DNA of 64,000 nt from Amycolatopsis thermoflava N1165 (GTDB taxonomy: Bacteria > Actinomycetota > Actinomycetes > Mycobacteriales > Pseudonocardiaceae): contig NZ_KI421511.1 in assembly GCF_000473265.1 (NCBI RefSeq), forward strand, positions 62,001 through 126,000, written 5' to 3'. The notes below the pieces were generated by a model. It saw only the letters and a program-made list of their open reading frames with translations. It was not told the DNA's origin and made no database searches. Position numbers and translations under genes: made by a program. Shown here in pieces: positions 1 through 64,000 of the stretch. Positions within the stretch are counted from its first letter, which is position 1. Each line of letters begins with the position of its first letter.

Positions 1-68
1 CGGTCGCGGGTCACCACCACCACGACCACGACTGGGACGACGACGGAGACGAGGGCGACGACGACTGA
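1..68 (+). CDS. C-terminal end of an unknown protein with a His/Asp-rich tail (partial)
   Basis: An open frame enters the window and stops with TGA at 66-68. The visible residues are four consecutive His, then DHDW and a run of Asp, Gly and Glu. Such His/Asp-rich tails are seen in metal-binding or metal-transport proteins, but the domain itself lies outside the window and no family can be assigned. The gene converges on the response-regulator gene to its right, and a perfect hairpin lies between the two stops. The frame choice rests on codon composition only (G/C at every third position). Confidence 0.6.
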   Translation, partial: VAGHHHHDHDWDDDGDEGDDD

Positions 69-94
69 CGTCACCCGCTCCGCCTCTCTCCCTG

Positions 95-127
95 ACGGTG
101 ACCCCCGGTGAGGCCGGGGGTCACCGT
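95..127. terminator. Bidirectional hairpin terminator between convergent genes
   Basis: A perfect 14-bp inverted repeat (95-108 and 114-127, arms ACGGTGACCCCCGG/CCGGGGGTCACCGT) with a 5-nt loop is followed by TTT on the plus strand. It overlaps the stop codon of the minus-strand response regulator at 121-123. The position between two converging genes suggests it ends transcription from both sides. Confidence 0.8.
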
Positions 128-768
128 TTCCCGTCGTCCGGGGTCAGGTCGTGGCGCACGGCGAGGATCGCCAGGTGCACGCGGCTGGGGCTGCCGGTCT
201 TGTCCATCAGGTTCGCCACGTGCGTCTTGACCGTCGTGACGCCGACGTGCATCCGCGCCGCGATGTCCGCATTGGACAGTCCCATCCCGACCAGTCCGAG
301 CACCTCCCGCTCGCGCGGCGTCAACGGCAGATCCGGCCGCTCCGCCCTGGACCGCACCGCCTGCCCGACCAGCCGCCGCAGGACGTCGTCGCTGAACGGG
401 CTGCCGCCCGCGGCCGCCCGGCGGATCCCGTCGAGCAGCTCGGCGGGCGTGGCGTCCTTGGCCAGGAACCCGCACGCGCCCGCCGCCAGCGCCGGGTACA
501 GGTGCTCGTCGTCGTCGAAGGTCGTCAGCACGACGATCCGCGTCGCGGGCCGCTCGCCGAGGATCGTCTTCGTCGCGGTGATGCCGTCCGTGCCGGGCAT
601 CCGCAGGTCCATCAGCACCACGTCGGGCTTGACCCGGCCGGCCAGCCGGATCGCCTCACCGCCGTGCGGCGCCTCGCCGACGACCTCGATGTCCGACGTG
701 GACTCGCACAGCATGCGCAGGCCGGCGCGGACGAGCTGCTGGTCGTCGACGAGCAGGGTGCGGATCAC
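121..768 (-). CDS. NarL/FixJ-type response regulator
   Basis: 215-aa cytoplasmic DNA-binding response regulator, the usual length for the NarL group. The receiver domain fills about residues 1-120: acidic pocket LLVDDQQ near the start, phospho-acceptor Asp in VVLMDLRMPG, conserved Lys in FLAKDA. A C-terminal LuxR helix-turn-helix follows (LTPREREVLGLVGMGLSNADIA ... TVKTHV, about 148-205). The start is GTG at 766-768, which overlaps the stop of the upstream histidine kinase by four bases (GTGA). The two are therefore translationally coupled and form one signalling pair. The target genes are not evident; neither flank has an obvious regulon member. Confidence 0.93.
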   Translation of the reverse strand: MIRTLLVDDQQLVRAGLRMLCESTSDIEVVGEAPHGGEAIRLAGRVKPDVVLMDLRMPGTDGITATKTILGERPATRIVVLTTFDDDEHLYPALAAGACGFLAKDATPAELLDGIRRAAAGGSPFSDDVLRRLVGQAVRSRAERPDLPLTPREREVLGLVGMGLSNADIAARMHVGVTTVKTHVANLMDKTGSPSRVHLAILAVRHDLTPDDGKR

Positions 769-1946
769 GGGACCTCCGAATCGACCGGGGCGGACGTCTC
801 CGCCGGGATCAGCGCACGCACCCGCCAGCCGTCGCCGTGCGGGCCGGCCTCGAGGGTGCCGCCGACCAGGTCGACGCGTTCCCGCAGGCCCACCAGTCCG
901 TAGCCCGGTTCACCGCCGCCGCCCCGCGCGCCGCCCGTGTCGGTGACCTCGACCAGCACCTGCCCGCCGCCGGCGTCCACCCGGACGTGCGCCCGCGCGC
1001 CGGGGCCGGCGTGCTTGGCGACGTTCGTCAGGCTCTCCTGCACCAGCCGCAGCACCGCCAGGCCGCGCAGCGAATCGAGGGCCGCGATGGCCGGGTCGAC
1101 GTGGCAGTCGATCGCCAGCCCGGCCTGCCTGCTGCGCCCGATCACCGACTCCACCGCGGCGGGCAGCGACGCGGTCTCGATGAGCACGCCGTGGTCGCGC
1201 ACGCTCGCCGGGTCGCGCAGCGCGGACACCAGCTCCCGCAGGTCCGCGAGGGTCCGGGTGGCCGAGGCGTGGACGTCGTCGAGCACCTCGCCGACACGCG
1301 GATCCAGGTCCGGCACCACGGCCCGCGCCACGCCCACCCGCAGCGCCATCGACGCGACGTGGTGGGCCACCAGGTCGTGCAGCTCGCGGGCGATCTCGGT
1401 GCGCTCGGTCAGGCGGGCGCCACGCGCGGCGAGTTCCCGGCGCGCCTCGGCCTCCTCGGCCCGCGCGCTCGCCTGCGCCACCGCCCGCACCCCGGCCCGC
1501 AGGTAGGCGCCGAGCAGCAGCGGGCCGCCCACGACGGTGAGGACCCGGTAGCCGACGGCGAGCACGCCGGTCAGCACGTGGTCGTAGGTGCCGAGGACGA
1601 AGTACACCGCGGTGAGCACGGCGGCGCCGAGCAGGGCGGTGCGCATCGGGCGGCGGATGGCCAGCTCGAACACCGCGACGCCGGCCAGCACCTTCACCGC
1701 CACCGGCGTGGCGTCGGCCCACTGGTGCGCGGCCAGGATGAGCAGCGACTCCACGCCCGCGACCGCCAGCGGCCACACCCCTCCCGCGAGGAACACCCCG
1801 GCCGCGGCGAACACGACCACCCAATCCGCCGGCGTCGGCTCCGGCCGCTGCACCAGCAGCAGATAACCAGGGCCGATCACGAGCGGCAGCAGACGCGCGG
1901 GCCCGAACCGGTCGCCGACCGCCCGCCCAACCCACCCCAGGAGCAC
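765..1946 (-). CDS. Membrane sensor histidine kinase (HisKA_3 type)
   Basis: 393-aa kinase partner of the adjacent NarL-type regulator. The N-terminal ~150 residues hold several hydrophobic helices (for example LLPLVIGPGYLLLVQ, WVVVFAAAGVFLAGG, TALLGAAVLTAVYFVLG) and no large extracellular loop, so the signal is probably sensed in or at the membrane. The dimerisation/phospho-acceptor segment is EIARELHDLVAHHVASM (about 185-205), with the His of ELHD as acceptor. The ATPase domain shows the N-box QESLTNVAKHA and a glycine-rich segment near YGLVGLRERV. The start is GTG at 1944-1946. It is transcribed leftward with the regulator. Confidence 0.9.
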   Translation of the reverse strand: MLLGWVGRAVGDRFGPARLLPLVIGPGYLLLVQRPEPTPADWVVVFAAAGVFLAGGVWPLAVAGVESLLILAAHQWADATPVAVKVLAGVAVFELAIRRPMRTALLGAAVLTAVYFVLGTYDHVLTGVLAVGYRVLTVVGGPLLLGAYLRAGVRAVAQASARAEEAEARRELAARGARLTERTEIARELHDLVAHHVASMALRVGVARAVVPDLDPRVGEVLDDVHASATRTLADLRELVSALRDPASVRDHGVLIETASLPAAVESVIGRSRQAGLAIDCHVDPAIAALDSLRGLAVLRLVQESLTNVAKHAGPGARAHVRVDAGGGQVLVEVTDTGGARGGGGEPGYGLVGLRERVDLVGGTLEAGPHGDGWRVRALIPAETSAPVDSEVP

Positions 1947-1976
1947 AGAACCGACACTAACCGGCGGGCGCGCCGG

Positions 1977-2110
1977 GCGGTTCCTCCCTGGGAAGGAGGT
2001 CCGGCTGGTTCTCGGGGGTTGTTGCGCTGGGGTTGGTGGGCGGTAGTGGATGTCCGGTGGTCGGACCGCGCGGTTCCGCTAGGGAGGGAGGTTCCGGGTG
2101 GCTCTTTAGC
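1977..2110. repeat. Degenerate two-copy direct repeat in the 276-bp gap 1947-2222
   Basis: The gap between the divergent kinase and epimerase genes contains two related ~40-bp segments starting GCGGTTCC at 1977 and 2070 (offset 93 bp). Each continues with a purine-rich GGGAGGGAGG/GGGAAGGAGG core and a GGCTGGTTCTC/GGGTGGCTCTT end. A perfect 8-bp inverted repeat (CTCGTCCT at 2122-2129, AGGACGAG at 2138-2145) follows. No reading frame with convincing codon use runs through it. It may hold the divergent promoters, but no clear -35/-10 pair stands out. Confidence 0.5.
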
Positions 2111-2222
2111 CGAGGCTGCGTCTCGTCCTCCTCCTTCAGGACGAGCCCCCATCCGCCGCGCGGCCGCCGCGACCGGCGCGCGGGACGAGGCCGCGGCCCG
2201 TGCGCGCCCGCAGCCTGGACAG

Positions 2223-3238
2223 GTGACCGACGAAACCGTCCTCGTGACCGGCGGCACCGGCTACCTCGCCGGCTGGTGCATCGACCTCCTCCTCGCCCGC
2301 GGCTACCACGTGCGGGCCACCGTCCGCGACCGCTCCCGCCGCCCGGTGGTGGCCGCCCAGCTGCCGGCGGGACACCCCACCGCGCGCCTCACCGTTGTCG
2401 AGGCCGATCTCGGCTCCGACGCGGGCTGGGCGGAGGCCGCGGCGGGCTGCGACTTCGTCCTGCACGTCGCGTCGCCGTTCCCGGCCGTGCCGCCGCGGGA
2501 TCCCGCCGCCCTGGTCGGCCCCGCCCGGGACGGCACGCTCCGCGTCCTCGCCGCCGCCCGGGCCGCGGGCGCGCGGCGGATCGTGGTGACCTCGTCGTCG
2601 TCCGCGGCCGCCTACCCGGCCGGCCCCCGGCCCGACCCGATCACCGAGGACCACTGGACCGACCCCGGCCACCCGCTGGCCCGCGCCTACGTCCGGTCCA
2701 AGACCCTCGCCGAGCGCGCCGCCTGGGCGTACGCCCGCGAGCACGGGATGACGGACCGGCTGACCGTGATCGCGCCCGGCACCCTGCTGGGACCCGTGCG
2801 CGGCCGCCCGTCCTACTCGCTGTCGGTGGTCGAGCGGCTCGTGACCGGCCGGGTGCCGGGCTGCCGCGCCTCGGCTTCCCGTTCACCGACGTGCGCGACG
2901 TCGCCGCACTGCATGTCGCCGCGATGCTCAGCCCGGACGCGGCGGGGGAGCGGTTCCTCGCCGCCGGGCCGTTCCACTGGATCGAGGACATCGCGGCCAT
3001 CCTGCGCGGGCAGCCCGGCGCGCGCGTGCCGTCCCGGCGGCTGCCCGGCCCGCTCGTCCGCGCCGCCGCCCTGTTCGACCCCGCGCTGCGCCAGGTCGTG
3101 CCCGATCTCGGCGAGGAGTTCCGCTTCGCCACCGGCAAGGCGCGCGACGTGCTGGGCTGGAACCCCCGGCCGCTCGCGGACACCGTGCTCGACTGCGCCC
3201 GCTCGTTCGTCAGGGCCCGCTCGCGAGTCACGGCTTGA
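2223..3238 (+). pseudogene. NAD-dependent epimerase/dihydroflavonol-reductase-like gene with a frameshift
   Basis: An extended SDR. From GTG 2223 the protein shows the Rossmann motif VTGGTGYLAGW, the Ser-rich catalytic strand VTSSSSAAAYP and the YxxxK active site (YVRSK). Homology in this frame stops at VTGRVPG (near 2860). It resumes in another frame from 2861 as LPRLGFPFTDVRDVAALH and continues to the stop at 3236-3238, ending SFVRARSRVTA. One missing base at about 2859-2861 explains the break; restoring it gives a ~338-aa protein of normal family length with a TDVRDVA substrate-domain motif. It is either a recent inactivation or a sequencing error. Its 3' end overlaps the convergent glycosyltransferase by 11 bp. 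Confidence 0.8.
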
Positions 3239-5315
3239 GCAGGCCGCGGCGCGGCAGTTTGTGCCACGGCAGCCGCGCCCCGGCCAGCGCCGTACTCAGC
3301 GACTGCAGCACCACCAGGTACATCAGCTGCCGGTAGACGAACTGCTGCAACGGCAGCGCAAGCAGCGGCCGCAGCGGTTCCCGGTCCAGCCGGAACGCCA
3401 CCACCGCCGGGATCGCCTGCAGCGCCAGGAACGCCAGCCACGCCCCGAGCACCAGCCACCGCTCGCCGGTGAACAGCCCGAACACGGCGGCGACGTCGAC
3501 GAGCGGCGCCACGATCGGCAGCAGCACCTGGAACAGCAGCAGGTACGGCAGCCCGCGCCGCCCCAGCCGTCCCGCGCTGCCGCGCTCGGCGACCGCGTGC
3601 CGGTGCTTCCACACCGACTGCAGCGTCCCGTAGCACCAGCGGTACCGCTGCTTCCACAGCTCCGCCAGCGTCGCCGGGGCCTCGGTCAGCGCCCGCGCCT
3701 CCTCCTCGTACACCACGCGCCAGCCGCCGCGCTCCAGCGCCATCGTCAGGTCCGTGTCCTCGGCGAGCGTGTCCGTGGGCACCCCGCCGACGCGCAGCAC
3801 CGCCGACCGCCGGAACGCGCCCACCGCGCCCGGCACCGTGGGCATGCACTCGAGCACGTCGTAGAGCCGCCGGTCCAGGTTGAAGCCGCACACGTACTCG
3901 ATGTGCTGCCACCTCCCGAGCAGCCGGCCGCGGTTGCCGACCTTGGCGTTGCCGGACACCGCCGCCACGGCCGGGTCGGCGAAGTTGCGCACGAGCGCGG
4001 GCACCGAACCCGGCTCCAGCACGGTGTCGCCGTCCATCAGCACGACCAGTTCGGTGCGCGCGGCGGCGAGGCCGGTGTTCAGCGCGGCCGCCTTGCCCGC
4101 GTTGGCCTGCCGGATCAGGCGCACGCTCGGGCGGCGGCGGGCGATCCGCTCCACCAGTGCGTCGGTGCCGTCGGTGGATCCGTCGTCGACCACGATCACC
4201 TGCACGCGCGGGCCCGCGGCGAGCGCCGAGCGGACCGCCCACTCGATGCCTTCGCGCTCGTTGTAGGCGGGGATGATCACGGTCACCGGCTGGTCCGGCG
4301 CCTCCCGCGGGCGGCGCCGCCGCACGTGCAGGCTCGTCGTCACGCCGAGCAGAACCGTGCGCAGCAGCGCCAGCACGGTCGCCACCACCGTCAGCACGAA
4401 CAGCGCCCCGGCCGTGAACTCCGCGGCGCCCACGGCGAACACGAGCAGCCAGCCGCCCACCCGCGCGCGGACCGGCGCCGCCGCCTGGGTTCCGGCCAGC
4501 CCGACGGACTCGCTGACCGTGCCGAACGTCCAGCCGCGCGACCGCAGCTCCGGGATCAGCCGGTCGAGGGCCTCGACGGTCTGCGCGCGGTCCCCGCCGC
4601 CGTCGTGCATCAGGACCACCGCGCCGGCGTTCCCGGCCGGGGTCGCGTTCGCGACGATCGCGTCCGCGCCCGGGCGGCGCCAGTCCTGGGAGTCCACATC
4701 GGACAACACCACCAGCTTGCCGTCCGCGCCCAGCCGCTGCGCCGCGGCCCAGTCCCGGTCGTCCAGGCCGTCCGGAGTGGACGAATAGGGCGGCCGCACC
4801 AGCGCCGGGATGACACCCGCGGTGCCGGCGAGGACGAGGTCCGTCGTGCGGATCTCCAGATCGGCCCGGAAGCCGCTCGCCGTGCTCAGGTCGGTGTGGC
4901 TCGCCGTGTGGTTGCCGATTTCGTGGCCGCGGGCCAGGATCTCGCGGACCAGGTCCGGGTATTGCGCGGCGCGCGCGCCGGTCACGAAGAACGTCGCCTT
5001 CGCGTCGTTGCGGTCCAGCGCGTCGAGGATCCGCGGCGTCCACACCGGATCCGGCCCGTCGTCGAAGGTCAGGGCGATGGCGTGGTCCCGCGCCCGCGCG
5101 GTTACCGGGGAAGCCGACCGCGGGTCGATCACCGCGCCGCCGCCGCGCACCTGCGCGGGCACGGTCGTCGCGGGACCCGGCGGCGACGTGTCCTCGCCGC
5201 CGTCCGCCCCCGTGACAACGGCGTCGAGCGCGAGCAGGCCTGCGACGACCGCGAGGATCGCCGACAGCAGCAGCCAGTGGGCCTTCGGCGGGCTCGGCCG
5301 CCGGTGCCGGGTCAC
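3228..5315 (-). CDS. Bifunctional polysaccharide deacetylase / family 2 glycosyltransferase
   Basis: 695-aa membrane protein. An N-terminal transmembrane anchor (HWLLLSAILAVVAGLLAL) is followed by a NodB-type deacetylase domain with the metal motif LTFDDGPDP and HEIGNHTASH. A second hydrophobic stretch (GGWLLVFAVGAAEF ... VLTVVATVLALL) leads into a processive GT2 domain: VDDGSTDG, the DxD in LMDGDTVLE, TLAEDTDLT and the QRYRW signature. C-terminal membrane helices follow. The plan resembles chitin/hyaluronan-synthase-like enzymes that polymerise and then de-N-acetylate a cell-wall or exopolysaccharide; the substrate is not known. GTG at 5313-5315 was chosen because it overlaps the upstream gene's stop as GTGA. 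An upstream extension would be a shadow of that gene. Confidence 0.88.
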   Translation of the reverse strand: MTRHRRPSPPKAHWLLLSAILAVVAGLLALDAVVTGADGGEDTSPPGPATTVPAQVRGGGAVIDPRSASPVTARARDHAIALTFDDGPDPVWTPRILDALDRNDAKATFFVTGARAAQYPDLVREILARGHEIGNHTASHTDLSTASGFRADLEIRTTDLVLAGTAGVIPALVRPPYSSTPDGLDDRDWAAAQRLGADGKLVVLSDVDSQDWRRPGADAIVANATPAGNAGAVVLMHDGGGDRAQTVEALDRLIPELRSRGWTFGTVSESVGLAGTQAAAPVRARVGGWLLVFAVGAAEFTAGALFVLTVVATVLALLRTVLLGVTTSLHVRRRRPREAPDQPVTVIIPAYNEREGIEWAVRSALAAGPRVQVIVVDDGSTDGTDALVERIARRRPSVRLIRQANAGKAAALNTGLAAARTELVVLMDGDTVLEPGSVPALVRNFADPAVAAVSGNAKVGNRGRLLGRWQHIEYVCGFNLDRRLYDVLECMPTVPGAVGAFRRSAVLRVGGVPTDTLAEDTDLTMALERGGWRVVYEEEARALTEAPATLAELWKQRYRWCYGTLQSVWKHRHAVAERGSAGRLGRRGLPYLLLFQVLLPIVAPLVDVAAVFGLFTGERWLVLGAWLAFLALQAIPAVVAFRLDREPLRPLLALPLQQFVYRQLMYLVVLQSLSTALAGARLPWHKLPRRGLLKP

Positions 5316-5782
5316 CGGCCGGGTTCCGGCTCGCCGCCCTGCCCGCGCCCGGGTGGATCGGGGCGGGCGCGCGAGTTGCGCGGTTCGCCGGGAGACGACG
5401 GTGGTTGTGGTGCGGCCGTGGTGGTCACGGCCGGGGCCTGCGGCACCGGTGCGGTCGTGCCCTGGTCCGTGCCCTCGGTCTGGGTCTGGGCCTGGGACGA
5501 CGGGTCGGTGCCGCGCGGTGCGGTGGTGTCGTCGGCCACCGACGGGCCGCCCTGCGGCGGCGGTGCCGGGGACGCGGACGGCGCGGCGGGCACCGGCAGG
5601 AGCACGGAGGCGGGGATCGGCGCGCCCAGCAGCGAAGCCACCAACAGCACGGCGTAACCGCTGACCAGAGCGCACGCCGCGATGCTCACGCGGCGCACGA
5701 TGCGGCGTCTTCGCCCGGACGGATCGACGAAAACGGGTTTCTCCCGCGGAATTTCGACAGTGTCGTCGCTAATTGTCTTCAT
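5312..5782 (-). CDS. Membrane-anchored Pro/Thr-rich hypothetical protein
   Basis: Protein of about 156 aa translated just ahead of, and overlapping by GTGA, the deacetylase/glycosyltransferase. An arginine-rich cytoplasmic segment (SGRRRRIVRR) is followed by one transmembrane helix (VSIAACALVSGYAVLLVASLLG). A low-complexity Pro, Ala, Thr, Ser and Gln region then runs to the C-terminus and is presumably outside the membrane. No enzymatic motif is visible. Coupling suggests it helps localise or stabilise the polysaccharide enzyme, but that is inference. ATG at 5780-5782 is preferred; an in-frame GTG lies one codon upstream. Confidence 0.75.
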   Translation of the reverse strand: MKTISDDTVEIPREKPVFVDPSGRRRRIVRRVSIAACALVSGYAVLLVASLLGAPIPASVLLPVPAAPSASPAPPPQGGPSVADDTTAPRGTDPSSQAQTQTEGTDQGTTAPVPQAPAVTTTAAPQPPSSPGEPRNSRARPDPPGRGQGGEPEPGR

Positions 5783-5901
5783 CACCAGGGCATCGCGTCG
5801 GGGGACCGGTCGGGGGCCTTCACCCTAAACACATCCGGTGCGCCGACCAAGCGCCGCCCCGTGGTGAATGTTCCGCGATTCCCGGCCGTACCGGGAAAAG
5901 A

Positions 5902-6198
5902 TCAACCGCCTGCCATCGCGCCCATCACGAGGAACGGTTCGGCGCCCGCGACCACCGGCGCGGGCAGCGGGGCGTCCGGTTCCTCGTGTGACAGGTCCTC
6001 CTCGCAGGCGAAGAACCGGACGAACGCCCGCCGTTTGCCGGTGCCGTGCTCGCGGATCGTGCCGCGCAGCATCGGATAGCGTTCCTCCAGCGCGTCCAGC
6101 AGGGCACGCTGGGTGACGGCGCCGTCGAGCTCCAGTTCGACCTCGCCGTCGATGTGGGCGATGGTGCGCAGGTGCGCGGGCAGGTGGACGCGGATCAT
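5902..6198 (-). CDS. MoaD/ThiS-family small protein
   Basis: 98-aa beta-grasp protein with the family pattern [10 protein letters not shown] at the start, a [16 protein letters not shown] helix and a C-terminal Gly-Gly (GAMAGG), the end required for activation as a thiocarboxylate sulfur carrier. An acidic/Phe-rich segment ([12 protein letters not shown]) sits in the position of the usual FVNE-type turn. Its ATG (6196-6198) overlaps the stop of the BNR-repeat gene (ATGA), so the two are one operon. No moa or thi gene is nearby, so whether it serves cofactor synthesis or another sulfur transfer is open. The upstream BNR partner is a recurrent neighbour in actinobacteria as far as I recall. Confidence 0.82.
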
Positions 6199-7310
6199 GG
6201 CAGCGTCTGGACCTCCACCGACAGGACCGCGGGCAGGTCGCGCACGATCGGCGCCCAGGTGTCCCCGGAATCGGCCGACGCGTAGACCTGGCCGCCGGTC
6301 GTGCCGAAGTAGACGCCGCACGACTCCAGCGAATCCACCGCCATCGCGTCGCGCAGCACGTTGACGTAGCAGTTCTCCTGCGGCAGCCCGGCCGTCAGCG
6401 GCTCCCACTCGTGGCCGCCGCCGCGGCTGCGGTACACGCGCAGCCGCCCGTCCGGCGGGAAGTGGTGCTCGTCGCTCTTGATCGGGACCACGTAGACGGT
6501 GTCCGGCTCGTGGGCGTGCACGTCGATGACGAACCCGAAGTCGGTCGGCAGGTTCCCGCTGATCTCGTACCAGTTGTCGCCGCCGTCGTCGCTGCGCATC
6601 ACGTCCCAGTGCTTCTGCATGAACAGCACGTCCGGCCGCTGCGGGTGGCGCGCGATGTGGTGCACGCAGTGGCCCACCTCGGCGTCCGGGTCCGGGATCT
6701 GGCCGGACTTCAGGCCGTGGTTGATGGCCTGCCAGGTCTTGCCGCCGTCCTCGGTGCGGAACGCGCCTGCCGCGGAGATCGCGATGATCAGGCGGTTCGC
6801 GTCGCGCGGGTCCTGGATGATCGTGTGCAGGCACATCCCGCCCGCGCCGGGCTGCCACTTCGGGCCGGAGCCGTGCCCGCGCAGGCCGGGCAGCTCCTGC
6901 CAGGTCGCGCCCGCGTCGTTGGAGCGGAACAGCGCCGCGTCCTCGACCCCGGCGTAGATCAGGTCCGGATCGGTCAGCGACGGCTCGAGGTGCCACACGC
7001 GGGCGAACTCCCACGGGTGCGGTGTGCCGTCGTACCACTGGTGGGTGCCGGGCACGCCCTCGTAGGCGAACTCGTTGCCCACCGGGTGCCACGTCTTCCC
7101 GCCGTCGTCCGAACGCTGGATCAGCTGGCCGAACCAGCTGGTCGACTGGGCGGCGAAGATCCGGTCCGGATCGGCGGGGGAGCCCTTGACGTGGTAGATC
7201 TCCCAGCCCGGGAAGTGCGGGCCGGTGACCTCCCAGTCGGCGCGCCGTTCGTCGGACGTCAGGACGAAGGCCCCCTTGCGTGTGCCGACCAGCACGCGAA
7301 CCCCGCTCAT
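6195..7310 (-). CDS. BNR/Asp-box repeat beta-propeller protein
   Basis: 371-aa protein with at least five Asp-box motifs of the form SxDxGxTW ([40 protein letters not shown]). These are spaced through the sequence as expected for a sialidase-like or YVTN-like propeller. There is no signal peptide ([15 protein letters not shown]), so it is probably cytoplasmic. Catalytic residues of true sialidases are not recognisable, and a binding or scaffolding role is as likely as hydrolysis. The start is ATG at 7308-7310. It is followed and overlapped by the MoaD-like gene, which suggests a joint function. Confidence 0.85.
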
Positions 7311-7436
7311 CGCCGCTCCTTCCCGTGTCAGGTGGTTAGACCGTAAGGAGCACGGGTGCCGCGCGTCTTCTCCAATCTTGCGCGGTTCGCCCCGCGGGGC
7401 CACGGGTACCCGCCCGGGAAACGGAAGGAGGACGTC

Positions 7437-7727
7437 GTGCCGGAGACGCTGTCGGACACCGAAATCGCCCGGGCGCTGGGCGGGCTGGCGGGATGGCGCG
7501 GGGACGCCGGCCACCTGTCGCGCACCGTGCGCGTGCCGGAGCAGGCGCACGGCGCGCTGATCGACCGCGTGCAGCGGGACGCGGCGGAACTGAGCGACCA
7601 CGCGCAGTTCGAACGCCGCCGCGGCGAGCTGACGTTCACCGTCACCACGGGCTTCCCCGGCCGGGTCACCGAGCCGGACCTGTGGCTGGCGTCCCGCATC
7701 GAAGCGGTGCTGGCGGAGCTGACCTGA
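7437..7727 (+). CDS. Pterin-4a-carbinolamine dehydratase-like protein
   Basis: 96-aa protein with the length and fold pattern of the pterin dehydratase family: [10 protein letters not shown] ... [19 protein letters not shown] ... LTFTVTTG ... [14 protein letters not shown]. The family active site is usually written as two adjacent His plus Pro. Here the region reads SDHAQFE, keeping one His and losing the other and the Pro. Catalysis is therefore doubtful, and a protein-interaction or co-activator role is possible. The start is GTG 7437 with a strong AAGGAGG six bases upstream. The gene converges on the SDR gene. Confidence 0.75.
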
Positions 7728-7767
7728 CCTCGCGAGTCCCGCTCACGCTCGCGGCATACGGGCGTTG

Positions 7768-8595
7768 TCAGATCTTGCGCCAGCTGTTGTCACCGAGGCC
7801 GGAGGCTCCCTGGGGGCCCATGAGGAGCATCCCGCCGTCCACCACGTACGACGAGCCGGTCACGTAGCCGGCCGCGGGCGTGGTCAGGAACGCCACCACG
7901 GCGGCGACCTCCTCCGCGTGCCCGGTCCGGCCCAGCGGCACGCCGGGGCGCTCCTGGTCGCGCGGGTTCACGTCGGTCTGGCCGGTCATCGGCGTGGAGA
8001 TCTCGCCGGGCGCCACCGAGTTGACCGTGATGCCGTGCTCGGCCAGCTCCAGCGCCAGCACCTTGGTGAGCATGCCCATCCCGGCCTTCGCCGCGCAGTA
8101 GGGCGCCGCGCCGACCTTCGGGGCGTGCTCGTGCACGCTGGTGATGTTGACGATCCGCCCGCCGCCACCGGCGTCGATCATGTGCCGCGCCGCCCGCTGC
8201 GCGCACAGGAACGCGCCGTCCAGGTCGACGCTCAGCACGTGCCGCCAGGTGTCGAAGTCCATGTCCATGACCCGTTGGCCGGTGCCCGTGCCGGCGCAGT
8301 TGACCAGCACGTCGACCCCGCCGAGCGCCTCGGCGAGCTCGTCGATCGCGGCCGCCGCCGTGGGCAGGTCGCCGAGGTCGAGCTGCCGCACCTCGGCGCG
8401 CGCGCCGGCTTCGCGCACCTGCGCCGCGGTCGCGTTGGCGCCCTCCTCGTCCCGGTGCCACGTGATGCCGACGTCCACGCCGCCACCACCGAGCGCGACG
8501 GCGATCGCGCGCCCGATGCCGGAGTCGGAACCGGTCACGATCGCGGTCCGCGGCCGTCCGCCCTGCTCCGCGGGCAGGGGAGCTGTGTTCGTCAT
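7768..8595 (-). CDS. Short-chain dehydrogenase/reductase
   Basis: 275-aa classical SDR. It has the cofactor motif TGSDSGIG near residue 20, NCAGTG after strand 4, the catalytic Ser in NITSVHEHAP, the YCAAK active-site pair, and the VAPGEISTPM segment after strand 6. The WHRDEE sequence after strand 2 points to NADP rather than NAD. The length is typical. It follows the HtrA protease on the same strand with a 29-bp gap. The substrate cannot be read from sequence; glucose-1-dehydrogenase-like or 3-ketoacyl reductase-like roles are both possible. Confidence 0.88.
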   Translation of the reverse strand: MTNTAPLPAEQGGRPRTAIVTGSDSGIGRAIAVALGGGGVDVGITWHRDEEGANATAAQVREAGARAEVRQLDLGDLPTAAAAIDELAEALGGVDVLVNCAGTGTGQRVMDMDFDTWRHVLSVDLDGAFLCAQRAARHMIDAGGGGRIVNITSVHEHAPKVGAAPYCAAKAGMGMLTKVLALELAEHGITVNSVAPGEISTPMTGQTDVNPRDQERPGVPLGRTGHAEEVAAVVAFLTTPAAGYVTGSSYVVDGGMLLMGPQGASGLGDNSWRKI

Positions 8596-8624
8596 ACCTC
8601 CCAGCTACCCCGGCGCCGCGGCGG

Positions 8625-9788
8625 CTAACCCACCGGCCCCTCGACCAGGGTGGCGGTCGCGCTGCGCTGCTGCCCGGACTGGTCCAGCCAGGTCACCGAG
8701 ACCTGGTCGCCGGGGTGCAGCGTGTCCATCACCGCGGTCAGGTCGGTGGCCGAGCCGACCGTGCGCCCGTCCAGTGCGACGATGACGTCGCCGGCGACCA
8801 GTCCCGCGTCGTCGGCCGGTCCGCCGGGGACCACCTGCTGCACCAGTGCACCCGAGCCGCCCGCGTCGCTCACCGACACGCCGACGAACGCCGACGGTCC
8901 GATGTGGACAGTGTCGGAGCCCTGGCCCGCCTCGATCTTCCGGGCCAGGTTCAGTGCGTCGTCGATCGGGATGGCGAACCCGCTCACCCCGGCGGCGCGC
9001 TCGGTCTGCCCGAACTGGTAACCGGTCGAGGCCGCGGTGTTCATCCCGATCACCCGGCCCTCGGCGTCGGCCAGCGCGCCGCCGGAATCGCCGGACTGGA
9101 TGTTCGCGTCCACCTGGATGAGCCCGGTCAGCTGCTCGGAACTGCCCGTGGACTCGTCCGTCGCGGTGATGGACTGGTTCAGCGCGGTGACCTTCCCCGG
9201 CGAGACGCTGGGTTCGCCGCCGTCGCCGCCCGCGTTGCCGAGCCCCACCACCGGATCGCCCACGGACACCTCCGACGAGTCGCCCGTGGTGACGGTGCCC
9301 AGCCCGGAGGCGTTCTGCACCTGCAGCAGCGCCACGTCCCGCGACCGGCTGTACCCGAGGACCTCGGCGCGGTAGGTGCGGCCGGTGTCCACGTCGGTCA
9401 CCTTGATGCTGGTCGCCCCCGCGACGACGTGGTTGTTCGTCAGGACCTTGCCGTCCTCGGTGAGCACCATGCCGGTGCCCGCGGCCTGCTGCCCGGAGTA
9501 CCCGAGCGTCGAGTACACGTCGACCAGGCCGGGCTCGACCTTCTCCGCGACCTCGGCCACGTCGAGCGTCGAGTTGCCGGTCTGCTCGTTGCGCAGGCTC
9601 CGCTCCAGCGGCGACGAGGTGCTGCCCGGCGACAGCGACCCGCGGCCCAGGTCCCACGCGACGAAACCCAGCACGACCAGCACCACCAGGCCCAGCGCGG
9701 CGAGCGCCGTGCCCAGCCCGCGCTTCCGGCGTGGCGGCGGCGGGGGTGGCGGCGCCCAGGGGTCGTACTGCGGTGGGTAATAGCTCAT
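8625..9788 (-). CDS. Membrane-anchored HtrA/DegP-like serine protease with PDZ domain
   Basis: 387-aa S1C protease. A short Pro-rich cytoplasmic head (residues 1-20) precedes one transmembrane helix (GTALAALGLVVLVVLGFVAW), so the catalytic part faces outside. The triad is visible as His in LTNNHVVAG, Asp in SRDVALLQV and Ser in QSGDSGGAL. One PDZ domain follows (FVGVSVSDAGG ... GPADDAGLVAGDVIVALDG). This matches actinobacterial HtrA/PepD envelope quality-control proteases. The start is ATG at 9786-9788, because the upstream in-frame extension has no coding character. It is divergent from the lipoprotein operon across a 121-bp gap. Confidence 0.92.
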   Translation of the reverse strand: MSYYPPQYDPWAPPPPPPPRRKRGLGTALAALGLVVLVVLGFVAWDLGRGSLSPGSTSSPLERSLRNEQTGNSTLDVAEVAEKVEPGLVDVYSTLGYSGQQAAGTGMVLTEDGKVLTNNHVVAGATSIKVTDVDTGRTYRAEVLGYSRSRDVALLQVQNASGLGTVTTGDSSEVSVGDPVVGLGNAGGDGGEPSVSPGKVTALNQSITATDESTGSSEQLTGLIQVDANIQSGDSGGALADAEGRVIGMNTAASTGYQFGQTERAAGVSGFAIPIDDALNLARKIEAGQGSDTVHIGPSAFVGVSVSDAGGSGALVQQVVPGGPADDAGLVAGDVIVALDGRTVGSATDLTAVMDTLHPGDQVSVTWLDQSGQQRSATATLVEGPVG

Positions 9789-9909
9789 GAGTGCCCCTCC
9801 TCCGCCCTCCAGTGAACCCCGCTTCTCTGAGAATCGCCTGCCGCTCGGCCGTGAAACCCCTGAGAACCGGTCGCGTTTGCCAAGTTGACCTAGGGGTACA
9901 CCAGGCCTG

Positions 9910-10347
9910 ATGCGGAGGAGGACGGCTTTCGCGGGCCTCGCGCTCGCGGTCACGCTCACCGCCTGTTCCGGCAGCTCAGCAGCGAGCTACGAGGACAGTG
10001 CGGTCGTCAGCGCGCAGGAGGGCCTCTCCGCCGTCGGCACCCTGCACCAGGTCATCCGGGCCCACACCGAGGGCCGCCTGTTCCCCACGTTCGCCACCGC
10101 GGCGACCGACGACGTGCTCGCCACCGCCACCAAGGCGCTCGACGAGCTGGACAGCCGGCCGCCCACCAGCCCGGAGACCCAGCAGCTCTACGACGAGCTG
10201 CACCCGCACCTGCAGGACGCGGTCGCGCGCGTCACCGAGGCCCGCGAGGCGCTGGACTCGGGCGACACCGGCCGGATCGCCGCGGCGGACACCCAGCTGG
10301 TGCGGGTCGGCGACGAGCTGACCGCGTTCGTGGCGGGCCACCAGTGA
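9910..10347 (+). CDS. Small lipoprotein, first gene of the NRAMP/PRC operon
   Basis: 145-aa protein with a lipoprotein signal peptide: basic MRRRT, hydrophobic core, lipobox LTAC with the lipidated Cys at residue 19. The mature part is mainly helical and acidic, with no His or Cys cluster (for example ATKALDELDSRPPTSPETQQLYDELHPHLQDAV). It overlaps the NRAMP-like gene by GTGA and so is coupled to it. It could be an extracellular partner of the transporter; no family function is known to me. Confidence 0.8.
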   Translation: MRRRTAFAGLALAVTLTACSGSSAASYEDSAVVSAQEGLSAVGTLHQVIRAHTEGRLFPTFATAATDDVLATATKALDELDSRPPTSPETQQLYDELHPHLQDAVARVTEAREALDSGDTGRIAAADTQLVRVGDELTAFVAGHQ

Positions 10348-11576
10348 AGAAGCTCATCGCCGTCACACTGGGCATCCTCACCGCCATCGGGGGGTTCGTC
10401 GACATCGGCGACCTGGTCGCCAACGCCCAGTCCGGCGCCCGCTTCGGCATGCGGCAGGCGTGGGTCGTGGTCGTCGGCGTCGTCGGCATCTGCGTGTTCG
10501 CCGAGATGGCGGGCCGCGTCGCCGCGGTCAGCGGCCGCCCGGTGTTCGACCTGGTGCGCGAGCGCCTCGGGCCGCGCATCGCGATGACCAACCTCGTCGG
10601 GTCCTACCTGGTCACGTTGCTGACCCTGACCGCGGAGATCGGCGGCATCGCGCTCACCATCCAGCTCGCCAGCGGCCTGCCGCACGTCTTGTGGGTGCCG
10701 CTGGCCGGGTTCGCCGTGTGGATCGTGCTGTGGCGCGTGAAGTTCCAGGTGATGGAACAGGTGTTCGGCGTGTTCGGGCTGGCGCTGGTGGTGTTCGTGG
10801 TCGCCCTGATCGCGCTCGACCCGCCGTGGGGCGCCTTCGCCGAGCAGCTCACGCACGCGGGCCCGCCGCAGGGCGAGAACTGGGGTACCTGGGGCTACCT
10901 CGCCGTGTCGTTGTTCGCCTCCGCCCTCACCCCGTACGAGGTGTTTTTCTTCTCCTCCGGCGGGGTCGAGGAGAAGTGGACGACGAAGGACCTGGCGACC
11001 GAGCGCAGCAACACCTTCGTCGGCTTCCCCCTCGGCGGGCTGCTCGGACTGGCGATCATGGGCTGCGCCGCGACGGTGTTCTTCCCCGCCGGCATCCAGG
11101 TCGACCAGCTCAGCCAGACCGCCCTGCCGGTCGCGCTGGCACTGGGCAAGCTGGGCCTGGTCGTGGTGATGATCGGGTTCTTCGCGGCCACGTTCGGCGC
11201 CGCGCTGGAGACCGGGCTGTCCACCGGGTACTCGATCGCGCAGTACTTCGGCTGGCAGTGGGGCAAGCTGGTGAAACCCCGTGAGGCGGCGCGGTTCCAC
11301 ACCGTGGTGCTGGTCAGCGTCCTGCTGGGCACGGCGGCCCTGCTGACGACGATCGACCCGGTGCAGATCACCGAGCTGTCGCTGCTGTTCAGCGCGGTGG
11401 TGCTGCCGCTGACCTACCTGCCGATCCTGGTCGTCGCCAACGACCGGGACTACCTCGGCGACCACGCGAACGGGCGGGTGCAGAACTTCCTCGGCGTGAC
11501 GTTCCTGATCGTCGTCGTCGTCGCCGCGGTCGCGGCCGTCCCGCTCATGATCATCACCGGGATGGGGCAGACATGA
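10344..11576 (+). CDS. NRAMP-related (SLC11-like) transporter with altered metal site
   Basis: 410-aa polytopic membrane protein with about 11 hydrophobic segments, aligning with the NRAMP family from the first helix (GILTAIGGFVDIGDLVANAQSGARFG). In classical Mn/Fe NRAMPs the TM1 motif is DPGN and the TM6 motif contains MPH. Here TM1 reads DIGD and TM6 reads ALTPYE. The soft Met ligand is therefore replaced by Thr and the Asn by Asp, arguing against transition-metal selectivity and for a harder cation (Mg-like) or altered function. GTG 10344 overlaps the lipoprotein stop and the 3' end overlaps the first PRC-barrel gene (ATGA). Confidence 0.83.
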   Translation: MKKLIAVTLGILTAIGGFVDIGDLVANAQSGARFGMRQAWVVVVGVVGICVFAEMAGRVAAVSGRPVFDLVRERLGPRIAMTNLVGSYLVTLLTLTAEIGGIALTIQLASGLPHVLWVPLAGFAVWIVLWRVKFQVMEQVFGVFGLALVVFVVALIALDPPWGAFAEQLTHAGPPQGENWGTWGYLAVSLFASALTPYEVFFFSSGGVEEKWTTKDLATERSNTFVGFPLGGLLGLAIMGCAATVFFPAGIQVDQLSQTALPVALALGKLGLVVVMIGFFAATFGAALETGLSTGYSIAQYFGWQWGKLVKPREAARFHTVVLVSVLLGTAALLTTIDPVQITELSLLFSAVVLPLTYLPILVVANDRDYLGDHANGRVQNFLGVTFLIVVVVAAVAAVPLMIITGMGQT

Positions 11577-11968
11577 CCCACGGCCGCCCGGACCCGCTGC
11601 GGGTCGAATTCCACCTGCTGGACCGCCAGATCGTCGACGTCGACGGGCACCCGGTCGGCAAGGTCGACGACGTCGAACTGGCCCGCGACGCGGACGGCAC
11701 CTACCACGTCGTCGCGTTGCTGGTCGGGCAGCACGCGCTGGGGCAGCGGATCGGCGGCCTGCTCGGGAAGGTGCTGTGCCGGCTGGCCACGCGACTGGGC
11801 GGCGGGCGGCCCGAGCCGCTGCGGATCACCTACGACCACGTGAAGCAGGTGAGCAGCGAGGTGACGCTGTCGCTGCGCGCGGAGGTGCTGGAGGTGCCGT
11901 CGCTGGAGAAGTGGTTGCGGGACAAGCTGATCGCGCGGATCCCGGGGAGCGGCCATGCCGGGGGATGA
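11573..11968 (+). CDS. PRC-barrel-like protein A
   Basis: 131-aa soluble protein with the PRC-barrel pattern LDRQIVDVDGHPVGKVDDVELARDADG near the N-terminus (a beta-barrel fold known from photosynthetic reaction-centre H subunit and RimM). A hydrophobic middle (HALGQRIGGLLGKVLCRLATRLGG) and a second barrel-like strand set follow, ending SLEKWLRDKL. It is coupled by ATGA to the NRAMP-like gene and overlaps the next PRC gene by 14 bp. The resemblance between the two PRC genes suggests they act as a pair on the transporter, for example as a cytoplasmic regulatory subunit (inference). Confidence 0.75.
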   Translation: MTHGRPDPLRVEFHLLDRQIVDVDGHPVGKVDDVELARDADGTYHVVALLVGQHALGQRIGGLLGKVLCRLATRLGGGRPEPLRITYDHVKQVSSEVTLSLRAEVLEVPSLEKWLRDKLIARIPGSGHAGG

Positions 11969-12233
11969 GGTGCGGGCGAGCGACCTGCTGGGACGCCGGG
12001 TGTACGACGCGCGCGGCCGTCCGCTGGGGAAGGTGACCGACCTGATCACGCGGCCGGACGAGCTCGGCCGGGAACGGACCGTCGCGGTGCTGGTGACCCC
12101 TCGCCGGCGGGGGCGGTTGCTGGGGTACGAGCGGACCAGCCAGCGCGGGCCGATGCTGCTGGCGTGGCTGGCGAAGGTGCTGCACCGGGGGACGCGGGAG
12201 GTGCCCTGGGCGGAGGTGCGCTGGGAACGCTAG
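11955..12233 (+). CDS. PRC-barrel-like protein B
   Basis: 92-aa protein. Residues 5-40 (VRASDLLGRRVYDARGRPLGKVTDLI) carry the PRC-barrel signature xVxDxxGxPLGKVxDL, followed by VAVLVTPRRRGRLLGY and a basic, Trp-containing C-terminus (REVPWAEVRW). It looks like a shorter relative of the preceding gene and is the last gene of the lipoprotein-NRAMP-PRC-PRC operon. The start is ATG 11955, inside the end of the previous gene. Confidence 0.75.
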   Translation: MPGDEVRASDLLGRRVYDARGRPLGKVTDLITRPDELGRERTVAVLVTPRRRGRLLGYERTSQRGPMLLAWLAKVLHRGTREVPWAEVRWER

Positions 12234-12475
12234 GCCGGAGGGGCGGTGGTTCCCGCCGGCGGGGCGGAAGGGGAGCGGCTGGGTGGTGGTTCGCGCATCC
12301 AGTGCGGCCGTGGGGCGTCACCGGTGCCGCCGCCCACGGGCCGCTGGCCCGGCCGGCGGGCGCGCCGGCGCGGTGTCCGTACCGAGACCGAACCCGGACA
12401 ACCTCCATCCCGCCGGGCACGTCTCTTCAGGCACCAGCGCTGGGAACCCCATCCCCTCCCGGCAGGAGGTCACCG

Positions 12476-12964
12476 ATGACCCTCACCCCACGGCGGCTGT
12501 TCGCGGTCTGCGCCGCCGCCTTGCTCGCGCTCTCCGGCACCGTCGTCGCGGCGGCGCCGGCCGGTGCGCAAGCGGGTGTCGCCACCATGACGAACATCCG
12601 CACCGGCCTCAACACCGGCTTCGACCGGATCGTGCTGGACATGACGGGCCCCGCGCCCCAGGCGTCCTACCAGTGGGTCGACGAGCTGATCGCCGACGGC
12701 TCCGGCGACATCGTGTGGCTCACCGGCGAGTACTTCGTCGCCGTCACCACCACACCGGCCCGCGCCCACGACGACAACGGCAACCGCACCTACCCGGGGC
12801 CCGACAAGTTCCGCACCCGCAACCTCCGCAACGTCATGGCCGTCGCGGTGACCGGGGACTTCGAAGGCTACGTGTCGATCGGTCTCGGCACGCGGTACAA
12901 GTCCTGGGTGCGGGTGTTCACGCTCACCGCACCGACCCGCGTCGTCATCGACGTGGGCCACTGA
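12476..12964 (+). CDS. Exported AMIN-like domain protein
   Basis: 162-aa secreted protein. A Sec signal peptide (MTLTPRRLFAVCAAALLALSGTVVAAAPAGAQA) has a probable AQA cleavage site. The mature part shows the AMIN-like pattern NIRTGLNTGFDRIVLDMTG ... YVSIGLGTRYKSWVRVFTL ... RVVIDVGH. AMIN domains bind peptidoglycan or septal structures, so a cell-wall location is likely. The family in actinobacteria is short and usually stand-alone. AGGAGG lies seven bases before ATG 12476. The 242-bp upstream gap shows no other gene. It converges on the monooxygenase gene. Confidence 0.8.
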   Translation: MTLTPRRLFAVCAAALLALSGTVVAAAPAGAQAGVATMTNIRTGLNTGFDRIVLDMTGPAPQASYQWVDELIADGSGDIVWLTGEYFVAVTTTPARAHDDNGNRTYPGPDKFRTRNLRNVMAVAVTGDFEGYVSIGLGTRYKSWVRVFTLTAPTRVVIDVGH

Positions 12965-12972
12965 AACGAGCG

Positions 12973-12998
12973 CCGGGCGGCCGCGGACGGCCGCCCGG
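12973..12998. terminator. Bidirectional hairpin terminator
   Basis: Perfect 11-bp inverted repeat CCGGGCGGCCG/CGGCCGCCCGG with a 4-nt loop. It lies between the stops of the AMIN-like gene (12964) and the convergent monooxygenase (12999). There is no U-tract; strong GC hairpins without one are common terminators in actinomycetes. Confidence 0.75.
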
Positions 12999-14228
12999 TC
13001 ACACCGAAGCCAGGTACTCCTCCGTCTTGGCGGGGTCCAGCAGCCAGTGCTGGAAGTCCGTGGGGTTGTTGAAGCCGTTCACGAACCGCTTCGCCACGGC
13101 CGGGTTCGTCTGCGCCGCGCCGAGGATCTGCTGCACGTGCGGCGGTGGCGGCTGCAGCATCGCGTTGGTGAACATCGTGACCCACTGGGCGTGCTCCCAG
13201 TACCGGTCGAACGCCCCCTGCATCCACTCCCGGTCGAACGGCCGGTCCCCGTTCTCCAGGATGCTGCCCAGGTACGACTCGGCGCACTTGGCTGCGTTGT
13301 TCGCGCCCTGACCGGTGATCGGGTCGTTCGCCACCACCACGTCCGCCATGCCGAGCACGAACCCGCCGGAGGGCAGCTCGCCCACCGGGCGCCGCACGAC
13401 CGGCGGGTACCCGCCGACCAGCACCGCCTTGCCGTCGGTCAGCTCGGCGTTCTTCGCCCGCTCGTACTCCCACGGGATGTACTGCCGGAACAGCTCCAGG
13501 TGCCGCCGCAACTGCTCCTCCGCGGGCGGCCGGTCGGCGAACGCGTCGAACGGCCCGCCCGGGATGCCGGACACATAGAAGATGTCGCACGGCCCGGACA
13601 ACGTGTAGCCCGGGATGTTGATCAGCTCGCCGACGCCCGGGATGATGTTCATCCACACGTCGGTGGTGCCCGGTCGCTCCGGACGCGACTCCTGACCGTG
13701 CACATAGGACACCGAAAGCCGGCGCTGCGGCTTCGTGTAAGGGGATCGCGACGGGTCGCGGTCGAACAGCTGCACCAGCTCGCCCTTGCCCGCCGCGACG
13801 ATCACCAGCTCGTAGAGCCGCGCCAGGCCGTTCAGGTCGGCCGTGGTGACCCCGTGGATCACGACGTTGCCGCCGCGCTCCTCGAACAACTCCAGCCACG
13901 CCGCCATCTTCACCCGCTGATCGATGGACTGCGCCGGCCCGCCGTCCCACGAGGCGATCCAGTTCAGCGCGCGCTGCCCGTCCGGCCCGGCCATCGAAAA
14001 CCCTTGCCCCGCGACGCGGGGAGCGACGTCGTCCCACAGGTTCAGCCCGTGCTTGCGCTCGATGGCGAGCGCGTCGGCGAACATGCACTGGGTCGAGGTG
14101 ACCCACCCGGCGCGGATCTCGTCCGGCGTGCGCGCGGACATCACGGTCACGTCGTAGCCGTGCTCCTGCAGGCTCAGCGCGAGCTGCAGGCCCGACTGGC
14201 CCGAACCGACGATCAGGATCTTACGCAT
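12999..14228 (-). CDS. Styrene/indole-monooxygenase-like FAD protein at the end of the conservon
   Basis: 409-aa group E flavoprotein monooxygenase. FAD motif IVGSGQSGLQLALSL at the N-terminus, an internal VIVAAGKGELVQLFDRD dinucleotide segment, and a C-terminal FAD contact DPITGQGANNAAKCA. The length matches StyA, which uses FADH2 supplied by a separate reductase; no styB-like reductase is present. ATG 14228 lies 8 bp inside the end of the GTPase-like gene, so it is the fifth gene of the conservon operon. Some conservons carry a cytochrome P450 in this slot, so this flavoprotein is probably the effector enzyme of the signalling module (inference). Confidence 0.85.
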   Translation of the reverse strand: MRKILIVGSGQSGLQLALSLQEHGYDVTVMSARTPDEIRAGWVTSTQCMFADALAIERKHGLNLWDDVAPRVAGQGFSMAGPDGQRALNWIASWDGGPAQSIDQRVKMAAWLELFEERGGNVVIHGVTTADLNGLARLYELVIVAAGKGELVQLFDRDPSRSPYTKPQRRLSVSYVHGQESRPERPGTTDVWMNIIPGVGELINIPGYTLSGPCDIFYVSGIPGGPFDAFADRPPAEEQLRRHLELFRQYIPWEYERAKNAELTDGKAVLVGGYPPVVRRPVGELPSGGFVLGMADVVVANDPITGQGANNAAKCAESYLGSILENGDRPFDREWMQGAFDRYWEHAQWVTMFTNAMLQPPPPHVQQILGAAQTNPAVAKRFVNGFNNPTDFQHWLLDPAKTEEYLASV

Positions 14229-14835
14229 GGGCGCGGATCCGGCCCCCCTCCGAGACTTCGGCCAGTGACAGCGTGTAGGACACCAGTTCCTGCAGGGTCT
14301 CCAGCACCGACGCCTTGTCCCGGGCGTCGCAGGTGACCAGCGGGACGTCCGGGCTCAGCGCCAGCGCCTCCCGGACCTCGTCGACGTCGTGCGCGAGTTC
14401 CCCGTCGAACCGGTTGATCGCCACGATGAACGGCAGGTCCGAGTCGTTCTCGAAGTAGTTGATCGCGGCGAACGACTGGTCCAGGCGGCGCGTGTCGACC
14501 AGCACGATCGCGCCGAGTGCGCCACGTGAGAGGTCGTCCCACAGGAACCAGAACCGCGCCTGCCCGGGCGTGCCGAACAGGTACAGCATCAGGTCGTCGT
14601 ACAGCGAGATCCGGCCGAAGTCCATCGCGACGGTCGTGGTGGTCTTGGCGCCGTCCGGCGGCAGGTCGTCGACGCCCTCGCCGGCCTCGGTCATCCACGC
14701 CTCGGTGTTCAGCGGCGGCACCTCGGACACGGACCCGACCAGCGTCGTCTTGCCCACCCCGAACCCGCCCGCGATCACGATCTTCGCCGAGATCGTCAGC
14801 AGGCCCGGATCAGACGGGGAGCTGCTTGAGTCCAT
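14221..14835 (-). CDS. cvnD: Conservon GTP-binding protein (CvnD-like)
   Basis: 204-aa small GTPase-like protein of the MglA/CvnD group. P-loop GGFGVGKTTLVG at about residues 23-34, switch region with TTTTVAMDFG, FGTPGQARFWF (G3, DxxG degenerate to GTPG) and AINRFDG for base recognition (NxxD form NRFD). It acts with a roadblock protein and an atypical histidine kinase at the membrane, in a manner likened to eukaryotic G-protein modules. It overlaps the DUF742 gene by 26 bp and the monooxygenase by 8 bp. Confidence 0.92.
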   Translation of the reverse strand: MDSSSSPSDPGLLTISAKIVIAGGFGVGKTTLVGSVSEVPPLNTEAWMTEAGEGVDDLPPDGAKTTTTVAMDFGRISLYDDLMLYLFGTPGQARFWFLWDDLSRGALGAIVLVDTRRLDQSFAAINYFENDSDLPFIVAINRFDGELAHDVDEVREALALSPDVPLVTCDARDKASVLETLQELVSYTLSLAEVSEGGRIRAHA

Positions 14836-15190
14836 TGAGGATCCTCTCGAGCATGTTCCGGTCGTGGGAGTAGGCGTGGGCGGTCGGGTGGATGAACACC
14901 GCCCCCTGCGCGGCCAGGTCGCTGACCAGCACGCGGACCACCCCGAGCGGAATGGTCAGCAGCGAGGACAGCTCGGCGATCGAGACCTGGGAGCGGGCCC
15001 GTTCGTAGAGGGCCCGCGACTCCGGCATGAGCTTCTCCGCCAGGGCCGGGTCGTACTGGGGCACCGAGATGAGCGTTTCGACCAGCAGCTGGTGCCGTGC
15101 CCTGGTGCGGCCGCCGGTCAGGGTGTACGGCCGGATCCGCTTGCTGCGCGGCTTGACCGCCCGCTCGTCCGGCCCGGTGTCCTGGGACAT
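14810..15190 (-). CDS. cvnC: Conservon DUF742 protein (CvnC-like)
   Basis: 126-aa DUF742 protein: basic N-terminal part with RIRPYTLTGGRTRARH, then a winged-helix-like region (SIAELSSLLTIPLGVVRVLVSDLAAQGAVFIH) and a short helical end (ERILNGLKQLPV). Members of this family always sit between the roadblock and GTPase genes of conservons and probably bind one of them. The 26-bp gap to CvnB and the long overlap with CvnD support one transcript. Confidence 0.92.
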   Translation of the reverse strand: MSQDTGPDERAVKPRSKRIRPYTLTGGRTRARHQLLVETLISVPQYDPALAEKLMPESRALYERARSQVSIAELSSLLTIPLGVVRVLVSDLAAQGAVFIHPTAHAYSHDRNMLERILNGLKQLPV

Positions 15191-15216
15191 CGTGAATCAC
15201 ATCCTGTCGGGAGTGC

Positions 15217-15648
15217 TCAGGCCTGGGGCCGGCGGCCGGTGAGCACGCGGCGCAGGTCCGCGCGCATCTCGGGGGTCAGCGCGTGGCCGGCGCTGGAGAC
15301 GAACTGCGTCATCTCGTAGGCGACGACCTTCATGTCGCAGTCGGAGGTGGTCAGCACCGCCAGCCCGGCGTGCGCGTCGATGCCCATGAACAGGAAGTAC
15401 CCATGGGTGAGCCGGATGATGATCTGCTCGCAGGTGCCCTTGTGGAACAGAGCCGCGCTGTTGCGGGCCAGGCTGAGCAGTCCGCTCGCGATCGCGGCGA
15501 GCTGCTCGCGCTCCTCGGTCGACATGTCGTCGGAGGCGGTGAGCGGGAACCCGTCCGAGGACATGATCAGCGCGTGCGACACGCCGTGGACCTTGCGGAC
15601 GAAGTCGTTGATCAGCCAGGTGAAGTCCTGGCCGGTGTCGGCGGTCAC
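15217..15648 (-). CDS. cvnB: Conservon roadblock/LC7 protein (CvnB-like)
   Basis: 143-aa roadblock/LC7-fold protein with FVRKVHGVSHALIMSSDGFPLTASDDM, the central LAAIASGLLSLARNSA helix and GYFLFMGIDAHAGLAVLTTSDCDMKVVAYEM. Roadblock proteins act as GTPase-interacting regulators, here for the CvnD-like GTPase encoded two genes downstream. The start is GTG 15646-15648, overlapping the kinase stop as GTGA. Confidence 0.93.
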   Translation of the reverse strand: MTADTGQDFTWLINDFVRKVHGVSHALIMSSDGFPLTASDDMSTEEREQLAAIASGLLSLARNSAALFHKGTCEQIIIRLTHGYFLFMGIDAHAGLAVLTTSDCDMKVVAYEMTQFVSSAGHALTPEMRADLRRVLTGRRPQA

Positions 15649-16868
15649 TGCTGCTGCCCCCCGGATTCGTCGGTGCCCTGCTTCTCGCGCGCCGCACGTT
15701 CGCCGTCGGTGAAGGCGCCGAGATCGGCGAGCAGTTTCTCGTGCCCGGCGGCGCGGTCCTCGGCGGGGGTCGGCTCCGCCGCGGACTGCGCCGAGGGCGC
15801 CTGCCCCTGGGGGTTCTTCAGGCTGTGCGAGACGCGGCGCGGCAGGCCGCTGGCGGTGGTGCCGCCGACCATCGACCCAGGCTGGGGGCGGCGCGCCGGC
15901 GCCGGCCTCGGTGGCGCGGGCTCCCGCTTGGGCAGCCCGGCGCGGTGGCGGGGCTGCGCGGGCGCCTCGGCCACCGCCGTGCCGCGCGGGGACTGCGGGA
16001 ACACCACCGTCTGCGTGCCGGACCAGTTGGCCTCCGGAAGATCGGCGACCAGACCCGCGGGCAGCAGCACCGAGGCGGTGGTGCCGTGCGGGACGCGGCG
16101 GTCGAGCCGGGTGCGCATGCCGTGGCGGGCGGACAGCCGCCGCACCACCGCCAGGCCCATGTGCCGCACCGAGGAGTCGTCGAGCACCGGCTCGCCGGAG
16201 AGCCGGTCGTTGAGTTCCTGCAGCCGGTCCGGCGGCAGGCCGATGCCCTCGTCCTCGATCCGCACCAGCACGCTGCCCGCCTCGGTCAGGTGGGCGCTGA
16301 CCCGCACCGGGGTGTTCGGCGGCGAGGACTTCGTCGCGTTGTCCAGCAGTTCGGCGATCAGCCGGCTGAGGTCCTCGCTCGCGAAGCCGACCACGCCCAG
16401 CGACACGATCCGCCCGATGTTGACGCGGGCGTACTGGTCGATCGACGACATCGCGCCGCGCACCACGTCGACCAGCGAGGTCGTCTCGGTCGCGGTGTCG
16501 GTGGCGTCGCGGCCGGCCAGCACGCGCAGGTTCTCCGCGTTGCGGCGCAGCCGGGTCGCGAGGTGGTCCAGCCGGTACAGCTCGCCGAGCCGCTCGGTGT
16601 CCTCCTCCCTGGCCTCCATCTCCTCCAGCTGGGAGAGCAGGGAGTCGACCAGGTTGAGGTCGCGCAGCGCCACGTTCGCGCAGAGCGCCGCGAGCGCCTC
16701 TTCGTTGGCCCGCTCGCGCTCCGCCTGGGACGGGGACTGCACGATCACCGGCGGCCGCCGCGGTGGCGGCTGCGCGGGTGGGGGGCCGAAGAGCTGCGAG
16801 GCCGCTTCCCTCGAGCGGTCCAGCAGCGCGCGTGAGCGGTTGAGCAGTTCTCGAGCCCGCGTCGCCAT
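15645..16868 (-). CDS. cvnA: Conservon histidine-kinase-like ATPase (CvnA-like), soluble short form
   Basis: 407-aa HATPase_c protein. Unlike most CvnA proteins it has no N-terminal transmembrane or nitrate-sensing segment: it begins MATRARELLNRSRALLDRSREAAS, a coiled-coil-like basic helix. A helical region (NLVDSLLSQLEEMEAREEDTERLGELYRLDHLATRLRRNAENLRVLAG) carries the DHLATR segment in the dimerisation position. The ATP-binding site follows (IAELLDNATKSSPPNTPV, IEDEGIGLPPDRL, MGLAVVRRLSARHG). The C-terminal ~130 residues are Pro/Arg-rich and disordered. It is the first gene of the conservon; its promoter must lie in 16869-17071. Confidence 0.92.
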   Translation of the reverse strand: MATRARELLNRSRALLDRSREAASQLFGPPPAQPPPRRPPVIVQSPSQAERERANEEALAALCANVALRDLNLVDSLLSQLEEMEAREEDTERLGELYRLDHLATRLRRNAENLRVLAGRDATDTATETTSLVDVVRGAMSSIDQYARVNIGRIVSLGVVGFASEDLSRLIAELLDNATKSSPPNTPVRVSAHLTEAGSVLVRIEDEGIGLPPDRLQELNDRLSGEPVLDDSSVRHMGLAVVRRLSARHGMRTRLDRRVPHGTTASVLLPAGLVADLPEANWSGTQTVVFPQSPRGTAVAEAPAQPRHRAGLPKREPAPPRPAPARRPQPGSMVGGTTASGLPRRVSHSLKNPQGQAPSAQSAAEPTPAEDRAAGHEKLLADLGAFTDGERAAREKQGTDESGGQQQ

Positions 16869-17037
16869 GTCGTCCTAACTGCCTGGGTTCGTCACGTGCG
16901 GCGGCTCAACCGTCGCGGGGACCCCTTCCCCCGCGTGTGGCCGAACCCGCGCCGGTGAACGCTATGCAACCACTCCGACCCCGCCCGTGTCCACCACTCT
17001 CCGCGATCTTGACGCACCGTGCCCGGGTGATCGACGG

Positions 17038-17066
17038 AAGGTGGTTCACCTTGTCCCGTCACGGGA
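17038..17066. terminator. Possible terminator hairpins downstream of the repeat-protein gene
   Basis: Two short adjacent hairpins, AAGGTG/CACCTT (17038-17052) and TCCCGT/ACGGGA (17054-17066), lie just past the stop of the minus-strand gene ending at 17072, ahead of the conservon. They are short and lack a U-tract. The remaining 16869-17037 shows nothing else recognisable. Confidence 0.4.
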
Positions 17067-17071
17067 AACGC

Positions 17072-17818
17072 TCAGGTGAGCCGCACGTCCAGCCGGGTGT
17101 CGCCGCCGCCGACGCGGGCCGCTTTCCTTACCGGTGCGTAACTCGTAGCGACGACGGTGTAGGTGCCGGGTTCGAGGTCGTGGAAGGCGTAGTGCCCGTC
17201 CTCGCCCGCGTACGTGCGCCGGGCGACGTCGCCCGATTCGTCCAGCAGGCTCACCGTGATCCGCGGCCACGGCCGCGGCAGGTCGCGCACGTTGACCGTG
17301 CCGTGGATGACCGCGGCCTCGGTCAGGTCCAGGTCCTGTCGCACGGTCGCGTCGGTCATGTGCACCGCCACCGCGGAGGGCCGATAGCCAGGAGCGTTCA
17401 CGGCGAGCGTGTACGTCCCGGCGGGCAGGGCGCCGAACGAGTATTCGCCGCACTGGCCGGAGATGTAGGACCCGACGACCTCGCCGCGGGCGTCGGTCAG
17501 CGTCACCGTCGCGTTCGCGACCGGCGCCCCGGTGCCCGCGGAGCGGACCACGCCGCCGAGCCCGGTCGCGTTGTCCAGCACGAGGTCCAGGACTGCCGCG
17601 GTGTCGCCGACGGTCAGGGTGACCGCTTCCGGCCGGTACGCCGGCGCCGAGGCGATCAGGACGTGGACGCCGCGGCCGGGCGCGGGCAGCCGGTAGCCGC
17701 CGTCCGGGCCGGTGGCGCCGCGCGCGATCTGCTGTCCGGCGGAGTCGACGAGCGTGACCGCGGCGCCGGGCACGGGAGCGTCCCGGGTGTCGCGCACCCG
17801 TCCGGTCACCTCGGTCAT
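17072..17818 (-). CDS. Protein of three carboxypeptidase-regulatory-like (CarboxypepD_reg) repeats
   Basis: 248-aa protein made of three ~80-residue beta-sandwich repeats. Each has a start of the form VTGRVRDTRDAPVPGAAVTLVDS, a DGGYRLPAPGRG-type turn (also CGEYSFGALPAGTYTLAV and DGHYAFHDLEPGTYTVVA) and a closing strand (APGYRPSAVAV). There is no signal peptide, so it appears cytoplasmic. ATG 17818 overlaps the stop of the MFS gene (ATGA). The preceding transporter ends in three repeats of the same type, so the second protein probably pairs with that tail. Confidence 0.82.
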   Translation of the reverse strand: MTEVTGRVRDTRDAPVPGAAVTLVDSAGQQIARGATGPDGGYRLPAPGRGVHVLIASAPAYRPEAVTLTVGDTAAVLDLVLDNATGLGGVVRSAGTGAPVANATVTLTDARGEVVGSYISGQCGEYSFGALPAGTYTLAVNAPGYRPSAVAVHMTDATVRQDLDLTEAAVIHGTVNVRDLPRPWPRITVSLLDESGDVARRTYAGEDGHYAFHDLEPGTYTVVATSYAPVRKAARVGGGDTRLDVRLT

Positions 17819-20349
17819 GAGCGGGCCTGCTCGGGACGGCCGGCGTGCAGGTCGACGTCGACGGTGGCCGATTCGCCGCCGCTCAGGTCCACCTGCCGCA
17901 CCACGGGTTCGAACAGGCTGGTCACCACGGTGTAGTCGCCGGGCGCGAGCTCGTCCACCGCGTAGCCGCCGTGCTCGTCGGTCACCGCGGCCGCGGCGAG
18001 TTCGCCCGCGGCGGTGCTGACGGCGACGCGCGCGCCGGGCACCGGGCGGCCGTCCGGCCCGGTGACGGTGCCGCGCAGCGTCCCGGCGGCCTGGACCAGC
18101 AGGTCGGCCACGGCCGGTTCGGTGCCGGACACCACGACCGTTGCGGCCTCAGGGCGGTGGCCGTCCAGGTGCGCGGTGACCGTGATCTCCCCGGCGGGCA
18201 GTCCGGTGAGCTGGAACGTGCCGTCGTCGAGGGTGCGCGTCTGCCCGACCACCTGGCCGCCACTGTCGGTGGCGACCACCGCGGTGTCGCCGGCTCCGGC
18301 GCCGCCGGGGGCGCGGCGCACGATCCCGGTCACGGTCCCGCCGCCGGACACGACGAAGTCGCGCACGGCCCCGGAGCCGTTGAGGGTGACCGCGGCGGCC
18401 TCCGGCTGGAACCCGGGCGCGGTGACGATCAGTGTGTAGGTGCCGGGGCGCAGGCCGGAGACCGCGTAGCCGCCGTCCGCGCCGGCCCGGGTGCGGCCGG
18501 CCTGCCTGCCGTCCGCGCCGGTCACGGTCACCACGCCGCCGGCGAGCGCGTTGCCGCCCGCGGTGCGCAGGCGGCCGGCGATCCGGCCGGGGCCGGTGGC
18601 GACGGTGTCGTGCTCGCTCACGTCGACCAGGTCGCCCACCGCCGCGGCGAGTTCGGAGCCCACGGTCTCGTGCGGCTGCCCCGGCGCGGGCTTGCGTCCG
18701 TGGCCGGTGAACCAGGACGCGAGCGCGGCGACCACGGAGGCGATGATCGCGAACCAGAACGCGGCGGTCAGGCCGTCGGCGAACGGTCCCGAGATCAGCT
18801 GCGGGAAGAAGCTGCGGCCGGTCAGGTAGGCCGCCTGGTCCGGCGGCAGGGTGTGCAGGACGCCGCCGAGGAGCTGTTCGATCGGGTTGTAGCCGAGGAA
18901 CGCGGCGAACAGCACGCCGACCGGCGGCAGCGACGCGATCTGGTTCGCGTCGGCGGCGGGCACCCCGTTGGCGGTCAGGCCCTGCGCCATCGCGGACGGC
19001 AGGTGGTCGGCGAGGCCGGCGATCATCAGGCTGAAGAAGAAGCCGATGGACAACACCATCGCGGAGTTCTGGAAGGTCGCGGTCATCCCGGCGCCCGCGC
19101 CGCGTGCGTTGTTCGGCAGGCTGTTCATCACCTCGGCCCGGTTGGGGGAGGTGAACAGGCCCATGCCGAGCCCGTTGAGGAGCAGGATCGCGGCGAAGGC
19201 CCAGTAGTTGAAGTCGACCGGCAGGACTTCCAGCAGGACGAAGCTGACGGCGGTGATCAGCATGCCGCCGGTGGACAGCAGCCGCCCGCCGATGCGGTCG
19301 GAGATGATGCCGGACACCGGCGCGGAGACGAGGAAGCCGATCGTCAGCGGCAGCATGTAGATCCCCGCCCACAGCGGGGTCTTCTCGAAGCTGTAGCCGT
19401 GCTGCGGCAGCCAGATGCCCTGCAGCCAGATGATCAGCACGAACTGCAGGCCGCCGCGGCCCAGCGAGGCGAGCAGGTTCGCCAGGTTGCCGAAGGTGAA
19501 CGCGCGGATCTTGAACAGCCCGAGGTTGAACAGCGGGTTCGCGACCCTGGTCTCGATGACGCAGAACAGGACCAGGACGACGGCGCCGCCGATGAGGCAG
19601 GACAGCACGAACGGGCTGGTCCAGCCCATGGTGTGCCCGCCGTAGGGCTGGATGCCGTAGGTGATGCCGACGAGCACCGCGATGAGGCCGACCGCGAAGG
19701 TCAGGTTGCCCCACCAGTCCATCTTCGCGCGGTGGCGTTCGCTGGTGTCCTTCAGCTTGAGGTAGGCCCAGATGGTGCCGAACACGCCGAACGGGACGGA
19801 GACGAGGAAGACCAGCCGCCACTCGACCGGGCCGAGCAGCCCGCCGATCACCAGGCCGAGGAAGGAGCCCGCGATCGCGGCGACGCCGTTGATGCCCAGC
19901 GCCATGCCGCGCTGGTGCTTGGGGAAGGCGTCGGTGAGGATCGCGCTGGAGTTGGCCATCAGGAACGCGCCGCCGATGCCCTGGACGATGCGCCAGGCGA
20001 TCATCCAGATCGCCGCCGCGCCGCCGTTCATCCACGTGATCGCCAGGAAGATGGACGACACCGCGAAGACCGCGAAACCCAGGTTGTACATGCGCACGCG
20101 GCCGTACATGTCGCCCAGCCGGCCGAAACCGACCACGAGCACCGCGGTGACGACGAGGAAGCCCATCATCATCCACAGCAGGTAGCTGGTGTTCGACGGC
20201 TCCAGCGGGTTGATGTCGATGCCGCGGAAGATGTCCGGCAGCGCGATGAGCACGATCGAGGAGTTGATCGTGGCCATGAGCATGCCCAGCGTCGTGTTGG
20301 ACAGCGCGATCCACTTGTAGCGGGGACCGAGCGCAGGCTGCACTTCCAT
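17815..20349 (-). CDS. DHA2-type MFS transporter with C-terminal carboxypeptidase-regulatory-like repeats
   Basis: About 844 aa, far longer than the usual ~500 aa. Residues 1-580 are a 14-helix drug:proton antiporter of the EmrB/QacA type (FGRLGDMYGRVRMY motif A after TM2, VQGIGGAFLMANSSAIL motif C region). After the last helix (AFWFAIIASVVAALASWF, followed by basic GHGRK, so a cytoplasmic end) come three beta-sandwich repeats (DGGYAVSGLRPGTYTLIV, DGTFQLTGLPAGEITVTA, HGGYAVDELAPGDYTVVT). It is coupled to a downstream gene of three more repeats. A 13-bp inverted repeat precedes the start, suggesting repression by an unlinked regulator. ATG 20349 follows an in-frame GTG at 20352. Confidence 0.87.
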   Translation of the reverse strand: MEVQPALGPRYKWIALSNTTLGMLMATINSSIVLIALPDIFRGIDINPLEPSNTSYLLWMMMGFLVVTAVLVVGFGRLGDMYGRVRMYNLGFAVFAVSSIFLAITWMNGGAAAIWMIAWRIVQGIGGAFLMANSSAILTDAFPKHQRGMALGINGVAAIAGSFLGLVIGGLLGPVEWRLVFLVSVPFGVFGTIWAYLKLKDTSERHRAKMDWWGNLTFAVGLIAVLVGITYGIQPYGGHTMGWTSPFVLSCLIGGAVVLVLFCVIETRVANPLFNLGLFKIRAFTFGNLANLLASLGRGGLQFVLIIWLQGIWLPQHGYSFEKTPLWAGIYMLPLTIGFLVSAPVSGIISDRIGGRLLSTGGMLITAVSFVLLEVLPVDFNYWAFAAILLLNGLGMGLFTSPNRAEVMNSLPNNARGAGAGMTATFQNSAMVLSIGFFFSLMIAGLADHLPSAMAQGLTANGVPAADANQIASLPPVGVLFAAFLGYNPIEQLLGGVLHTLPPDQAAYLTGRSFFPQLISGPFADGLTAAFWFAIIASVVAALASWFTGHGRKPAPGQPHETVGSELAAAVGDLVDVSEHDTVATGPGRIAGRLRTAGGNALAGGVVTVTGADGRQAGRTRAGADGGYAVSGLRPGTYTLIVTAPGFQPEAAAVTLNGSGAVRDFVVSGGGTVTGIVRRAPGGAGAGDTAVVATDSGGQVVGQTRTLDDGTFQLTGLPAGEITVTAHLDGHRPEAATVVVSGTEPAVADLLVQAAGTLRGTVTGPDGRPVPGARVAVSTAAGELAAAAVTDEHGGYAVDELAPGDYTVVTSLFEPVVRQVDLSGGESATVDVDLHAGRPEQARS

Positions 20350-20360
20350 CACTCCAACCA

Positions 20361-20396
20361 GCGAAAATTAGTTGACCTATGCTAACTGATTTTCGC
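20361..20396. promoter_or_regulatory. Operator-like inverted repeat upstream of the MFS gene
   Basis: Arms GCGAAAATTAGTT (20361-20373) and AACTGATTTTCGC (20384-20396) match at 12 of 13 positions across a 10-bp gap. The site is AT-rich for this genome and starts 12 bp before the MFS start. This is the size and symmetry of a TetR- or MarR-type operator. No regulator gene of that kind adjoins it, so the repressor is probably encoded elsewhere. Confidence 0.7.
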
Positions 20397-20508
20397 CGGA
20401 TCGGATGACCAAGCTCTCACTGTGTGAGCGGTGATCCGGATCGCATTCTGATGCGCATTTCCGGAGGATCTGCAATGAAGCGGACACTTCCGGCGAGCAG
20501 AAGCGGCG

Positions 20509-20538
20509 TTGACAGCGCCGGATACGTATCAGTACACC
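20509..20538 (+). promoter_or_regulatory. Possible sigma-70 promoter for the amidohydrolase operon
   Basis: TTGACA at 20509-20514 and TACACC at 20533-20538 with an 18-bp spacer. Transcription from it would begin around 20545, essentially at ATG 20547, giving a leaderless mRNA, which is common in actinobacteria. The -10 match is modest. Confidence 0.45.
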
Positions 20539-20546
20539 TGACAACC

Positions 20547-21422
20547 ATGGATCCCAGCCAGCTCGAGGCGATCGACGTGCACGTCCACGTCGAGACCGAC
20601 GACCACGGGCACCTGTCCCTGCCCGACGACTTCGTCGAGGCGTCCTCGGCCTACTTCGGCGCCGACGCCCGGCGCCCGACCATCGACGAGATCGCGGCCT
20701 ACTACCGCGAGCGCCGCATCGGGGCGGTGCTGTTCACCGTCGACATCGAGGCGTTCACCGGGCACCCCGCGCTGTCCAACGAGGAAATCGCGGAGGCGGC
20801 GGCCAAGCACCCGGACGTGCTCATCCCGTTCGCCAGCATCGACCCGGCCAAGGGCCGGGCGGGCGCCCGGCAGCTGGAGCGGCTCATCGCCGACCACGGC
20901 GTGCGCGGCCTGAAGTTCCACCCGAGCCTGCAGGACTTCGCGCCCAACGACCGCAGCGCGTACCCGCTGCTGGAGATCGCGCAGGAGCACGGCCTGCCCG
21001 CGCTGTTCCACACCGGTCAGACCGGCATCGGCGCGAACATGCGCGGCGGTGGGGGAGTGCGGCTCGGCCTGTCCAACCCGATGCTGCTCGACGACGTGGC
21101 CATCGACTTCCCGGACCTGACGATCATCATGGCCCACCCGTCGTTCCCGTGGCAGGACGAGGCGCTCGCCGTGGCCACGCACAAGCCGAACGTCTACATC
21201 GACCTCTCCGGCTGGTCGCCCAAGTACTTCCCGCCGCAGCTGGTCCGCTACGCCAACAGCCTCCTGCAGGACAAGGTGCTGTTCGGCTCGGATTACCCGC
21301 TCATCACGCCGGACCGGTGGATGGCCGACTTCGCGCGGCTCGACATCAAGGACCACGTGCGGCCGAAGATCCTCAAGGACAACGCCGTCCGCGTGCTCGG
21401 CCTGGCCCAGGAGCGGGGATGA
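20547..21422 (+). CDS. ACMSD-type amidohydrolase
   Basis: 291-aa amidohydrolase_2 family protein. It has the metal motif IDVHVHVE at the N-terminus, GLKFHPSLQDFAP, a His in LFHTGQTG, a His in IIMAHPSFPW and the catalytic Asp in VLFGSDYPLI. Relatives decarboxylate or hydrolyse aromatic carboxylates (ACMSD, gamma-resorcylate decarboxylase). The stop overlaps the ATG of an acyl-CoA ligase (ATGA), so the pair probably activates and degrades a carboxylic acid. Start: ATG 20547 fits a leaderless transcript. An in-frame ATG at 20475 has GGAGG seven bases upstream and would add 24 residues without family similarity; it cannot be excluded. Confidence 0.8.
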   Translation: MDPSQLEAIDVHVHVETDDHGHLSLPDDFVEASSAYFGADARRPTIDEIAAYYRERRIGAVLFTVDIEAFTGHPALSNEEIAEAAAKHPDVLIPFASIDPAKGRAGARQLERLIADHGVRGLKFHPSLQDFAPNDRSAYPLLEIAQEHGLPALFHTGQTGIGANMRGGGGVRLGLSNPMLLDDVAIDFPDLTIIMAHPSFPWQDEALAVATHKPNVYIDLSGWSPKYFPPQLVRYANSLLQDKVLFGSDYPLITPDRWMADFARLDIKDHVRPKILKDNAVRVLGLAQERG

Positions 21423-22945
21423 TCCACCGCAGCCCGCTGCCGGACGTCGAGATCCCCGGCGTCACGCTCACTGAGTTCGTGATCGGCGGCGCGGCCCGGT
21501 TCGGCGACGCGACCGCGCTCGTCGACGGCCGCACCGGCGAAAGCCTGACCTACGCCGAGCTGCGATCGGCGGTCACGGCCGGGGCGGCCGGCCTCGCGGC
21601 GCACGGCGTCGGGCCCGGGGACGTCGTCGCGCTGATGAGCCACAACCAGCCGTCGTTCGTGGTCGCCCTGCACGCCGCGATCGCGGCCGGGGCGGCGGTC
21701 ACCCCGGTCAACCCGGCGCTGACGCCAGGGGAGATCGCCAAGCAGCTGCGGCTGTCCGGCGCGCGGCTGCTGATCGCCGCGGAACCCGTGGTGGACAAGG
21801 CGCTGGAGGTCGCGAGCGAGGTGTTCGTGCTGGGCGAGCACCCGCGTGCCCGCTCGTTCACGTCGCTGTTCACCGACGGGCCGGCGCCGCAGCTGGACCT
21901 GGACCCGGCCACCACGGTCGCGGTCCTGCCGTTCTCCAGCGGCACCACCGGGATCCCGAAGGGCGTGCGGCTGACGCACCGCAACCTCGTGGCGAACCTG
22001 GCGCAGACGCGGGCCGGGTGGCGGATCGGCCCGGACGACGTGCAGGCCGCCGTGCTGCCGTTCTTCCACATCTACGGCTTCACGATCATCCTCAACTCCG
22101 GGCTGCTCGGCGGCGCGAAGGTGGTGACGCTGCCGCGGTTCGAGCTGGACGAGTACCTGCGGACGCTGGCCGCGCACCGGGTCACGCGCGCCTACTTCGC
22201 CCCGCCCATGGTGCTGGCGCTGGCCACCGCGCCGCACGTCGAGGACCACGACCTGTCCAGCCTGCGGTTCGCGCTGTGCGGGGCCGCGCCGCTGGACGTG
22301 GAGGTGACCGAGCGTGCGGAACGGCGCCTGGGCTGCCTGATCCGGCAGGGCTACGGCATGACCGAGGCCAGCCCCGGCACGCACCAGGTGTTCGACGACG
22401 ACTTCCCGACGACCCCGCCGGGCAGTGTGGGACGGCTGTCACCGAACACCGAGGCGCGGATCGTGGCGCCCGGCACGGACTCCGACGTCGCCCCCGGCGA
22501 GACCGGCGAGCTGCTGATCCGCGGCCCGCAGGTGATGGACGGCTACCTGGACGACCCGGCCGCCACCGCCGCGACGATCACCGGCGGCTGGCTGCACACC
22601 GGCGACCTGGTGCGCGCGGACGACGACGGCGTGTTCTGGGTCGTCGACCGGCTCAAGGAGCTGATCAAGTACAAGGGCTACCAGGTCGCGCCCGCCGAGC
22701 TGGAGGCCGTGCTGCTGACCCACCCGGCCGTGCTGGACGCCGCGGTGGTCGGCGTGCCGCACACCGAGGGCGGCGAGGCGCCGAAGGCGTTCGTGGTCGC
22801 CGAGGGCGCCGTCGGCGCGGACGAGCTGATGGCGTTCGTGGCCGAGCGTGTCGCGCCGTACAAGAAGGTGCGCGAGGTCGAGTTCGTGGAGCGGATCCCG
22901 AAGTCCCCGACGGGCAAGATCCTCCGGCGGCTGCTCAGGACTTGA
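21419..22945 (+). CDS. Acyl/aryl-CoA ligase (4-coumarate-CoA ligase-like)
   Basis: 508-aa ANL-superfamily adenylating enzyme with the full motif set: AMP-binding FSSGTTGIPKGVRLTH, ALCGAAPLD, YGMTEASPGTH, the LHTGDLV hinge region, DRLKELIKYKGYQVAPAELE and the catalytic Lys in SPTGKILRRLL. It converts a carboxylic acid, ATP and CoA to the acyl-CoA. Family and length fit 4CL-like or medium-chain ligases. It is translationally coupled to the amidohydrolase. Its 3' end overlaps the convergent DinB-like gene by 11 bp. Confidence 0.88.
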   Translation: MIHRSPLPDVEIPGVTLTEFVIGGAARFGDATALVDGRTGESLTYAELRSAVTAGAAGLAAHGVGPGDVVALMSHNQPSFVVALHAAIAAGAAVTPVNPALTPGEIAKQLRLSGARLLIAAEPVVDKALEVASEVFVLGEHPRARSFTSLFTDGPAPQLDLDPATTVAVLPFSSGTTGIPKGVRLTHRNLVANLAQTRAGWRIGPDDVQAAVLPFFHIYGFTIILNSGLLGGAKVVTLPRFELDEYLRTLAAHRVTRAYFAPPMVLALATAPHVEDHDLSSLRFALCGAAPLDVEVTERAERRLGCLIRQGYGMTEASPGTHQVFDDDFPTTPPGSVGRLSPNTEARIVAPGTDSDVAPGETGELLIRGPQVMDGYLDDPAATAATITGGWLHTGDLVRADDDGVFWVVDRLKELIKYKGYQVAPAELEAVLLTHPAVLDAAVVGVPHTEGGEAPKAFVVAEGAVGADELMAFVAERVAPYKKVREVEFVERIPKSPTGKILRRLLRT

Positions 22946-23411
22946 CGGAGGCCAGCAGGATGTCGCGGGTCAGCTCGAGCTGACCGTGATGCTGGGCCAG
23001 CTCCTCGTAGACGTGCACGAGTGCGGCGCCCTGCCGCCGCCCGACCGGCGTGTTCGCGTACTTGTCCGGCACCTCGCCCCGCGGCGGAGCGTCGAAATCG
23101 GCGGCCGCGACATCCTCGCGCAGTCGCTCCCGCACCCGCGCGACGCGGTCGAGCAGCGGCGCGATCGGCCCGGCGGCCGCGAACTCGGCCTCGCGGTCGC
23201 GGTGCACGCTGCGGCCCGCGACGACCTGCCCGGCCCAGGCGGCGATCACACCGAGGCAGTGGTTCACGATCGCGTAGGGCGTGTTCGCGCCCGGCAGATC
23301 CGGCCGGGTGTTGGCCAGCTCGTCACCCAGGCCGGCGAGGATCGCCGTCATCCCGTCGAGCGCGCGATCGGTGAAGAACAGGAAGCTCTCCTCATCCAGC
23401 ATGATCGGCAT
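22935..23411 (-). CDS. DinB/DUF664-like protein
   Basis: 158-aa four-helix-bundle protein of the DinB/DUF664 group. The metal-binding His are in AIVNHCLGVIAAW and in HVYEELAQHHGQLE near the C-terminus. Proteins of this superfamily include mycothiol-dependent thiol transferases, so a thiol-transfer or detoxification role is plausible but not shown. The start at 23411 lies 20 bp inside the preceding CMD-family gene, so the two are co-translated and face the HxlR gene across a shared operator. Confidence 0.75.
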   Translation of the reverse strand: MPIMLDEESFLFFTDRALDGMTAILAGLGDELANTRPDLPGANTPYAIVNHCLGVIAAWAGQVVAGRSVHRDREAEFAAAGPIAPLLDRVARVRERLREDVAAADFDAPPRGEVPDKYANTPVGRRQGAALVHVYEELAQHHGQLELTRDILLASVKS

Positions 23412-23955
23412 TGTCCCCGAAGCGCGCCGCCCAGGGTTCGGGTGGCAGGGCGAGGGCGTTGGCGAGCCCGCTGATCGTCCGGTACCAGCCGGTCAGCACC
23501 AGGAACTCCAGCAGCTGGGTGTCGGGCAGGTGCGCGGCCAGCTCGGCCCACCTGGCCTGCGAAACCGTCGCGGTGTCGTGCAGGTCGTCCACCACGCCCA
23601 CGAGTGCCCGCTGCCGCGGTGACCAGACCGGGGCGCCGGCGCCGTCGTGCACCGTCGCGGCCAGCTCGTCCGCCGTGAGCTCGGGAAACACCACCGCGTG
23701 CACGCCCCATTCGTACTCGCACCCGGAGCGCGCGCAGGTCCGGGCGATCACCAGCTCGCGGTCCGCGGCGGGAAGTTCTCCGTGGGCGAGCAGGCCGGCG
23801 CCGAGCACCCGCATCCGCGACGCGAGCTCCGCGTGCCGGTGCAGCACGCGGAAGAGCACCAGCGGATCGTGCGCGACGTGCGGCGCCATCCAGCGCCGCA
23901 GCGCGTCCTCGATGCCGGGCGGATAGGGCGGGGTCAGTGGCGCGATCCGGGTCAC
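23392..23955 (-). CDS. Carboxymuconolactone decarboxylase (AhpD-like) family protein
   Basis: 187-aa CMD/AhpD-fold protein. ELVIARTCARSGCEYEWGVHAVV is the family core, with Cys and Glu-Trp-x2-His residues, followed by SPRQRALVGVVDDLHDTATVS and LLEFLVLTGWYRTISG. Such proteins act as peroxide-related reductases or decarboxylases. GTG 23955 is chosen because AGGAGG lies four bases upstream; a longer frame would run through the operator and into the divergent HxlR gene. It forms an operon with the DinB-like gene. Confidence 0.82.
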   Translation of the reverse strand: MTRIAPLTPPYPPGIEDALRRWMAPHVAHDPLVLFRVLHRHAELASRMRVLGAGLLAHGELPAADRELVIARTCARSGCEYEWGVHAVVFPELTADELAATVHDGAGAPVWSPRQRALVGVVDDLHDTATVSQARWAELAAHLPDTQLLEFLVLTGWYRTISGLANALALPPEPWAARFGDNADHAG

Positions 23956-23974
23956 GGGACCTCCTGCGGGTAGT

Positions 23975-24016
23975 GCTTCGATTTTCGAACCACTATGCTG
24001 CTTCGAGAATCGAAGC
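23975..24016. promoter_or_regulatory. HxlR operator between divergent genes
   Basis: 15-bp inverted repeat, GCTTCGATTTTCGAA (23975-23989) and TTCGAGAATCGAAGC (24002-24016), matching at 14 of 15 positions across 12 bp. It is centred in the 76-bp space between the CMD gene and hxlR-like gene, so the regulator can control both directions. Confidence 0.75.
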
Positions 24017-24031
24017 GCAAGGAGTTGAGCC

Positions 24032-24370
24032 ATGGCGGACCAGTCCGTGCCCCGGCCGGGATCCCCCGTCCGCGGCTCGTCCACCGGACGTCCCGTGATG
24101 GCGGCGCTGGACCTGCTCGGGCGGCGCTGGACGCTGCGCGTGATCTGGGAGCTCCACCGGGCGCCGGCCGGCTTCCGTGAGCTCCAGCGGCGCTGCGACC
24201 GGATGTCCTCGAGCGTCCTGACCACCCGGCTGGCCGAGCTGACCGACGTCGCCCTCGTCGAGGAGGGCGCCGACGGCTACCGGCTCACCCGGCTCGGCCG
24301 CGAACTCGTCGAATCGCTCCTGCCGCTGGACACCTGGGCCCGCCGGTGGGAGAAGTCGCTCCGCCGGTGA
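24032..24370 (+). CDS. HxlR-family transcriptional regulator
   Basis: 112-aa winged-helix regulator of the typical HxlR length: MAALDLLGRRWTLRVIWELHRAPAGFRELQRRC, then the recognition segment SSSVLTTRLAELTDVALVEE and wing YRLTRLGRELVE. There is no conserved Cys near the N-terminus for redox sensing. AAGGAG precedes ATG 24032. It is divergent from CMD/DinB and upstream of the Rieske operon with an 87-bp gap, so it may control both. Confidence 0.88.
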   Translation: MADQSVPRPGSPVRGSSTGRPVMAALDLLGRRWTLRVIWELHRAPAGFRELQRRCDRMSSSVLTTRLAELTDVALVEEGADGYRLTRLGRELVESLLPLDTWARRWEKSLRR

Positions 24371-24457
24371 GCTTTCACCTGCTGAAAACACGGCTGGTCC
24401 CGGCCCGGTCCCGGCAGCGAAAGTGTGGTCGTCGCATCTACACCGAAGGAGCTGCAG

Positions 24458-25504
24458 ATGACTGCGTTCGTGCGCGACCAGTGGTACGTCGCCGCCTACG
24501 GGAGCGAGGTCGGGCGGGAGCTGCTGGCGAGGACGATCCTGGGCGAGCCCATCGTCTTCTACCGCACCGAAGCCGGGGAAGTCGTCGCGCTGGCCGACCG
24601 CTGCGTGCACCGCCGCTACCCGCTGTCGGAAAGCCGCCTGGACGGGGACCGCATCGTGTGCGGCTACCACGGCTTCACCTATGAGCCCTCCGGCAGCTGC
24701 GTCTTCGTGCCCGGCCAGTCCCGGATCCCGCGCACCGCGCGCGTGCCGTCCTACCCGGTCGTCGAGCAGGATTCGTTCGTGTGGGTGTGGATCGGCGACC
24801 CCGCCCGCGCCGACACCACGCTCATCCCGCGCGCGCCGTGGCTCGCCGATCCCGCCTACACCACCGTCTGCGGCATGGAACCGCTGGCCGCGCGCTACGA
24901 GCTGCTCGTGGACAACCTGATGGACCTGTCCCACGAGACCTACCTGCACGGCGGCTACATCGGCACGCCGGAGGTCGCCAACACCCCGATCACCACCGAG
25001 GTCGACGAGGACCGGCGGATCATCTACGTCAGCCGCCACATGGACGACGCGGCCTGCCCGCCGTTCTACGCGAAGTCGACCGGCATCGAGGGCCGCATCA
25101 CGCGCTGGCAGGACATCGAGTACCACCCGCCGTGCCTGTACCTGCTGCACAGCCGTATCGCGCCGGTCGGCGTGCTGCCCAACGCCGACGGCACCGACCC
25201 GGACGGGTTCCACGTCGAGGTCGTCTACGCGATCACCCCGGAGACCGAGCACTCGACCCACGACTTCTGGGCCGTGGCGCGGGACTTCGCGCTCGACGAC
25301 CAGGAGGTGTCCGACTTCCTCGCGCAGAGCAACCGCACCGTGGTGCTGCAGGACGTGGAGGCGCTCGACATCCTGGAGCGGGTCATCCAGGCCGAGCCGC
25401 AGGGCTACCAGGAGCTGTCGGTCAACATCGACACCGGCGGCCTGGCCGCGCGCCGCATCCTGAAGAAGATGGCGGGCGAACCGGAGAAGGCCGCCACGCG
25501 ATGA
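24458..25504 (+). CDS. Rieske non-haem iron oxygenase (vanillate demethylase VanA-like)
   Basis: 348-aa oxygenase subunit. The Rieske [2Fe-2S] ligands are CVH (in DRCVHRRYPLSE) and CGYH (in IVCGYHGFTYEP), with the mononuclear iron site NLMDLSHETYLHGG. The protein length and the FVRDQWYVAAYGSEV start match O-demethylases such as VanA. It hydroxylates or demethylates an aromatic substrate with electrons from the reductase encoded two genes on. AAGGAG lies eight bases before ATG 24458. It is overlapped by the next small gene (ATGA). Confidence 0.9.
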   Translation: MTAFVRDQWYVAAYGSEVGRELLARTILGEPIVFYRTEAGEVVALADRCVHRRYPLSESRLDGDRIVCGYHGFTYEPSGSCVFVPGQSRIPRTARVPSYPVVEQDSFVWVWIGDPARADTTLIPRAPWLADPAYTTVCGMEPLAARYELLVDNLMDLSHETYLHGGYIGTPEVANTPITTEVDEDRRIIYVSRHMDDAACPPFYAKSTGIEGRITRWQDIEYHPPCLYLLHSRIAPVGVLPNADGTDPDGFHVEVVYAITPETEHSTHDFWAVARDFALDDQEVSDFLAQSNRTVVLQDVEALDILERVIQAEPQGYQELSVNIDTGGLAARRILKKMAGEPEKAATR

Positions 25505-25716
25505 CCGAACGGACCGCGATGCTGCACGGCGACACCGTGTACCGCATCCACTGGAAACTGGGCACCGATCTCCTCATCGGCGTCTGCCACTGCGGCGCCG
25601 AGCACGAGTCGGAGGACCCGGTCGAGCTGTGGGAGTGGCTGCTGGCCCATCCCGACGGCCACGACGACCCGGCGCCCGCCGGTGACCCGGTGCTCGCCGG
25701 AGCGGGGAGTGCGTGA
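25501..25716 (+). CDS. Small unknown protein inside the Rieske operon
   Basis: 71-aa acidic protein: RIHWKLGTDLLIGVCHCGAEHESEDPVELWEWLLAHPDGH, then a Pro/Ala-rich tail. The CHCGAEHE segment offers two Cys and two His for a metal site. No family name is known to me. The ATG overlaps the oxygenase stop and its end overlaps the reductase start, so it is translated between the two catalytic subunits. It could be an assembly or electron-transfer accessory (inference). Confidence 0.65.
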   Translation: MTERTAMLHGDTVYRIHWKLGTDLLIGVCHCGAEHESEDPVELWEWLLAHPDGHDDPAPAGDPVLAGAGSA

Positions 25717-26678
25717 TGACGGCGGTGCTGACCGAAGTGGAACTCGACGTTCTCCTGGAGCGCAAGGAAGAACTCGCCGCGGGCGTGGTGCGGCTGACCC
25801 TGCGGCACCCCGCCGGCGAGCCGCTGCCGGAGTGGGAGCCGGGGGCGCACCTGGACCTCGTGCTCGGCGAGGGGCTGGTGCGGCAGTACTCGCTGTGCGG
25901 CGATCCGGCGGACCGGAGCGTGCTGCAGGTCGCGGTGCTGCGCGAGCCGGACGGGCGCGGCGGATCGGCCTGGGTGCACGACCGTCTGTCCACAGGGGAC
26001 ACCGTGCGGATCCGCGGGCCGCGCAACCACTTCCGGCTCGTGGACTCGCCGCGGTACCTGTTCGTCGCGGGCGGGATCGGGATCACGCCCATCGTGCCGA
26101 TGATCGCGCGGGCCGAGGCGTCCGGCGCGGACTGGCGGCTGGTGTACGGCGGGCGGTCGCGGGCGTCGATGGCGTTCCGCGAGGAGCTGGTGGCGCGCTA
26201 CGGCGACCGGGTGGAGATCCGGCCGCAGGACGAGACCGGGCTGCTGGACCTGGACGAGTTGCTGGGCGCACCGCACGACGGCGTGGCGGTGTACTGCTGC
26301 GGGCCGGAGCCGTTGCTGGCGGCGGTCGAGCAGCGCTGCGCCGCGTGGCCACCGGGCTCGCTGCACGTGGAGCGGTTCTCCCCGAAGGCGGGCGCGGACG
26401 CGGGGGAGCGGACGACGTTCGAGGTGGAGCTCGCGGCGTCCGGCCGGACCGTGACCGTGCCCCCGGACAAGTCGATCCTGGCCGCGGTCGAGGAAGCCGG
26501 GGTGAGCGTGCTGTCGTCGTGCCAGGAGGGCACCTGCGGGACGTGCGAGACGCCGGTGCTCGACGGCGTGCCGGACCACCGGGACTCGCTGCTCACGGAC
26601 GCCGAGCGCGCGGCGAACGACACGATGATGATCTGCGTGTCGCGCTCGTGCGGGCCGCGGCTCGTGCTGGATCTGTAG
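25716..26678 (+). CDS. Ferredoxin-type oxygenase reductase (VanB-like)
   Basis: 320-aa reductase of class IA order: FMN-binding barrel (VRQYSLCGDP), NAD-binding domain (FVAGGIGITPIVPMI, CCGPEPLLAAV) and C-terminal plant-type ferredoxin with ligands SSCQEGTCGTCETPVL and MICVSRS. It transfers electrons from NAD(P)H to the Rieske oxygenase. GGGGAG six bases upstream favours ATG 25716; GTG 25713 is in frame and overlaps the previous stop. Confidence 0.92.
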   Translation: MTAVLTEVELDVLLERKEELAAGVVRLTLRHPAGEPLPEWEPGAHLDLVLGEGLVRQYSLCGDPADRSVLQVAVLREPDGRGGSAWVHDRLSTGDTVRIRGPRNHFRLVDSPRYLFVAGGIGITPIVPMIARAEASGADWRLVYGGRSRASMAFREELVARYGDRVEIRPQDETGLLDLDELLGAPHDGVAVYCCGPEPLLAAVEQRCAAWPPGSLHVERFSPKAGADAGERTTFEVELAASGRTVTVPPDKSILAAVEEAGVSVLSSCQEGTCGTCETPVLDGVPDHRDSLLTDAERAANDTMMICVSRSCGPRLVLDL

Positions 26679-26702
26679 GCCGGCGCGGGGCAGGATGATC
26701 GG

Positions 26703-27488
26703 ATGGACGGCGAAGTCCGGACGGTGACCGGCAAGGTGCTCGCGCTGCTCGGCGCGTTCACCCCGGAATGCCCCGAGCTGACCCTGTCGGAGCTGGCGCG
26801 CCGGGCGGGGCTGTCGCTGGCGACCGCGCACCGGCGGGTCGCGGAACTGGTCGCGTGGGGCGCGCTGGAGCGCGGCGCGGACGGCCGGTACCGCGTCGGG
26901 TTGCGGTTGTGGGAGGTCGCTTCGCTGGCGCCGCGCGGGCTGGCCCTGCGTGAGGCGGCGATGCCGTTCCTGGAGGACCTGTACGAGGTCACGCACGAGA
27001 ACGTGCAGCTCGCCGTGCGGGAGGGCCTGGAACTCGTGTTCGTGGAACGGATTTCCGGCCGCAAGGCGGTTCCGGTGTGGACGCGGGTGGGCGGCCGGTT
27101 CGCCCTGCACGCGACGGGCGTCGGGCTGGCACTGCTCGCGCACGCGCCGGCGGAGGTGCAGGAGGAGGTGCTGGCCGCGCCGTTGCAGGCGTACACGCCG
27201 AAGACGGTGACGAGCCCGGCCCGGCTGCGCGAGATGCTCGCCGCGGTGCGCCAGACCGGCTACGCCGTCAGCGACGGCCAGGTGACCACGGACGCGGTCT
27301 CGGTGGCGGCGCCCGTGCGGGACGGTTCGGGTGTGGTGGTCGCGGCCGTGTCGCTGGTGGTGCATGCCGATGGTGCGCAGCCGGCTGCGTTGGCGCCGTT
27401 GGTGCAGGCGGCGGCGCGGGGCATTGGCCGGGCGTGTGGTTCCCCTGGTGGGGCGCGGGTGTTTCCGCGGGAGCCGATTGCCCGGTGA
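26703..27488 (+). CDS. IclR-family transcriptional regulator
   Basis: 261-aa regulator. The winged helix is LTLSELARRAGLSLATAHRRVAELVAWGALER and the effector domain runs from about residue 80 (ENVQLAVREGLELVFVERISG ... FALHATGVGLALLAHAP ... GYAVSDGQVTTDAVSVAAPVRDGSG). It follows the Rieske reductase by 24 bp and is probably the pathway regulator. Its last ~60 codons (GSGVVVAAVSLVVHADG onward) recur, diverged, immediately downstream of the stop. Confidence 0.9.
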   Translation: MDGEVRTVTGKVLALLGAFTPECPELTLSELARRAGLSLATAHRRVAELVAWGALERGADGRYRVGLRLWEVASLAPRGLALREAAMPFLEDLYEVTHENVQLAVREGLELVFVERISGRKAVPVWTRVGGRFALHATGVGLALLAHAPAEVQEEVLAAPLQAYTPKTVTSPARLREMLAAVRQTGYAVSDGQVTTDAVSVAAPVRDGSGVVVAAVSLVVHADGAQPAALAPLVQAAARGIGRACGSPGGARVFPREPIAR

Positions 27489-27526
27489 GTGCGCGCCGCG
27501 CTTGTGTTGGCCGGTGGGGTATTGCC

Positions 27527-27709
27527 GCGCGCGTGTGGGGTGGTTCGGGTGCGGTGGTCGCGGCCGTGTCGTTGGTGGCGCACGCGGATGGTGTCCAGCC
27601 GGCTGCGTTGGCGCCGTTGGTGCAGGCGGCGGCGCGGGGGATTGGCCGGGCGTGTGGTTCCCCTGGCGGGTGCGGGTGTTCCCCCAGCAGCCGTGTGCCC
27701 GGGGAGCCC
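27527..27709. repeat. Diverged duplicate of the IclR gene 3' end, in the gap 27489-27833
   Basis: The segment repeats 27309-27488 at an offset of 218 bp, close to 90% identity by eye. One continuous 40-bp stretch (…GCTGCGTTGGCGCCGTTGG…) is unchanged. Read in the matching frame it gives GSGAVVAAVSLVAHADG, against GSGVVVAAVSLVVHADG in the gene. The 218-bp offset puts it out of frame with the gene, and it lacks a start, so it is not a coding extension. A small hairpin GGCCA/TGGCC (27778-27789) is the only other feature before the convergent hydrolase. Confidence 0.85.
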
Positions 27710-27833
27710 TCCCCACCCGGCGGACCGAATCTCAGCCTGGAACCGCGATCGTCCCCTGGGCGCCACCCACATGTCCCGGCCACCTGGCCGTGAGTGACCC
27801 GCGCACGGTCCAAATCACCGCGGCAGGTGCACC

Positions 27834-28457
27834 TCAGCTCGTCAGCAGCTTGCGCACCTCCGCGATCTCGTCGTCGTTCACCAGGTGCTCGCGGTCCTCG
27901 TACACGCGCATCGTCACCGCGGCTCCCATCCGCTCCAGCAGCCTCGCCGTGGCCTCCGCTCGCTCCAGCGGCACCCACTCGTCGTAGCGGCTCGTGCCGG
28001 CGAACACCGGCGTGCCCGCCAGCGACCCCGATGGCGCGCGCTCGTCCGGCCCCAGGTACCCGCCGGTCAGCAGCGCCGCCCCGGCGTACCGCCGCGGCGA
28101 GCGCACCAGCAGTTCCGACAACAGGCACGCCCCCTGCGAGAACCCGACCAGGAACACGTCCTCCGCCGCGATCCCGGCCTCGGCGATGCGCGCCAGGAAT
28201 GCCGCCATCGCGTCCAGCGCGTGGTCCGCCCACGGCTGGTTCGCCGCGAGCGGCTGCATGAACCCCGCCGGGTACCACGTCTGCCCCGCGGCCCGGGGCA
28301 GCACGTACGCGATGTCCGGCACCGCGACCCGGTCGAGGATCGCGAGCATGTAGTCCGGCGTCTGACCTCGCCCGTGCACGACGAGCGCGGCGCGCCGGGC
28401 CCGGTCCAGGGGCGCGCCGGCGAAGACCGGGTCCGGTTCCAGGTGCGGGTTGCTCAC
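27834..28457 (-). CDS. Alpha/beta hydrolase (carboxylesterase/phospholipase type)
   Basis: About 207 aa. LVVHGRGQTPDYML carries the oxyanion-side motif, the nucleophile is the Ser of GFSQGACL, the acid the Asp in SRYDEWVPLE and the base the His in DREHLVNDD. This is the dienelactone hydrolase/carboxylesterase-2 layout and a normal length. The start is GTG 28457 (VSNPHLEPD); a TTG at 28487 is the only further upstream option. It is divergent from the PEP-mutase-like gene across 52 bp. Substrate unknown. Confidence 0.85.
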   Translation of the reverse strand: MSNPHLEPDPVFAGAPLDRARRAALVVHGRGQTPDYMLAILDRVAVPDIAYVLPRAAGQTWYPAGFMQPLAANQPWADHALDAMAAFLARIAEAGIAAEDVFLVGFSQGACLLSELLVRSPRRYAGAALLTGGYLGPDERAPSGSLAGTPVFAGTSRYDEWVPLERAEATARLLERMGAAVTMRVYEDREHLVNDDEIAEVRKLLTS

Positions 28458-28509
28458 GGAACGGATCGTATCGGCCACGACCGACAATTCCCGGCGTTAG
28501 CGTTCCGGC

Positions 28510-29307
28510 ATGAGCTTCGCCGAGTTGCACCGGACCGGGAAACCCCTGCTGCTGCCCAACGCCTGGGACTACGCGTCCGCGGCCGTCCTCGTCGCCGAAG
28601 GCTTCGCGGCCATCGGCACCACGAGCCTGGGCGTCGCCGCCGCGGCCGGCCTGCCCGACGGGACCGGGGCGACCAAGGACGAGACCGTCGCCCTCGCCCG
28701 CAGGCTGACCCGGCTGCCCTGCTACGTCACCGTCGACATCGAAGGCGGCTTCTCGGACGACCCCGGCGAGGTCGCCGCCCTGGGCGCGGAACTCGCCGCG
28801 CTCGGCGTGGCCGGGGTGAACATCGAGGACGGCCGGGACGGCGGGCGCCTCGCCGAGCCCGCGCACCAGCAGCGACTGATCAGCGCGCTCAAGGACGCCG
28901 CGCCCGGCCTGTTCGTCAACGCCCGCACCGACACGCACTGGCTCGGCACCGGCGACGACCCCGTGGCCCGGGTCCGCGCCTACCGCGACGTCGGGGCCGA
29001 CGGGGTGTTCGTGCCCGGGCTGACGGACGAGACGACGATCGCCGCGGTCGTCGCGGCGGTCGACGTCCCGGTGAACGTCCTGGCCGGCCCGCCCCTGCGG
29101 CGGCTCGCCGAGCTCGGCGTCCGGCGCGTCAGCTGCGGGTCGCTGTTGTTCCGGGCCGCGCTGCAGGCCGTGGTCCGCACGGTCGGCGCGATCACGGCGG
29201 GCGGCGCCATCCCGCCTGTCCCGTCCTATGCGGACGTGCAGGCGCTCAGCTCGCCCGGAACAGCCGCCGCACCACGGTCGCCAGGATCGCCAGCAGCGCC
29301 ACGGTGA
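28510..29307 (+). CDS. Isocitrate lyase/PEP mutase superfamily protein
   Basis: 265-aa TIM-barrel enzyme: LLLPNAWDYASAAVLVAEGFAAIGTTS, the metal/enolate segment VTVDIEGGFSDDPGEVAAL, VNIEDGRDGG and VNARTDTHWLG. The isocitrate-lyase KKCGH catalytic loop is absent. The protein therefore belongs to the short PEP mutase/phosphonomutase-like clade (2-methylisocitrate-lyase-like or oxaloacetate decarboxylase-like); the exact reaction is unclear. Its last 62 bp overlap antisense with the end of the convergent MFS gene. Confidence 0.85.
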   Translation: MSFAELHRTGKPLLLPNAWDYASAAVLVAEGFAAIGTTSLGVAAAAGLPDGTGATKDETVALARRLTRLPCYVTVDIEGGFSDDPGEVAALGAELAALGVAGVNIEDGRDGGRLAEPAHQQRLISALKDAAPGLFVNARTDTHWLGTGDDPVARVRAYRDVGADGVFVPGLTDETTIAAVVAAVDVPVNVLAGPPLRRLAELGVRRVSCGSLLFRAALQAVVRTVGAITAGGAIPPVPSYADVQALSSPGTAAAPRSPGSPAAPR

Positions 29308-30478
29308 ACCCGGCCAGCGCGATCCGCACGTCCACCGCCTGGGTGGCCACCCCGAGCGCGAGCACCGGCACCGCGAGTCCGGCGTAGGCGGCCAGGAACA
29401 GCCCGGACAGCGCCTCGCCACGGCTCTCCGCCGGGGCCAGGCCGAGCACGATCCCGACGCTGGCCTTGAACCCGGCGCCCGCTCCGGCGCCGGCGAGCAC
29501 CGCGCCGAGCAGGAACAACGCGAGGCTCGGCAGCCACACCGCGACCGTCACCAGCACCAGGCCCGCCGTCAGCAGGCCGAGCCCGGTGGCGAGCAACCGC
29601 CGCAGCGCCGTCCGCGCCAGCACGATCTGCGCCACCGCCGCGGACCCGAACACCGCGAACACGCTCGCCCCGGCCAGCGCGTGCGAGTGCTGGTGCAGGG
29701 TGTTCGCCAGGAACCCCGGCGCGAGCGAGGTGAACATGCCGAACACGGCGAACTCGGCGAGCGCGGCCGCCCCCGCGGCCAGGTAGCGGGCGCGGGCGTG
29801 CGGCGGCACCGAGACCCGCTGCGGGTGGTAGCGCACGCGCGTGGCGGTCACCGTCTCCGGCGCCAGCGTCACCGCGAGCGCGCCGATCAGCATCAGCACC
29901 TGGAACACCAGGTACGGCACGTGCAGCGGGTCGCCGGCGTACTCGGCCAGCAGCCCGGCGACGAGCGGGCCGAGCCCGATGCCGCCGAGGTTCGCCGCGG
30001 TCGCCACGACGTCCGCCCGGGTCCGCGAAGCGCCCGGCCGCGCCGCCAGGTGCAGTTCGGTCAGGTGCGCGGTGGCGGTCGCGGTGAGCAGGCCGATGCT
30101 GATGCCGGACAGGAACCGCGCGGCGAGCAGCGCGGGCACTGCCGACCAGGCCAGGAACACGATCCCGGCGAGCACGTTGACCAGCACGGCTGGCACCAGC
30201 ACCCGGCGCCTGCCCACCCAGTCGGACACGTGCCCGGCGACGAACAGGCTGGCGATCACGCCCAGCGCGTACGCGGCGAAGACGAGGGTGACGGTGAACG
30301 GGCCGAACCCGTCCTTGGCCTGGTAGAGCACGTAGAGCGGGGCCGGGGCGGCGGAGAACCCCATGGTCACCGCGAAGGTGTAGGCGACGAGCCAGAAGCC
30401 CGCGCCGTGACGGCGGGACGTGGTGCGCGGGGGAAGGGCCTCGATGATCACGACCCCAGAGTGCGCCCGTTTGCTCAT
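29246..30478 (-). CDS. MFS transporter (12 TM)
   Basis: About 410 aa, twelve hydrophobic segments from GFWLVAYTFAVTMGF. Motif A-like VAGHVSDWVGRRRVLVP follows TM2. It is an exporter-type MFS member with no substrate signature. ATG 30476-30478 was chosen; an in-frame TTG lies three codons upstream. It is divergent from a LysR gene and shares a LysR-type box with it, so is probably its target. The 3' 62 bp overlap the convergent PEP-mutase-like gene. Confidence 0.87.
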   Translation of the reverse strand: MSKRAHSGVVIIEALPPRTTSRRHGAGFWLVAYTFAVTMGFSAAPAPLYVLYQAKDGFGPFTVTLVFAAYALGVIASLFVAGHVSDWVGRRRVLVPAVLVNVLAGIVFLAWSAVPALLAARFLSGISIGLLTATATAHLTELHLAARPGASRTRADVVATAANLGGIGLGPLVAGLLAEYAGDPLHVPYLVFQVLMLIGALAVTLAPETVTATRVRYHPQRVSVPPHARARYLAAGAAALAEFAVFGMFTSLAPGFLANTLHQHSHALAGASVFAVFGSAAVAQIVLARTALRRLLATGLGLLTAGLVLVTVAVWLPSLALFLLGAVLAGAGAGAGFKASVGIVLGLAPAESRGEALSGLFLAAYAGLAVPVLALGVATQAVDVRIALAGFTVALLAILATVVRRLFRAS

Positions 30479-30506
30479 CTCGTCCAACGAATGTTTTCGC
30501 TGACAG

Positions 30507-30525
30507 CTATCGCAGTGTTAGATAG
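30507..30525. promoter_or_regulatory. LysR-type box (ATC-N9-GAT) between MFS and lysR-like genes
   Basis: CTATC at 30507-30511 and GATAG at 30521-30525 are perfect inverted 5-mers separated by 9 bp, matching the classical LysR-regulator core. The site ends five bases before the GTG start of the lysR-like gene, where binding would give autorepression while influencing the divergent MFS promoter. Confidence 0.7.
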
Positions 30526-30530
30526 GCAGT

Positions 30531-31424
30531 GTGGAACTGCGTCAGCTGTCGTACTTCGTGGCGGTCGCCGAGGAACTGAGCTTCACGCGCGCGTCGCAGC
30601 GGTTGCGGGTCGTGCAGTCGGCGGTGTCGACGGCGATCCGGGCGCTGGAACGGGAGGTCGGGGCCGAGCTGTTCGACCGGGACAGCCGCCGGGTCGCGCT
30701 GACGGCCGCCGGCGCCGCGATGCTGCCCGAGGCGCGAACCGCACTGGCCGCGGCCCGCGCGGCGGCGCAGGCCGCGGCGGGAGCGAGCGGCGAGGTGCGC
30801 GGTGCGGTCACCATGGGCACGCTCCTGTCGACCGGGCGCGTCAACGTGCCGCGGCTGTTGGGCCGGTTCTCGCGACGGCACCCGCACGCGGCCGTGCGGT
30901 TGCAGTACTCGCCGTCGGGCTCGGCGGGACACGTGCGGGCGGTGCTCGACGGGCGGATGGACCTGGCGCTGGCGTCCCTGGCGGGCAAGGTGCCGGCCGG
31001 GCTGGCGCACGAGATCGTCACGGAGGAGGACCTGAGCCTGCTGGCCGCGCCGGACCACCCGCTGGCGAGCCGCAGCGGGGCGACGCTCGCCGAGCTGGCG
31101 GAGGAGTCCTTCGTGGACTTCCCGGTGGGGTGGGGGAACCGGACGCTGGTGGACCGCGCCTTCGCCGGGGCCGGGCTGAGCAGGCAGGTGCCGCTGGAGG
31201 TGTCGGACTACGGCACCGCGCGGGCCCTGATCTGCCAGGGGCTCGGGATCGGTTTCCTGCCCTCGGGCGCGGCGGGGAACATGGCGGGCGTGGTGCCGGT
31301 GCCGCTGGCCGAGCCGCTGCGCTGGTCGGTGTCGCTGATCCACGCGACGGCGCGGCCGCTGTCTCCCGCGGCGGCGGCTTTGCTGCGGGAGGTGCACGCG
31401 GAGCTGGGGGCCGAGGTGTCGTGA
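30531..31424 (+). CDS. LysR-family transcriptional regulator
   Basis: 297-aa protein of standard LysR length. N-terminal helix-turn-helix LSFTRASQRLRVVQSAVSTAIRALEREVG, then an effector domain starting GAVTMGTLLSTG with LAGKVPAGLAHEIV and GLGIGFLPSGAAGN. The start is GTG 30531. It is divergent from, and probably controls, the MFS transporter gene. The final ~45 codons (around VPLAEPLRWSVSLIHATARPLSP) are found again as two decayed copies downstream. Confidence 0.9.
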   Translation: MELRQLSYFVAVAEELSFTRASQRLRVVQSAVSTAIRALEREVGAELFDRDSRRVALTAAGAAMLPEARTALAAARAAAQAAAGASGEVRGAVTMGTLLSTGRVNVPRLLGRFSRRHPHAAVRLQYSPSGSAGHVRAVLDGRMDLALASLAGKVPAGLAHEIVTEEDLSLLAAPDHPLASRSGATLAELAEESFVDFPVGWGNRTLVDRAFAGAGLSRQVPLEVSDYGTARALICQGLGIGFLPSGAAGNMAGVVPVPLAEPLRWSVSLIHATARPLSPAAAALLREVHAELGAEVS

Positions 31425-31775
31425 CTCCTGGCGGCCGGGGTGGTCGCGGGGCTTCTGCGGCTGGGTGGCCGCCGCGCACGGGCCCGGGGAATCTACACGT
31501 CGGCGCGGGGGCTCCAGGTTTCCTGCTGTACCCGTGGGGGTTTCGACGGTGTCGGCGCCGCCGGCCGAGCGGCTGTCGCTGATTCACTCGACGTGGCGAC
31601 TGTCTCCTGCGGCGGCGGCCTGCTGCGGGAGGTGCACGCGGCCTTCAGACTCCGCGGGCTCCAGGGTTTCGCGCTGTCCGCGCGGTGGTTTCGACCGTGC
31701 TGGCCGAGCCGCTGCGCTGGCCGCTGTCGCTGATCCACGCGACATCGCGGCCATTGTCCCCGCTGAGCTGGGGAC
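31425..31775. repeat. Two decayed copies of the LysR gene 3' end
   Basis: This gap before the convergent MarR-like gene holds two related segments. Copy 1 (about 31500-31650) has a GGGCTCCAGGTTTCC entry, GGCCGAGCGGCTGTCGCTGATTC, then TGTCTCCTGCGGCGGCGGCC and GCTGCGGGAGGTGCACGCGG. Copy 2 (about 31660-31775) has a GGCTCCAGGGTTTCG entry, then CTGGCCGAGCCGCTGCGCTGG and TGTCGCTGATCCACGCGAC. Both derive from 31240-31410 of the LysR gene, with internal deletions. No open frame with a start and family similarity survives. Confidence 0.82.
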
Positions 31776-32150
31776 CTACCGTGCAGCCTCCAGGTTGCCC
31801 GCCATCGTCGCCAATGCCCGGACGGTCTCGGCGTACTGGTCCTTCGTCAGCCCGGCGACGGACAGTTCGCGGAAGCGCCGCACCCGCTCGGCGATCTCGC
31901 CCCTCGCCGCGCGGCCCTCGTCGGTGAGCGCGCCGTCCGCGGTGATCCAGCCGCGGGCCACCAGGTCGGCTCGTGCCTCCGCGGCGCCGTCGAACACCTC
32001 GAGCGCGTCCGCGCCATGCCGTGAGGTGTTGAGAGCTTGCCAGTGACGGCGCGTGAGGCCGCGGTCGGCGAGCACCCGCGTGAGGCCGTCCTCCAGCAGG
32101 TTGTCCACGTGCTTGAGCCAGAAACCGATCGGCTTGTCGAGCGGGTCCAC
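31776..32150 (-). CDS. MarR-like winged-helix protein
   Basis: 124-aa MarR-like protein: PIGFWLKHVDNLLEDGLTRVLADRGLTRRHWQALNTS, then GWITADGALTDEGRAARGEIAERV and a C-terminal helix (KDQYAETVRALATMAGNLEAAR). A full recognition helix is less clear than in classical MarR. GTG 32148-32150 is preferred because AGGAG lies five bases upstream; an ATG at 32174 would add MSYYIGVV. It is divergent from a second MarR gene with an AT-rich site between them. Confidence 0.75.
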   Translation of the reverse strand: MDPLDKPIGFWLKHVDNLLEDGLTRVLADRGLTRRHWQALNTSRHGADALEVFDGAAEARADLVARGWITADGALTDEGRAARGEIAERVRRFRELSVAGLTKDQYAETVRALATMAGNLEAAR

Positions 32151-32160
32151 GACAACTCCT

Positions 32161-32174
32161 ATGTAATATGACAT
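32161..32174. promoter_or_regulatory. AT-rich imperfect palindrome between divergent MarR genes
   Basis: ATGT-N6-ACAT at 32161-32174 is the only AT-rich stretch of the 56-bp intergenic space and lies where both promoters must be. The size fits a MarR-type operator. The symmetry is short, so this is tentative. Confidence 0.45.
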
Positions 32175-32206
32175 GTAGTTGTCTTCGAGTATGGATGAGG
32201 ACGGGC

Positions 32207-32659
32207 ATGGACCGCAACGCCGATTCGATCGCCCGCGCGCTGGCCACTCTGCGCCGGGCGCAGTCACGGCGCGCACTGGGCCGGTTGTCGCGTGAGCGGG
32301 GGAGGACGAGCCCGGTGCCGGACGCCGTGTACGAGCTGCTGGACATCGTCGCGGCGGCCGGGCGCGCGCCGACGGTCACCGAGGCCGCCGCCGCGCTCGG
32401 GATCGACCAGCCCCGGGCGAGCCGCTTGACCGCGCAAGCTCTGGAAGCGGGACTGGTGCGCCGGCGCGCCGATCAGGCCGACGGCCGCCGATCACTGCTG
32501 GAACCCACGGCCCAGGGCCGTCGGGCGATCGAGGAGATCCAGGCGTTCCGTGCCAGGGTGGTGGCCGAGGTGACGGCCGGGTGGGATCGGGACGACCGGG
32601 CGGCGCTCGCGAAGCTGCTGGCCCGGTTCACGGAGGACTTCAGCGCGCTGGTGCGCTGA
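32207..32659 (+). CDS. MarR-family transcriptional regulator
   Basis: 150-aa protein with the MarR winged helix: PTVTEAAAALGIDQPRASRLTAQALEAGLVRRRADQADGRRSLLEPTAQGRRAIEEI. The ADQADGRR wing carries the family's DxRxx-type basic tip. ATG 32207 follows a GAGGAC ribosome site; an in-frame ATG at 32195 would add four residues. It probably autoregulates and controls the divergent MarR-like gene. Confidence 0.87.
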   Translation: MDRNADSIARALATLRRAQSRRALGRLSRERGRTSPVPDAVYELLDIVAAAGRAPTVTEAAAALGIDQPRASRLTAQALEAGLVRRRADQADGRRSLLEPTAQGRRAIEEIQAFRARVVAEVTAGWDRDDRAALAKLLARFTEDFSALVR

Positions 32660-32668
32660 CCGCGATCT

Positions 32669-32944
32669 TCAGGCGGCGTGCGCCCGCTGCGCGCGCAGCG
32701 CGGCGAGCCCGGCCTCGGTGGGCACGACGGGCACATCCTCGACTCCCGAGCCGGACGGCGCGGAGATCAGCTTGCGCCAGCGGAGCCGGTCGAGCGCCTC
32801 GCACTCCCACGGCGGGACGCGCCCGGCCGCGGCGCCGTCGGGGCCGGCCCACATGTAGCACGTGGGCGCTCCCCACAAGCCGTTGTGGAACAGGATGAGC
32901 CCGGCGGCCGTGTCGGCCAGGGCTTGCATATCTTGCGCGGTCAT
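32669..32944 (-). CDS. Hypothetical 91-aa protein
   Basis: Small soluble protein, MTAQDMQALADTAAGLIL then FHNGLWGAPTCYMWAGPDG and LDRLRWRKLISAPSGSG. It ends in an Ala-rich helix (AGLAALRAQRAHAA). Aromatic residues are frequent, but no catalytic or binding motif is recognised. It converges on the MarR gene with a 9-bp gap. Codon use fits a real gene; no ribosome site is evident before ATG 32944, so the start is uncertain. Confidence 0.6.
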   Translation of the reverse strand: MTAQDMQALADTAAGLILFHNGLWGAPTCYMWAGPDGAAAGRVPPWECEALDRLRWRKLISAPSGSGVEDVPVVPTEAGLAALRAQRAHAA

Positions 32945-33001
32945 ACCACAAAGGGTGCCCCTCGGCGAGACGAGCACACATCAGCCGAACCACCGAGTCG
33001 G

Positions 33002-34270
33002 CTACGTATTGTCATCCGTACGTGTGGTCTGGCGCACAAGAGCTTCCAGCACGTCGACCGCGACCGGCAGCGCCGCCTCGTCCACGTCGAAGTACGGGTT
33101 GTGGTGCGGCGCGGGGTTGCCGCCACCGATCACCGTGTAGGTGGCGAGACCGCCCGCGCGCTGCACGGCCTCGGCGAAGAGGCTGGCATCGTCGCTGCCG
33201 CCCATCTCGTGCGTCCGCAGCGCCCGCTCGCCGTGACCGGTCGCGGCGGCCGCCGCGAGCACGGCGTCCAGCAGCTCGTCGTCGCAGTTCAACGACGTGG
33301 AGCCGCCGGTCTCCTCGATCTCCACCGCCACGCCCTGCGCCTGCGCGGCGCCGCACAGGACCTGCTTGATCCGCTCGGTGAGGTCCGCGTTCACCGCGCC
33401 GTCCGTCGACCGCGCCTCGCAGGTCAGCTCGGCCGCCGCGGGCACGATGTTGACGTTGCCCCCGGCGTGCAGGGTGCCGACGTTGACCCGCGTGTCGGCG
33501 GCGGAAAACCGCGGCAGGCCGTGGATGCCGAGGACGGCCGTCGCGGCGGCGAGCAGCGCGTTGCGGCCGTCCTCGGGCGCCGCCGCCGCGTGCGAGGCGA
33601 CCCCGGTGAACCGCGCACGCATCTTCGTCGTCGCGAAGATGCCGGTGATCCCGGCCGCGACGGTCGTCGCGGGCAGGTCGAGGCCCAGGTGCACGGCCAG
33701 GAAACGGTCGACCCCGGCGACGGCGTCCGCGGCGAGCATCGCGCGGGCGCCCCGGCCGCCCTCCTCGGCGGGCTGGAACAGGAACCGCACCGTGCCGGGG
33801 AAGTCGCGGTCGGCCAGCCGCCGCGCCAGCGCCAGCCCGATCGCCACGTGCCCGTCGTGCCCGCAGGCGTGCATGAACCCCTCGTACCGCGAGCGGAACC
33901 CGTCGGCCGCGGGGGTGTGCGCGGGGTCGTCGGCCTCGGTGACCGGCAGCGCGTCCATGTCGAACCGCAGCGCCCAGACCGGGCCGGGGCGGCGGCCGGC
34001 GAGGTCGGCGATGATCGCCGTGCCCTCGGTGGCGAACCGCCGCACGTCCGCGGCGTCCGCGCCCGTCGCGACCGCCCGGTCGGCGAAATCCCGGAGCGTG
34101 GCCTCGTCCGGGTAGGCGGGCACGCCCTCGCGCCGCATCGCCGCGACGCCGGTGCGCACCTCCACCGGGAGTTCCCGCAGGTGCGCGAGGACCGTCGCCG
34201 CCGTCCGCACCTCGCAGAAGGCGGGTTCGGGGTGCGCGTGCACGTCCCGGCGCAGGGCGACCAGATCCAT
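33002..34270 (-). CDS. M20-family amidohydrolase (AbgA-like)
   Basis: 422-aa zinc-dependent amidohydrolase. It starts LRRDVHAHPEPAFCEVRTAATV and has the metal-binding DMDALPV, HACGHDGHVAIGL, FQPAEEGGRGARAML and a C-terminal His in PAPHHNPYFDVDE. An extra segment with VPAYPDEATLRDFADRAVATG near residue 55 resembles the p-aminobenzoyl-glutamate hydrolase subunit A type. The probable reaction is hydrolysis of an N-acyl or aminoacyl amide. It is divergent from the NIPSNAP gene. Confidence 0.88.
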   Translation of the reverse strand: MDLVALRRDVHAHPEPAFCEVRTAATVLAHLRELPVEVRTGVAAMRREGVPAYPDEATLRDFADRAVATGADAADVRRFATEGTAIIADLAGRRPGPVWALRFDMDALPVTEADDPAHTPAADGFRSRYEGFMHACGHDGHVAIGLALARRLADRDFPGTVRFLFQPAEEGGRGARAMLAADAVAGVDRFLAVHLGLDLPATTVAAGITGIFATTKMRARFTGVASHAAAAPEDGRNALLAAATAVLGIHGLPRFSAADTRVNVGTLHAGGNVNIVPAAAELTCEARSTDGAVNADLTERIKQVLCGAAQAQGVAVEIEETGGSTSLNCDDELLDAVLAAAAATGHGERALRTHEMGGSDDASLFAEAVQRAGGLATYTVIGGGNPAPHHNPYFDVDEAALPVAVDVLEALVRQTTRTDDNT

Positions 34271-34454
34271 CAGGCTCCTCTCCTCGCCGGGGGTGCACGT
34301 GCGCCCCCGGCCCGAACGGGATGTCCCCGAAGTAGAACACGGCCGGCAACGCCGCTGACACCGCCCAGAACGGGGACCGGCCCGAGCGGCCCGGAATTGT
34401 CGGTGGTGCTCGTTAACCTCGGCGTGCTGGATGGATCACGACGAGGGGGACCCG

Positions 34455-35102
34455 ATGACCGAGCTGTTCGAGCTCCGGCAGTACACGCTGCACCCGGGAC
34501 GGCGCGACGAGCTGATCGCGTTGTTCGACAACGAGTTCGTGGAGTCGCAGGCCGAGGCGGGCATGCGGGTGTACGGCCAGTTCCGCGACCTGGACGACCC
34601 GGACCGCTTCGTGTGGATCCGGGGCTTCCCGGACGCCTCCCGGAGAGCCGAGTCGCTGGCCGCTTTCTACGAGCGACATCCCGCGTGGCTGGCACACCGG
34701 GAGGCCGCCAACGCGACGATGATGGATTCGGACGACGTGCTGCTGCTGACCCCGGTGACCGGCGACCTCGACGCGGCTCGCGCATCGCCGCCGGCTCGCG
34801 CGGGCGGGGACGGTGCGGCGGGGTTCGAGATCGTGATCTGCCACCCGGAGGACCCGGATGCGTTCCCGGAGCTTTTCCGCCGCGAGGTGCTGCCCGCGCT
34901 CGCCGAAGCGGGTGCGCCACCGCTGGCGTCCTTCCGCACTTCGGCGCACCCCAACGACTATCCGCGCCTGCCGGTCCGCGAGGGCGAACAGGTTTTCGTC
35001 TGGCTGAGCAGATCCGCGGCCCCGGCCGGCCTGCTCCCGGCCGGGTCACGGCCACCCCAGCGGCTCCGCCTGGCGCCGACGCCGCGTTCCTGGCTGCGAT
35101 GA
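34455..35102 (+). CDS. NIPSNAP-family protein
   Basis: 215-aa protein with the ferredoxin-like NIPSNAP fold. First domain ELFELRQYTLHPGRRDELIALFDNEF with GMRVYGQFRDLDDPDRFVWIRGFPD; second domain FEIVICHPEDPDAFPELFRREVLPAL. The C-terminal stretch between EQVFVWLSR and RLRLAPTPRSW looks shortened compared with relatives, possibly an internal deletion. Function unknown; some members bind or oxidise small hydrophobic molecules. GAGGGGGA precedes ATG 34455. Confidence 0.8.
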   Translation: MTELFELRQYTLHPGRRDELIALFDNEFVESQAEAGMRVYGQFRDLDDPDRFVWIRGFPDASRRAESLAAFYERHPAWLAHREAANATMMDSDDVLLLTPVTGDLDAARASPPARAGGDGAAGFEIVICHPEDPDAFPELFRREVLPALAEAGAPPLASFRTSAHPNDYPRLPVREGEQVFVWLSRSAAPAGLLPAGSRPPQRLRLAPTPRSWLR

Positions 35103-35313
35103 GCCGGCTGTCCACAAGGGAGGTACGGAACCTGGATCCTGACAACTGAAAACGCTCGGAGGCGCACTGGAGTCACGGTTGCGAGCCGCGGCGGAGACCC
35201 TGGGTGACGCGGCACCAAGATGCGAGACGACATCGCGCCCCTCGCGCAGGCCGCACGGCCGGGCGGCCCGGGGGTGGGCGGTGTGCACCGTCCCGGGAGG
35301 GGATCCGCGCGGC

Positions 35314-35561
35314 TGCTTGATCCCTGGGCGGCCCGCGTGCGGGCCGGGTTCACCGCCGCAGGAGGAAATTTCGCCCGGCGCTTGAGGGTTCGGCGGCTTG
35401 CGCGTGGGCTGGGTTCGGCCGTGGGAGGGGAATTCGTTTCGGTGCTTGGTGGTTCGGTGGCCTGCTTGCGGGTCGCGTTCACCGCGGTGCTGGGGAAAAC
35501 CGCCCGGTGCCAGGGAAAATCCGCCCGGCGCCGGCGGCTGTCCGGCCCGCGTGGGCCCGGT
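35314..35561. repeat. Degenerate tandem units related to the aconitase 3' end
   Basis: Units of 62-86 bp start at about 35314 (TGCTTGATCC), 35380 (GCTTGAGGG), 35443 (TGCTTGGTGG) and 35528 (GCGCCGGCGG). Each runs through a GGCxTGCGxGTGGGCxxGGTTC core and a purine block (GGAGGAAATTTCG, GGAGGGGAATTCG, GGGGAAAACCG). The last unit continues into the aconitase stop and final codons (GGAGGGGGATTCGGCCG). The rest of the 459-bp gap (35103-35313) shows no gene; it is the only intergenic stretch here with the decayed-repeat look on the side of a housekeeping gene. Confidence 0.75.
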
Positions 35562-37496
35562 TCAGCGTCGTGCGAGGAGGGGGATTCGGCCGCCCTCCAG
35601 GACGGCTTCCACCTGCCTCGGGGAGAGCCGGTGCCGCAGCGGGATGTCCACCCCCGTGGTCGTGTCGGTCGCGGTCAGCTCCTCGCCTTCGGTCAACTGC
35701 GAGCGCAAATCCCGTAGCGCCAGCACGTGTCCCTGCTCGACGCGGTCGTAGTCCGCCGGATTGGTGAACTCCAGCGCGAGGATCCCGAAGTTGGCGAGGT
35801 TCTGCCAGTGGATCCGCGCGAACGACTTCGCGATCACCGCGTGCAGACCGAGGTGCCGCGGCGTGATGGCGGCGTGCTCCCGCGACGAGCCCTGCCCGTA
35901 GTTGTCCCCGCCGACGACGAAATGCCCGCCCTCCGCCTCACGTGCCCGTGACGGGTACGTCTCGTCGACGCGGGTGAACGTGAAGTCCGCCAGCTTCGGG
36001 ATGTTCGAGCGGAACGGCAGGGCCGCCGCGCCGGCCGGGGAGATCTCGTCCGTCGAGATGTTGTCGCCCACCTTCAGCAACACGACGGCCTCGATGTCGT
36101 CCGGCAGGGGCGGGAAGTCCGGCAGCGCCGAGATGTTCGGCCCCTTCACCAGTTCCTCGCGCGCGGCCCGCTCCGGCGGCAACGGCGGCACCAGCATCGC
36201 CGTGTTGACCGTCGCCCGCTCGGGCAGCACCACCGACGGGTAACCCATGCTCAGCTCACGCGGATCGGTGATCACCCCGGTCAGTGCGGCCGCCGTCGCG
36301 GTCTCCGGCGAGCACAGCCACACCCGGTCCTCCCGCGTCCCGGACCGGCCGGGGAAGTTCCGCGGGAACGTGCGCAGCGAATTGTGCCCGGCCGCCGGCG
36401 CCTGCCCCATCCCGATGCACCCCAGGCACCCCGCTTGGTGCAGCCGCGCGCCCGCGGACACCAGGTCGAGCGTCGCACCCAACTTGGTCAGGTCTGCGAG
36501 GATCTCCCGCGACGTGGGGTTCACGTCGAAGCTCACCGCGTCGTGCGTCTGCCGCCCGCGCACCATCGCCGCCGCCACCGCGAAGTCCCGCAAACCCGGG
36601 TTGGCCGACGAGCCGATCACCACCTGCCGCACCTCGGTGCCCGCCACCTCCCGCACCGGCACCACGTTGTCCGGCGACGACGGGCACGCGATCAGCGGCT
36701 CCAGCGCGGACAGGTCGATCTCCTCCGCCACGTCGTACACCGCGTCCGGATCGGCGACGAGCTCCTCGAAATCCGAAGCCCGGTCCTGCGCCCGCAAAAA
36801 CTCGAGCACCGCATCGTCCGCCGGGAAGACCGTCGTCGTGGCGCCTAGTTCCGCGCCCATGTTCGCGATCACGTGCCGGTCCATCGCCGACAACGACGCC
36901 AGCCCCGGCCCGTGGTACTCCACGATCCGGTTCAGCCCGCCCTTGACGCCGTGCCGGCGCAGCATCTCCAGGATCACGTCCTTCGCCGACACCCACTCCG
37001 GCAGCGCGCCGGTCAGCCGCACGCCCCAGATCTCCGGCATCCGCAGGTACAGCGGTTCCCCGGCGATCGCCATCGCGACCTCCAGCCCGCCGACCCCGAT
37101 CGCGAGCATGCCGAGCGACCCCGCGGCGCACGTGTGCGAGTCGGACCCGACCATCGTCCGCCCCGGCACGCCGAACCGCGCCATGTGCGTCGGGTGCGAA
37201 ACCCCGTTGCCCGGCTTGGAAAACCACATCCCGAACCGGCGGCACGCCGACCGCAGGAACGCGTGGTCCTCGGCGTTCTTCTCGTCCGCCTGCAGCAGGT
37301 TGTGGTCGACGTACTGGACGCTCACCTCGGTGCGCGCCCGGTCCAGCCCCAGCGCCTCCAGCTCCTGCATCACCAGCGTGCCGGTGGCGTCCTGGGTCAG
37401 GGTCTGGTCGACCCGCAGGCCGATCTCGCGACCCGGCACCGGCTCACCCGACACCAGGTGGCTGTCGATCAGCTTGCGGGCGACCGGGAACCCCAC
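35562..37496 (-). CDS. acnA: Aconitate hydratase, ~645-aa type
   Basis: 644-aa [4Fe-4S] aconitase of the short (mitochondrial-like/ARCH) type, not the ~900-aa AcnA form. Visible motifs: QYVDHNLLQAD, VGSDSHTCAAGSLGMLAIGVGG, the cluster Cys region AGCLGCIGMGQ, RNFPGR and the swivel-domain GGDNYGQGSSREHAAI. It interconverts citrate and isocitrate in the TCA cycle. GTG 37496 follows an AGAGGT ribosome site and begins two bases after the NDH-2-like stop, so the two are co-transcribed, a notable link between the TCA cycle and the respiratory chain. Confidence 0.9.
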   Translation of the reverse strand: MGFPVARKLIDSHLVSGEPVPGREIGLRVDQTLTQDATGTLVMQELEALGLDRARTEVSVQYVDHNLLQADEKNAEDHAFLRSACRRFGMWFSKPGNGVSHPTHMARFGVPGRTMVGSDSHTCAAGSLGMLAIGVGGLEVAMAIAGEPLYLRMPEIWGVRLTGALPEWVSAKDVILEMLRRHGVKGGLNRIVEYHGPGLASLSAMDRHVIANMGAELGATTTVFPADDAVLEFLRAQDRASDFEELVADPDAVYDVAEEIDLSALEPLIACPSSPDNVVPVREVAGTEVRQVVIGSSANPGLRDFAVAAAMVRGRQTHDAVSFDVNPTSREILADLTKLGATLDLVSAGARLHQAGCLGCIGMGQAPAAGHNSLRTFPRNFPGRSGTREDRVWLCSPETATAAALTGVITDPRELSMGYPSVVLPERATVNTAMLVPPLPPERAAREELVKGPNISALPDFPPLPDDIEAVVLLKVGDNISTDEISPAGAAALPFRSNIPKLADFTFTRVDETYPSRAREAEGGHFVVGGDNYGQGSSREHAAITPRHLGLHAVIAKSFARIHWQNLANFGILALEFTNPADYDRVEQGHVLALRDLRSQLTEGEELTATDTTTGVDIPLRHRLSPRQVEAVLEGGRIPLLARR

Positions 37497-37498
37497 AG

Positions 37499-38803
37499 CT
37501 ACCTCTGGCTGGCTCGCACGAACTGTTCCCGCGGGTGGTGCTGCTCGCCGGTCGCGACGACCTGGCGCCGGAACGGCAGCGAGATCAGCCAGTCCGCGGC
37601 GATCCGCGTCTTGCGGTGCGCGGTCGGCATCGTCATCAGGTGGTACGCGCGGTGCAGCGCCCACGCCGGCCAGCCACGCAGCTTCACGCCGTAGATCTGT
37701 GCGACCCCCTGGTACAGGCCAAGGCTCGCGACCGACCCGGCGTAGGAGTGCCGGTAGCCCGCCAGCGGCCCGCCGCGCAGCGTCGCGACGATGTTCTTCG
37801 CCAGTACGACCGCCTGCCGCGACGCGTGCTGCGCCGACGGCGCGCACACCGCGCCCGGTTCCTTGCTGGTCACGTCCGGCACCGCGGCGGCGTCACCGGC
37901 CGAGAACACGCCCGGCGTGCCGTCCACCTCCAGCGTCGTCGCGCAGCACACCCGGCCGCGCGGGTTCAGCGGCAGGTCGGTGTCGGCGAGCATCGGGCTC
38001 GGCTTGACGCCCGCGGTCCACACGATCGTGTCGGCGTCGAACTCGGTGTCGTCGCCCAGCACGACGTGGCAGTCCTCGCACGACTTGAGCGTCGTGCCCA
38101 GGTGTACCTCGAAACCGCGTTTGGTCAGCACGTCGAGGGTGTAGCTCGCCAGCGACGAGCTGACCTCCGGCATGATCCGGTCGGCCGCCTCGATCAGCAC
38201 CCACCGCAGCTCGGAACGGTCGATGCCGTAGTCCTTGAGCGCGTGGCGGGTCATGTCCTCCAGCTCCGCCATCGCCTCGATGCCCGCGTAGCCGCCGCCG
38301 ACGAACACGAACGTCAGCAGCTTGCGCCGCAGCTCGCGGTCCATCGTGCTGGCCGCCAGGTCGAGCCGGGACAGCACGTGGTTGCGCAGGTAGACGGCCT
38401 CCTCCAGGGTCTTGAAGCCGATGCCGTGCTCGGCCAGGCCCGGGATGGGCAGCGTCTTGGACACCGAGCCGGGCGCCACCACGAGGATGTCGTAGCCGAG
38501 CTGCTCGACGTGCCCGTCGGCGACGCGCAGCGTGACCGACTTGGACGTGGTGTCCACGCCGGTCGCCTCGGCGGCCATCACCTTGCAGCCGGGCAGCACC
38601 TCGCGCAGCGGCACGACCACGTGCCGCGGTTCGACGGAACCGGCCGCGGCCTCGGCGAGGAACGGCTGGTAGGTCATGTAGGACCGCGGGTCGATCACGG
38701 TCAGCTGGGCTTCCTCGGCGGTGAGCCGCTTGCGCAGCTGCCGGGCCGTGGTGGCGCCGACGTAGCCCCCGCCGATGATCACGATGCGGGCGGGGTCAGC
38801 CAC
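37499..38803 (-). CDS. Type II NADH dehydrogenase-like FAD oxidoreductase
   Basis: 434-aa pyridine-nucleotide disulphide-family protein. FAD motif IVIIGGGYVGATTARQL at the N-terminus, the NAD motif FVFVGGGYAGIEAMAEL in the middle, IVWTAGVKPSPML and GVFSAGDAAAVPD for FAD contacts. The C-terminal YRHSYAGSVASLGLYQGVAQIYG and LHRAYHLMTMPT match NDH-2 membrane-anchoring regions, so it probably passes electrons from NADH to quinone. The start is GTG 38803, inside the end of the preceding small acidic gene. Confidence 0.87.
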   Translation of the reverse strand: MADPARIVIIGGGYVGATTARQLRKRLTAEEAQLTVIDPRSYMTYQPFLAEAAAGSVEPRHVVVPLREVLPGCKVMAAEATGVDTTSKSVTLRVADGHVEQLGYDILVVAPGSVSKTLPIPGLAEHGIGFKTLEEAVYLRNHVLSRLDLAASTMDRELRRKLLTFVFVGGGYAGIEAMAELEDMTRHALKDYGIDRSELRWVLIEAADRIMPEVSSSLASYTLDVLTKRGFEVHLGTTLKSCEDCHVVLGDDTEFDADTIVWTAGVKPSPMLADTDLPLNPRGRVCCATTLEVDGTPGVFSAGDAAAVPDVTSKEPGAVCAPSAQHASRQAVVLAKNIVATLRGGPLAGYRHSYAGSVASLGLYQGVAQIYGVKLRGWPAWALHRAYHLMTMPTAHRKTRIAADWLISLPFRRQVVATGEQHHPREQFVRASQR

Positions 38804-39026
38804 GCAGCGCCTCCTCGTCCGTCTCGAACTCCACTTCCTGCTGCTGCTCGGCGACGTCGCCGGGGTCTGCCTCGGGCGGGAGCCCGGGCTCCAGGCCGGT
38901 CTGCCGCGGAGCGTGCACGTTCTGCCGTTGCGCCAGCGCGTCGGCCTCCGGCGCCTCGGGGTCGGGCGGTAGCGGCGATTCCCGTTCCAGCGCCTCGCGC
39001 ACGGACTCCTCGTCGGGCTCGGTCAC
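38796..39026 (-). CDS. Small acidic Pro/Glu-rich hypothetical protein
   Basis: 76-aa protein of low complexity, about one third Asp/Glu with many Pro and Gln (ESPLPPDPEAPEADALAQRQ, VAEQQQEVEFETDEEALRG). It is predicted disordered and soluble. AGGAGG is ten bases before GTG 39026. Its 3' end overlaps the NDH-2-like start by 8 bp, so it is the leader gene of the NDH/aconitase operon. No function can be assigned. Confidence 0.7.
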   Translation of the reverse strand: MTEPDEESVREALERESPLPPDPEAPEADALAQRQNVHAPRQTGLEPGLPPEADPGDVAEQQQEVEFETDEEALRG

Positions 39027-39044
39027 GCGGGTTCCCTCCTCGTG

Positions 39045-39605
39045 TCAGTGGGTGTTCTCGAGTTCGGTGATCGCGCGTTCGACACCCGCGACCACGTCCG
39101 GGTGGCCCAGCGGCAGTGGCGCGGGGATCCGGTCCTCGGCGCCGCCGGTGCTGTGCGCGACGACCCGCACCGGCACACCGGACTTCGCGAGCGCGTCGAT
39201 CCGCTCCCGGTGGTCGTCCTCCCAGTGCCGGTCGGCGATCTCGCCGTCGCCCGGCGGCACGAACTGGTCCGCGGCCGGGTCGACCAGCAGGAGCGAGCGC
39301 AGCGCGCCGCTGTGCTTCTCCGCCAGCCGCAGCGCTCCGTCGGCGAACGGCCCGCTCGCCACCACGTGCACCGCTGCGGCGGGCGGGTCGGACAGAAGGT
39401 CGTCCGCCTGGGTCAGCCCGCCGTCGGAGGGCAGGCGGCACCACACGACCTGCCACTGGCTCGTCTTGTCCCGCCAGGTCGCAGGCAGTCCCTCGTGCTT
39501 GGCCAGGCCGGTCGGATCGAGCACCAGCACGGTCGGCCCGTCCGGGGTACCTTCGGTAACGGCGGCCGGGCCCTCGGCACGCACCGGGTCCGGGGAGTAG
39601 TTCAT
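39045..39605 (-). CDS. Hypothetical protein with alpha/beta-hydrolase-like fold
   Basis: 186-aa soluble protein. VTEGTPDGPTVLVLDPTG, VVASGPFADGALRLAEKHS and SLLLVDPAADQFVP look like strand-turn-helix elements of an alpha/beta hydrolase. The nucleophile position is not a clear GxSxG (VVASGPFADG), so hydrolytic activity is doubtful. AAGGAG sits six bases before ATG 39605. It lies just upstream of the acidic small gene (18-bp gap) and may belong to the NDH/aconitase operon. Confidence 0.7.
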   Translation of the reverse strand: MNYSPDPVRAEGPAAVTEGTPDGPTVLVLDPTGLAKHEGLPATWRDKTSQWQVVWCRLPSDGGLTQADDLLSDPPAAAVHVVASGPFADGALRLAEKHSGALRSLLLVDPAADQFVPPGDGEIADRHWEDDHRERIDALAKSGVPVRVVAHSTGGAEDRIPAPLPLGHPDVVAGVERAITELENTH

Positions 39606-39678
39606 CAACCGCTCCTTTCTCCGGTCTCTTGGCTACCCGGGGCGCCGCCGCCCTACACGGATCACGTGCGGACAGGGG

Positions 39679-39894
39679 ATGGACATGCGAGAGCACCTGC
39701 AGGAGGTCGCCGACTTCAACGTCCCGGTCACGTCGGCCGAGGACACCGAGATGATCGTGGCGCAGCGCCGGCGAGCGGTGCGCGCGGTCGCGTCCGCGGC
39801 GGAGAACGCCGAGGACTGCGCGTTGCTGCTGGACGCGCTCGGGTTGAAGCCGGCGGAGGGGATCGCGCCGGTTCCGGCGCAACGGCTCGGCTGA
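39679..39894 (+). CDS. Hypothetical 71-aa helical protein
   Basis: Small, acidic, mostly helical protein (MREHLQEVADFNVPV, VAQRRRAVRAVASAAENAEDCALLLDALGL), ending in a Pro-containing tail. Similar short proteins occur in related actinomycetes as far as I recall, with no known function. GGGG lies a few bases before ATG 39679; the in-frame ATG at 39685 is an alternative. Confidence 0.65.
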   Translation: MDMREHLQEVADFNVPVTSAEDTEMIVAQRRRAVRAVASAAENAEDCALLLDALGLKPAEGIAPVPAQRLG

Positions 39895-39994
39895 TCGGGT
39901 GTAACGCTGGTCACGGTCGCCGCCGGATGGGGAACGGCGCGGCCGGGCCGGCGTTGCCACAGGTGGTAGCTGCCGACCACCGCGGAGGATCGTC

Positions 39995-40486
39995 ATGGCC
40001 CTGGCTGACATCGAGCTGCGCACGCTCGCCGGTGAGACCGCGACGCTGGGCGGGCTGGGCCGCAAGGCCCTGCTCGTCGTGAACGTCGCGTCGAAGTGCG
40101 GCCTGACGCCGCAGTACGCCGCGCTGGAGCGGCTGCAGGAACGCTACGGGGACAAGGGATTCTCCGTCGTCGGGTTCCCGTGCAACCAGTTCGCGGGCCA
40201 GGAGCCGGGCAGCGCCGAGGAGATCGCCACGTTCTGCTCGGCGACCTACGGCGTCACGTTCCCCATGTTCGAAAAGATCGAGGTCAACGGCCCCGGCAGG
40301 CACCCGGTCTACGCCGAGCTGGTGGAGACGCCGGACGCCGACGGCGCGAGCGGGGACGTGCAGTGGAACTTCGAGAAGTTCCTCGTCGACCCGGACGGCA
40401 AGGTCGTGGCGCGCTTCCGGCCGCGGACCGACCCGGAGGCCCCGGAGGTCGTCGAGGCTATCGAAGCGGTGCTCCCGGCCGCCTGA
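39995..40486 (+). CDS. Glutathione-peroxidase-family thiol peroxidase
   Basis: 163-aa peroxidase. The peroxidatic residue is Cys in VNVASKCGLTPQY (selenocysteine in some animal enzymes), with the conserved FPCNQFAGQEPG and WNFEKFLVD supplying the second Cys, Gln, Trp and Asn of the active site. FPCNQF with a Cys suggests thioredoxin- or mycoredoxin-dependent recycling, since actinomycetes lack glutathione. GGAGG precedes ATG 39995. A 14-bp palindrome follows the stop. Confidence 0.92.
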   Translation: MALADIELRTLAGETATLGGLGRKALLVVNVASKCGLTPQYAALERLQERYGDKGFSVVGFPCNQFAGQEPGSAEEIATFCSATYGVTFPMFEKIEVNGPGRHPVYAELVETPDADGASGDVQWNFEKFLVDPDGKVVARFRPRTDPEAPEVVEAIEAVLPAA

Positions 40487-40490
40487 ATCG

Positions 40491-40504
40491 GTCAAAGCTT
40501 TGAC
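40491..40504. promoter_or_regulatory. Perfect 14-bp palindrome GTCAAAGCTTTGAC downstream of gpx
   Basis: It lies between the stops of gpx and the convergent MarR gene. The same core TCAAAGCTTTGA recurs on the other side of the MarR gene at 41206-41217, at the promoter of the MBL operon. The shared core identifies it as a probable binding site of that MarR protein rather than a terminator. Confidence 0.7.
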
Positions 40505-40558
40505 AAATCCGGCGGGGCATCGTAGTGACCTGCGCCACGGACGCCAAGGGGCCAGTTC

Positions 40559-41098
40559 CTAGAACCGCCGCTTGGCGTCCATCGCCGCGGGGCTCGTCGT
40601 CAGCTTCTCCAGCAGGCCGATCAGGATCGTCTGCTCCGGCTTGGTCAGCGCGTTGGCCCACGCCTGCTCGCGGGCGTTGTGGGCCTCGTACGCGCTGGTG
40701 ATCGCCTCGTGGCCGGCCTCGGTGAGGTTCAGCAGCACCGCGCGCCGGTCGTGCTCGGCCTGCTTGCGGGACACGAGCCCGTCCCGCTCCAGCGTGTTGA
40801 CCAGCGCGGACACCGCCGCGCGGCTCATCCCGGACAGCTGTGCGACCCGCTTCGCCTCCATCGGGCCGGCCAGCCACAGCGCGAACAGGACCCGGAACCC
40901 GCCCCAGCTCCACCCGCGCGGCCGGTGCACGGTCGACTCCCAGTCGTACACGAGTGCGCTGGTCAGGCGGTGCAGCGTCAGACCGAGGCGCATCGCGGTG
41001 GCGTCGACCGCCGGCAGTTCGGCGGTCGTCCGCGCGATCGCGTAGTCCACGAACGTCAGGTAGTCCAGCTCGTCGGGGGCAGCCGGTTCTGCGGTCAT
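40559..41098 (-). CDS. MarR-family transcriptional regulator of the MBL/FAD-hydroxylase operon
   Basis: 179-aa MarR protein with the winged helix WGGFRVLFALWLAGPMEAKRVAQLSGMSRAAVSALVNTLERDGLVSRKQAEHDRRAVLLNLTEAG. The DRR wing tip and ~35-residue N-terminal extension match MarR regulators of aromatic-catabolic genes. ATG 41098 is preferred over 41131. It is divergent from the MBL operon, and the TCAAAGCTTTGA palindrome at 41206 lies at that operon's promoter. Confidence 0.87.
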   Translation of the reverse strand: MTAEPAAPDELDYLTFVDYAIARTTAELPAVDATAMRLGLTLHRLTSALVYDWESTVHRPRGWSWGGFRVLFALWLAGPMEAKRVAQLSGMSRAAVSALVNTLERDGLVSRKQAEHDRRAVLLNLTEAGHEAITSAYEAHNAREQAWANALTKPEQTILIGLLEKLTTSPAAMDAKRRF

Positions 41099-41205
41099 GC
41101 GCCCCAGGCTAGGCGCTGCCCGCCCGCTCATCCGAACAGCGTCCTGATTCGGAAGTAGTCTTCCCTTGCGGAGTGGTCCGCGTTACTCTGACGTCCGTCA
41201 AATAG

Positions 41206-41222
41206 TCAAAGCTTTGATCAAA
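41206..41222. promoter_or_regulatory. MarR operator: overlapping palindromes TCAAAGCTTTGA and TTTGATCAAA
   Basis: The 12-bp palindrome at 41206-41217 overlaps a 10-bp palindrome at 41213-41222, and a further TCAAA half-site precedes them at 41198-41202. The block ends immediately before the AAGGAGGTG ribosome site of the MBL gene (start 41234). Occupancy would block transcription or initiation. Confidence 0.75.
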
Positions 41223-41233
41223 GGAGGTGCGGG

Positions 41234-42196
41234 GTGGCTCAGAAGTCGTTCGCCTCGTCCGGCGACCTGACGGAGAAGGAGCAGACCCTGGAGGTGCTCG
41301 AGGACGGGGTCTACGCGCTCACCGCGGAGGGCGACCCGAACGTCGGCGCCATCGAGGGGGAGGACTTCCTGGTCTGCTTCGAGGCGCTGGCCACCCCGGT
41401 CGCGGCCCAGGACTGGCTCGCGAAGCTGCGCGAGCACACCGACAAGCCCGTCCGGTACCTCGTGCTTTCGCACTACCACGCGGTGCGCGTGCTCGGCGCC
41501 TCCGCGTTCGACGCCGAGGTGATCGTCGCGCACGAGAACACCCGCGCCCTGGTCGCCGAGCGCGGCAAGGAGGACTGGGAGAGCGAGTTCGGCCGGATGC
41601 CGCGGCTGGCCAAGGGCGCCGAGTCGGTGCCCGGCCTGACCTGGCCCACCCTGACCTTCTCCGACCGGCTCACCATCGACCTCGGCGGCGACCGCGGCGA
41701 CCTCGTGCTGCAGTACTGCGGCCGCGGGCACACCGAGGGCGACATCGTGGCGTGGCTGCCGCGCCAGAAGATCCTGTTCGCGGGCGACCTGGTGGAGGCC
41801 GAGGCCGCGCTCTACACCGGCGACGCCTTCCACCGCGACTGGGCCTCGGGCACGCTGGACCGGGTCAAGGCGTTCGGCGCGGAGGCGCTGGTCGGCGGCC
41901 GCGGCGCGGTCAGCAGGGGCCGGGACGCCGTCGACGCCGCGATCGAGCAGACCCGCGGCTTCCTGGACGTGATGATCCGCGAGGTCGGCGCCGTGCAGCG
42001 CGCGGGCGGCACGCTCAAGGAGGCCTTCGAGCGCACCCACGCCGCGCTGGCCCCGCAGTACGGGCACTGGCCGATCTTCGAGCACTGCCTGCCCTTCGAC
42101 GTCTCCCGCCTGTGGGACGAGCTGTCCGGCATCGAACGCCCGGTCATCTGGACCGCGCAGCGGGACCGCGAGGTCTGGGACCAGCTGCAGGGCTGA
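41234..42196 (+). CDS. Metallo-beta-lactamase-fold hydrolase
   Basis: 320-aa MBL-fold protein. Its metal motif reads LVLSHYHAVRVLG: two of the His of HxHxDH are present, but the Asp-His pair is replaced by Val-Arg. YCGRGHTEGDIVAWL and ILFAGDLVEAEAA keep the later His and Asp. This pattern resembles MBL proteins found with aromatic catabolic genes, but zinc ligation at the second site is probably altered. GTG 41234 follows AAGGAGG. It is the first gene of an operon with the FAD hydroxylase (3-bp gap). Confidence 0.82.
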   Translation: MAQKSFASSGDLTEKEQTLEVLEDGVYALTAEGDPNVGAIEGEDFLVCFEALATPVAAQDWLAKLREHTDKPVRYLVLSHYHAVRVLGASAFDAEVIVAHENTRALVAERGKEDWESEFGRMPRLAKGAESVPGLTWPTLTFSDRLTIDLGGDRGDLVLQYCGRGHTEGDIVAWLPRQKILFAGDLVEAEAALYTGDAFHRDWASGTLDRVKAFGAEALVGGRGAVSRGRDAVDAAIEQTRGFLDVMIREVGAVQRAGGTLKEAFERTHAALAPQYGHWPIFEHCLPFDVSRLWDELSGIERPVIWTAQRDREVWDQLQG

Positions 42197-42199
42197 GCG

Positions 42200-43822
42200 A
42201 TGACGACGACAGACCCCTCGACCAGACATCACCGTGTGGCGGTGATCGGCAACGGCCCGGTCGGCCAGACGACCGCGCTGCTGCTGGCCAGGTGGGGCGT
42301 TCCGGTGCTGCTGCTGGACGGGCGGCCGGAGCGCGACCTGGTCGGCTCCAAGGCGATCTGCCAGCAACGCGACGTGCTCGACGTGTGGGAGGCCGTGGGC
42401 GCCGGGCGGCGGATCGCCGCCGAGGGCGTCACCTGGACCACCGCGCGCACCTTCCACCGGGACCGCGAGTTGTTCGCCTACTCGATGGCCGATCCCGGCC
42501 GCTCGGCGTTCCCGCCGTTCGTCAACATCTCCCAGGCCCGCACCGAGGAGATCCTGGACGAGCGGATCGCCGCCGAGCCGCTGATCGACGTGCGCTGGGG
42601 CCACCGGGTCACCGGCATCGCCCAGGACGATGACGGCGTCACGCTCACCGTCGACGGCCGGGGCGACGTGCGCGCCGACTACGCGGTGGCGTGCGCCGGT
42701 GCCCGCGGCGACGACATCCGCCGGATGCTCGGCGTCGGCTTCGGCGGGCACTCCTTCGACGACCGGTTCCTCATCTGCGACATCCGTGCCGACATGCCCG
42801 GCTGGGCGCAGGAGCGGCGGTTCTACTTCGATCCGGAGTGGAACCCCGGCCGCCAGGTGCTGATCCACCCGTGCCCCGGCTCGACGTTCCGCATCGACTG
42901 GCAGGTCCCCGGCGACTACGACCTCGCCGCCGAGGAGGCCAGTGGCGCGCTGGACGCCCGCATCCGCGCGATCATCGGCGACCAGCCCTACGAGATCGTG
43001 TGGAAGTCGGTGTACCGCTTCCACTCGCGGGTGGCCGACCGGATGCGCGTCGGCCGGGTCCTGCTCGCCGGGGACTGCGCGCACCTGGTGTCGCCGTTCG
43101 GCGCGCGCGGCCTCAACTCCGGGGTCGGCGACGCCGAGAACGCGGCCTGGAAGCTCGCGTTCGTCCTGCACGGCTGGGCGGGCGAGGAGCTGCTGGAGTC
43201 CTACCACGACGAGCGGCACGCGGCGGCGCTGGAGAACATCGCCGTTACCACCGCCACGATGGACTTCCTGGTGCCGCAGACCGACGAGCAGCACCACCGG
43301 CGCCGCTCGGTGCTGGAGGCGGCGGCGACCGATCCGGCGGTGCGGGCGCAGGTGGACTCGGGGCGGCTGGCCGAGCCGTTCTGGTACGTGGACTCGCCGC
43401 TGACCACGCCGGCGGCGACGCGGCCGTTCACCGGCCGCCCGCCGCGCGGCGAGGTGCCGCCTGCCGGTCCGGGGATCCTGGCGCCGGACGTGCCGGTGTC
43501 GGTGACCGGTTCCTCGTGCGGCCGGTTCCGCGAACTGGCCCGCGACGGCGTCCTGCTGCTCACCACCGACGGGGTGGACCTGGACCCGTCCGCGGACGCA
43601 GTGGACACCGGGGCGCCGATGCGGATCCTGCGCCTGGCCGAGATCGACGTGACCGGCGTGCTCGCCGAAGCGCTGGACGCGCGGCCCGGCGAGGTGTGGG
43701 TGATCCGCCCGGACGCCTACGTGGCGGCCGTCCTCACCGACGTGGCGGAGGTGCCCGCGGCGGTGAACCGGGCCCTCGGACAACCCGCCGCCGAACGTAT
43801 CCTGCCCGGTGCCGGCACGTGA
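42200..43822 (+). CDS. FAD-dependent aromatic hydroxylase (MhpA/PheA type)
   Basis: 540-aa flavoprotein monooxygenase of class A. VAVIGNGPVGQTTALLLARWG is the FAD motif, GARGDDIRRMLGV with DIRADMPGWAQ spans the substrate-domain border, and VLLAGDCAHLVSPFGARGLNSGVGDAENAAWKLA is the GD motif binding the ribityl chain. The ~130-residue C-terminal thioredoxin-like domain matches 3-(3-hydroxyphenyl)propionate and phenol hydroxylases. The probable reaction is NAD(P)H-dependent ring hydroxylation; the substrate is not identified. Confidence 0.88.
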   Translation: MTTTDPSTRHHRVAVIGNGPVGQTTALLLARWGVPVLLLDGRPERDLVGSKAICQQRDVLDVWEAVGAGRRIAAEGVTWTTARTFHRDRELFAYSMADPGRSAFPPFVNISQARTEEILDERIAAEPLIDVRWGHRVTGIAQDDDGVTLTVDGRGDVRADYAVACAGARGDDIRRMLGVGFGGHSFDDRFLICDIRADMPGWAQERRFYFDPEWNPGRQVLIHPCPGSTFRIDWQVPGDYDLAAEEASGALDARIRAIIGDQPYEIVWKSVYRFHSRVADRMRVGRVLLAGDCAHLVSPFGARGLNSGVGDAENAAWKLAFVLHGWAGEELLESYHDERHAAALENIAVTTATMDFLVPQTDEQHHRRRSVLEAAATDPAVRAQVDSGRLAEPFWYVDSPLTTPAATRPFTGRPPRGEVPPAGPGILAPDVPVSVTGSSCGRFRELARDGVLLLTTDGVDLDPSADAVDTGAPMRILRLAEIDVTGVLAEALDARPGEVWVIRPDAYVAAVLTDVAEVPAAVNRALGQPAAERILPGAGT

Positions 43823-43833
43823 GAGGGAGGACC

Positions 43834-44685
43834 ATGGGCAGGATCGCCGTCACCGGGGCCACCGGGCAGCTGGGTTCGCGGGTGGCCGCGCTCCTCGCGG
43901 AGCGGGGTGTGCCGCAGCGGTTGTGCGTGCGTGACCCGGCGCGGGCGCCCAAGACCGAGGGCGCCGAGGTCGTCGCGGCGGACTACGCCGACACCGCGGG
44001 GTTCCGTGACGCGCTGGCCGGGGTTTCGACGCTGTTCCTGGTGTCCGGCCACGAAGGTCCGGAGCGGATGGACCTGCACCGCGGCGCGGTGCGGGCCGCC
44101 GCCGAGGCCGGGGTCGACCGCGTCGTCTACACCTCCTTCCTCGGCGCGGCCCCGCTGGCGACGTTCACCTTCGCCCGCGAGCACGCGGAGACCGAGCGGC
44201 TGATCCGGGAGTCCGGGCTGCGGCTGACGGCGCTGCGCAACACGCTCTACGCCGACGTCGCGCCGCACTTCGTCGGGCCCGACGGGGTGCTGCGCGGCCC
44301 GTCCGCCGACGGGCGGCTGGCGTGGGTGGCGCGGCAGGACGTGGCGCGGCTGGCCGTGGAATGCCTGCTCGACGACGCGCACGCCAACCAGGTCTACGAC
44401 GTCACCGGCCCCGAAGCCATCGACCTGCACGAGACCGCGGCCCTGCTGAGCGAGGTCACCGGGCGGAAGATCACCTACCACGCCGAGACACTGGAGGAGG
44501 CGCGCGCGTCGCGGGCGGGCGCGCAGGAGTGGGAGATCGACGGCTGGGTCGGCTCGTACGCGGCCATCGCGACGGGCGAGGTGTCGGTCACCAGCCACAC
44601 CGTCGAGCACGTCACCGGGCGGCGTCCGTGGACCTTCGCCGAGTTCCTCGCCGCCGAGCCGGAGGCGTGGGCGCACCTGAAGTGA
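43834..44685 (+). CDS. NmrA-like NAD(P)-binding reductase
   Basis: 283-aa atypical SDR with the motif GRIAVTGATGQLGSRVAALLAERG. NmrA-like region VYTSFLGAAPLATFTFAREHAETERLIRESG; the YxxxK pair is replaced, as in NmrA/QOR2-type proteins, so it may be a redox sensor or quinone reductase. GAGGGAGG is 3 bases upstream of ATG 43834. It follows the FAD hydroxylase by 11 bp in the same operon and probably handles its quinone-like product. Confidence 0.85.
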   Translation: MGRIAVTGATGQLGSRVAALLAERGVPQRLCVRDPARAPKTEGAEVVAADYADTAGFRDALAGVSTLFLVSGHEGPERMDLHRGAVRAAAEAGVDRVVYTSFLGAAPLATFTFAREHAETERLIRESGLRLTALRNTLYADVAPHFVGPDGVLRGPSADGRLAWVARQDVARLAVECLLDDAHANQVYDVTGPEAIDLHETAALLSEVTGRKITYHAETLEEARASRAGAQEWEIDGWVGSYAAIATGEVSVTSHTVEHVTGRRPWTFAEFLAAEPEAWAHLK

Positions 44686-44795
44686 GGCGGGCGGCCACCG
44701 CCGGGACGTTCAGCGTGCTGACGGTGGCCTTCACGCTCCCTGACCGGGGTGACTATCATCGAGACCCGAGAAGATCACCCCGAGAGGCACCGCGC

Positions 44796-45071
44796 ATGGC
44801 GTCGGACAGACCGGCATCCCCCTCGGTCGACCGCACGCTGACCGTGCTGGAGACCCTCGTCGAGGCCGGTGAGGGCCTCACCCTCACCGCGCTCGCGCGG
44901 GCGACGGCCATCCCGCTCGCCACGTGCGCCTCGATCGTCTACACACTGGAAAGCCGCGGGTACGCCCGACGCCGGATCGTCGGCCGCAGCCACTTCTGGC
45001 GCGCCACCCCCCGCCTCTACGAGGTCGCCGCGCCGCTGGCAGGCGAGGCGACGGCGGCGCGGTCCCGATGA
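44796..45071 (+). CDS. Stand-alone IclR-type DNA-binding domain
   Basis: 91-aa protein consisting only of the IclR winged helix: SVDRTLTVLETLVEAGEGLTLTALARATAIPLATCASIVYTLESRGYARRRIVG, then a short end. The ~170-residue effector domain is missing. It is either a truncated regulator or a domain-only form acting without a ligand. Its stop overlaps the ATG of the antiporter gene (ATGA), so it is coupled to it and may regulate that gene. Confidence 0.78.
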   Translation: MASDRPASPSVDRTLTVLETLVEAGEGLTLTALARATAIPLATCASIVYTLESRGYARRRIVGRSHFWRATPRLYEVAAPLAGEATAARSR

Positions 45072-46918
45072 TCGTCGCCGTCGAGCTGGCCGTGCTGGTG
45101 GCCGTCGTCCTCGTCGTCACCGGCATCGCGCAGCGCCTCAACTGGTCGCCGCCGCTGTGCCTGGTGCTGATCGGCGTCGCGGCGTCCTTCGTCCCCGGCG
45201 TGCCGGACTACCACCTCGACCCCGAGGTCGTCCTGATCGGCCTGCTGCCGCCGCTGCTGTACGCCACCGCGATCCGCACGCCGCTGTTCGACTTCCGGGC
45301 CAACCGCGTGCCGATCGCGGCCCTGTCCGTCGGCCTGGTCGTGTTCACCACGCTCGTCGTCGGCTGGGTCGTGTGGCTCATCGTGCCCGGCATCCCGCTG
45401 GCCGCCGGGTTCGCGCTCGGCGCGGTCGTCGCGCCGCCGGACGCGGTCGCCGCCACCGCGGTCGCCCGCCGGGTCGGCATGCCGCGCCGCATCGTGCGGA
45501 TCCTGGAGGGCGAAAGCCTGCTCAACGACGCGGCCGCGCTCGTGTCGCTGCGCACGGCCATCGCCGCGATCGCCGGGGCGGTCAGCATCTGGGAGGTCGG
45601 CGGCGACTTCCTGCTCGCCGCCGGCGGGGGCGTCGCGGTCGGCGCGCTGATCGGGTGGGCCGCGAGCCTGCTGCGCCGCCGCCTGACCGACCCGGTGATG
45701 GACACCGCGTGGTCGCTCGTCATCCCGTTCCTGGCCTACCTGCCCGCCGAGGCCATCCACGGCTCCGGGGTGGTGGCGGTCGTCGTGGCCGGGCTGATCA
45801 TGGGGCACCAGACGCCGAAGCTGCTGTCCGGGCCGTCCCGCCTGGCCAGCAGGCTGAACTGGCGCACCGTCCAGTTCCTGCTGGAGAACGTCGTCTTCCT
45901 GCTGATCGGGCTGCAGGTGCGGCGCATCGTCGAGGAGGTCGGCGACTCCCGGCTCGCGTGGTGGGAGCTGACGCTTATCTGCGCCGGCGTGCTGGCCGCG
46001 ACCATCCTCGCCCGGATCGTGTGGGTGTTCGGGTACGGGTTCGTGGCGCGGATGCGGCCGGGCGAACGCACTCCGTGGTCGTACTTCGCGGTGATCTCGT
46101 GGGCCGGGATGCGTGGCGTGGTCACGCTCGCCGCCGCGTTCGTGCTCCCCGACGACACCCCGCAGCGCGCGGTGCTGGTGCTGGCGGCGTTCGTCGTCGT
46201 GGCCGGAACGCTGCTGCTGCACGGGATGACCCTGCCCGGCCTGGTGCGCCGCCTGCGCCTGCCGCCGCCCAACCCGGCGGAGGACGCGCTGCAGGAGGCC
46301 GCGCTGCTGCACGACATGACGTCCGCGGGCCTGGCCCGGCTGGAGGAGATCCGCCGCCCGGCCGACCCACCCGAGGTCATCGACCGGTTGCGGGACAAGC
46401 AGTCCTACCGGTCGGACTCGGCGTGGGAGAACCTCGGCAGGCTCAGTTCGCTGGAGGAGACCCCCAGCGACGCGTACCGTCGGCTGCGTGCCGAGATGCT
46501 CGCGGCCGAGCGGGACGTCCTGCTCACCGCGCGGGACCGGGGCACCGCCGACGACGAGGTGCTCCGGCGGGTGATGGACGGACTGGACATCGAGGAGTCG
46601 CTGCTGGAGCGACCCGAGGAGGAGCCGGGCATGGAACGTGAGCTGGAGACCCCCGAGGCCACGGCGGGCACTTGCGAGCACCTGGAGAAGGCACGCGTGC
46701 CGGAGACCGACGCCGAGGGCTGCGTCGACTGCCTGCGCGAGGGCTCGTCGTGGGTGCACCTGCGGCTGTGCCTGGAGTGCGGGCACGTCGGCTGCTGCGA
46801 CTCGTCGCCGCGCAAGCACGCCACGCAGCACTTCCACGACACGCGTCACCCGGTGATCCGCAGCTACGAGCCCGGCGAGAACTGGCGCTGGTGCTTCGTG
46901 GACGGGATCGTCGGCTGA
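45068..46918 (+). CDS. Na+/H+ antiporter with C-terminal UBP-type zinc finger
   Basis: 616-aa protein. The first ~390 residues are a CPA1 antiporter (VVAPPDAVAATAVARRVGMPRRIVRILEGESLLNDAAAL, with the Asp-Asp ion site; WAGMRGVVTLAAAF). A cytoplasmic helical region follows (residues ~400-540), then a UBP zinc finger from about residue 540: CEHL, CVDC, CLECGHVGCCD and HATQHFHDTRHPVI. Bacterial versions of this eukaryote-like finger lack an obvious ubiquitin system, so its ligand is unknown. ATG 45068 overlaps the upstream IclR-like stop. Confidence 0.88.
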   Translation: MIVAVELAVLVAVVLVVTGIAQRLNWSPPLCLVLIGVAASFVPGVPDYHLDPEVVLIGLLPPLLYATAIRTPLFDFRANRVPIAALSVGLVVFTTLVVGWVVWLIVPGIPLAAGFALGAVVAPPDAVAATAVARRVGMPRRIVRILEGESLLNDAAALVSLRTAIAAIAGAVSIWEVGGDFLLAAGGGVAVGALIGWAASLLRRRLTDPVMDTAWSLVIPFLAYLPAEAIHGSGVVAVVVAGLIMGHQTPKLLSGPSRLASRLNWRTVQFLLENVVFLLIGLQVRRIVEEVGDSRLAWWELTLICAGVLAATILARIVWVFGYGFVARMRPGERTPWSYFAVISWAGMRGVVTLAAAFVLPDDTPQRAVLVLAAFVVVAGTLLLHGMTLPGLVRRLRLPPPNPAEDALQEAALLHDMTSAGLARLEEIRRPADPPEVIDRLRDKQSYRSDSAWENLGRLSSLEETPSDAYRRLRAEMLAAERDVLLTARDRGTADDEVLRRVMDGLDIEESLLERPEEEPGMERELETPEATAGTCEHLEKARVPETDAEGCVDCLREGSSWVHLRLCLECGHVGCCDSSPRKHATQHFHDTRHPVIRSYEPGENWRWCFVDGIVG

Positions 46919-46943
46919 GCGGGGGCGCCGCCGGCGCCCCCGC
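46919..46943. terminator. Bidirectional hairpin terminator
   Basis: Perfect 11-bp inverted repeat GCGGGGGCGCC/GGCGCCCCCGC with a 3-nt loop fills nearly the whole 31-bp gap between the stops of the antiporter and the convergent aldehyde dehydrogenase. There is no U-tract. Confidence 0.8.
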
Positions 46944-46949
46944 CGCGCG

Positions 46950-48410
46950 TCAGAACGGGTAGCCGGCGACGTCGCCGCGCATCGTGACCCAGCGGGTCTC
47001 GGTGAACGCCTCGATGTTCGCGGCGGGCCCGCCGAACCGGGAGCCGGTGCCGGAGTCGAACACGCCGCCGAACGGGGCCAGCGCCTCGTCGTTGACCGTC
47101 TGGTCGTTGATGTGCGCGATACCGGTCGGGATCCGGTCGGCCAGCGCCAGTCCCTTCGCCACGTCCGCGGTGATGATGCCCAGCGACAGCCCGTACTCGC
47201 TCTCCGACGCGAGCTTCGCGGCCTCGTCCAGGCTGGTGAACTTCGCGACCGGGGCGACCGGGCCGAACACCTCCTGGTCGTAGGCGGGCACCGAGGGGCC
47301 GGCGCCGGCGAGCACGGTGGCGCGGTAGAAGAGGTCCTCGTACGTGCCGCCCGCGGCGACCTTCGCCCCGGCGTCCACACTGGACGTCACCAGGCCGTGG
47401 ATCTTGTCGCGCTGCTTGGCGTCGATGATCGGGCCGAGCGCGACCTGGTCGGTGAACGGGTTGCCCACCGGCAGGTGGTCGGCCTTCTCCGCGAGGCGGT
47501 CCACGTACTCGTCGTAGAGCGAGGCGTGCACCAGGTGCCGCCCGGTGGTCATACAGATCTGGCCCTGGTGGAAGAACGAGCCCCACGCCGCGGCGCTCAT
47601 CGCCTGCTCCAGATCGGCGTCGTCGAGCACGATCAGCGCCGAGTTGCCGCCCAGCTCCAGGTGGGCGCGCTTGAGGTGGCGGCCCGCGGACTCGCCGACC
47701 GCGCGGCCCGCGGCGGTCGAGCCGGTGAACGAGATGACGCGGACGTGCTTGTCCTCGACCAGCGCGGCGCCGACGTCCGGGCCGCCCGGCAGCACGTGCA
47801 GCACCCCGGCGGGCAGCCCGGCCTCCTCGAAGACCCGCGCCAGCGCCACGCCACCGCAGACCGCGGTGCGGGGGTCCGGCTTGAGCACGACGCTGTTGCC
47901 CAGCGCCAGCGCCGGCGCGACCGAGCGGATCGACAGGATCAGCGGCGCGTTGAACGGCGCGATCACGCCCACCACACCGGCAGGCACGCGGCGGGCCATG
48001 CTCAGCCGCGGCGCCTCGCTCGGCAGGACCTCGCCCGTCGGGTGGGAGGGCAGCGCGGCGGCCTCGTAGCACTCCTGCGCGGCGACGTGCAGTTCGAAGT
48101 CGGCCTTGCCGGGGATGCTGCCGGACTCGCGGATCAGCCAGTCCTTCAGCTCGGCGGCGTGCTGCTGCCACAGGTCGCCGGCGCGGCGCAGGACCGCGGC
48201 GCGTTCTTGGAAGGAGGTCGCCGCCCAGGCGCGCTGCGCCTCGGCCGCCTTGGCCGCGGAGGCCGCCAGGTCCTGGGGCGAGGCGATGCCGACGCGCCCC
48301 AGTTCGTCGCCGGTCGCGGGCTCGATGACGGCCGCGTCGCCGCCCGCCGCGCGCTCCCAGCTGCCGGTGAAGACGCGTCCGGTCCACTTCTCGTCGTCGA
48401 GAAAGCTCAC
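46950..48410 (-). CDS. Aldehyde dehydrogenase (benzaldehyde/vanillin type)
   Basis: 486-aa NAD(P)-dependent ALDH: PFNAPLILSIRSVAPALALGN, VISFTGSTAAGRAVG for cofactor binding, catalytic Glu in HLELGGNSALIVL, catalytic Cys in FFHQGQICMTTGR and SEYGLSLGIIT. The sequence resembles benzaldehyde and vanillin dehydrogenases more than betaine types. GTG 48410 is chosen because AGGAG is five bases upstream; a GTG at 48416 is too close to it. The gene is transcribed alone, divergently from the aldolase-like gene. Confidence 0.9.
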   Translation of the reverse strand: MSFLDDEKWTGRVFTGSWERAAGGDAAVIEPATGDELGRVGIASPQDLAASAAKAAEAQRAWAATSFQERAAVLRRAGDLWQQHAAELKDWLIRESGSIPGKADFELHVAAQECYEAAALPSHPTGEVLPSEAPRLSMARRVPAGVVGVIAPFNAPLILSIRSVAPALALGNSVVLKPDPRTAVCGGVALARVFEEAGLPAGVLHVLPGGPDVGAALVEDKHVRVISFTGSTAAGRAVGESAGRHLKRAHLELGGNSALIVLDDADLEQAMSAAAWGSFFHQGQICMTTGRHLVHASLYDEYVDRLAEKADHLPVGNPFTDQVALGPIIDAKQRDKIHGLVTSSVDAGAKVAAGGTYEDLFYRATVLAGAGPSVPAYDQEVFGPVAPVAKFTSLDEAAKLASESEYGLSLGIITADVAKGLALADRIPTGIAHINDQTVNDEALAPFGGVFDSGTGSRFGGPAANIEAFTETRWVTMRGDVAGYPF

Positions 48411-48518
48411 TGTCACTCCTGATGCGCGAGGTTTTCCGCCATCCTCCTGAGCTGTTCCGGGCACGCCAGTGGGTCTTTCACTGAGTGGAAGCCCGGAAAA
48501 CTGTCGGTGGTGGCTGCG

Positions 48519-49589
48519 ATGATCGCGCCCGTGGACGACTCGAAGATCCGGCGGACGCTCGCCTCGCACGGCCCGGTGCGGCGGCGGCCACGGGCGGTGC
48601 TCGAACGGATGCTGGCGCGGGCGGGGGAGGACCTGTCGCCCGCGGAGCCCGTGGCGGCTCTGGAGGCGCGGATCGCGTCGCTGCTGGGCAAACCGGCGGC
48701 GTTGTTCTTCCCGAGCGGGACGATGGCGCAGCAGGCGGCGCTGCGGGTGCACGCGGACCGGTCCGGGCGGCGGACCTTCGCCGCGCACCCGCACACGCAC
48801 CTGGACAACTGGGAGGACAAGGGTTACGCGGCGGTGCACGGGCTGCGGTTCCGGCCGGTGGGGGACCGCAACGAGCTGATGACGCTCGCGGACCTGGAGG
48901 CGGTGGGGGAGCCGCTCGCGGCCATGGTGTGGGAGCTGCCGCAGCGAGACCTCGGCGGGTTGCTGCCGTCGTGGGACGAGCTGGTCGCGCAGGTCGGTCT
49001 CGCGCGCTCACGCGGCGCGGCGGCGCACCTCGACGGCGCGCGGCTGTGGGAGTCGCAACCGTTCTACGGCAAGGAGTTCGCCGAGATCGCCGGGCTGTTC
49101 GACAGCGTGTACGTGTCGCTCTACAAAGGACTGCAAGGCGTGCGGGGAGCGGTGCTCGCCGGCGACGAGGCGCTGGTGTCGGAGGTGGCGGTGTGGCGCC
49201 GCCGCCTCGGCGGCGCGATCCCAGACGCGTGGCCGCTGGCGCTCGCGGCCCTGGACGGGCTGGACTCGGTGCTGCCGCGAATGCCGGAGTTCCACGCCCA
49301 CGCCCGGTCCCTGGCGGCGGCGATCAACCAGGACGGCGTGGCGTACGCGCACCCGGACCCGCCGCAGGCCGGGATGTTCCACGTCCACCTCCCGGCGCCG
49401 AAGGCCGCGGTGGAGCGCGCGGCGGAGGAGCTGATCGCCGAGAAGGGCGTGCAGTTGTTCCTGCGGGTGCGCTCGGCGCCGGACCCCCGGCGGTGCTCCT
49501 TCGAGGTCAGCGTCGGGGAGACCACAATGGACTTCACGCCGCCGGAGGTGGTCGCCCTGCTGCACGAGCTGCTCGACCGCACGCGCTGA
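48519..49589 (+). CDS. Threonine-aldolase-like PLP enzyme (beta-eliminating lyase family)
   Basis: 356-aa PLP-dependent enzyme of fold type I: LLGKPAALFFPSGTMAQQAALRVHADRSG, RGAAAHLDGARLWES with the cofactor Asp, and the Schiff-base Lys in VSLYKGLQGVRGAVLAG. Low-specificity L-threonine aldolases have this length and layout, but tyrosine phenol-lyase-like activity cannot be excluded. ATG 48519 is chosen over the GTG pair at 48507. Its 3' terminal codons take part in the downstream repeat array. Confidence 0.82.
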   Translation: MIAPVDDSKIRRTLASHGPVRRRPRAVLERMLARAGEDLSPAEPVAALEARIASLLGKPAALFFPSGTMAQQAALRVHADRSGRRTFAAHPHTHLDNWEDKGYAAVHGLRFRPVGDRNELMTLADLEAVGEPLAAMVWELPQRDLGGLLPSWDELVAQVGLARSRGAAAHLDGARLWESQPFYGKEFAEIAGLFDSVYVSLYKGLQGVRGAVLAGDEALVSEVAVWRRRLGGAIPDAWPLALAALDGLDSVLPRMPEFHAHARSLAAAINQDGVAYAHPDPPQAGMFHVHLPAPKAAVERAAEELIAEKGVQLFLRVRSAPDPRRCSFEVSVGETTMDFTPPEVVALLHELLDRTR

Positions 49590-50561
49590 GCCGCGCCACC
49601 GGCGGCGGTCAGGTGCGGGAAGCAGCCGAGAAGTCTCCAATGGCTGCTCGATCGTGCGCACTGAGCCGCGCCGCGGGCGGTGTCAGGTGCTCGGGCGTGG
49701 GAAGCAGCCGAGGAACCGCTCGGCCACGCCCCGGTCGCCGGTCAGTGTGGCATCGTTCAGGCGGGCGCCGAGGAAGACCAGCGACCGCAACTTGCTCGCG
49801 TCGGTCTTCAGCGGCTGGTCGACCGCGCGCCGAGCGGCGCCGGTGACCGTCCCGCGCCCGGGTGCGGGAAGCAGCCGAGGAACCGCTCGGCCGCCACCCG
49901 GTCGCCGCGGCGTCGTTCAGGTGCCGCGGAAGAACACCAGTGCCCCCAACGTCTCCAGCGTCGCATCGGCCCCCGCGTCCTGGGCCGCGCCGCGGCGATC
50001 GTCAGGTGCTCGGGCGCGGGAAGCAGCCGAGGAACCGCTCGGCCGCCACCGGGTCGCCGCCGCGTCGTTCAGGCGGGCGCCGAGGAACACCGGCGACCGC
50101 AACGTGCCCGCGTCGGTAACCAGCGTCGCATCGGCCGTGTGCGTTGAGTCGCGCCGCCGGCGGCCGCTCGGTCGCCGGTGACTGCGGTGTCGTTCAGGCG
50201 GGCGCCGAGGAACACCAGCGACCGCAACGTCTCCGGCGTTGCATCGGCCTCGTGCGCCGAGCGCGTCGCCCGCGACGGTCAGGCGCTCGGGCGTGGGAAG
50301 CAGCCGAGGAACCGCTCGACCACGTCCCGGTCGCCGGTGACCGCCGCGTCGTCCAGGCGGGCGCCGAGGAACACCAGCGACCGCAGCGTGCTCGCGTCGG
50401 TCTCCAGCGTCGCATCGGCCGTGTGCGTTGAGTCGCGCCGCCGGCGGCCGCTCGGTCGCCGGTGACCGCGGTGTCGTTCAGGTGGCGCGGGGGAACACCA
50501 GAGACCGCAACGTCTCCAGCGTCGCATCGGCCTCGTGCGCCGAGCGCGTCGCCCGCGACGG
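49590..50561. repeat. Tandem array derived from the joined 3' ends of two convergent genes
   Basis: 972 bp between the threonine-aldolase-like (+) and HxlR-like (-) genes consist of four full and one partial diverged copies of the final ~150 bp of the HxlR-like gene. Each is marked by GGGAAGCAGCCGAGGAACCG (at about 49699, 49867, 50019 and 50296, reference at 50579; partial at 49618). The last two array copies form ~280-bp higher-order units that also contain a second, shorter copy. The linkers, such as CGTGCGCCGAGCGCG, match the aldolase end (ACGCGCTGAGCCGCG), so the original gene-gene junction itself was duplicated. Frames are broken in most copies. Confidence 0.88.
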
Positions 50562-51182
50562 TCAGGCGCTCGGGCGTGGGAAGCAGCCGAGGAACCGCTC
50601 GACCACGCCCCGGTCGCCGGTCACCGCCGCGTCGTCCAGGCGGGCGCCGAGGAACACCAGCGACCGCAACGTGCTCGCGTCGGTCTCCAGCGTCGCGTCG
50701 GCCTCGCCGGAGCCTCGCTCGATCGAGAACTCGCCGGAATCGACCCTGGCCAGGAACCCGTCGTCCCCCAGCCGCAGCGCCACCCGGGCCGACAGGTCGC
50801 CCGCCCGCTCCGCCGAGAAGGTCGTCCGCAGCGCCAGGACCAGTGCGTCCACACTCAGCTCCCCGGCCGGCGGCACCGGGCGGCGGCTGCCCCACCGCGC
50901 CAGGGCCAGCACGACCGCCTCCAGCTCGGCGCCGTGCTCGGTGAGCTCGTACACGCTGGTACTGGCGGGCGGCCCGAGCCGCCGCCGTCGCACCACGCCG
51001 GCCGCCTCCAGTTCCCGCAGCCGCTGCGACAGCACGTTCTGGCTCATCCCCGGCAACGACCGGCTCAGGTCGCGGAACCGCTTCGGCCCCAGCAGCAACT
51101 CGCGCACCACGAGCAGCGCCCACCGCTCGCCCACCGCGTCCAGCGCCCTGGCCACCCCGCAGGGGTCGTCGTAACTCCGCAC
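50562..51182 (-). CDS. HxlR/ArsR-like regulator with extra C-terminal domain
   Basis: 206-aa regulator. It starts VRSYDDPCGVARALDAVGERWALLVVRELLLGPKRFRDL, with a wing PASTSVYELTEHGAELEAV, as in HxlR. An extra C-terminal domain (VPPAGELSVDALVLALRTTF ... VALRLGDDGFLARVDSGEFSIERG) is ligand-binding-like (SCP2-type). GTG 51182 is the start, with AGGAG 13 bases upstream. Divergent from the PPOX gene across an operator-rich 57 bp. The final ~45 residues (LETDASTLRSLVFLGARL) are the part multiplied in the downstream array. Confidence 0.85.
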   Translation of the reverse strand: MRSYDDPCGVARALDAVGERWALLVVRELLLGPKRFRDLSRSLPGMSQNVLSQRLRELEAAGVVRRRRLGPPASTSVYELTEHGAELEAVVLALARWGSRRPVPPAGELSVDALVLALRTTFSAERAGDLSARVALRLGDDGFLARVDSGEFSIERGSGEADATLETDASTLRSLVFLGARLDDAAVTGDRGVVERFLGCFPRPSA

Positions 51183-51192
51183 GAGAAAAAGA

Positions 51193-51238
51193 GTAGCTCC
51201 TACTTGCGCAGTGACACCAGTCACTCCTAAATTAGGAG
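51193..51238. promoter_or_regulatory. Operator cluster between the HxlR-like and PPOX genes
   Basis: Three perfect inverted repeats lie in 46 bp: GTAG-CTC-CTAC (51193-51203), AGTGAC-ACCA-GTCACT (51210-51225) and CTCCTAA-A-TTAGGAG (51224-51238). The first and third share a CTCCTA half-site, suggesting two regulator dimers. The third covers the region just before ATG 51240, where its AGGAG also serves as a very close ribosome site. Confidence 0.7.
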
Positions 51239-51239
51239 C

Positions 51240-51737
51240 ATGACGACAACCCTCCCGCAGGGAGACCTCAGGCTCCTCGACACCGACCTCGCCCAGCGGA
51301 TGCTCGCCTCGACCGAGCTCGCCCGCCTCGCCTACGTCGCGCCGGACGGCACGCCCCGCGTGCTGCCGATGCTGTTCCACTGGACCGGCGACGAGCTGGT
51401 GATGGCGACGTTCGCCGGCACCGCCAAGCTCGCCGCGCTGCGCGCGAATCCCGCGGTCGCGGTCACGATCGACCGGGCAGGCCCGCCGCCGGAGGTACTG
51501 CTGCTGCGCGGCAACGCCGTGGTCACCGAGGTCGACGGCGTGCTCCCGGAATACGCCGCCGCCCAGCGCCGGTACTACGGGCCCGAGCACGGCGCCGCCG
51601 CCGTCGCCGAGGTGGACCGGCCCGGTCTGCGGATGGCGCGCATCGCCGTCCGGCCGTCGTGGGCGGGCACCTTCGACTTCCAGGAACGGTTCCCCGGCGG
51701 CCGGACCGCCGAGGACTTCGCGCGGCGGGGGCGGTGA
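51240..51737 (+). CDS. Pyridoxamine 5'-phosphate oxidase-like (PPOX) flavin protein
   Basis: 165-aa split-barrel protein: LARLAYVAPDGTPRVLPMLFHWTGDELVMATF with KLAALRANPAVAVTID, the core of the PPOX/F420-dependent reductase family. FMN or F420 is the likely cofactor. AGGAG is only one base before ATG 51240, so a leaderless or nearly leaderless start is possible. It is followed by an alpha/beta hydrolase one base after the stop, so the two are an operon controlled by the divergent HxlR-like protein. Confidence 0.84.
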   Translation: MTTTLPQGDLRLLDTDLAQRMLASTELARLAYVAPDGTPRVLPMLFHWTGDELVMATFAGTAKLAALRANPAVAVTIDRAGPPPEVLLLRGNAVVTEVDGVLPEYAAAQRRYYGPEHGAAAVAEVDRPGLRMARIAVRPSWAGTFDFQERFPGGRTAEDFARRGR

Positions 51738-51738
51738 C

Positions 51739-52386
51739 ATGGCGACCTTCGTGCTCGTCCCCGGCGCGGGCGGTGAGGCGTGGTACTGGCACCGGCTCGT
51801 GCCGGAGCTGACCCGGCGCGGCCACGAGGCGATCGCCGTCGACCTCCCGGCCGAGGACGACTCCGCCGGACTGGCCGAGTACACCGACGTGGTCGTGCGG
51901 GCGATCGGCGACCGCGAGGGCGTCGTGCTGGTCGCCCAGTCGATGGGCGGCTTCACCGCCCCGCTGGTCTGCGCACGCGTGCCGGTGTCGCTCCTGGTGC
52001 TGGTCAACGCAATGGTCCCGGCGCCGGGCGAGACCGGCGGCGAGTGGTGGGCCAACACCGGCTACCACGAGGCCCACCCGGAGGGGATGGACACCGAGCG
52101 GGACTTCCTGCATGACCTCCCGTCCGACGTGAAGGCTGAAGCCCTCCAGCGCGGCGAGCCGCGGCAGTCGGACACGCCGTTCACCACGCCGTGGCCGCTG
52201 GAGAAGTGGCCGGACGTGCCGACCCGCTTCGTCCAGGGCCGCGACGACCGGTTCTTCCCGCTGGAGTTCCAGCGCCGCGTGGTGCGCGAGCGGCTGGGCC
52301 TGGAGCTGGACGAGGTCCCCGGCGGGCACCTGAACGCGCTGAGCCGCCCGCGTGAGCTGGCCGACCTCCTGGCCTCGTGGTGTTGA
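51739..52386 (+). CDS. Alpha/beta hydrolase
   Basis: 215-aa hydrolase of the AB_hydrolase_6 type: TFVLVPGAGGEAWYWHRLVPELTRRGH, nucleophile Ser in VLVAQSMGGFTAPL, Asp in FVQGRDDRFFP and His in VPGGHLNALSRP. Esterase or hydroxynitrile-lyase-like activity is plausible; the substrate is unknown. It is coupled to the PPOX gene. The downstream SOS box lies within eight bases of its stop. Confidence 0.87.
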   Translation: MATFVLVPGAGGEAWYWHRLVPELTRRGHEAIAVDLPAEDDSAGLAEYTDVVVRAIGDREGVVLVAQSMGGFTAPLVCARVPVSLLVLVNAMVPAPGETGGEWWANTGYHEAHPEGMDTERDFLHDLPSDVKAEALQRGEPRQSDTPFTTPWPLEKWPDVPTRFVQGRDDRFFPLEFQRRVVRERLGLELDEVPGGHLNALSRPRELADLLASWC

Positions 52387-52411
52387 CAGCGCTTCGAACG
52401 CGTGTTCGACT
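52383..52411 (+). promoter_or_regulatory. Promoter with perfect actinobacterial SOS (LexA) box
   Basis: TTGACA at 52383-52388 begins in the stop of the upstream gene. TCGAAC-GCGT-GTTCGA at 52394-52409 is an exact match to the mycobacterial/actinobacterial LexA consensus TCGAAC-N4-GTTCGA and lies where a -10 would be. The start codon GTG follows at 52418, so the mRNA is nearly leaderless. LexA bound here would block RNA polymerase. Confidence 0.85.
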
Positions 52412-52417
52412 GAGTGG

Positions 52418-53863
52418 GTGAGGTGGGAGAACCAACGCGCCGGCCGTGACCCGCAGCCGGCTCTGCTCGGCCTGGACGGCCTGGTCCGGACGGTCGCGCC
52501 GCCGGAGTTCCAGGGCGTCACGTTCCACGAGGTCCGCGCCCGCTCGGTGCTCAACAAGGTGCCGGGCGAGTCGATGGTCCCGTTCGGCTGGACCGTCAAC
52601 CCCTACCGCGGCTGCAGCCACGCCTGCACCTACTGCCTCGCCGGGGACACCCCGATCCGGATGGCCGACGGGAGCGCGAAGCCGATGGCCGATCTCCGCG
52701 TCGGCGACCGGATCCTGGGCACGGCGGTCCGCGGCACGGCCCGGCGCCTCGTGCCCACGACGGTGCTCGCGCACTGGACCACCGTGAAGCCGGCCCACCG
52801 GCTGACGCTGCGGAACGGGACGACCCTGGTCGCCAGCGGCGACCACCGCTTCCTCACCGAGAAGGGCTGGCAGCACGTCACCGGCGACGACCGGCCGCAC
52901 CTCTCGCCCGGGGACACCCTGCTGGGCCCCGCGGGCGACCGCGTCGAACCGGACGCGGCGCTGGACGTCGTCGCCATCGAACCGCTCGGCCGCGACGAGA
53001 CCCTGTTCGACATCACCACGGGCACCGGCGACTTCGTCGCGGCCGGGGTCGTCAGCCACAACTGCTTCGCCCGCAACACGCACACCTACCTCGACTTCGA
53101 CGCGGGCCGCGACTTCGACACCCAGGTCGTGGTGAAGGTGAACGCCCCCGAGGTCCTCGCCGCCCAGCTGCGCCGCCCGAGCTGGCAGCGCGAGCACGTC
53201 GCCATGGGCACCAACACCGACCCCTACCAGCGGGCCGAGGGCCGCTACCGGCTGATGCCCGGCATCATCCGCGCGCTCACCGGGTCCGGCACGCCGTTCT
53301 CGATCCTCACCAAGGGCACCGTCCTCACCCGGGACCTGCCCCTGCTCACCGCCGCGTCACGGGAGGTCGACGTGGGCATGGCGGTGTCGATCGCGCTGCT
53401 CGACCGCGACCTGCAACGCAGCCTCGAACCCGGCACCCCCAGCCCGCGCGCCCGGCTGGACCTGGTCCGCCGCATCACCGACGCCGGCCTGCCCTGCCAG
53501 GTGCTGGTCGCCCCGGTGCTGCCCGGCCTCACCGACAGCGAGGAGGCTCTGGACCCGCTGTTCGCCGAGATCGCGGCCGCCGGCGCCACCCGCGCCACCG
53601 TCCTCGCGCTGCACCTGCGGCCCGGCGCGCGGGAGTGGTTCGCCCGCTGGCTCGGCGCCCACCGGCCGGACCTGATCGAGCGCTACCGCGAGATCTACGG
53701 CCGCGGCAGCTACGCCATGCCCGCGTACCGGCGGGCGCTGTCCGCGCGGGTCGCGCCGTTGCTGCGGCGCCACGGCCTGAACCGCCGCGCCGAGTCGCAC
53801 CGCCTGCCCGCGCAGCGCGAGCCGGAGCGCCCGGAGCGGGGCGAACAGCTGAGCCTGCTGTAA
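52418..53863 (+). CDS. Rv2578c-family radical SAM protein interrupted by an intein
   Basis: 481-aa precursor; 338 aa after intein removal, the normal size of Rv2578c-type proteins. N-extein residues 1-72 end ...NPYRGCSHACTY. The C-extein begins CFARNTHTYLDFDAG. Joined, they restore the radical-SAM [4Fe-4S] motif CSHACTYC (CX3CX2C). Later, MGTNTDPYQRAEGRYRLMPG, SILTKGTVLTRDLPLL and CQVLVAPVLPGLTDSEEAL are TIM-barrel segments of the spore-photoproduct-lyase-like clade, which suggests a DNA-repair or tRNA-related role. The GTG start sits next to an SOS box, and Rv2578c is, from memory, in the M. tuberculosis LexA regulon. Without splicing the cluster cannot form. Confidence 0.9.
   Translation: MRWENQRAGRDPQPALLGLDGLVRTVAPPEFQGVTFHEVRARSVLNKVPGESMVPFGWTVNPYRGCSHACTYCLAGDTPIRMADGSAKPMADLRVGDRILGTAVRGTARRLVPTTVLAHWTTVKPAHRLTLRNGTTLVASGDHRFLTEKGWQHVTGDDRPHLSPGDTLLGPAGDRVEPDAALDVVAIEPLGRDETLFDITTGTGDFVAAGVVSHNCFARNTHTYLDFDAGRDFDTQVVVKVNAPEVLAAQLRRPSWQREHVAMGTNTDPYQRAEGRYRLMPGIIRALTGSGTPFSILTKGTVLTRDLPLLTAASREVDVGMAVSIALLDRDLQRSLEPGTPSPRARLDLVRRITDAGLPCQVLVAPVLPGLTDSEEALDPLFAEIAAAGATRATVLALHLRPGAREWFARWLGAHRPDLIERYREIYGRGSYAMPAYRRALSARVAPLLRRHGLNRRAESHRLPAQREPERPERGEQLSLL
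52634..53062 (+). other. Mini-intein (143 residues) inside the radical SAM cluster motif
   Basis: The in-frame insert has HINT-domain features. Block A is CLAGDTPIRMADGSAKPMADL with Cys1 at 52634-52636. Block B is GTTLVASGDHRFLTEKGW, with the conserved His in GDHRF. Blocks F/G are ETLFDITTGTGDFVAAGVV then SHN, followed by Cys+1 (53063-53065). No homing-endonuclease LAGLIDADG block is present, so it cannot spread by itself. Cys1, the penultimate His, terminal Asn and Cys+1 are all intact, so splicing should work. Cys+1 becomes the third cluster ligand. Confidence 0.9.
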
Positions 53864-53890
53864 GGAAAGCCTGGTGGACTCCTCCGCCGG

Positions 53891-53948
53891 GGCGTTCGTT
53901 AGCCTCATACGGGCAGCAAAACCCCTGCTGACGCACGAGCCGAACGCC
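53891..53948 (+). promoter_or_regulatory. Nested inverted repeats in the aspS leader
   Basis: GGCGTTCG (53891-53898) pairs perfectly with CGAACGCC (53941-53948), enclosing a second hairpin CAGC/GCTG (53914-53917 and 53927-53930). The outer arm ends three bases before the AAGGAG ribosome site of aspS. The arrangement could modulate initiation; it is too short and lacks the conserved bulge of a T-box. Confidence 0.4.
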
Positions 53949-53968
53949 TCGCAAGGAGAACAACCGCA

Positions 53969-55738
53969 GTGCTTCGCACCCACGACGCCGGCACCCTGCG
54001 TGCCGAGCACGCCGGCCAGATCGTCACGCTCACCGGGTGGGTCGCCCGGCGGCGCGATCACGGCGGGGTGATCTTCATCGATCTGCGGGACGCCAGCGGG
54101 GTCGCCCAGGTGGTGTTCCGCGAGGGCGAGATGGCCGAGCGCGCCCACCAGCTGCGCTCCGAGTTCTGCGTCAAGGTCACCGGCGAGGTCTCGCAGCGTC
54201 CGGCGGGCAACGAAAACCCGGAGATCCCGACCGGCGCCATCGAGGTGCTGGCCACGGAGCTGGAGGTGCTGTCCGAGGCCGCCGTGCTGCCGTTCCCGAT
54301 CGACGACCGCGTCGACGTCGGCGAGGAGGTGCGGCTCAAGTACCGCTACCTCGACCTGCGCCGCAACGGCCCGGCCCGCGCCATCCGCCTGCGCAGCGAG
54401 GTCAGCCGCGCCGCGCGCGAGGTGCTGCACAACCAGGGCTTCGTCGAGGTCGAGACCCCGACGATGACCCGCTCCACCCCGGAGGGCGCCCGCGACTTCC
54501 TGGTGCCCGCCCGCCTGCGCCCCGGCTCCTGGTACGCGCTGCCGCAGTCGCCGCAGCTGTTCAAGCAGCTGCTCATGGTCGGCGGCCTGGAGCGGTACTA
54601 CCAGATCGCCCGCTGCTACCGGGACGAGGACTTCCGCGCCGACCGGCAGCCGGAGTTCACCCAGCTCGACATCGAGATGAGTTTCGTCGACCAGGACGAC
54701 GTGATCGCGGTCGGCGAGGCCGTCGTGTCGGCGCTGTGGAAGCTGATCGGGCACGAGATCCCGCGCCCGATCGCCCGGATGACCTACGCCGACGCCATGG
54801 CGAAGTACGGCACCGACAAGCCGGACCTGCGCTTCGGGCTCGAGCTGACCGACCTGACCGAGTACTTCGCCGACACCCCGTTCCGCGTCTTCCAGGCGCC
54901 CTACGTCGGCGCGGTCGTCATGCCCGGCGGCGGCGACCAGCCCCGCCGCCAGCTCGACGCGTGGCAGGAGTGGGCCAAGCAGCGCGGCGCGAAGGGTCTG
55001 GCCTACGTGCTCATCGGCGAGGACGGCACGCTGTCCGGCCCGGTCGCGAAGAACATCTCCGAGAAGGAGCGCGAGGGTCTGGCCGAGGCCGTCGGCGCCA
55101 AGCCCGGCGACTGCGTCTTCTTCGCCGCGAACAAGCCCCGCGAGGCCCGTGCCCTGCTCGGCGCGGCTCGCGTGGAGATCGGGCACCGGCTCGGCCTGAT
55201 CGACGAGGACGAGTGGTCCTTCGTGTGGGTGGTCGACGCCCCGCTGTTCGAGGCGGCCGACGAGACCGACGACGTGGCCGTCGGCTCGGGCAAGTGGACC
55301 GCGGTGCACCACGCCTTCACCTCGCCGACCCCGGAGTGGATCGACAAGTTCGAGTCCGACCCGGGCAACGCCCTGGCCTACGCCTACGACCTGGTCTGCA
55401 ACGGCAACGAGATCGGCGGCGGCTCGATCCGTATCCACCGCGCCGACGTGCAGAAGCGCGTCTTCGAGGTGATGGGCCTGTCCGAGGCCGAGGCGCAGGA
55501 GAAGTTCGGCTTCCTGCTCGACGCGTTCTCCTTCGGCGCCCCGCCGCACGGCGGCATCGCGTTCGGCTGGGACCGCATCGTGATGCTGCTGGCCAAGGCC
55601 GAGTCGCTGCGCGACGTCATCGCGTTCCCGAAGACCGGCGGCGGCTACGACCCGCTGACCGGCGCCCCGGCCCCGATCACGGCCCAGCAGCGCCGCGAGG
55701 CGGGCGTGGACGCGAAGCCCCCGGCGCCCAAGGGCTGA
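53969..55738 (+). CDS. aspS: Aspartyl-tRNA synthetase
   Basis: 589-aa class IIb synthetase. N-terminal OB anticodon domain ([22 protein letters not shown]), catalytic motif 2 [24 protein letters not shown], the GAD insertion of bacterial enzymes (~residues 280-420), then motif 3 [13 protein letters not shown]. The protein charges tRNA-Asp; actinobacterial forms are often non-discriminating and need the GatCAB route for Asn. GTG 53969 follows AAGGAG. It is the first of a right-hand core-gene block shared with relatives. Confidence 0.97.
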
Positions 55739-55743
55739 CCGCG

Positions 55744-56697
55744 GTGCTGCACCTGCGGGTCGTCAGCCCGCCGGAGGACACCGAGCGGGCGCTGGCGGTG
55801 CTGCGGGACCAGCCGGGCACGGCGCACCTGATCGTGCACACGGGTGCCGCCGTGTCCCCGGCGGGCGACCTCATCGAGGCCGACGTCGCCCGCGAGGCCG
55901 CCGACGAGGTTCTCGAAGCGCTGTGCGAACTGGGGCTGGACCACAGCGGCGCGATCACGCTGGAATCCCTCGACACCGCGCTGTCCGATTCGGCCGACCG
56001 CGCCGAGGAAAGCGCGCCGGGCGAGGGTGCGGACGCGGTCGTCTGGCAGGAGCTGCTGAACCGCACCGGCGAGGAGTCGCGGCTCAACTTCACGTTCCTG
56101 ACGTTCCTGACGATCGCGTGCCTGCTGGCGTCGGTCGGCATCGTGACCGATTCCCCGGTGACCATCGTCGGCGCGATGGTGGTGGGTCCGGAGTTCGGTC
56201 CGCTCGCCGCGATCGCGGTCGGGCTGGTGCTGCGGCGCTGGGACCTGGTCCGCCGCGCGGCGATCGCGCTGGCGCTCGGGTTCCCGGTCGCGATGCTGGT
56301 GACCGCCGGGGTCACGGTGCTGACCTGGTTCGTGGGGCTGCTCGACGTCAGCGCGTTCCGCGAGTCCCACGAGGTGGACTTCGTGTACGAGGTCGGGTGG
56401 TACTCGCTGATCGTCGCGCTGCTCGCCGGTGCGGCCGGGATGCTGTCGATGACGTCGGCGAAATCGGCCGCGCTGGTCGGGGTGTTCATCTCGGTCACGA
56501 CCGTTCCCGCCGCCGGATACGCGGTGGTCGCGGCGGTCGTGGGGGAGTGGTCGAAGGCGGCGCAGTCGTTCGGCCAGCTGGCCGTGAACCTCGTCGGGAT
56601 CGTGGCGGCGGCGGCCGTCGTTTTGTTGCTGCGGCGGCGCCGGGGCGCTTCCGTCACCGTGCGGCCGTTGCCGGAAGTGGAAAAATCGTTGTGGTGA
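55744..56697 (+). CDS. DUF389 (TIGR00341) membrane protein
   Basis: 317-aa protein. About 110 N-terminal cytoplasmic residues (LHLRVVSPPEDTERALAVLRDQPGTAHL) precede a six-helix membrane domain with the family signature SPVTIVGAMVVGPEFGPLAAIAVGLVLRRWDLVRRA and GMLSMTSAKSAALVGVFISVTTVPAAGYA. DUF389 proteins are of unknown function. GTG 55744 is five bases after the aspS stop, and the stop overlaps an in-frame GTG of the next gene. Confidence 0.85.
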   Translation: MLHLRVVSPPEDTERALAVLRDQPGTAHLIVHTGAAVSPAGDLIEADVAREAADEVLEALCELGLDHSGAITLESLDTALSDSADRAEESAPGEGADAVVWQELLNRTGEESRLNFTFLTFLTIACLLASVGIVTDSPVTIVGAMVVGPEFGPLAAIAVGLVLRRWDLVRRAAIALALGFPVAMLVTAGVTVLTWFVGLLDVSAFRESHEVDFVYEVGWYSLIVALLAGAAGMLSMTSAKSAALVGVFISVTTVPAAGYAVVAAVVGEWSKAAQSFGQLAVNLVGIVAAAAVVLLLRRRRGASVTVRPLPEVEKSLW

Positions 56698-56729
56698 GCG
56701 ACGTTCGCCCGCTAGTAGGGTCGAAGGCG

Positions 56730-57926
56730 ATGACGGTGGACACTTCCCCAGGCACGGAGGACGACCAGGACCCGGCAGTCGCGGCCGTTCCGGCGAGCGG
56801 AACGCAGGCCGTGGACGCCGCCGTCCAGGCGGCCGAAACCGTGCTGACCCGGCGCTTCGGCAGCGCCATCGGGCTCGTGGAGCCGGAAGCCCTGCCCGGC
56901 AGCGGACCGGCGACGGTGGTTCGCGCCCGCATCGCCGCGTCCCCGTTCGGGCTGCCCCGCACGCTCGTGATCAAGCACTACCCGGACGCGCCGCCACGCG
57001 GCGTCGCCGATCCCTTCGCGCAGGAGGCGGTCAGCTACCAGCTGTTCACGGCGTTGCCCGCGGAGGACCGGATGTGCCCGGAGCTGCTCGCCCACGACGG
57101 CCCGCTGCGCGTCATCGTGATCGACGACCTCGGCCGCGCGCCCACCTTGTGGGACAAGCTGCGCGGGCAGGACGCGCGGCTGGCCGAGCGTGCGCTGTTG
57201 TCCTGGGCGCGTTCGCTGGGCCGCCTGCACGCGACCACCGCCGGACGCGAAGCCGACTTCGAGGCGCTGCTGCGCCGGCTGGGCGGGTTCGTGCCCGACG
57301 AGGACACCACGCCCGCGGTGGCGTGCGCGCGCCTGCCGACGCTGCTGGCGGAAGCGGTCGGCGTCACGACGCCCGACGAGGTGCGGGCCTACGCCGAGAA
57401 CGTGTGCGAGGCGTCGGCGTCGTCGCCGTACCGGGCGTTCAGCCCGGTGGACCTGAGCCCGGACAACAACCTGGTGACCAGCGGCGGCGTGCACTTCCTG
57501 GACTTCGAGCGCGGCCTGGTCCGCAACGCGCTGGTGGACGCCGCGCACCTCCGCGTCCCGTTCGCCACCTGTGAGGACGCGCGGGCCCTGCCGAGCGGCA
57601 TGAGCGAGGCGATGATCGCCGCCTGGAAGGCCGAGGTCTCCGGGGTGTGGCCGGCCCTCGGCGACAACGAGGTGCTCTCGGCGCACCTGCTGGACCACCA
57701 GATGCTGCTGGTGTGGGTCACGACGTGGGCCGACCTGGGCGGCGCGGGCGCCGAAGTACGCCCGAACCGCGTCGCGGCGCTGGTGAGCTGGTGGAAGGAC
57801 CTGGGAACCTACGCCGAGCGCGGGGACAGGCCCGAGGTCGCCGCGCACGCGCGCGAGGTCGCGAAGGCGCTCGATGCCCGCTTCGGGCCCGGGCTGGAAC
57901 TGCCGCTGTACCCGGCTTTCCGCTGA
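56730..57926 (+). CDS. Aminoglycoside-phosphotransferase-like kinase
   Basis: 398-aa APH/choline-kinase fold protein: LVIKHYPDAPPRGVADPFAQEAVSYQLFTALP (nucleotide Lys region), IVIDDLGRAPTLWDKL, catalytic loop FSPVDLSPDNNLVTSGGVHFLDFERG, with Asp and Asn of D-x4-N and the metal Asp in LDFE. The HGD catalytic His is replaced by Pro-Val, so the activity may differ from antibiotic kinases. ATG 56730 is preferred; GTG 56694 overlapping the DUF389 stop would extend it by 12 residues. Confidence 0.8.
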   Translation: MTVDTSPGTEDDQDPAVAAVPASGTQAVDAAVQAAETVLTRRFGSAIGLVEPEALPGSGPATVVRARIAASPFGLPRTLVIKHYPDAPPRGVADPFAQEAVSYQLFTALPAEDRMCPELLAHDGPLRVIVIDDLGRAPTLWDKLRGQDARLAERALLSWARSLGRLHATTAGREADFEALLRRLGGFVPDEDTTPAVACARLPTLLAEAVGVTTPDEVRAYAENVCEASASSPYRAFSPVDLSPDNNLVTSGGVHFLDFERGLVRNALVDAAHLRVPFATCEDARALPSGMSEAMIAAWKAEVSGVWPALGDNEVLSAHLLDHQMLLVWVTTWADLGGAGAEVRPNRVAALVSWWKDLGTYAERGDRPEVAAHAREVAKALDARFGPGLELPLYPAFR

Positions 57927-57961
57927 GCTTTCCGGGGTTCCGGGCAACTGCTGAGCGGTTG

Positions 57962-58050
57962 AGGTCCGGGGCGGCTGTTGGGCGGTCGGGGTCCGGGGTG
58001 GCGGCTGGGCGGTCGGGGTCCGGGGTGGCGGCTGCTGGGCGGCGGAGCGG
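57962..58050. repeat. Tandem ~27-bp repeats after the phosphotransferase gene
   Basis: Units of GGTCCGGGGTGGCGGCTGGG followed by CGGTCGG recur two to three times with a decayed copy on the left (from 57940) and a lengthened one on the right. They occupy the start of the 756-bp gap 57927-58682 and merge into the 23-bp array. Confidence 0.7.
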
Positions 58051-58076
58051 CTTTTGCTTGCCGCTGTGTGCGTCGC

Positions 58077-58496
58077 CGCGATTGGCGTTTTCGTGCGGTC
58101 GCGGTTGGTCCTCTCGTGCGGGCGTGACTGGCCGTTCCGGCTGGGCGCGAGTGGCCTTCTGGTACGACCGCGACTGGCCCTTTCGTGCGGGCGCGAGTTG
58201 CCATCCGGTGCGGTGGTGAGTGGTGTGCCAGCGCGAGTGGCCTTCTGTTGCGGCGGCGACTGGTTCTCTCGTGGTGGTGGGGCGGGACTGGTCCTCGCTT
58301 GCGGGGGTGATTGGTCCTTTCGCGCGGGGGCGACTGGCCGTTTCGTATGGTCGCGGCTGGTCCTCTCGTATCGCCGCGACTGGCGCTCTCGTGCCAGCGC
58401 GGCTGGTCCTCCCGTGTCGCCGCGACTGGTCCTCTCGCGCCGCCGCGACTGGCCCTCTCGCGCCACCGCGGCTGGCCCTTTCGTGCCGGCACGAAA
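58077..58496. repeat. 18-unit 23-bp tandem repeat array ended by a perfect 18-bp palindrome
   Basis: The TGG/TTG anchor of the unit (CGCGACTGG then CCCTCTCGTG plus a variable GC-rich end) appears at 58083, 58106, 58129, 58152, 58175, 58198, 58221, 58238, 58261, 58289, 58312, 58335, 58358, 58381, 58404, 58427, 58450 and 58473. This is exactly 23 bp apart except one 17-bp and one 28-bp step. The final unit runs into TTTCGTGCCGGCACGAAA (58479-58496), a perfect palindrome. 23 is not a multiple of three, so no protein repeat is encoded. The remaining 58497-58682 has no gene. Confidence 0.9.
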
Positions 58497-58682
58497 CGCC
58501 CGCAGCGCCCGAGCGACCCGCCCACCCGCGCCCGCGCGAGCCCACCACGAACCCCCCTCAACCCGCCCGCAACCCACCCCAGCACCCACCCACCCCGGAA
58601 ATCCAGACGTTCGCTGAGCCGTCCGGACCGTGTTACCCGGCGCTCACGTGGTGGGCGGGTCCGTGCCTGATGGTCTTCAGAC

Positions 58683-59549
58683 GTGACTGCGGTGCGTGAA
58701 GGATTCACCCAGACCCCCGATCCGCTTCCCCGCCGTGCCGTCCGCCTGGCCGTGCTCGGCGACTCGACCGCCGTCGGGCTCGGCGACCCTGTTCCCGGCG
58801 GCTCCTGGCGTGGCGTCGGCCCGTTCGTCGCCGAGGCGCTGGGCATTCCGCCCGCCGGGTACCTGAACACCGCGTTCACCGGCGCCCGGATGCGCTGCGT
58901 GCGCACCGACCAGCTGCCGGCGGCGCTGCGTCACCGGCCGGACGTCGCGGTCGTGATCGTCGGCATGAACGACACCCTCCGCTCGGACTTCGACTCCCTC
59001 GGCATGGCCCGCGACCTCGAACACGTCGTCACCGCACTCCAAGCCGTCGGCGCCACGGTCGTCACCATGCGCTTCCACGACCACAGCCGCGTCTTCCGGC
59101 TGCCCGGCCCGCTGCGCCGCGCCCTCACCGCGCGCATCGCCGAGCTGAACGACGTCATCGAAACCATCGCCCGCCGGCACGGGGTCGCCTGCCTGGACCT
59201 CGGCTCGCTGCCCGGCGCCTACGACCTGGCCGCCTGGAGCGTGGACCGCCTGCACCCCTCCGAGCTGGGCCACCGCCTCCTCGCCCGCGGCGTGACCGAA
59301 CTGGTCGCCGACGCCGGGATCGCCGTCCCCGCACCGGTGAGCCTCGTCTGCTCCGGCGGCGTCACACCACGCACCGTCGACCACGTCGGCTGGCTCGTCG
59401 TGAAGGGCATCCCCTGGCTGTGGCGCCGCGGCCGGGACCTGTTGCCCTACGCGGCCGCCATCGTCGCCCGGTCGGCGCTCGAATCGTGGCGCGCCCGCCG
59501 CGCCGAGCCGCTGGAGACGGAGCTGGCGCCGCGGCCCGTGGAGCGCTGA
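58683..59549 (+). CDS. SGNH/GDSL hydrolase
   Basis: 288-aa esterase-like protein. Block [15 protein letters not shown] with the nucleophile Ser, block [17 protein letters not shown], block [14 protein letters not shown] with Asn, and block [13 protein letters not shown] with the Asp-His pair. There is no signal peptide or anchor, so it is cytoplasmic. Such enzymes hydrolyse acyl or acetyl esters. GTG 58683 was taken; a GTG three codons downstream is possible. Confidence 0.86.
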
Positions 59550-59583
59550 CGGTTCTGTCGGAGCCCCGCATTACGGTGGAGGC

Positions 59584-60948
59584 GTGCAGGACGAACTCTT
59601 CACGGTGAACCCGGACCTGGAGCCGCCGCCGGAGCGCGTGACGCAGCCCCAGACGGCCCCGGTCCCGCCGGGTTCGCCCCTCGCGGTCCGGATGCGGCCG
59701 CGCTCGCTCGACGAGGTGGTCGGCCAGCAGCACCTGCTCGGCGAGGGCGCCCCGCTGCGCCGCCTCGTCGAGGGCGCCGCCCCGGCCTCGGTGCTCCTCT
59801 ACGGCCCACCCGGCACCGGCAAGACCACGCTCGCCAACCTCGTCTCCACCGCCACCGGCCGCCGCTTCGTCGCTCTGTCCGCGCTCTCCGCCGGCGTCAA
59901 GGAAGTCCGTGGCGTGATCGAGGAAGCCCGTCGCCGCCGCCAGTACAACGCGGAGAACACGGTCCTGTTCATCGACGAGGTCCACCGCTTCTCCAAGACA
60001 CAGCAGGACGCGCTGCTCGGCGCGGTCGAGGACCGCACCGTCCTCCTCGTCGCCGCCACCACCGAGAACCCGTCCTTCTCCGTCGTCTCCCCGCTGCTGT
60101 CCCGCTCGCTCGTGCTGCAGCTCAAGCCCCTCACCGACGACGACGTGCGGCTGCTCATCCGCCGCGCGCTGGCCGACGAGCGCGGCCTGGACGGCGAACT
60201 GGAACTCACGCCCGAAGCCGAGGACCACCTCGTCCGGCTGGCCTCCGGCGACGCCCGCCGCGCGCTGACCGCGCTCGAAGCCGCCGCGGACGCCGCGTCG
60301 GCCACCGAGCACAAGACCATCGACCTGCCGATCGTCGAGTCCACGGTGGACAAGGCGGCGGTGCGCTACGACCGCGACGGCGACCAGCACTACGACGTCA
60401 TCAGCGCGTTCATCAAGTCCATCCGCGGCTCCGACGTGGACGCCGCGCTGCACTACCTGGCCCGCATGATCGAGGCGGGGGAGGACCCGCGGTTCCTCGC
60501 CCGCCGCCTGGTCGTGCACGCCAGCGAGGACATCGGCATGGCCGACCCGACGGCGCTGCAGACCGCCGTCGCCGCCGCGCACGCCGTCCAGTTCATCGGC
60601 ATGCCCGAGGGCAGGCTCGCCCTGGCCCAGGCCACCATCCACCTCGCCACCGCGCCCAAGTCCAACGCGGTCGTCACGGGCATCGACGCGGCGCTGGCCG
60701 ACGTGCGCGCCGGCCGCCTCGGCACCGTGCCGCCGCACCTGCGCGACGGCCACTACGCGGGCGCGGCCAAGCTCGGCAACGCCCAGGGCTACCGCTACCC
60801 GCACGACGTGCCCGAAGGCGTGGTCGCGCAGCAGTACCCGCCGGACGAGGTGGTGGGCGTGGACTACTACCACCCGACCCAGCGCGGCGCCGAGCGCACG
60901 CTGTCCGAGCGCGTCCCCCGGCTGCGGCGGTCGGTGCGCGGCGGCTGA
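59584..60948 (+). CDS. rarA: Replication-associated recombination protein A
   Basis: 454-aa AAA+ ATPase of the RarA/MgsA/WRNIP1 family: [22 protein letters not shown], Walker [17 protein letters not shown], Walker [25 protein letters not shown], sensor [19 protein letters not shown]. The C-terminal tetramerisation part includes [16 protein letters not shown]. It acts at stalled replication forks. GTG 59584 is the start. The rarA ... alaS order with aspS nearby is common in actinobacteria. Confidence 0.95.
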
Positions 60949-60974
60949 CCGCCCGCGGTGCCATGATCGGTGCC

Positions 60975-61847
60975 ATGCCCGAAACGACTGTCGCCGTGCT
61001 CGGCACCGGGATCATGGGCCTGCCGATGGCCGCCAACCTCGCCGCCGCGGGCTTCGGCGTCCGCGCCTGGAACCGCACCCGCGCCAAGGCCGCGCCGCTG
61101 GCCGACCGCGGCTGCGCCGTCACGGACACGCCCCAGGAGGCAGTGGACGGCGCGGACTTCGTCGTCACCATGCTCAGCGACGGCGCCACCGTGCACGAGG
61201 TCGTCGAGGCCGCCGACCCGGGCGGCGCGGTGTGGCTGCAGATGAGCACCGTCGGCCTCGACTGGACCAAGCGGCTCGCCGCGCTCGCGCACGACAAGGA
61301 CGTCGCGTTCGTCGACGCGCCCGTGCTCGGCACCCGCAAACCCGCCGAGGACGGCAAGCTCGTGGTGCTCGCCTCCGGCCCCGGCGAACTCCGCGACCGG
61401 TGCGCGCCGGTGTTCGACGCCGTCGGCGGCCGCACCCTGTGGGTCGGCGAGACCGGCGCGGGCAGCAGGCTCAAGCTCGCCGCGAACGCGTGGGTGCTGG
61501 CGCTGACCAACGGCACCGCCGAGAGCATCCGGCTCGCCCAGGCCCTCGGGGTCGACCCGCGGCTGTTCCTGGAGGCCATCACCGGCGGCGCGCTGGACGT
61601 CCCCTACGCCCACCTCAAGGGCGGCGCGATGATCGACGGCGAGTACCCGCTGGCGTTCGCCGCCCGGCACGCAGCCAAGGACGCGCGCCTGGTCCTAGAG
61701 GCCGCGGGCGGCGAAGTCGATCTCGCCGGAACCCGCGCCGCGCTGGCGCATCTGGACGCCGCGATCGCCGCCGGGCACGGCGACGAGGACATGGCGACGC
61801 TGTACTTCGGCCTGGCGAGGAGCCCGGAGGGGCCGTCCGGCCACTGA
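60975..61847 (+). CDS. Beta-hydroxyacid dehydrogenase (3-hydroxyisobutyrate dehydrogenase-like)
   Basis: 290-aa NAD(P)-dependent enzyme: VAVLGTGIMGLPMAANLAAAG Rossmann motif, substrate-binding FVDAPVLGTRKPAEDGKLVVLASG, catalytic Lys in GAGSRLKLAANAWVLAL, and a helical dimerisation domain. WNRTRAK after strand 2 favours NADP. The cofactor and catalytic residues are intact. Substrate unknown. ATG 60975 is preferred over ATG 60963. Located 26 bp after rarA, it may be in the same operon. Confidence 0.88.
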   Translation: MPETTVAVLGTGIMGLPMAANLAAAGFGVRAWNRTRAKAAPLADRGCAVTDTPQEAVDGADFVVTMLSDGATVHEVVEAADPGGAVWLQMSTVGLDWTKRLAALAHDKDVAFVDAPVLGTRKPAEDGKLVVLASGPGELRDRCAPVFDAVGGRTLWVGETGAGSRLKLAANAWVLALTNGTAESIRLAQALGVDPRLFLEAITGGALDVPYAHLKGGAMIDGEYPLAFAARHAAKDARLVLEAAGGEVDLAGTRAALAHLDAAIAAGHGDEDMATLYFGLARSPEGPSGH

Positions 61848-61904
61848 CGGCGACGCACGGTAACCTGACCGGCAATTCACGCCGCTAGAACCCGAGGAGG
61901 GCCC

Positions 61905-62303
61905 GTGTCGGCAGGGCAGATCGCCGCGTTGATCGCCGCAGGAGCGTTCGTCCTGCTGGTGCTGCTGCTGGCGATCCCGTTGATCAAGCTCGGTCGCACG
62001 CTCGACGAGGCGACGATCGCCATCCGCAAGGCGCACGAGAACTCGGACCCGATCCTGCTCGGCGCCAACGAGACGATCACGCACGTCAACACCCAGCTCG
62101 AGCGCGTCGACGGGATCACCGCGAACGCCCAGGCCGTGAGCGGCAACGTGTCCGCGCTGTCGTCGGTGTTCACCGCGACCCTCGGCGGCCCGCTGGTGAA
62201 GACCGCCGCGCTGTCCTACGGCCTGAGCAAGGCGATCCGGTCCCGGCGCAAGGGCAAGGAGCTCGCCGAGGGCAGGCACAGCCGGAAGCGGGGCCGCAAG
62301 TGA
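61905..62303 (+). CDS. DUF948-domain membrane protein
   Basis: 132-aa protein. One N-terminal transmembrane helix (IAALIAAGAFVLLVLLLAIPLIKL) and a cytoplasmic or periplasmic coiled-coil-like part (LDEATIAIRKAHENSDPIL, NTQLERVDGITANAQAVSGNVSALSSVF), then a basic C-terminus (RSRRKGKE ... RKRGRK). DUF948 genes lie directly upstream of alaS in many actinomycetes. GAGGAGG precedes GTG 61905. It overlaps the next gene as GTGA. Confidence 0.86.
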   Translation: MSAGQIAALIAAGAFVLLVLLLAIPLIKLGRTLDEATIAIRKAHENSDPILLGANETITHVNTQLERVDGITANAQAVSGNVSALSSVFTATLGGPLVKTAALSYGLSKAIRSRRKGKELAEGRHSRKRGRK

Positions 62304-62599
62304 AGCGCCTGTTCTGGCTCGGCGTCGGTGTGGTGACCGGCGTCGCACTGACCCGCAAGGCAGGTCAAACGGCTCGTCAAGCGTCGCCGGCGGGGTTAGC
62401 CTCGAACCTGGGTGACGCCGTGTCCGAGCTGGCCGGCGCCATCGGATCGTTCGGCGCGGACGTGCGCGCCGGGATGAGCGAGCGGGAACAGGAGCTGCGT
62501 CACATGGTGGAGGACCGGTCCGGGGTGAGCACCCCGCGCGCCTCCGAAGGACGGCACGCGGCCCGGCGCCCGGCGCGAGCTCGCCGGGCGGAGAGCTGA
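62300..62599 (+). CDS. Hypothetical membrane-associated protein upstream of alaS
   Basis: 99-aa protein with one hydrophobic N-terminal segment (MKRLFWLGVGVVTGVALTRK), an amphipathic helix (LASNLGDAVSELAGAIGSFGADVRAGMSEREQELRHMV) and an Ala/Arg-rich tail. GTG 62300 overlaps the DUF948 stop. The pair is a conserved tandem before alaS; no function is known. Confidence 0.8.
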   Translation: MKRLFWLGVGVVTGVALTRKAGQTARQASPAGLASNLGDAVSELAGAIGSFGADVRAGMSEREQELRHMVEDRSGVSTPRASEGRHAARRPARARRAES

Positions 62600-62681
62600 C
62601 GCAGCCCTGCCGCGCGCCCTCCGCCGACGCCGCAGCCCCCGACACCCGCGGCGCCCGCCGCATTCCCACGAGGACTGACCA

Positions 62682-64000
<1,319 letters not shown>

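Follow-up and report, generated by a model that had tools for sequence, protein, structure and literature searches.

Gene organization of the marR locus

The window, i.e., the whole 64,000-nucleotide stretch of Amycolatopsis thermoflava N1165 DNA that was analysed, contains a MarR-type regulator gene (marR) located between a glutathione peroxidase gene (gpx) and a presumed catabolic operon. The following features were annotated or predicted at this locus, with no strand given for the palindromic sites.

39995–40486, plus strand: gpx, glutathione peroxidase gene (Pfam GSHPx, 4.8e-38), convergent with marR
40489–40506: predicted distal operator (22.1 bits), containing a 14-bp palindrome (40491–40504) with a 12-bp core (40492–40503)
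40511–40538: another conserved stretch between gpx and marR, GGCG ... TGACCTGCGCCAC, with a possible stem GGCG/CGCC; possible terminator
40519–40547, minus strand: promoter-like TTGGCG-17-TACGAT, pointing to the distal operator and in antisense orientation to gpx
40559–41098, minus strand: marR regulator gene, start ATG at 41098 and stop at 40559 (Pfam MarR, 8.5e-11, and MarR_2, 4.8e-10)
41106–41111, minus strand: likely marR -10 box TAGCCT, 7 nt before the ATG, read by eye; leaderless-type promoter
41161–41189, plus strand: probable MBL operon core promoter, TTCCCT-17-TACTCT, with a -35 that fits the consensus at only 3 of 6 positions
41203–41220: predicted promoter operator TAGTCAAAGCTTTGATCA (34.6 bits), core at 41206–41217
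41234–42196, plus strand: MBL-fold hydrolase gene (Pfam Lactamase_B, 1.6e-11), heading the presumed regulated operon
42200–43822, plus strand: FAD-dependent aromatic hydroxylase-type monooxygenase gene (Pfam FAD_binding_3, 4.3e-59; NCBIfam PRK08132.1 above cut-off)

The marR product carries a winged-helix MarR domain (PF01047, 8.5e-11; PF12802, 4.8e-10), which places it in the MarR family; the longest ATG frame of the gene begins at 41131. Among the matches listed, the closest in the marR alignment were those of A. tucumanensis (100%) and of A. thermalba and A. deserti (97%). A marR ortholog with at least 79% identity was found in 18 of 19 same-genus (Amycolatopsis) genomes, and the MBL gene in all 19. 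The genes look like genes of aromatic-compound catabolism, given the FAD hydroxylase, an MFS transporter and, in genome G012, a homogentisate-dioxygenase-like gene nearby on the same strand, and the MarR-type repressor of Amycolatopsis appears to control genes for the breakdown of aromatic compounds. MhaAB (3-hydroxyphenylacetate hydroxylase) was considered as a name for the MBL/FAD pair and dropped, because MhaB is given as 60 aa in an excerpt of PMC3053370.

Two palindromes on either side of marR

A perfect 14-bp palindrome, GTCAAAGCTTTGAC (40491–40504), begins 4 bp past the gpx stop (gpx end, 40486); a distance of 54 bp separates it from the stop codon of marR (40559, minus strand). The original prediction held that its 12-bp core is shared with the MBL promoter; the core, TCAAAGCTTTGA, does occur both at 40492–40503 and at 41206–41217, and the expected arrangement of one site at a promoter and one beyond the 3' end of marR, about 700 bp apart, was found with a centre-to-centre distance of 714 bp. 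The promoter operator is placed just 3' of the predicted MBL transcription start. In the window, two matches to the core with at most two mismatches were detected versus 0.18 expected from shuffles, and none of 100 shuffled windows held two core matches. The exact 12-mer has only two copies in the 8.69 Mb genome (2 contigs), flanking marR on both sides, with one-mismatch matches at three further positions. The sequence TCAAANNTTTGA has three genome copies, the third of which is located at the promoter of an MFS transporter gene and ends 31 bp before that gene. When the window was scanned with an 18-bp motif (see below), the two sites scored 34.6 and 22.1 bits, and the next-best position 5.9. 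The shuffles, the genome-wide rarity, the motif scores and the background hit rate given below rule out a chance origin of the pair.

Overlapping half-sites had also been claimed to cluster at the MBL promoter. A second palindrome, CTTTGATCAAAG (41212–41223), is indeed present and results from the operator extending into the ribosome-binding sequence AAAGGAGG; a conserved half-site cluster was rejected, since many relatives lack the extra half-site. Within the convergent gap, the distal site lies beside the gpx stop in the closest relatives and abuts or overlaps the marR stop in others. In the window it is not at the start of an adjacent gene, as the operator of a neighbouring gene would be; two gene ends converge there.

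The operator motif across relatives

We built a symmetric 18-bp matrix from 26 distinct 18-mers of MBL promoter sites in 41 of 50 loci (consensus TARTCAAAGCTTTGAYTA); 3' sites were not used in building it, and 13 bits served as the cut-off for a site. The survey covered 101 distinct marR loci, those outside the genus being a sample (80 of 165 candidate loci, with 297 genomes of the family and 397 of the order taken from larger groups). A 5' site of at least 13 bits was found in 67 of 67 loci with marR next to MBL, a count that holds partly by construction because the matrix was built from part of those loci. Outside the 5' and 3' regions, the matrix gave 8 hits of at least 13 bits in 458,211 positions, some of which are probably real sites at other promoters. 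Two loci outside all counts had a 5' site of 24.7 bits (L185) and a 3'-side site of 12.1 bits, below the cut-off (L187). Both sites behave like operators of the MarR encoded between them: they accompany marR across relatives and are decayed or absent in the genus genome in which marR was not found. As judged from sequence evidence only, a second site for the same repressor lies in cis with the main operator, as in lac (22.1 and 34.6 bits).

Operator-like sequences, TAGTAAATGTATGTACTA and TAGTTAATATCTAAACTA, were also observed at both ends of the gene for a paralogous MarR (~ 48% identical) in the genome of the window (G000; L079, 5729–5746 and 6317–6334). The 3' site of the paralog lies ahead of a gene resembling homogentisate dioxygenase (Pfam HgmA, weak but above cut-off), which makes the paralog an ordinary case. 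In the same genome, a weaker site of 19.1 bits, CCGTCTAAGCTTTGATCA (L081, 4512–4529; G000:C1, about 5544511), is possibly a further MarR target.

Conservation of the distal site

Within the genus, a 3' site was found in 14 of 15 loci with marR-MBL adjacency, in 13 of them within 200 bp of the marR stop; the other, also counted, lies 357 bp from it, directly after the gpx stop (L013). In A. rhizosphaerae (L022), where marR and MBL are adjacent, the motif scan detected no 3' site. None of the three same-genus marR loci without an adjacent MBL gene (L017, L020, L023) has one. Outside the genus, the site was present within 200 bp in 9 of 52 MBL-adjacent loci and absent from 43, and it was found in 2 of 31 loci without MBL next to marR (30 scanned). 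In eight aligned same-genus rows, the ten half-site columns are invariant, with variation at the centre and in the immediate flanks. All ten half-site bases are intact in 10 of the 14 genus sites; the remaining sites are changed at one position (L016, L021) or at two (L015, L019).

In G005, G012 and G014, the MBL operon is relocated behind an operator of its own (30.6, 29.3 and 27.4 bits, respectively), and the marR locus has no 3' site. In G012 and G014, the relocated operon follows an MFS gene 80–88% identical to that of G000. In the marR tree, which has weak support at many forks and places one outgroup row within the genus, L017 groups with L020 and L023 stands apart, so that the loss of the 3' site with MBL relocation would amount to about two events. 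In genome G010, marR was not found at E 1e-30 or better and gpx and MBL lie side by side; the promoter operator before MBL has decayed to 12.5 bits, and the distal site was not found. Within the genus, these comparisons support retention of the predicted distal site at loci that link marR to the MBL promoter. The predicted site is at the same time dispensable, as most MBL-adjacent loci outside the genus and L022 do without it.

Several observations were made at the rearranged loci. The gpx/MBL junction of G010 (L175, 6300–6700), where marR is missing, contains an inverted repeat, CGTTACCAATCCGACC ... GGTCGGATTGGTAACG, perhaps the site of another regulator. Two operators 59 bp apart (L176, 9000–9017 and 9059–9076) lie upstream of the relocated MFS-MBL operon of G012. 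The relocated MBL-FAD operon of G005 stands behind a different operator (L080, 7463–7480) and is followed by genes that look like alcohol and aldehyde dehydrogenase genes.

Possible termination in the gpx/marR gap

The palindrome had been suggested to act in termination at the gpx end. This was not borne out: as RNA it folds with -3.9 kcal/mol (z -1.3), the terminator scan gave no terminator-like site there, and the stable G+C-rich hairpin with a T run that defines an intrinsic terminator is lacking at the palindrome. The stretch GGCG...GCGCCAC at 40511–40538, kept in eight aligned rows, is possibly a better terminator candidate; its stem pairs never vary and therefore offer no covariation support. 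The fold of the whole gap was not clearly better than those of shuffles (z 0.24 on the plus strand and -1.52 on the minus strand). The sequence GTGACCTGCGCCAC (40526–40539) may be a Crp-like site.

Promoter elements at the 5' and 3' sites

On the minus strand of the window, the distal operator lies 12 bp downstream of TTGGCG-17-TACGAT, a layout resembling that of the MBL promoter. The same element occurs in L007 and one like it in L009, and it is absent from the close relatives L008 and L010. We scored as a -10 element any TANNNT ending 5–18 bp before an operator (chance, 1.3% per strand); in this test and in the spacing tests, L021 and L072 were treated as co-directional and the near copy L007 was included, with gene calls around the 3' sites made by a simple composition heuristic. 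Before the 5' operator, a -10 element was present in 31 of 34 loci, a chosen subset; of the three loci without one in this range, L018 and L021 carry it at a distance of 4 bp.

A 3' site before a co-directional gene was found in eight loci (L021, L072, L107, L109, L120, L141, L144 and L156), one of them in the genus. The genes behind these sites encode an MFS transporter in A. marina and Actinophytocola, a CoA-transferase in A. arida, and a small protein together with a symporter in Prescottella; further such sites occur in one Streptomyces, in L072 and, before a DUF1707 gene, in L021 (A. sp. GM8). Six of these eight sites have a -10 element; L109 has none, and in L021 it is on the other side of the operator. 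The 3' sites that lie between convergent genes (in 13 genus loci and in L066, L077, L125 and L139) are mostly promoter-less: a -10 element lies upstream in 3 of 17 (the window, L007 and L009) and on the far side of the operator in only 1 of 17 (L016; chance, 2.6%). Because 14 of the 17 convergent loci have no upstream element, we rejected the idea that distal sites generally have a promoter. The predicted distal sites thus fall into two classes: those that would serve as ordinary operators for the gene behind them, and those in convergent gaps, most of which have no promoter element.

The promoter-like element of the window (40547–40519), with the operator 12 bp downstream and its counterparts in L007 and L009, would fit a distal site that represses a transcript starting beside it, either antisense to gpx or of a small gene, much like the CRP site that lies between convergent genes in PMC4892627. 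Considering that the element is absent from 14 of 17 convergent loci, including L008 and L010, we regard this as very improbable. The distal site could also be left over from a gene that once followed marR co-directionally and has since moved. The co-directional genes behind such sites in eight loci, the persistence of the minus-strand element in G000, L007 and L009, and the third genome-wide site of G000 at the MFS promoter would all agree with such an origin. Against it, 14 of 15 genus loci keep a 3' site, whose half-sites are intact in 10 of 14 while the flanks have diverged, and the expected promoter element is absent from 14 of 17 convergent loci; we consider this origin quite unlikely. 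The low frequency of -10 elements in convergent loci (3 of 17 versus 31 of 34 at 5' operators) instead points to a conserved, mostly promoter-less auxiliary operator, for which, with no -10 element upstream in 14 of 17 loci, looping or roadblock are the natural readings.

Spacing, looping and roadblock

Centre-to-centre spacings within the genus were 714 bp (L006–L010, L014), 693 bp (L011, L012), 1019 bp (L013), 672 bp (L015, L016), 613 bp (L018), 653 bp (L019) and 631 bp (L021). For the eight convergent genus configurations, the spacings lean towards whole helical turns of 10.5 bp (R = 0.74, Rayleigh p of 0.009), with 8.6% of arbitrary periods doing equally well. Adding four convergent loci of other genera gave p 0.008; overall, 8.6–9.0% of arbitrary periods between 6 and 20 bp were as good. 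Nine configurations including L021 gave p 0.003 (5.6% of periods as good); six co-directional spacings of other genera gave p 0.43. The configurations share ancestry, and the best-fitting period was 10.18 bp. In a jitter test, p was 0.009 for the genus alone and 0.09 after the addition of five loci, of either kind, from other genera. The spacing weakly supports looping. The distance from marR to the 5' operator was larger where a 3' site is present (Mann–Whitney p = 0.003, 22 versus 41 loci, a comparison confounded by kinship), a difference that L018 and L021 do not show. According to an excerpt of PMC3737563, the functional form of MarR proteins is a homodimer, so that bridging would need a dimer–dimer contact or a helper.

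In a simpler scheme, MarR at the distal site would do no more than halt RNA polymerase between the convergent genes and would have no interaction with the promoter site; gpx transcripts would be kept out of marR and vice versa, and a ligand would open the gap, whereupon antisense transcription would lower MarR. In all 13 genus loci that combine a 3' site with a neighbouring gpx, this site is in the convergent gap, after the gpx stop in the closest relatives, and the 18-bp operator includes the marR stop codon in L018, L019 and L021, where a roadblock could truncate the marR message, as for LacI. LacI roadblocks at O3 have been reported (PMC3711431, in excerpt). Against the scheme stand L017, L020 and L023, where the MBL operon has moved and the site is missing though marR still meets gpx, as well as L013, with its site 357 bp from the marR stop, and L021, which has no gpx match. 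We judge a roadblock acting by itself rather unlikely. In the window, the distal site lies past the marR stop, and a roadblock there would not truncate MarR. The likely leaderless promoter of marR is away from the 5' operator, and an additional route of autoregulation would make sense.

Proposed role of the distal operator

That both sites are real, conserved and tied to marR, with the distal one mostly promoter-less, is supported by the comparison of predicted sites across relatives. In the mechanism that we propose, MarR bound at 41203–41220, just past the predicted MBL start, would repress the MBL-FAD-monooxygenase operon, and a small ligand, as expected from the family, would release it. 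The distal site (40489–40506) would be an auxiliary operator, in most relatives without an evident promoter of its own, acting in cis with the promoter operator like lac O3. MarR held there may strengthen repression, through bridging to or clustering with promoter-bound MarR, and/or may form a ligand-controlled roadblock in the gpx/marR gap. We put forward this lac-O3-like auxiliary operator tentatively, at slightly less than an even chance; binding, ligand, bridging and roadblock are inferred. In a more elaborate form, which we consider unlikely, MarR dimers would be bridged around their own gene; with a single ligand event, the catabolic promoter would open and the marR/gpx barrier would lift, changing marR expression from both ends. 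The looping or roadblock control originally suggested gains from the predicted operator behaviour and the mostly promoter-less distal site; it loses from the insecure phasing and from the -10-like element in the window itself.

Comparison with known systems

Operator spacing in lac is short. Unlike the lac operators, the two predicted sites described here are 714 bp apart and would be bound by a dimeric MarR-type protein rather than the LacI tetramer; in addition, marR is divergent from the operon and the second site is found beyond its stop codon, between convergent genes. In lac, LacI is reported to autoregulate by a roadblock at O3 that truncates the lacI message; as far as the excerpted text of PMC3711431 goes, the likeness is that of a main promoter operator with a weaker second operator in cis bearing on the repressor's own transcription. 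For NadR, a MarR-family repressor with several operators, as predicted for the MarR of the window, a distal operator at the Neisseria meningitidis nadA promoter has been described, and looping proposed with the help of IHF (PMC2791445, in part); the NadR operators lie in one promoter region according to that partial text, whereas the Amycolatopsis sites bracket the regulator gene. SCO3205 of Streptomyces coelicolor is likewise an actinobacterial MarR divergent from an enzyme gene and has two operators; in the excerpt of PMC3737563, both are intergenic, upstream of the two genes, with a different consensus (TTnAAnnnTCAA). A CRP site controlling aatS is also a transcription-factor site between convergent genes (PMC4892627, excerpt); that site drives a promoter, whereas a promoter element is mostly absent at the distal sites described here.

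No description of this operator pair was found in the open-access literature searched, where TCAAAGCTTTGA turned up in three papers whose titles show no relation to it. To our knowledge, lac is the main system in which an auxiliary operator is known to sit at the end of the gene for its repressor. Searches restricted to upstream regions miss 3' operator sites of this kind. The natural series of spacings from 397 to 1019 bp, together with lineages missing one or both sites, would provide material to separate looping from roadblock, and a conserved, mostly promoter-less auxiliary operator for an actinobacterial MarR would extend the lac-like design to a very large regulator family.
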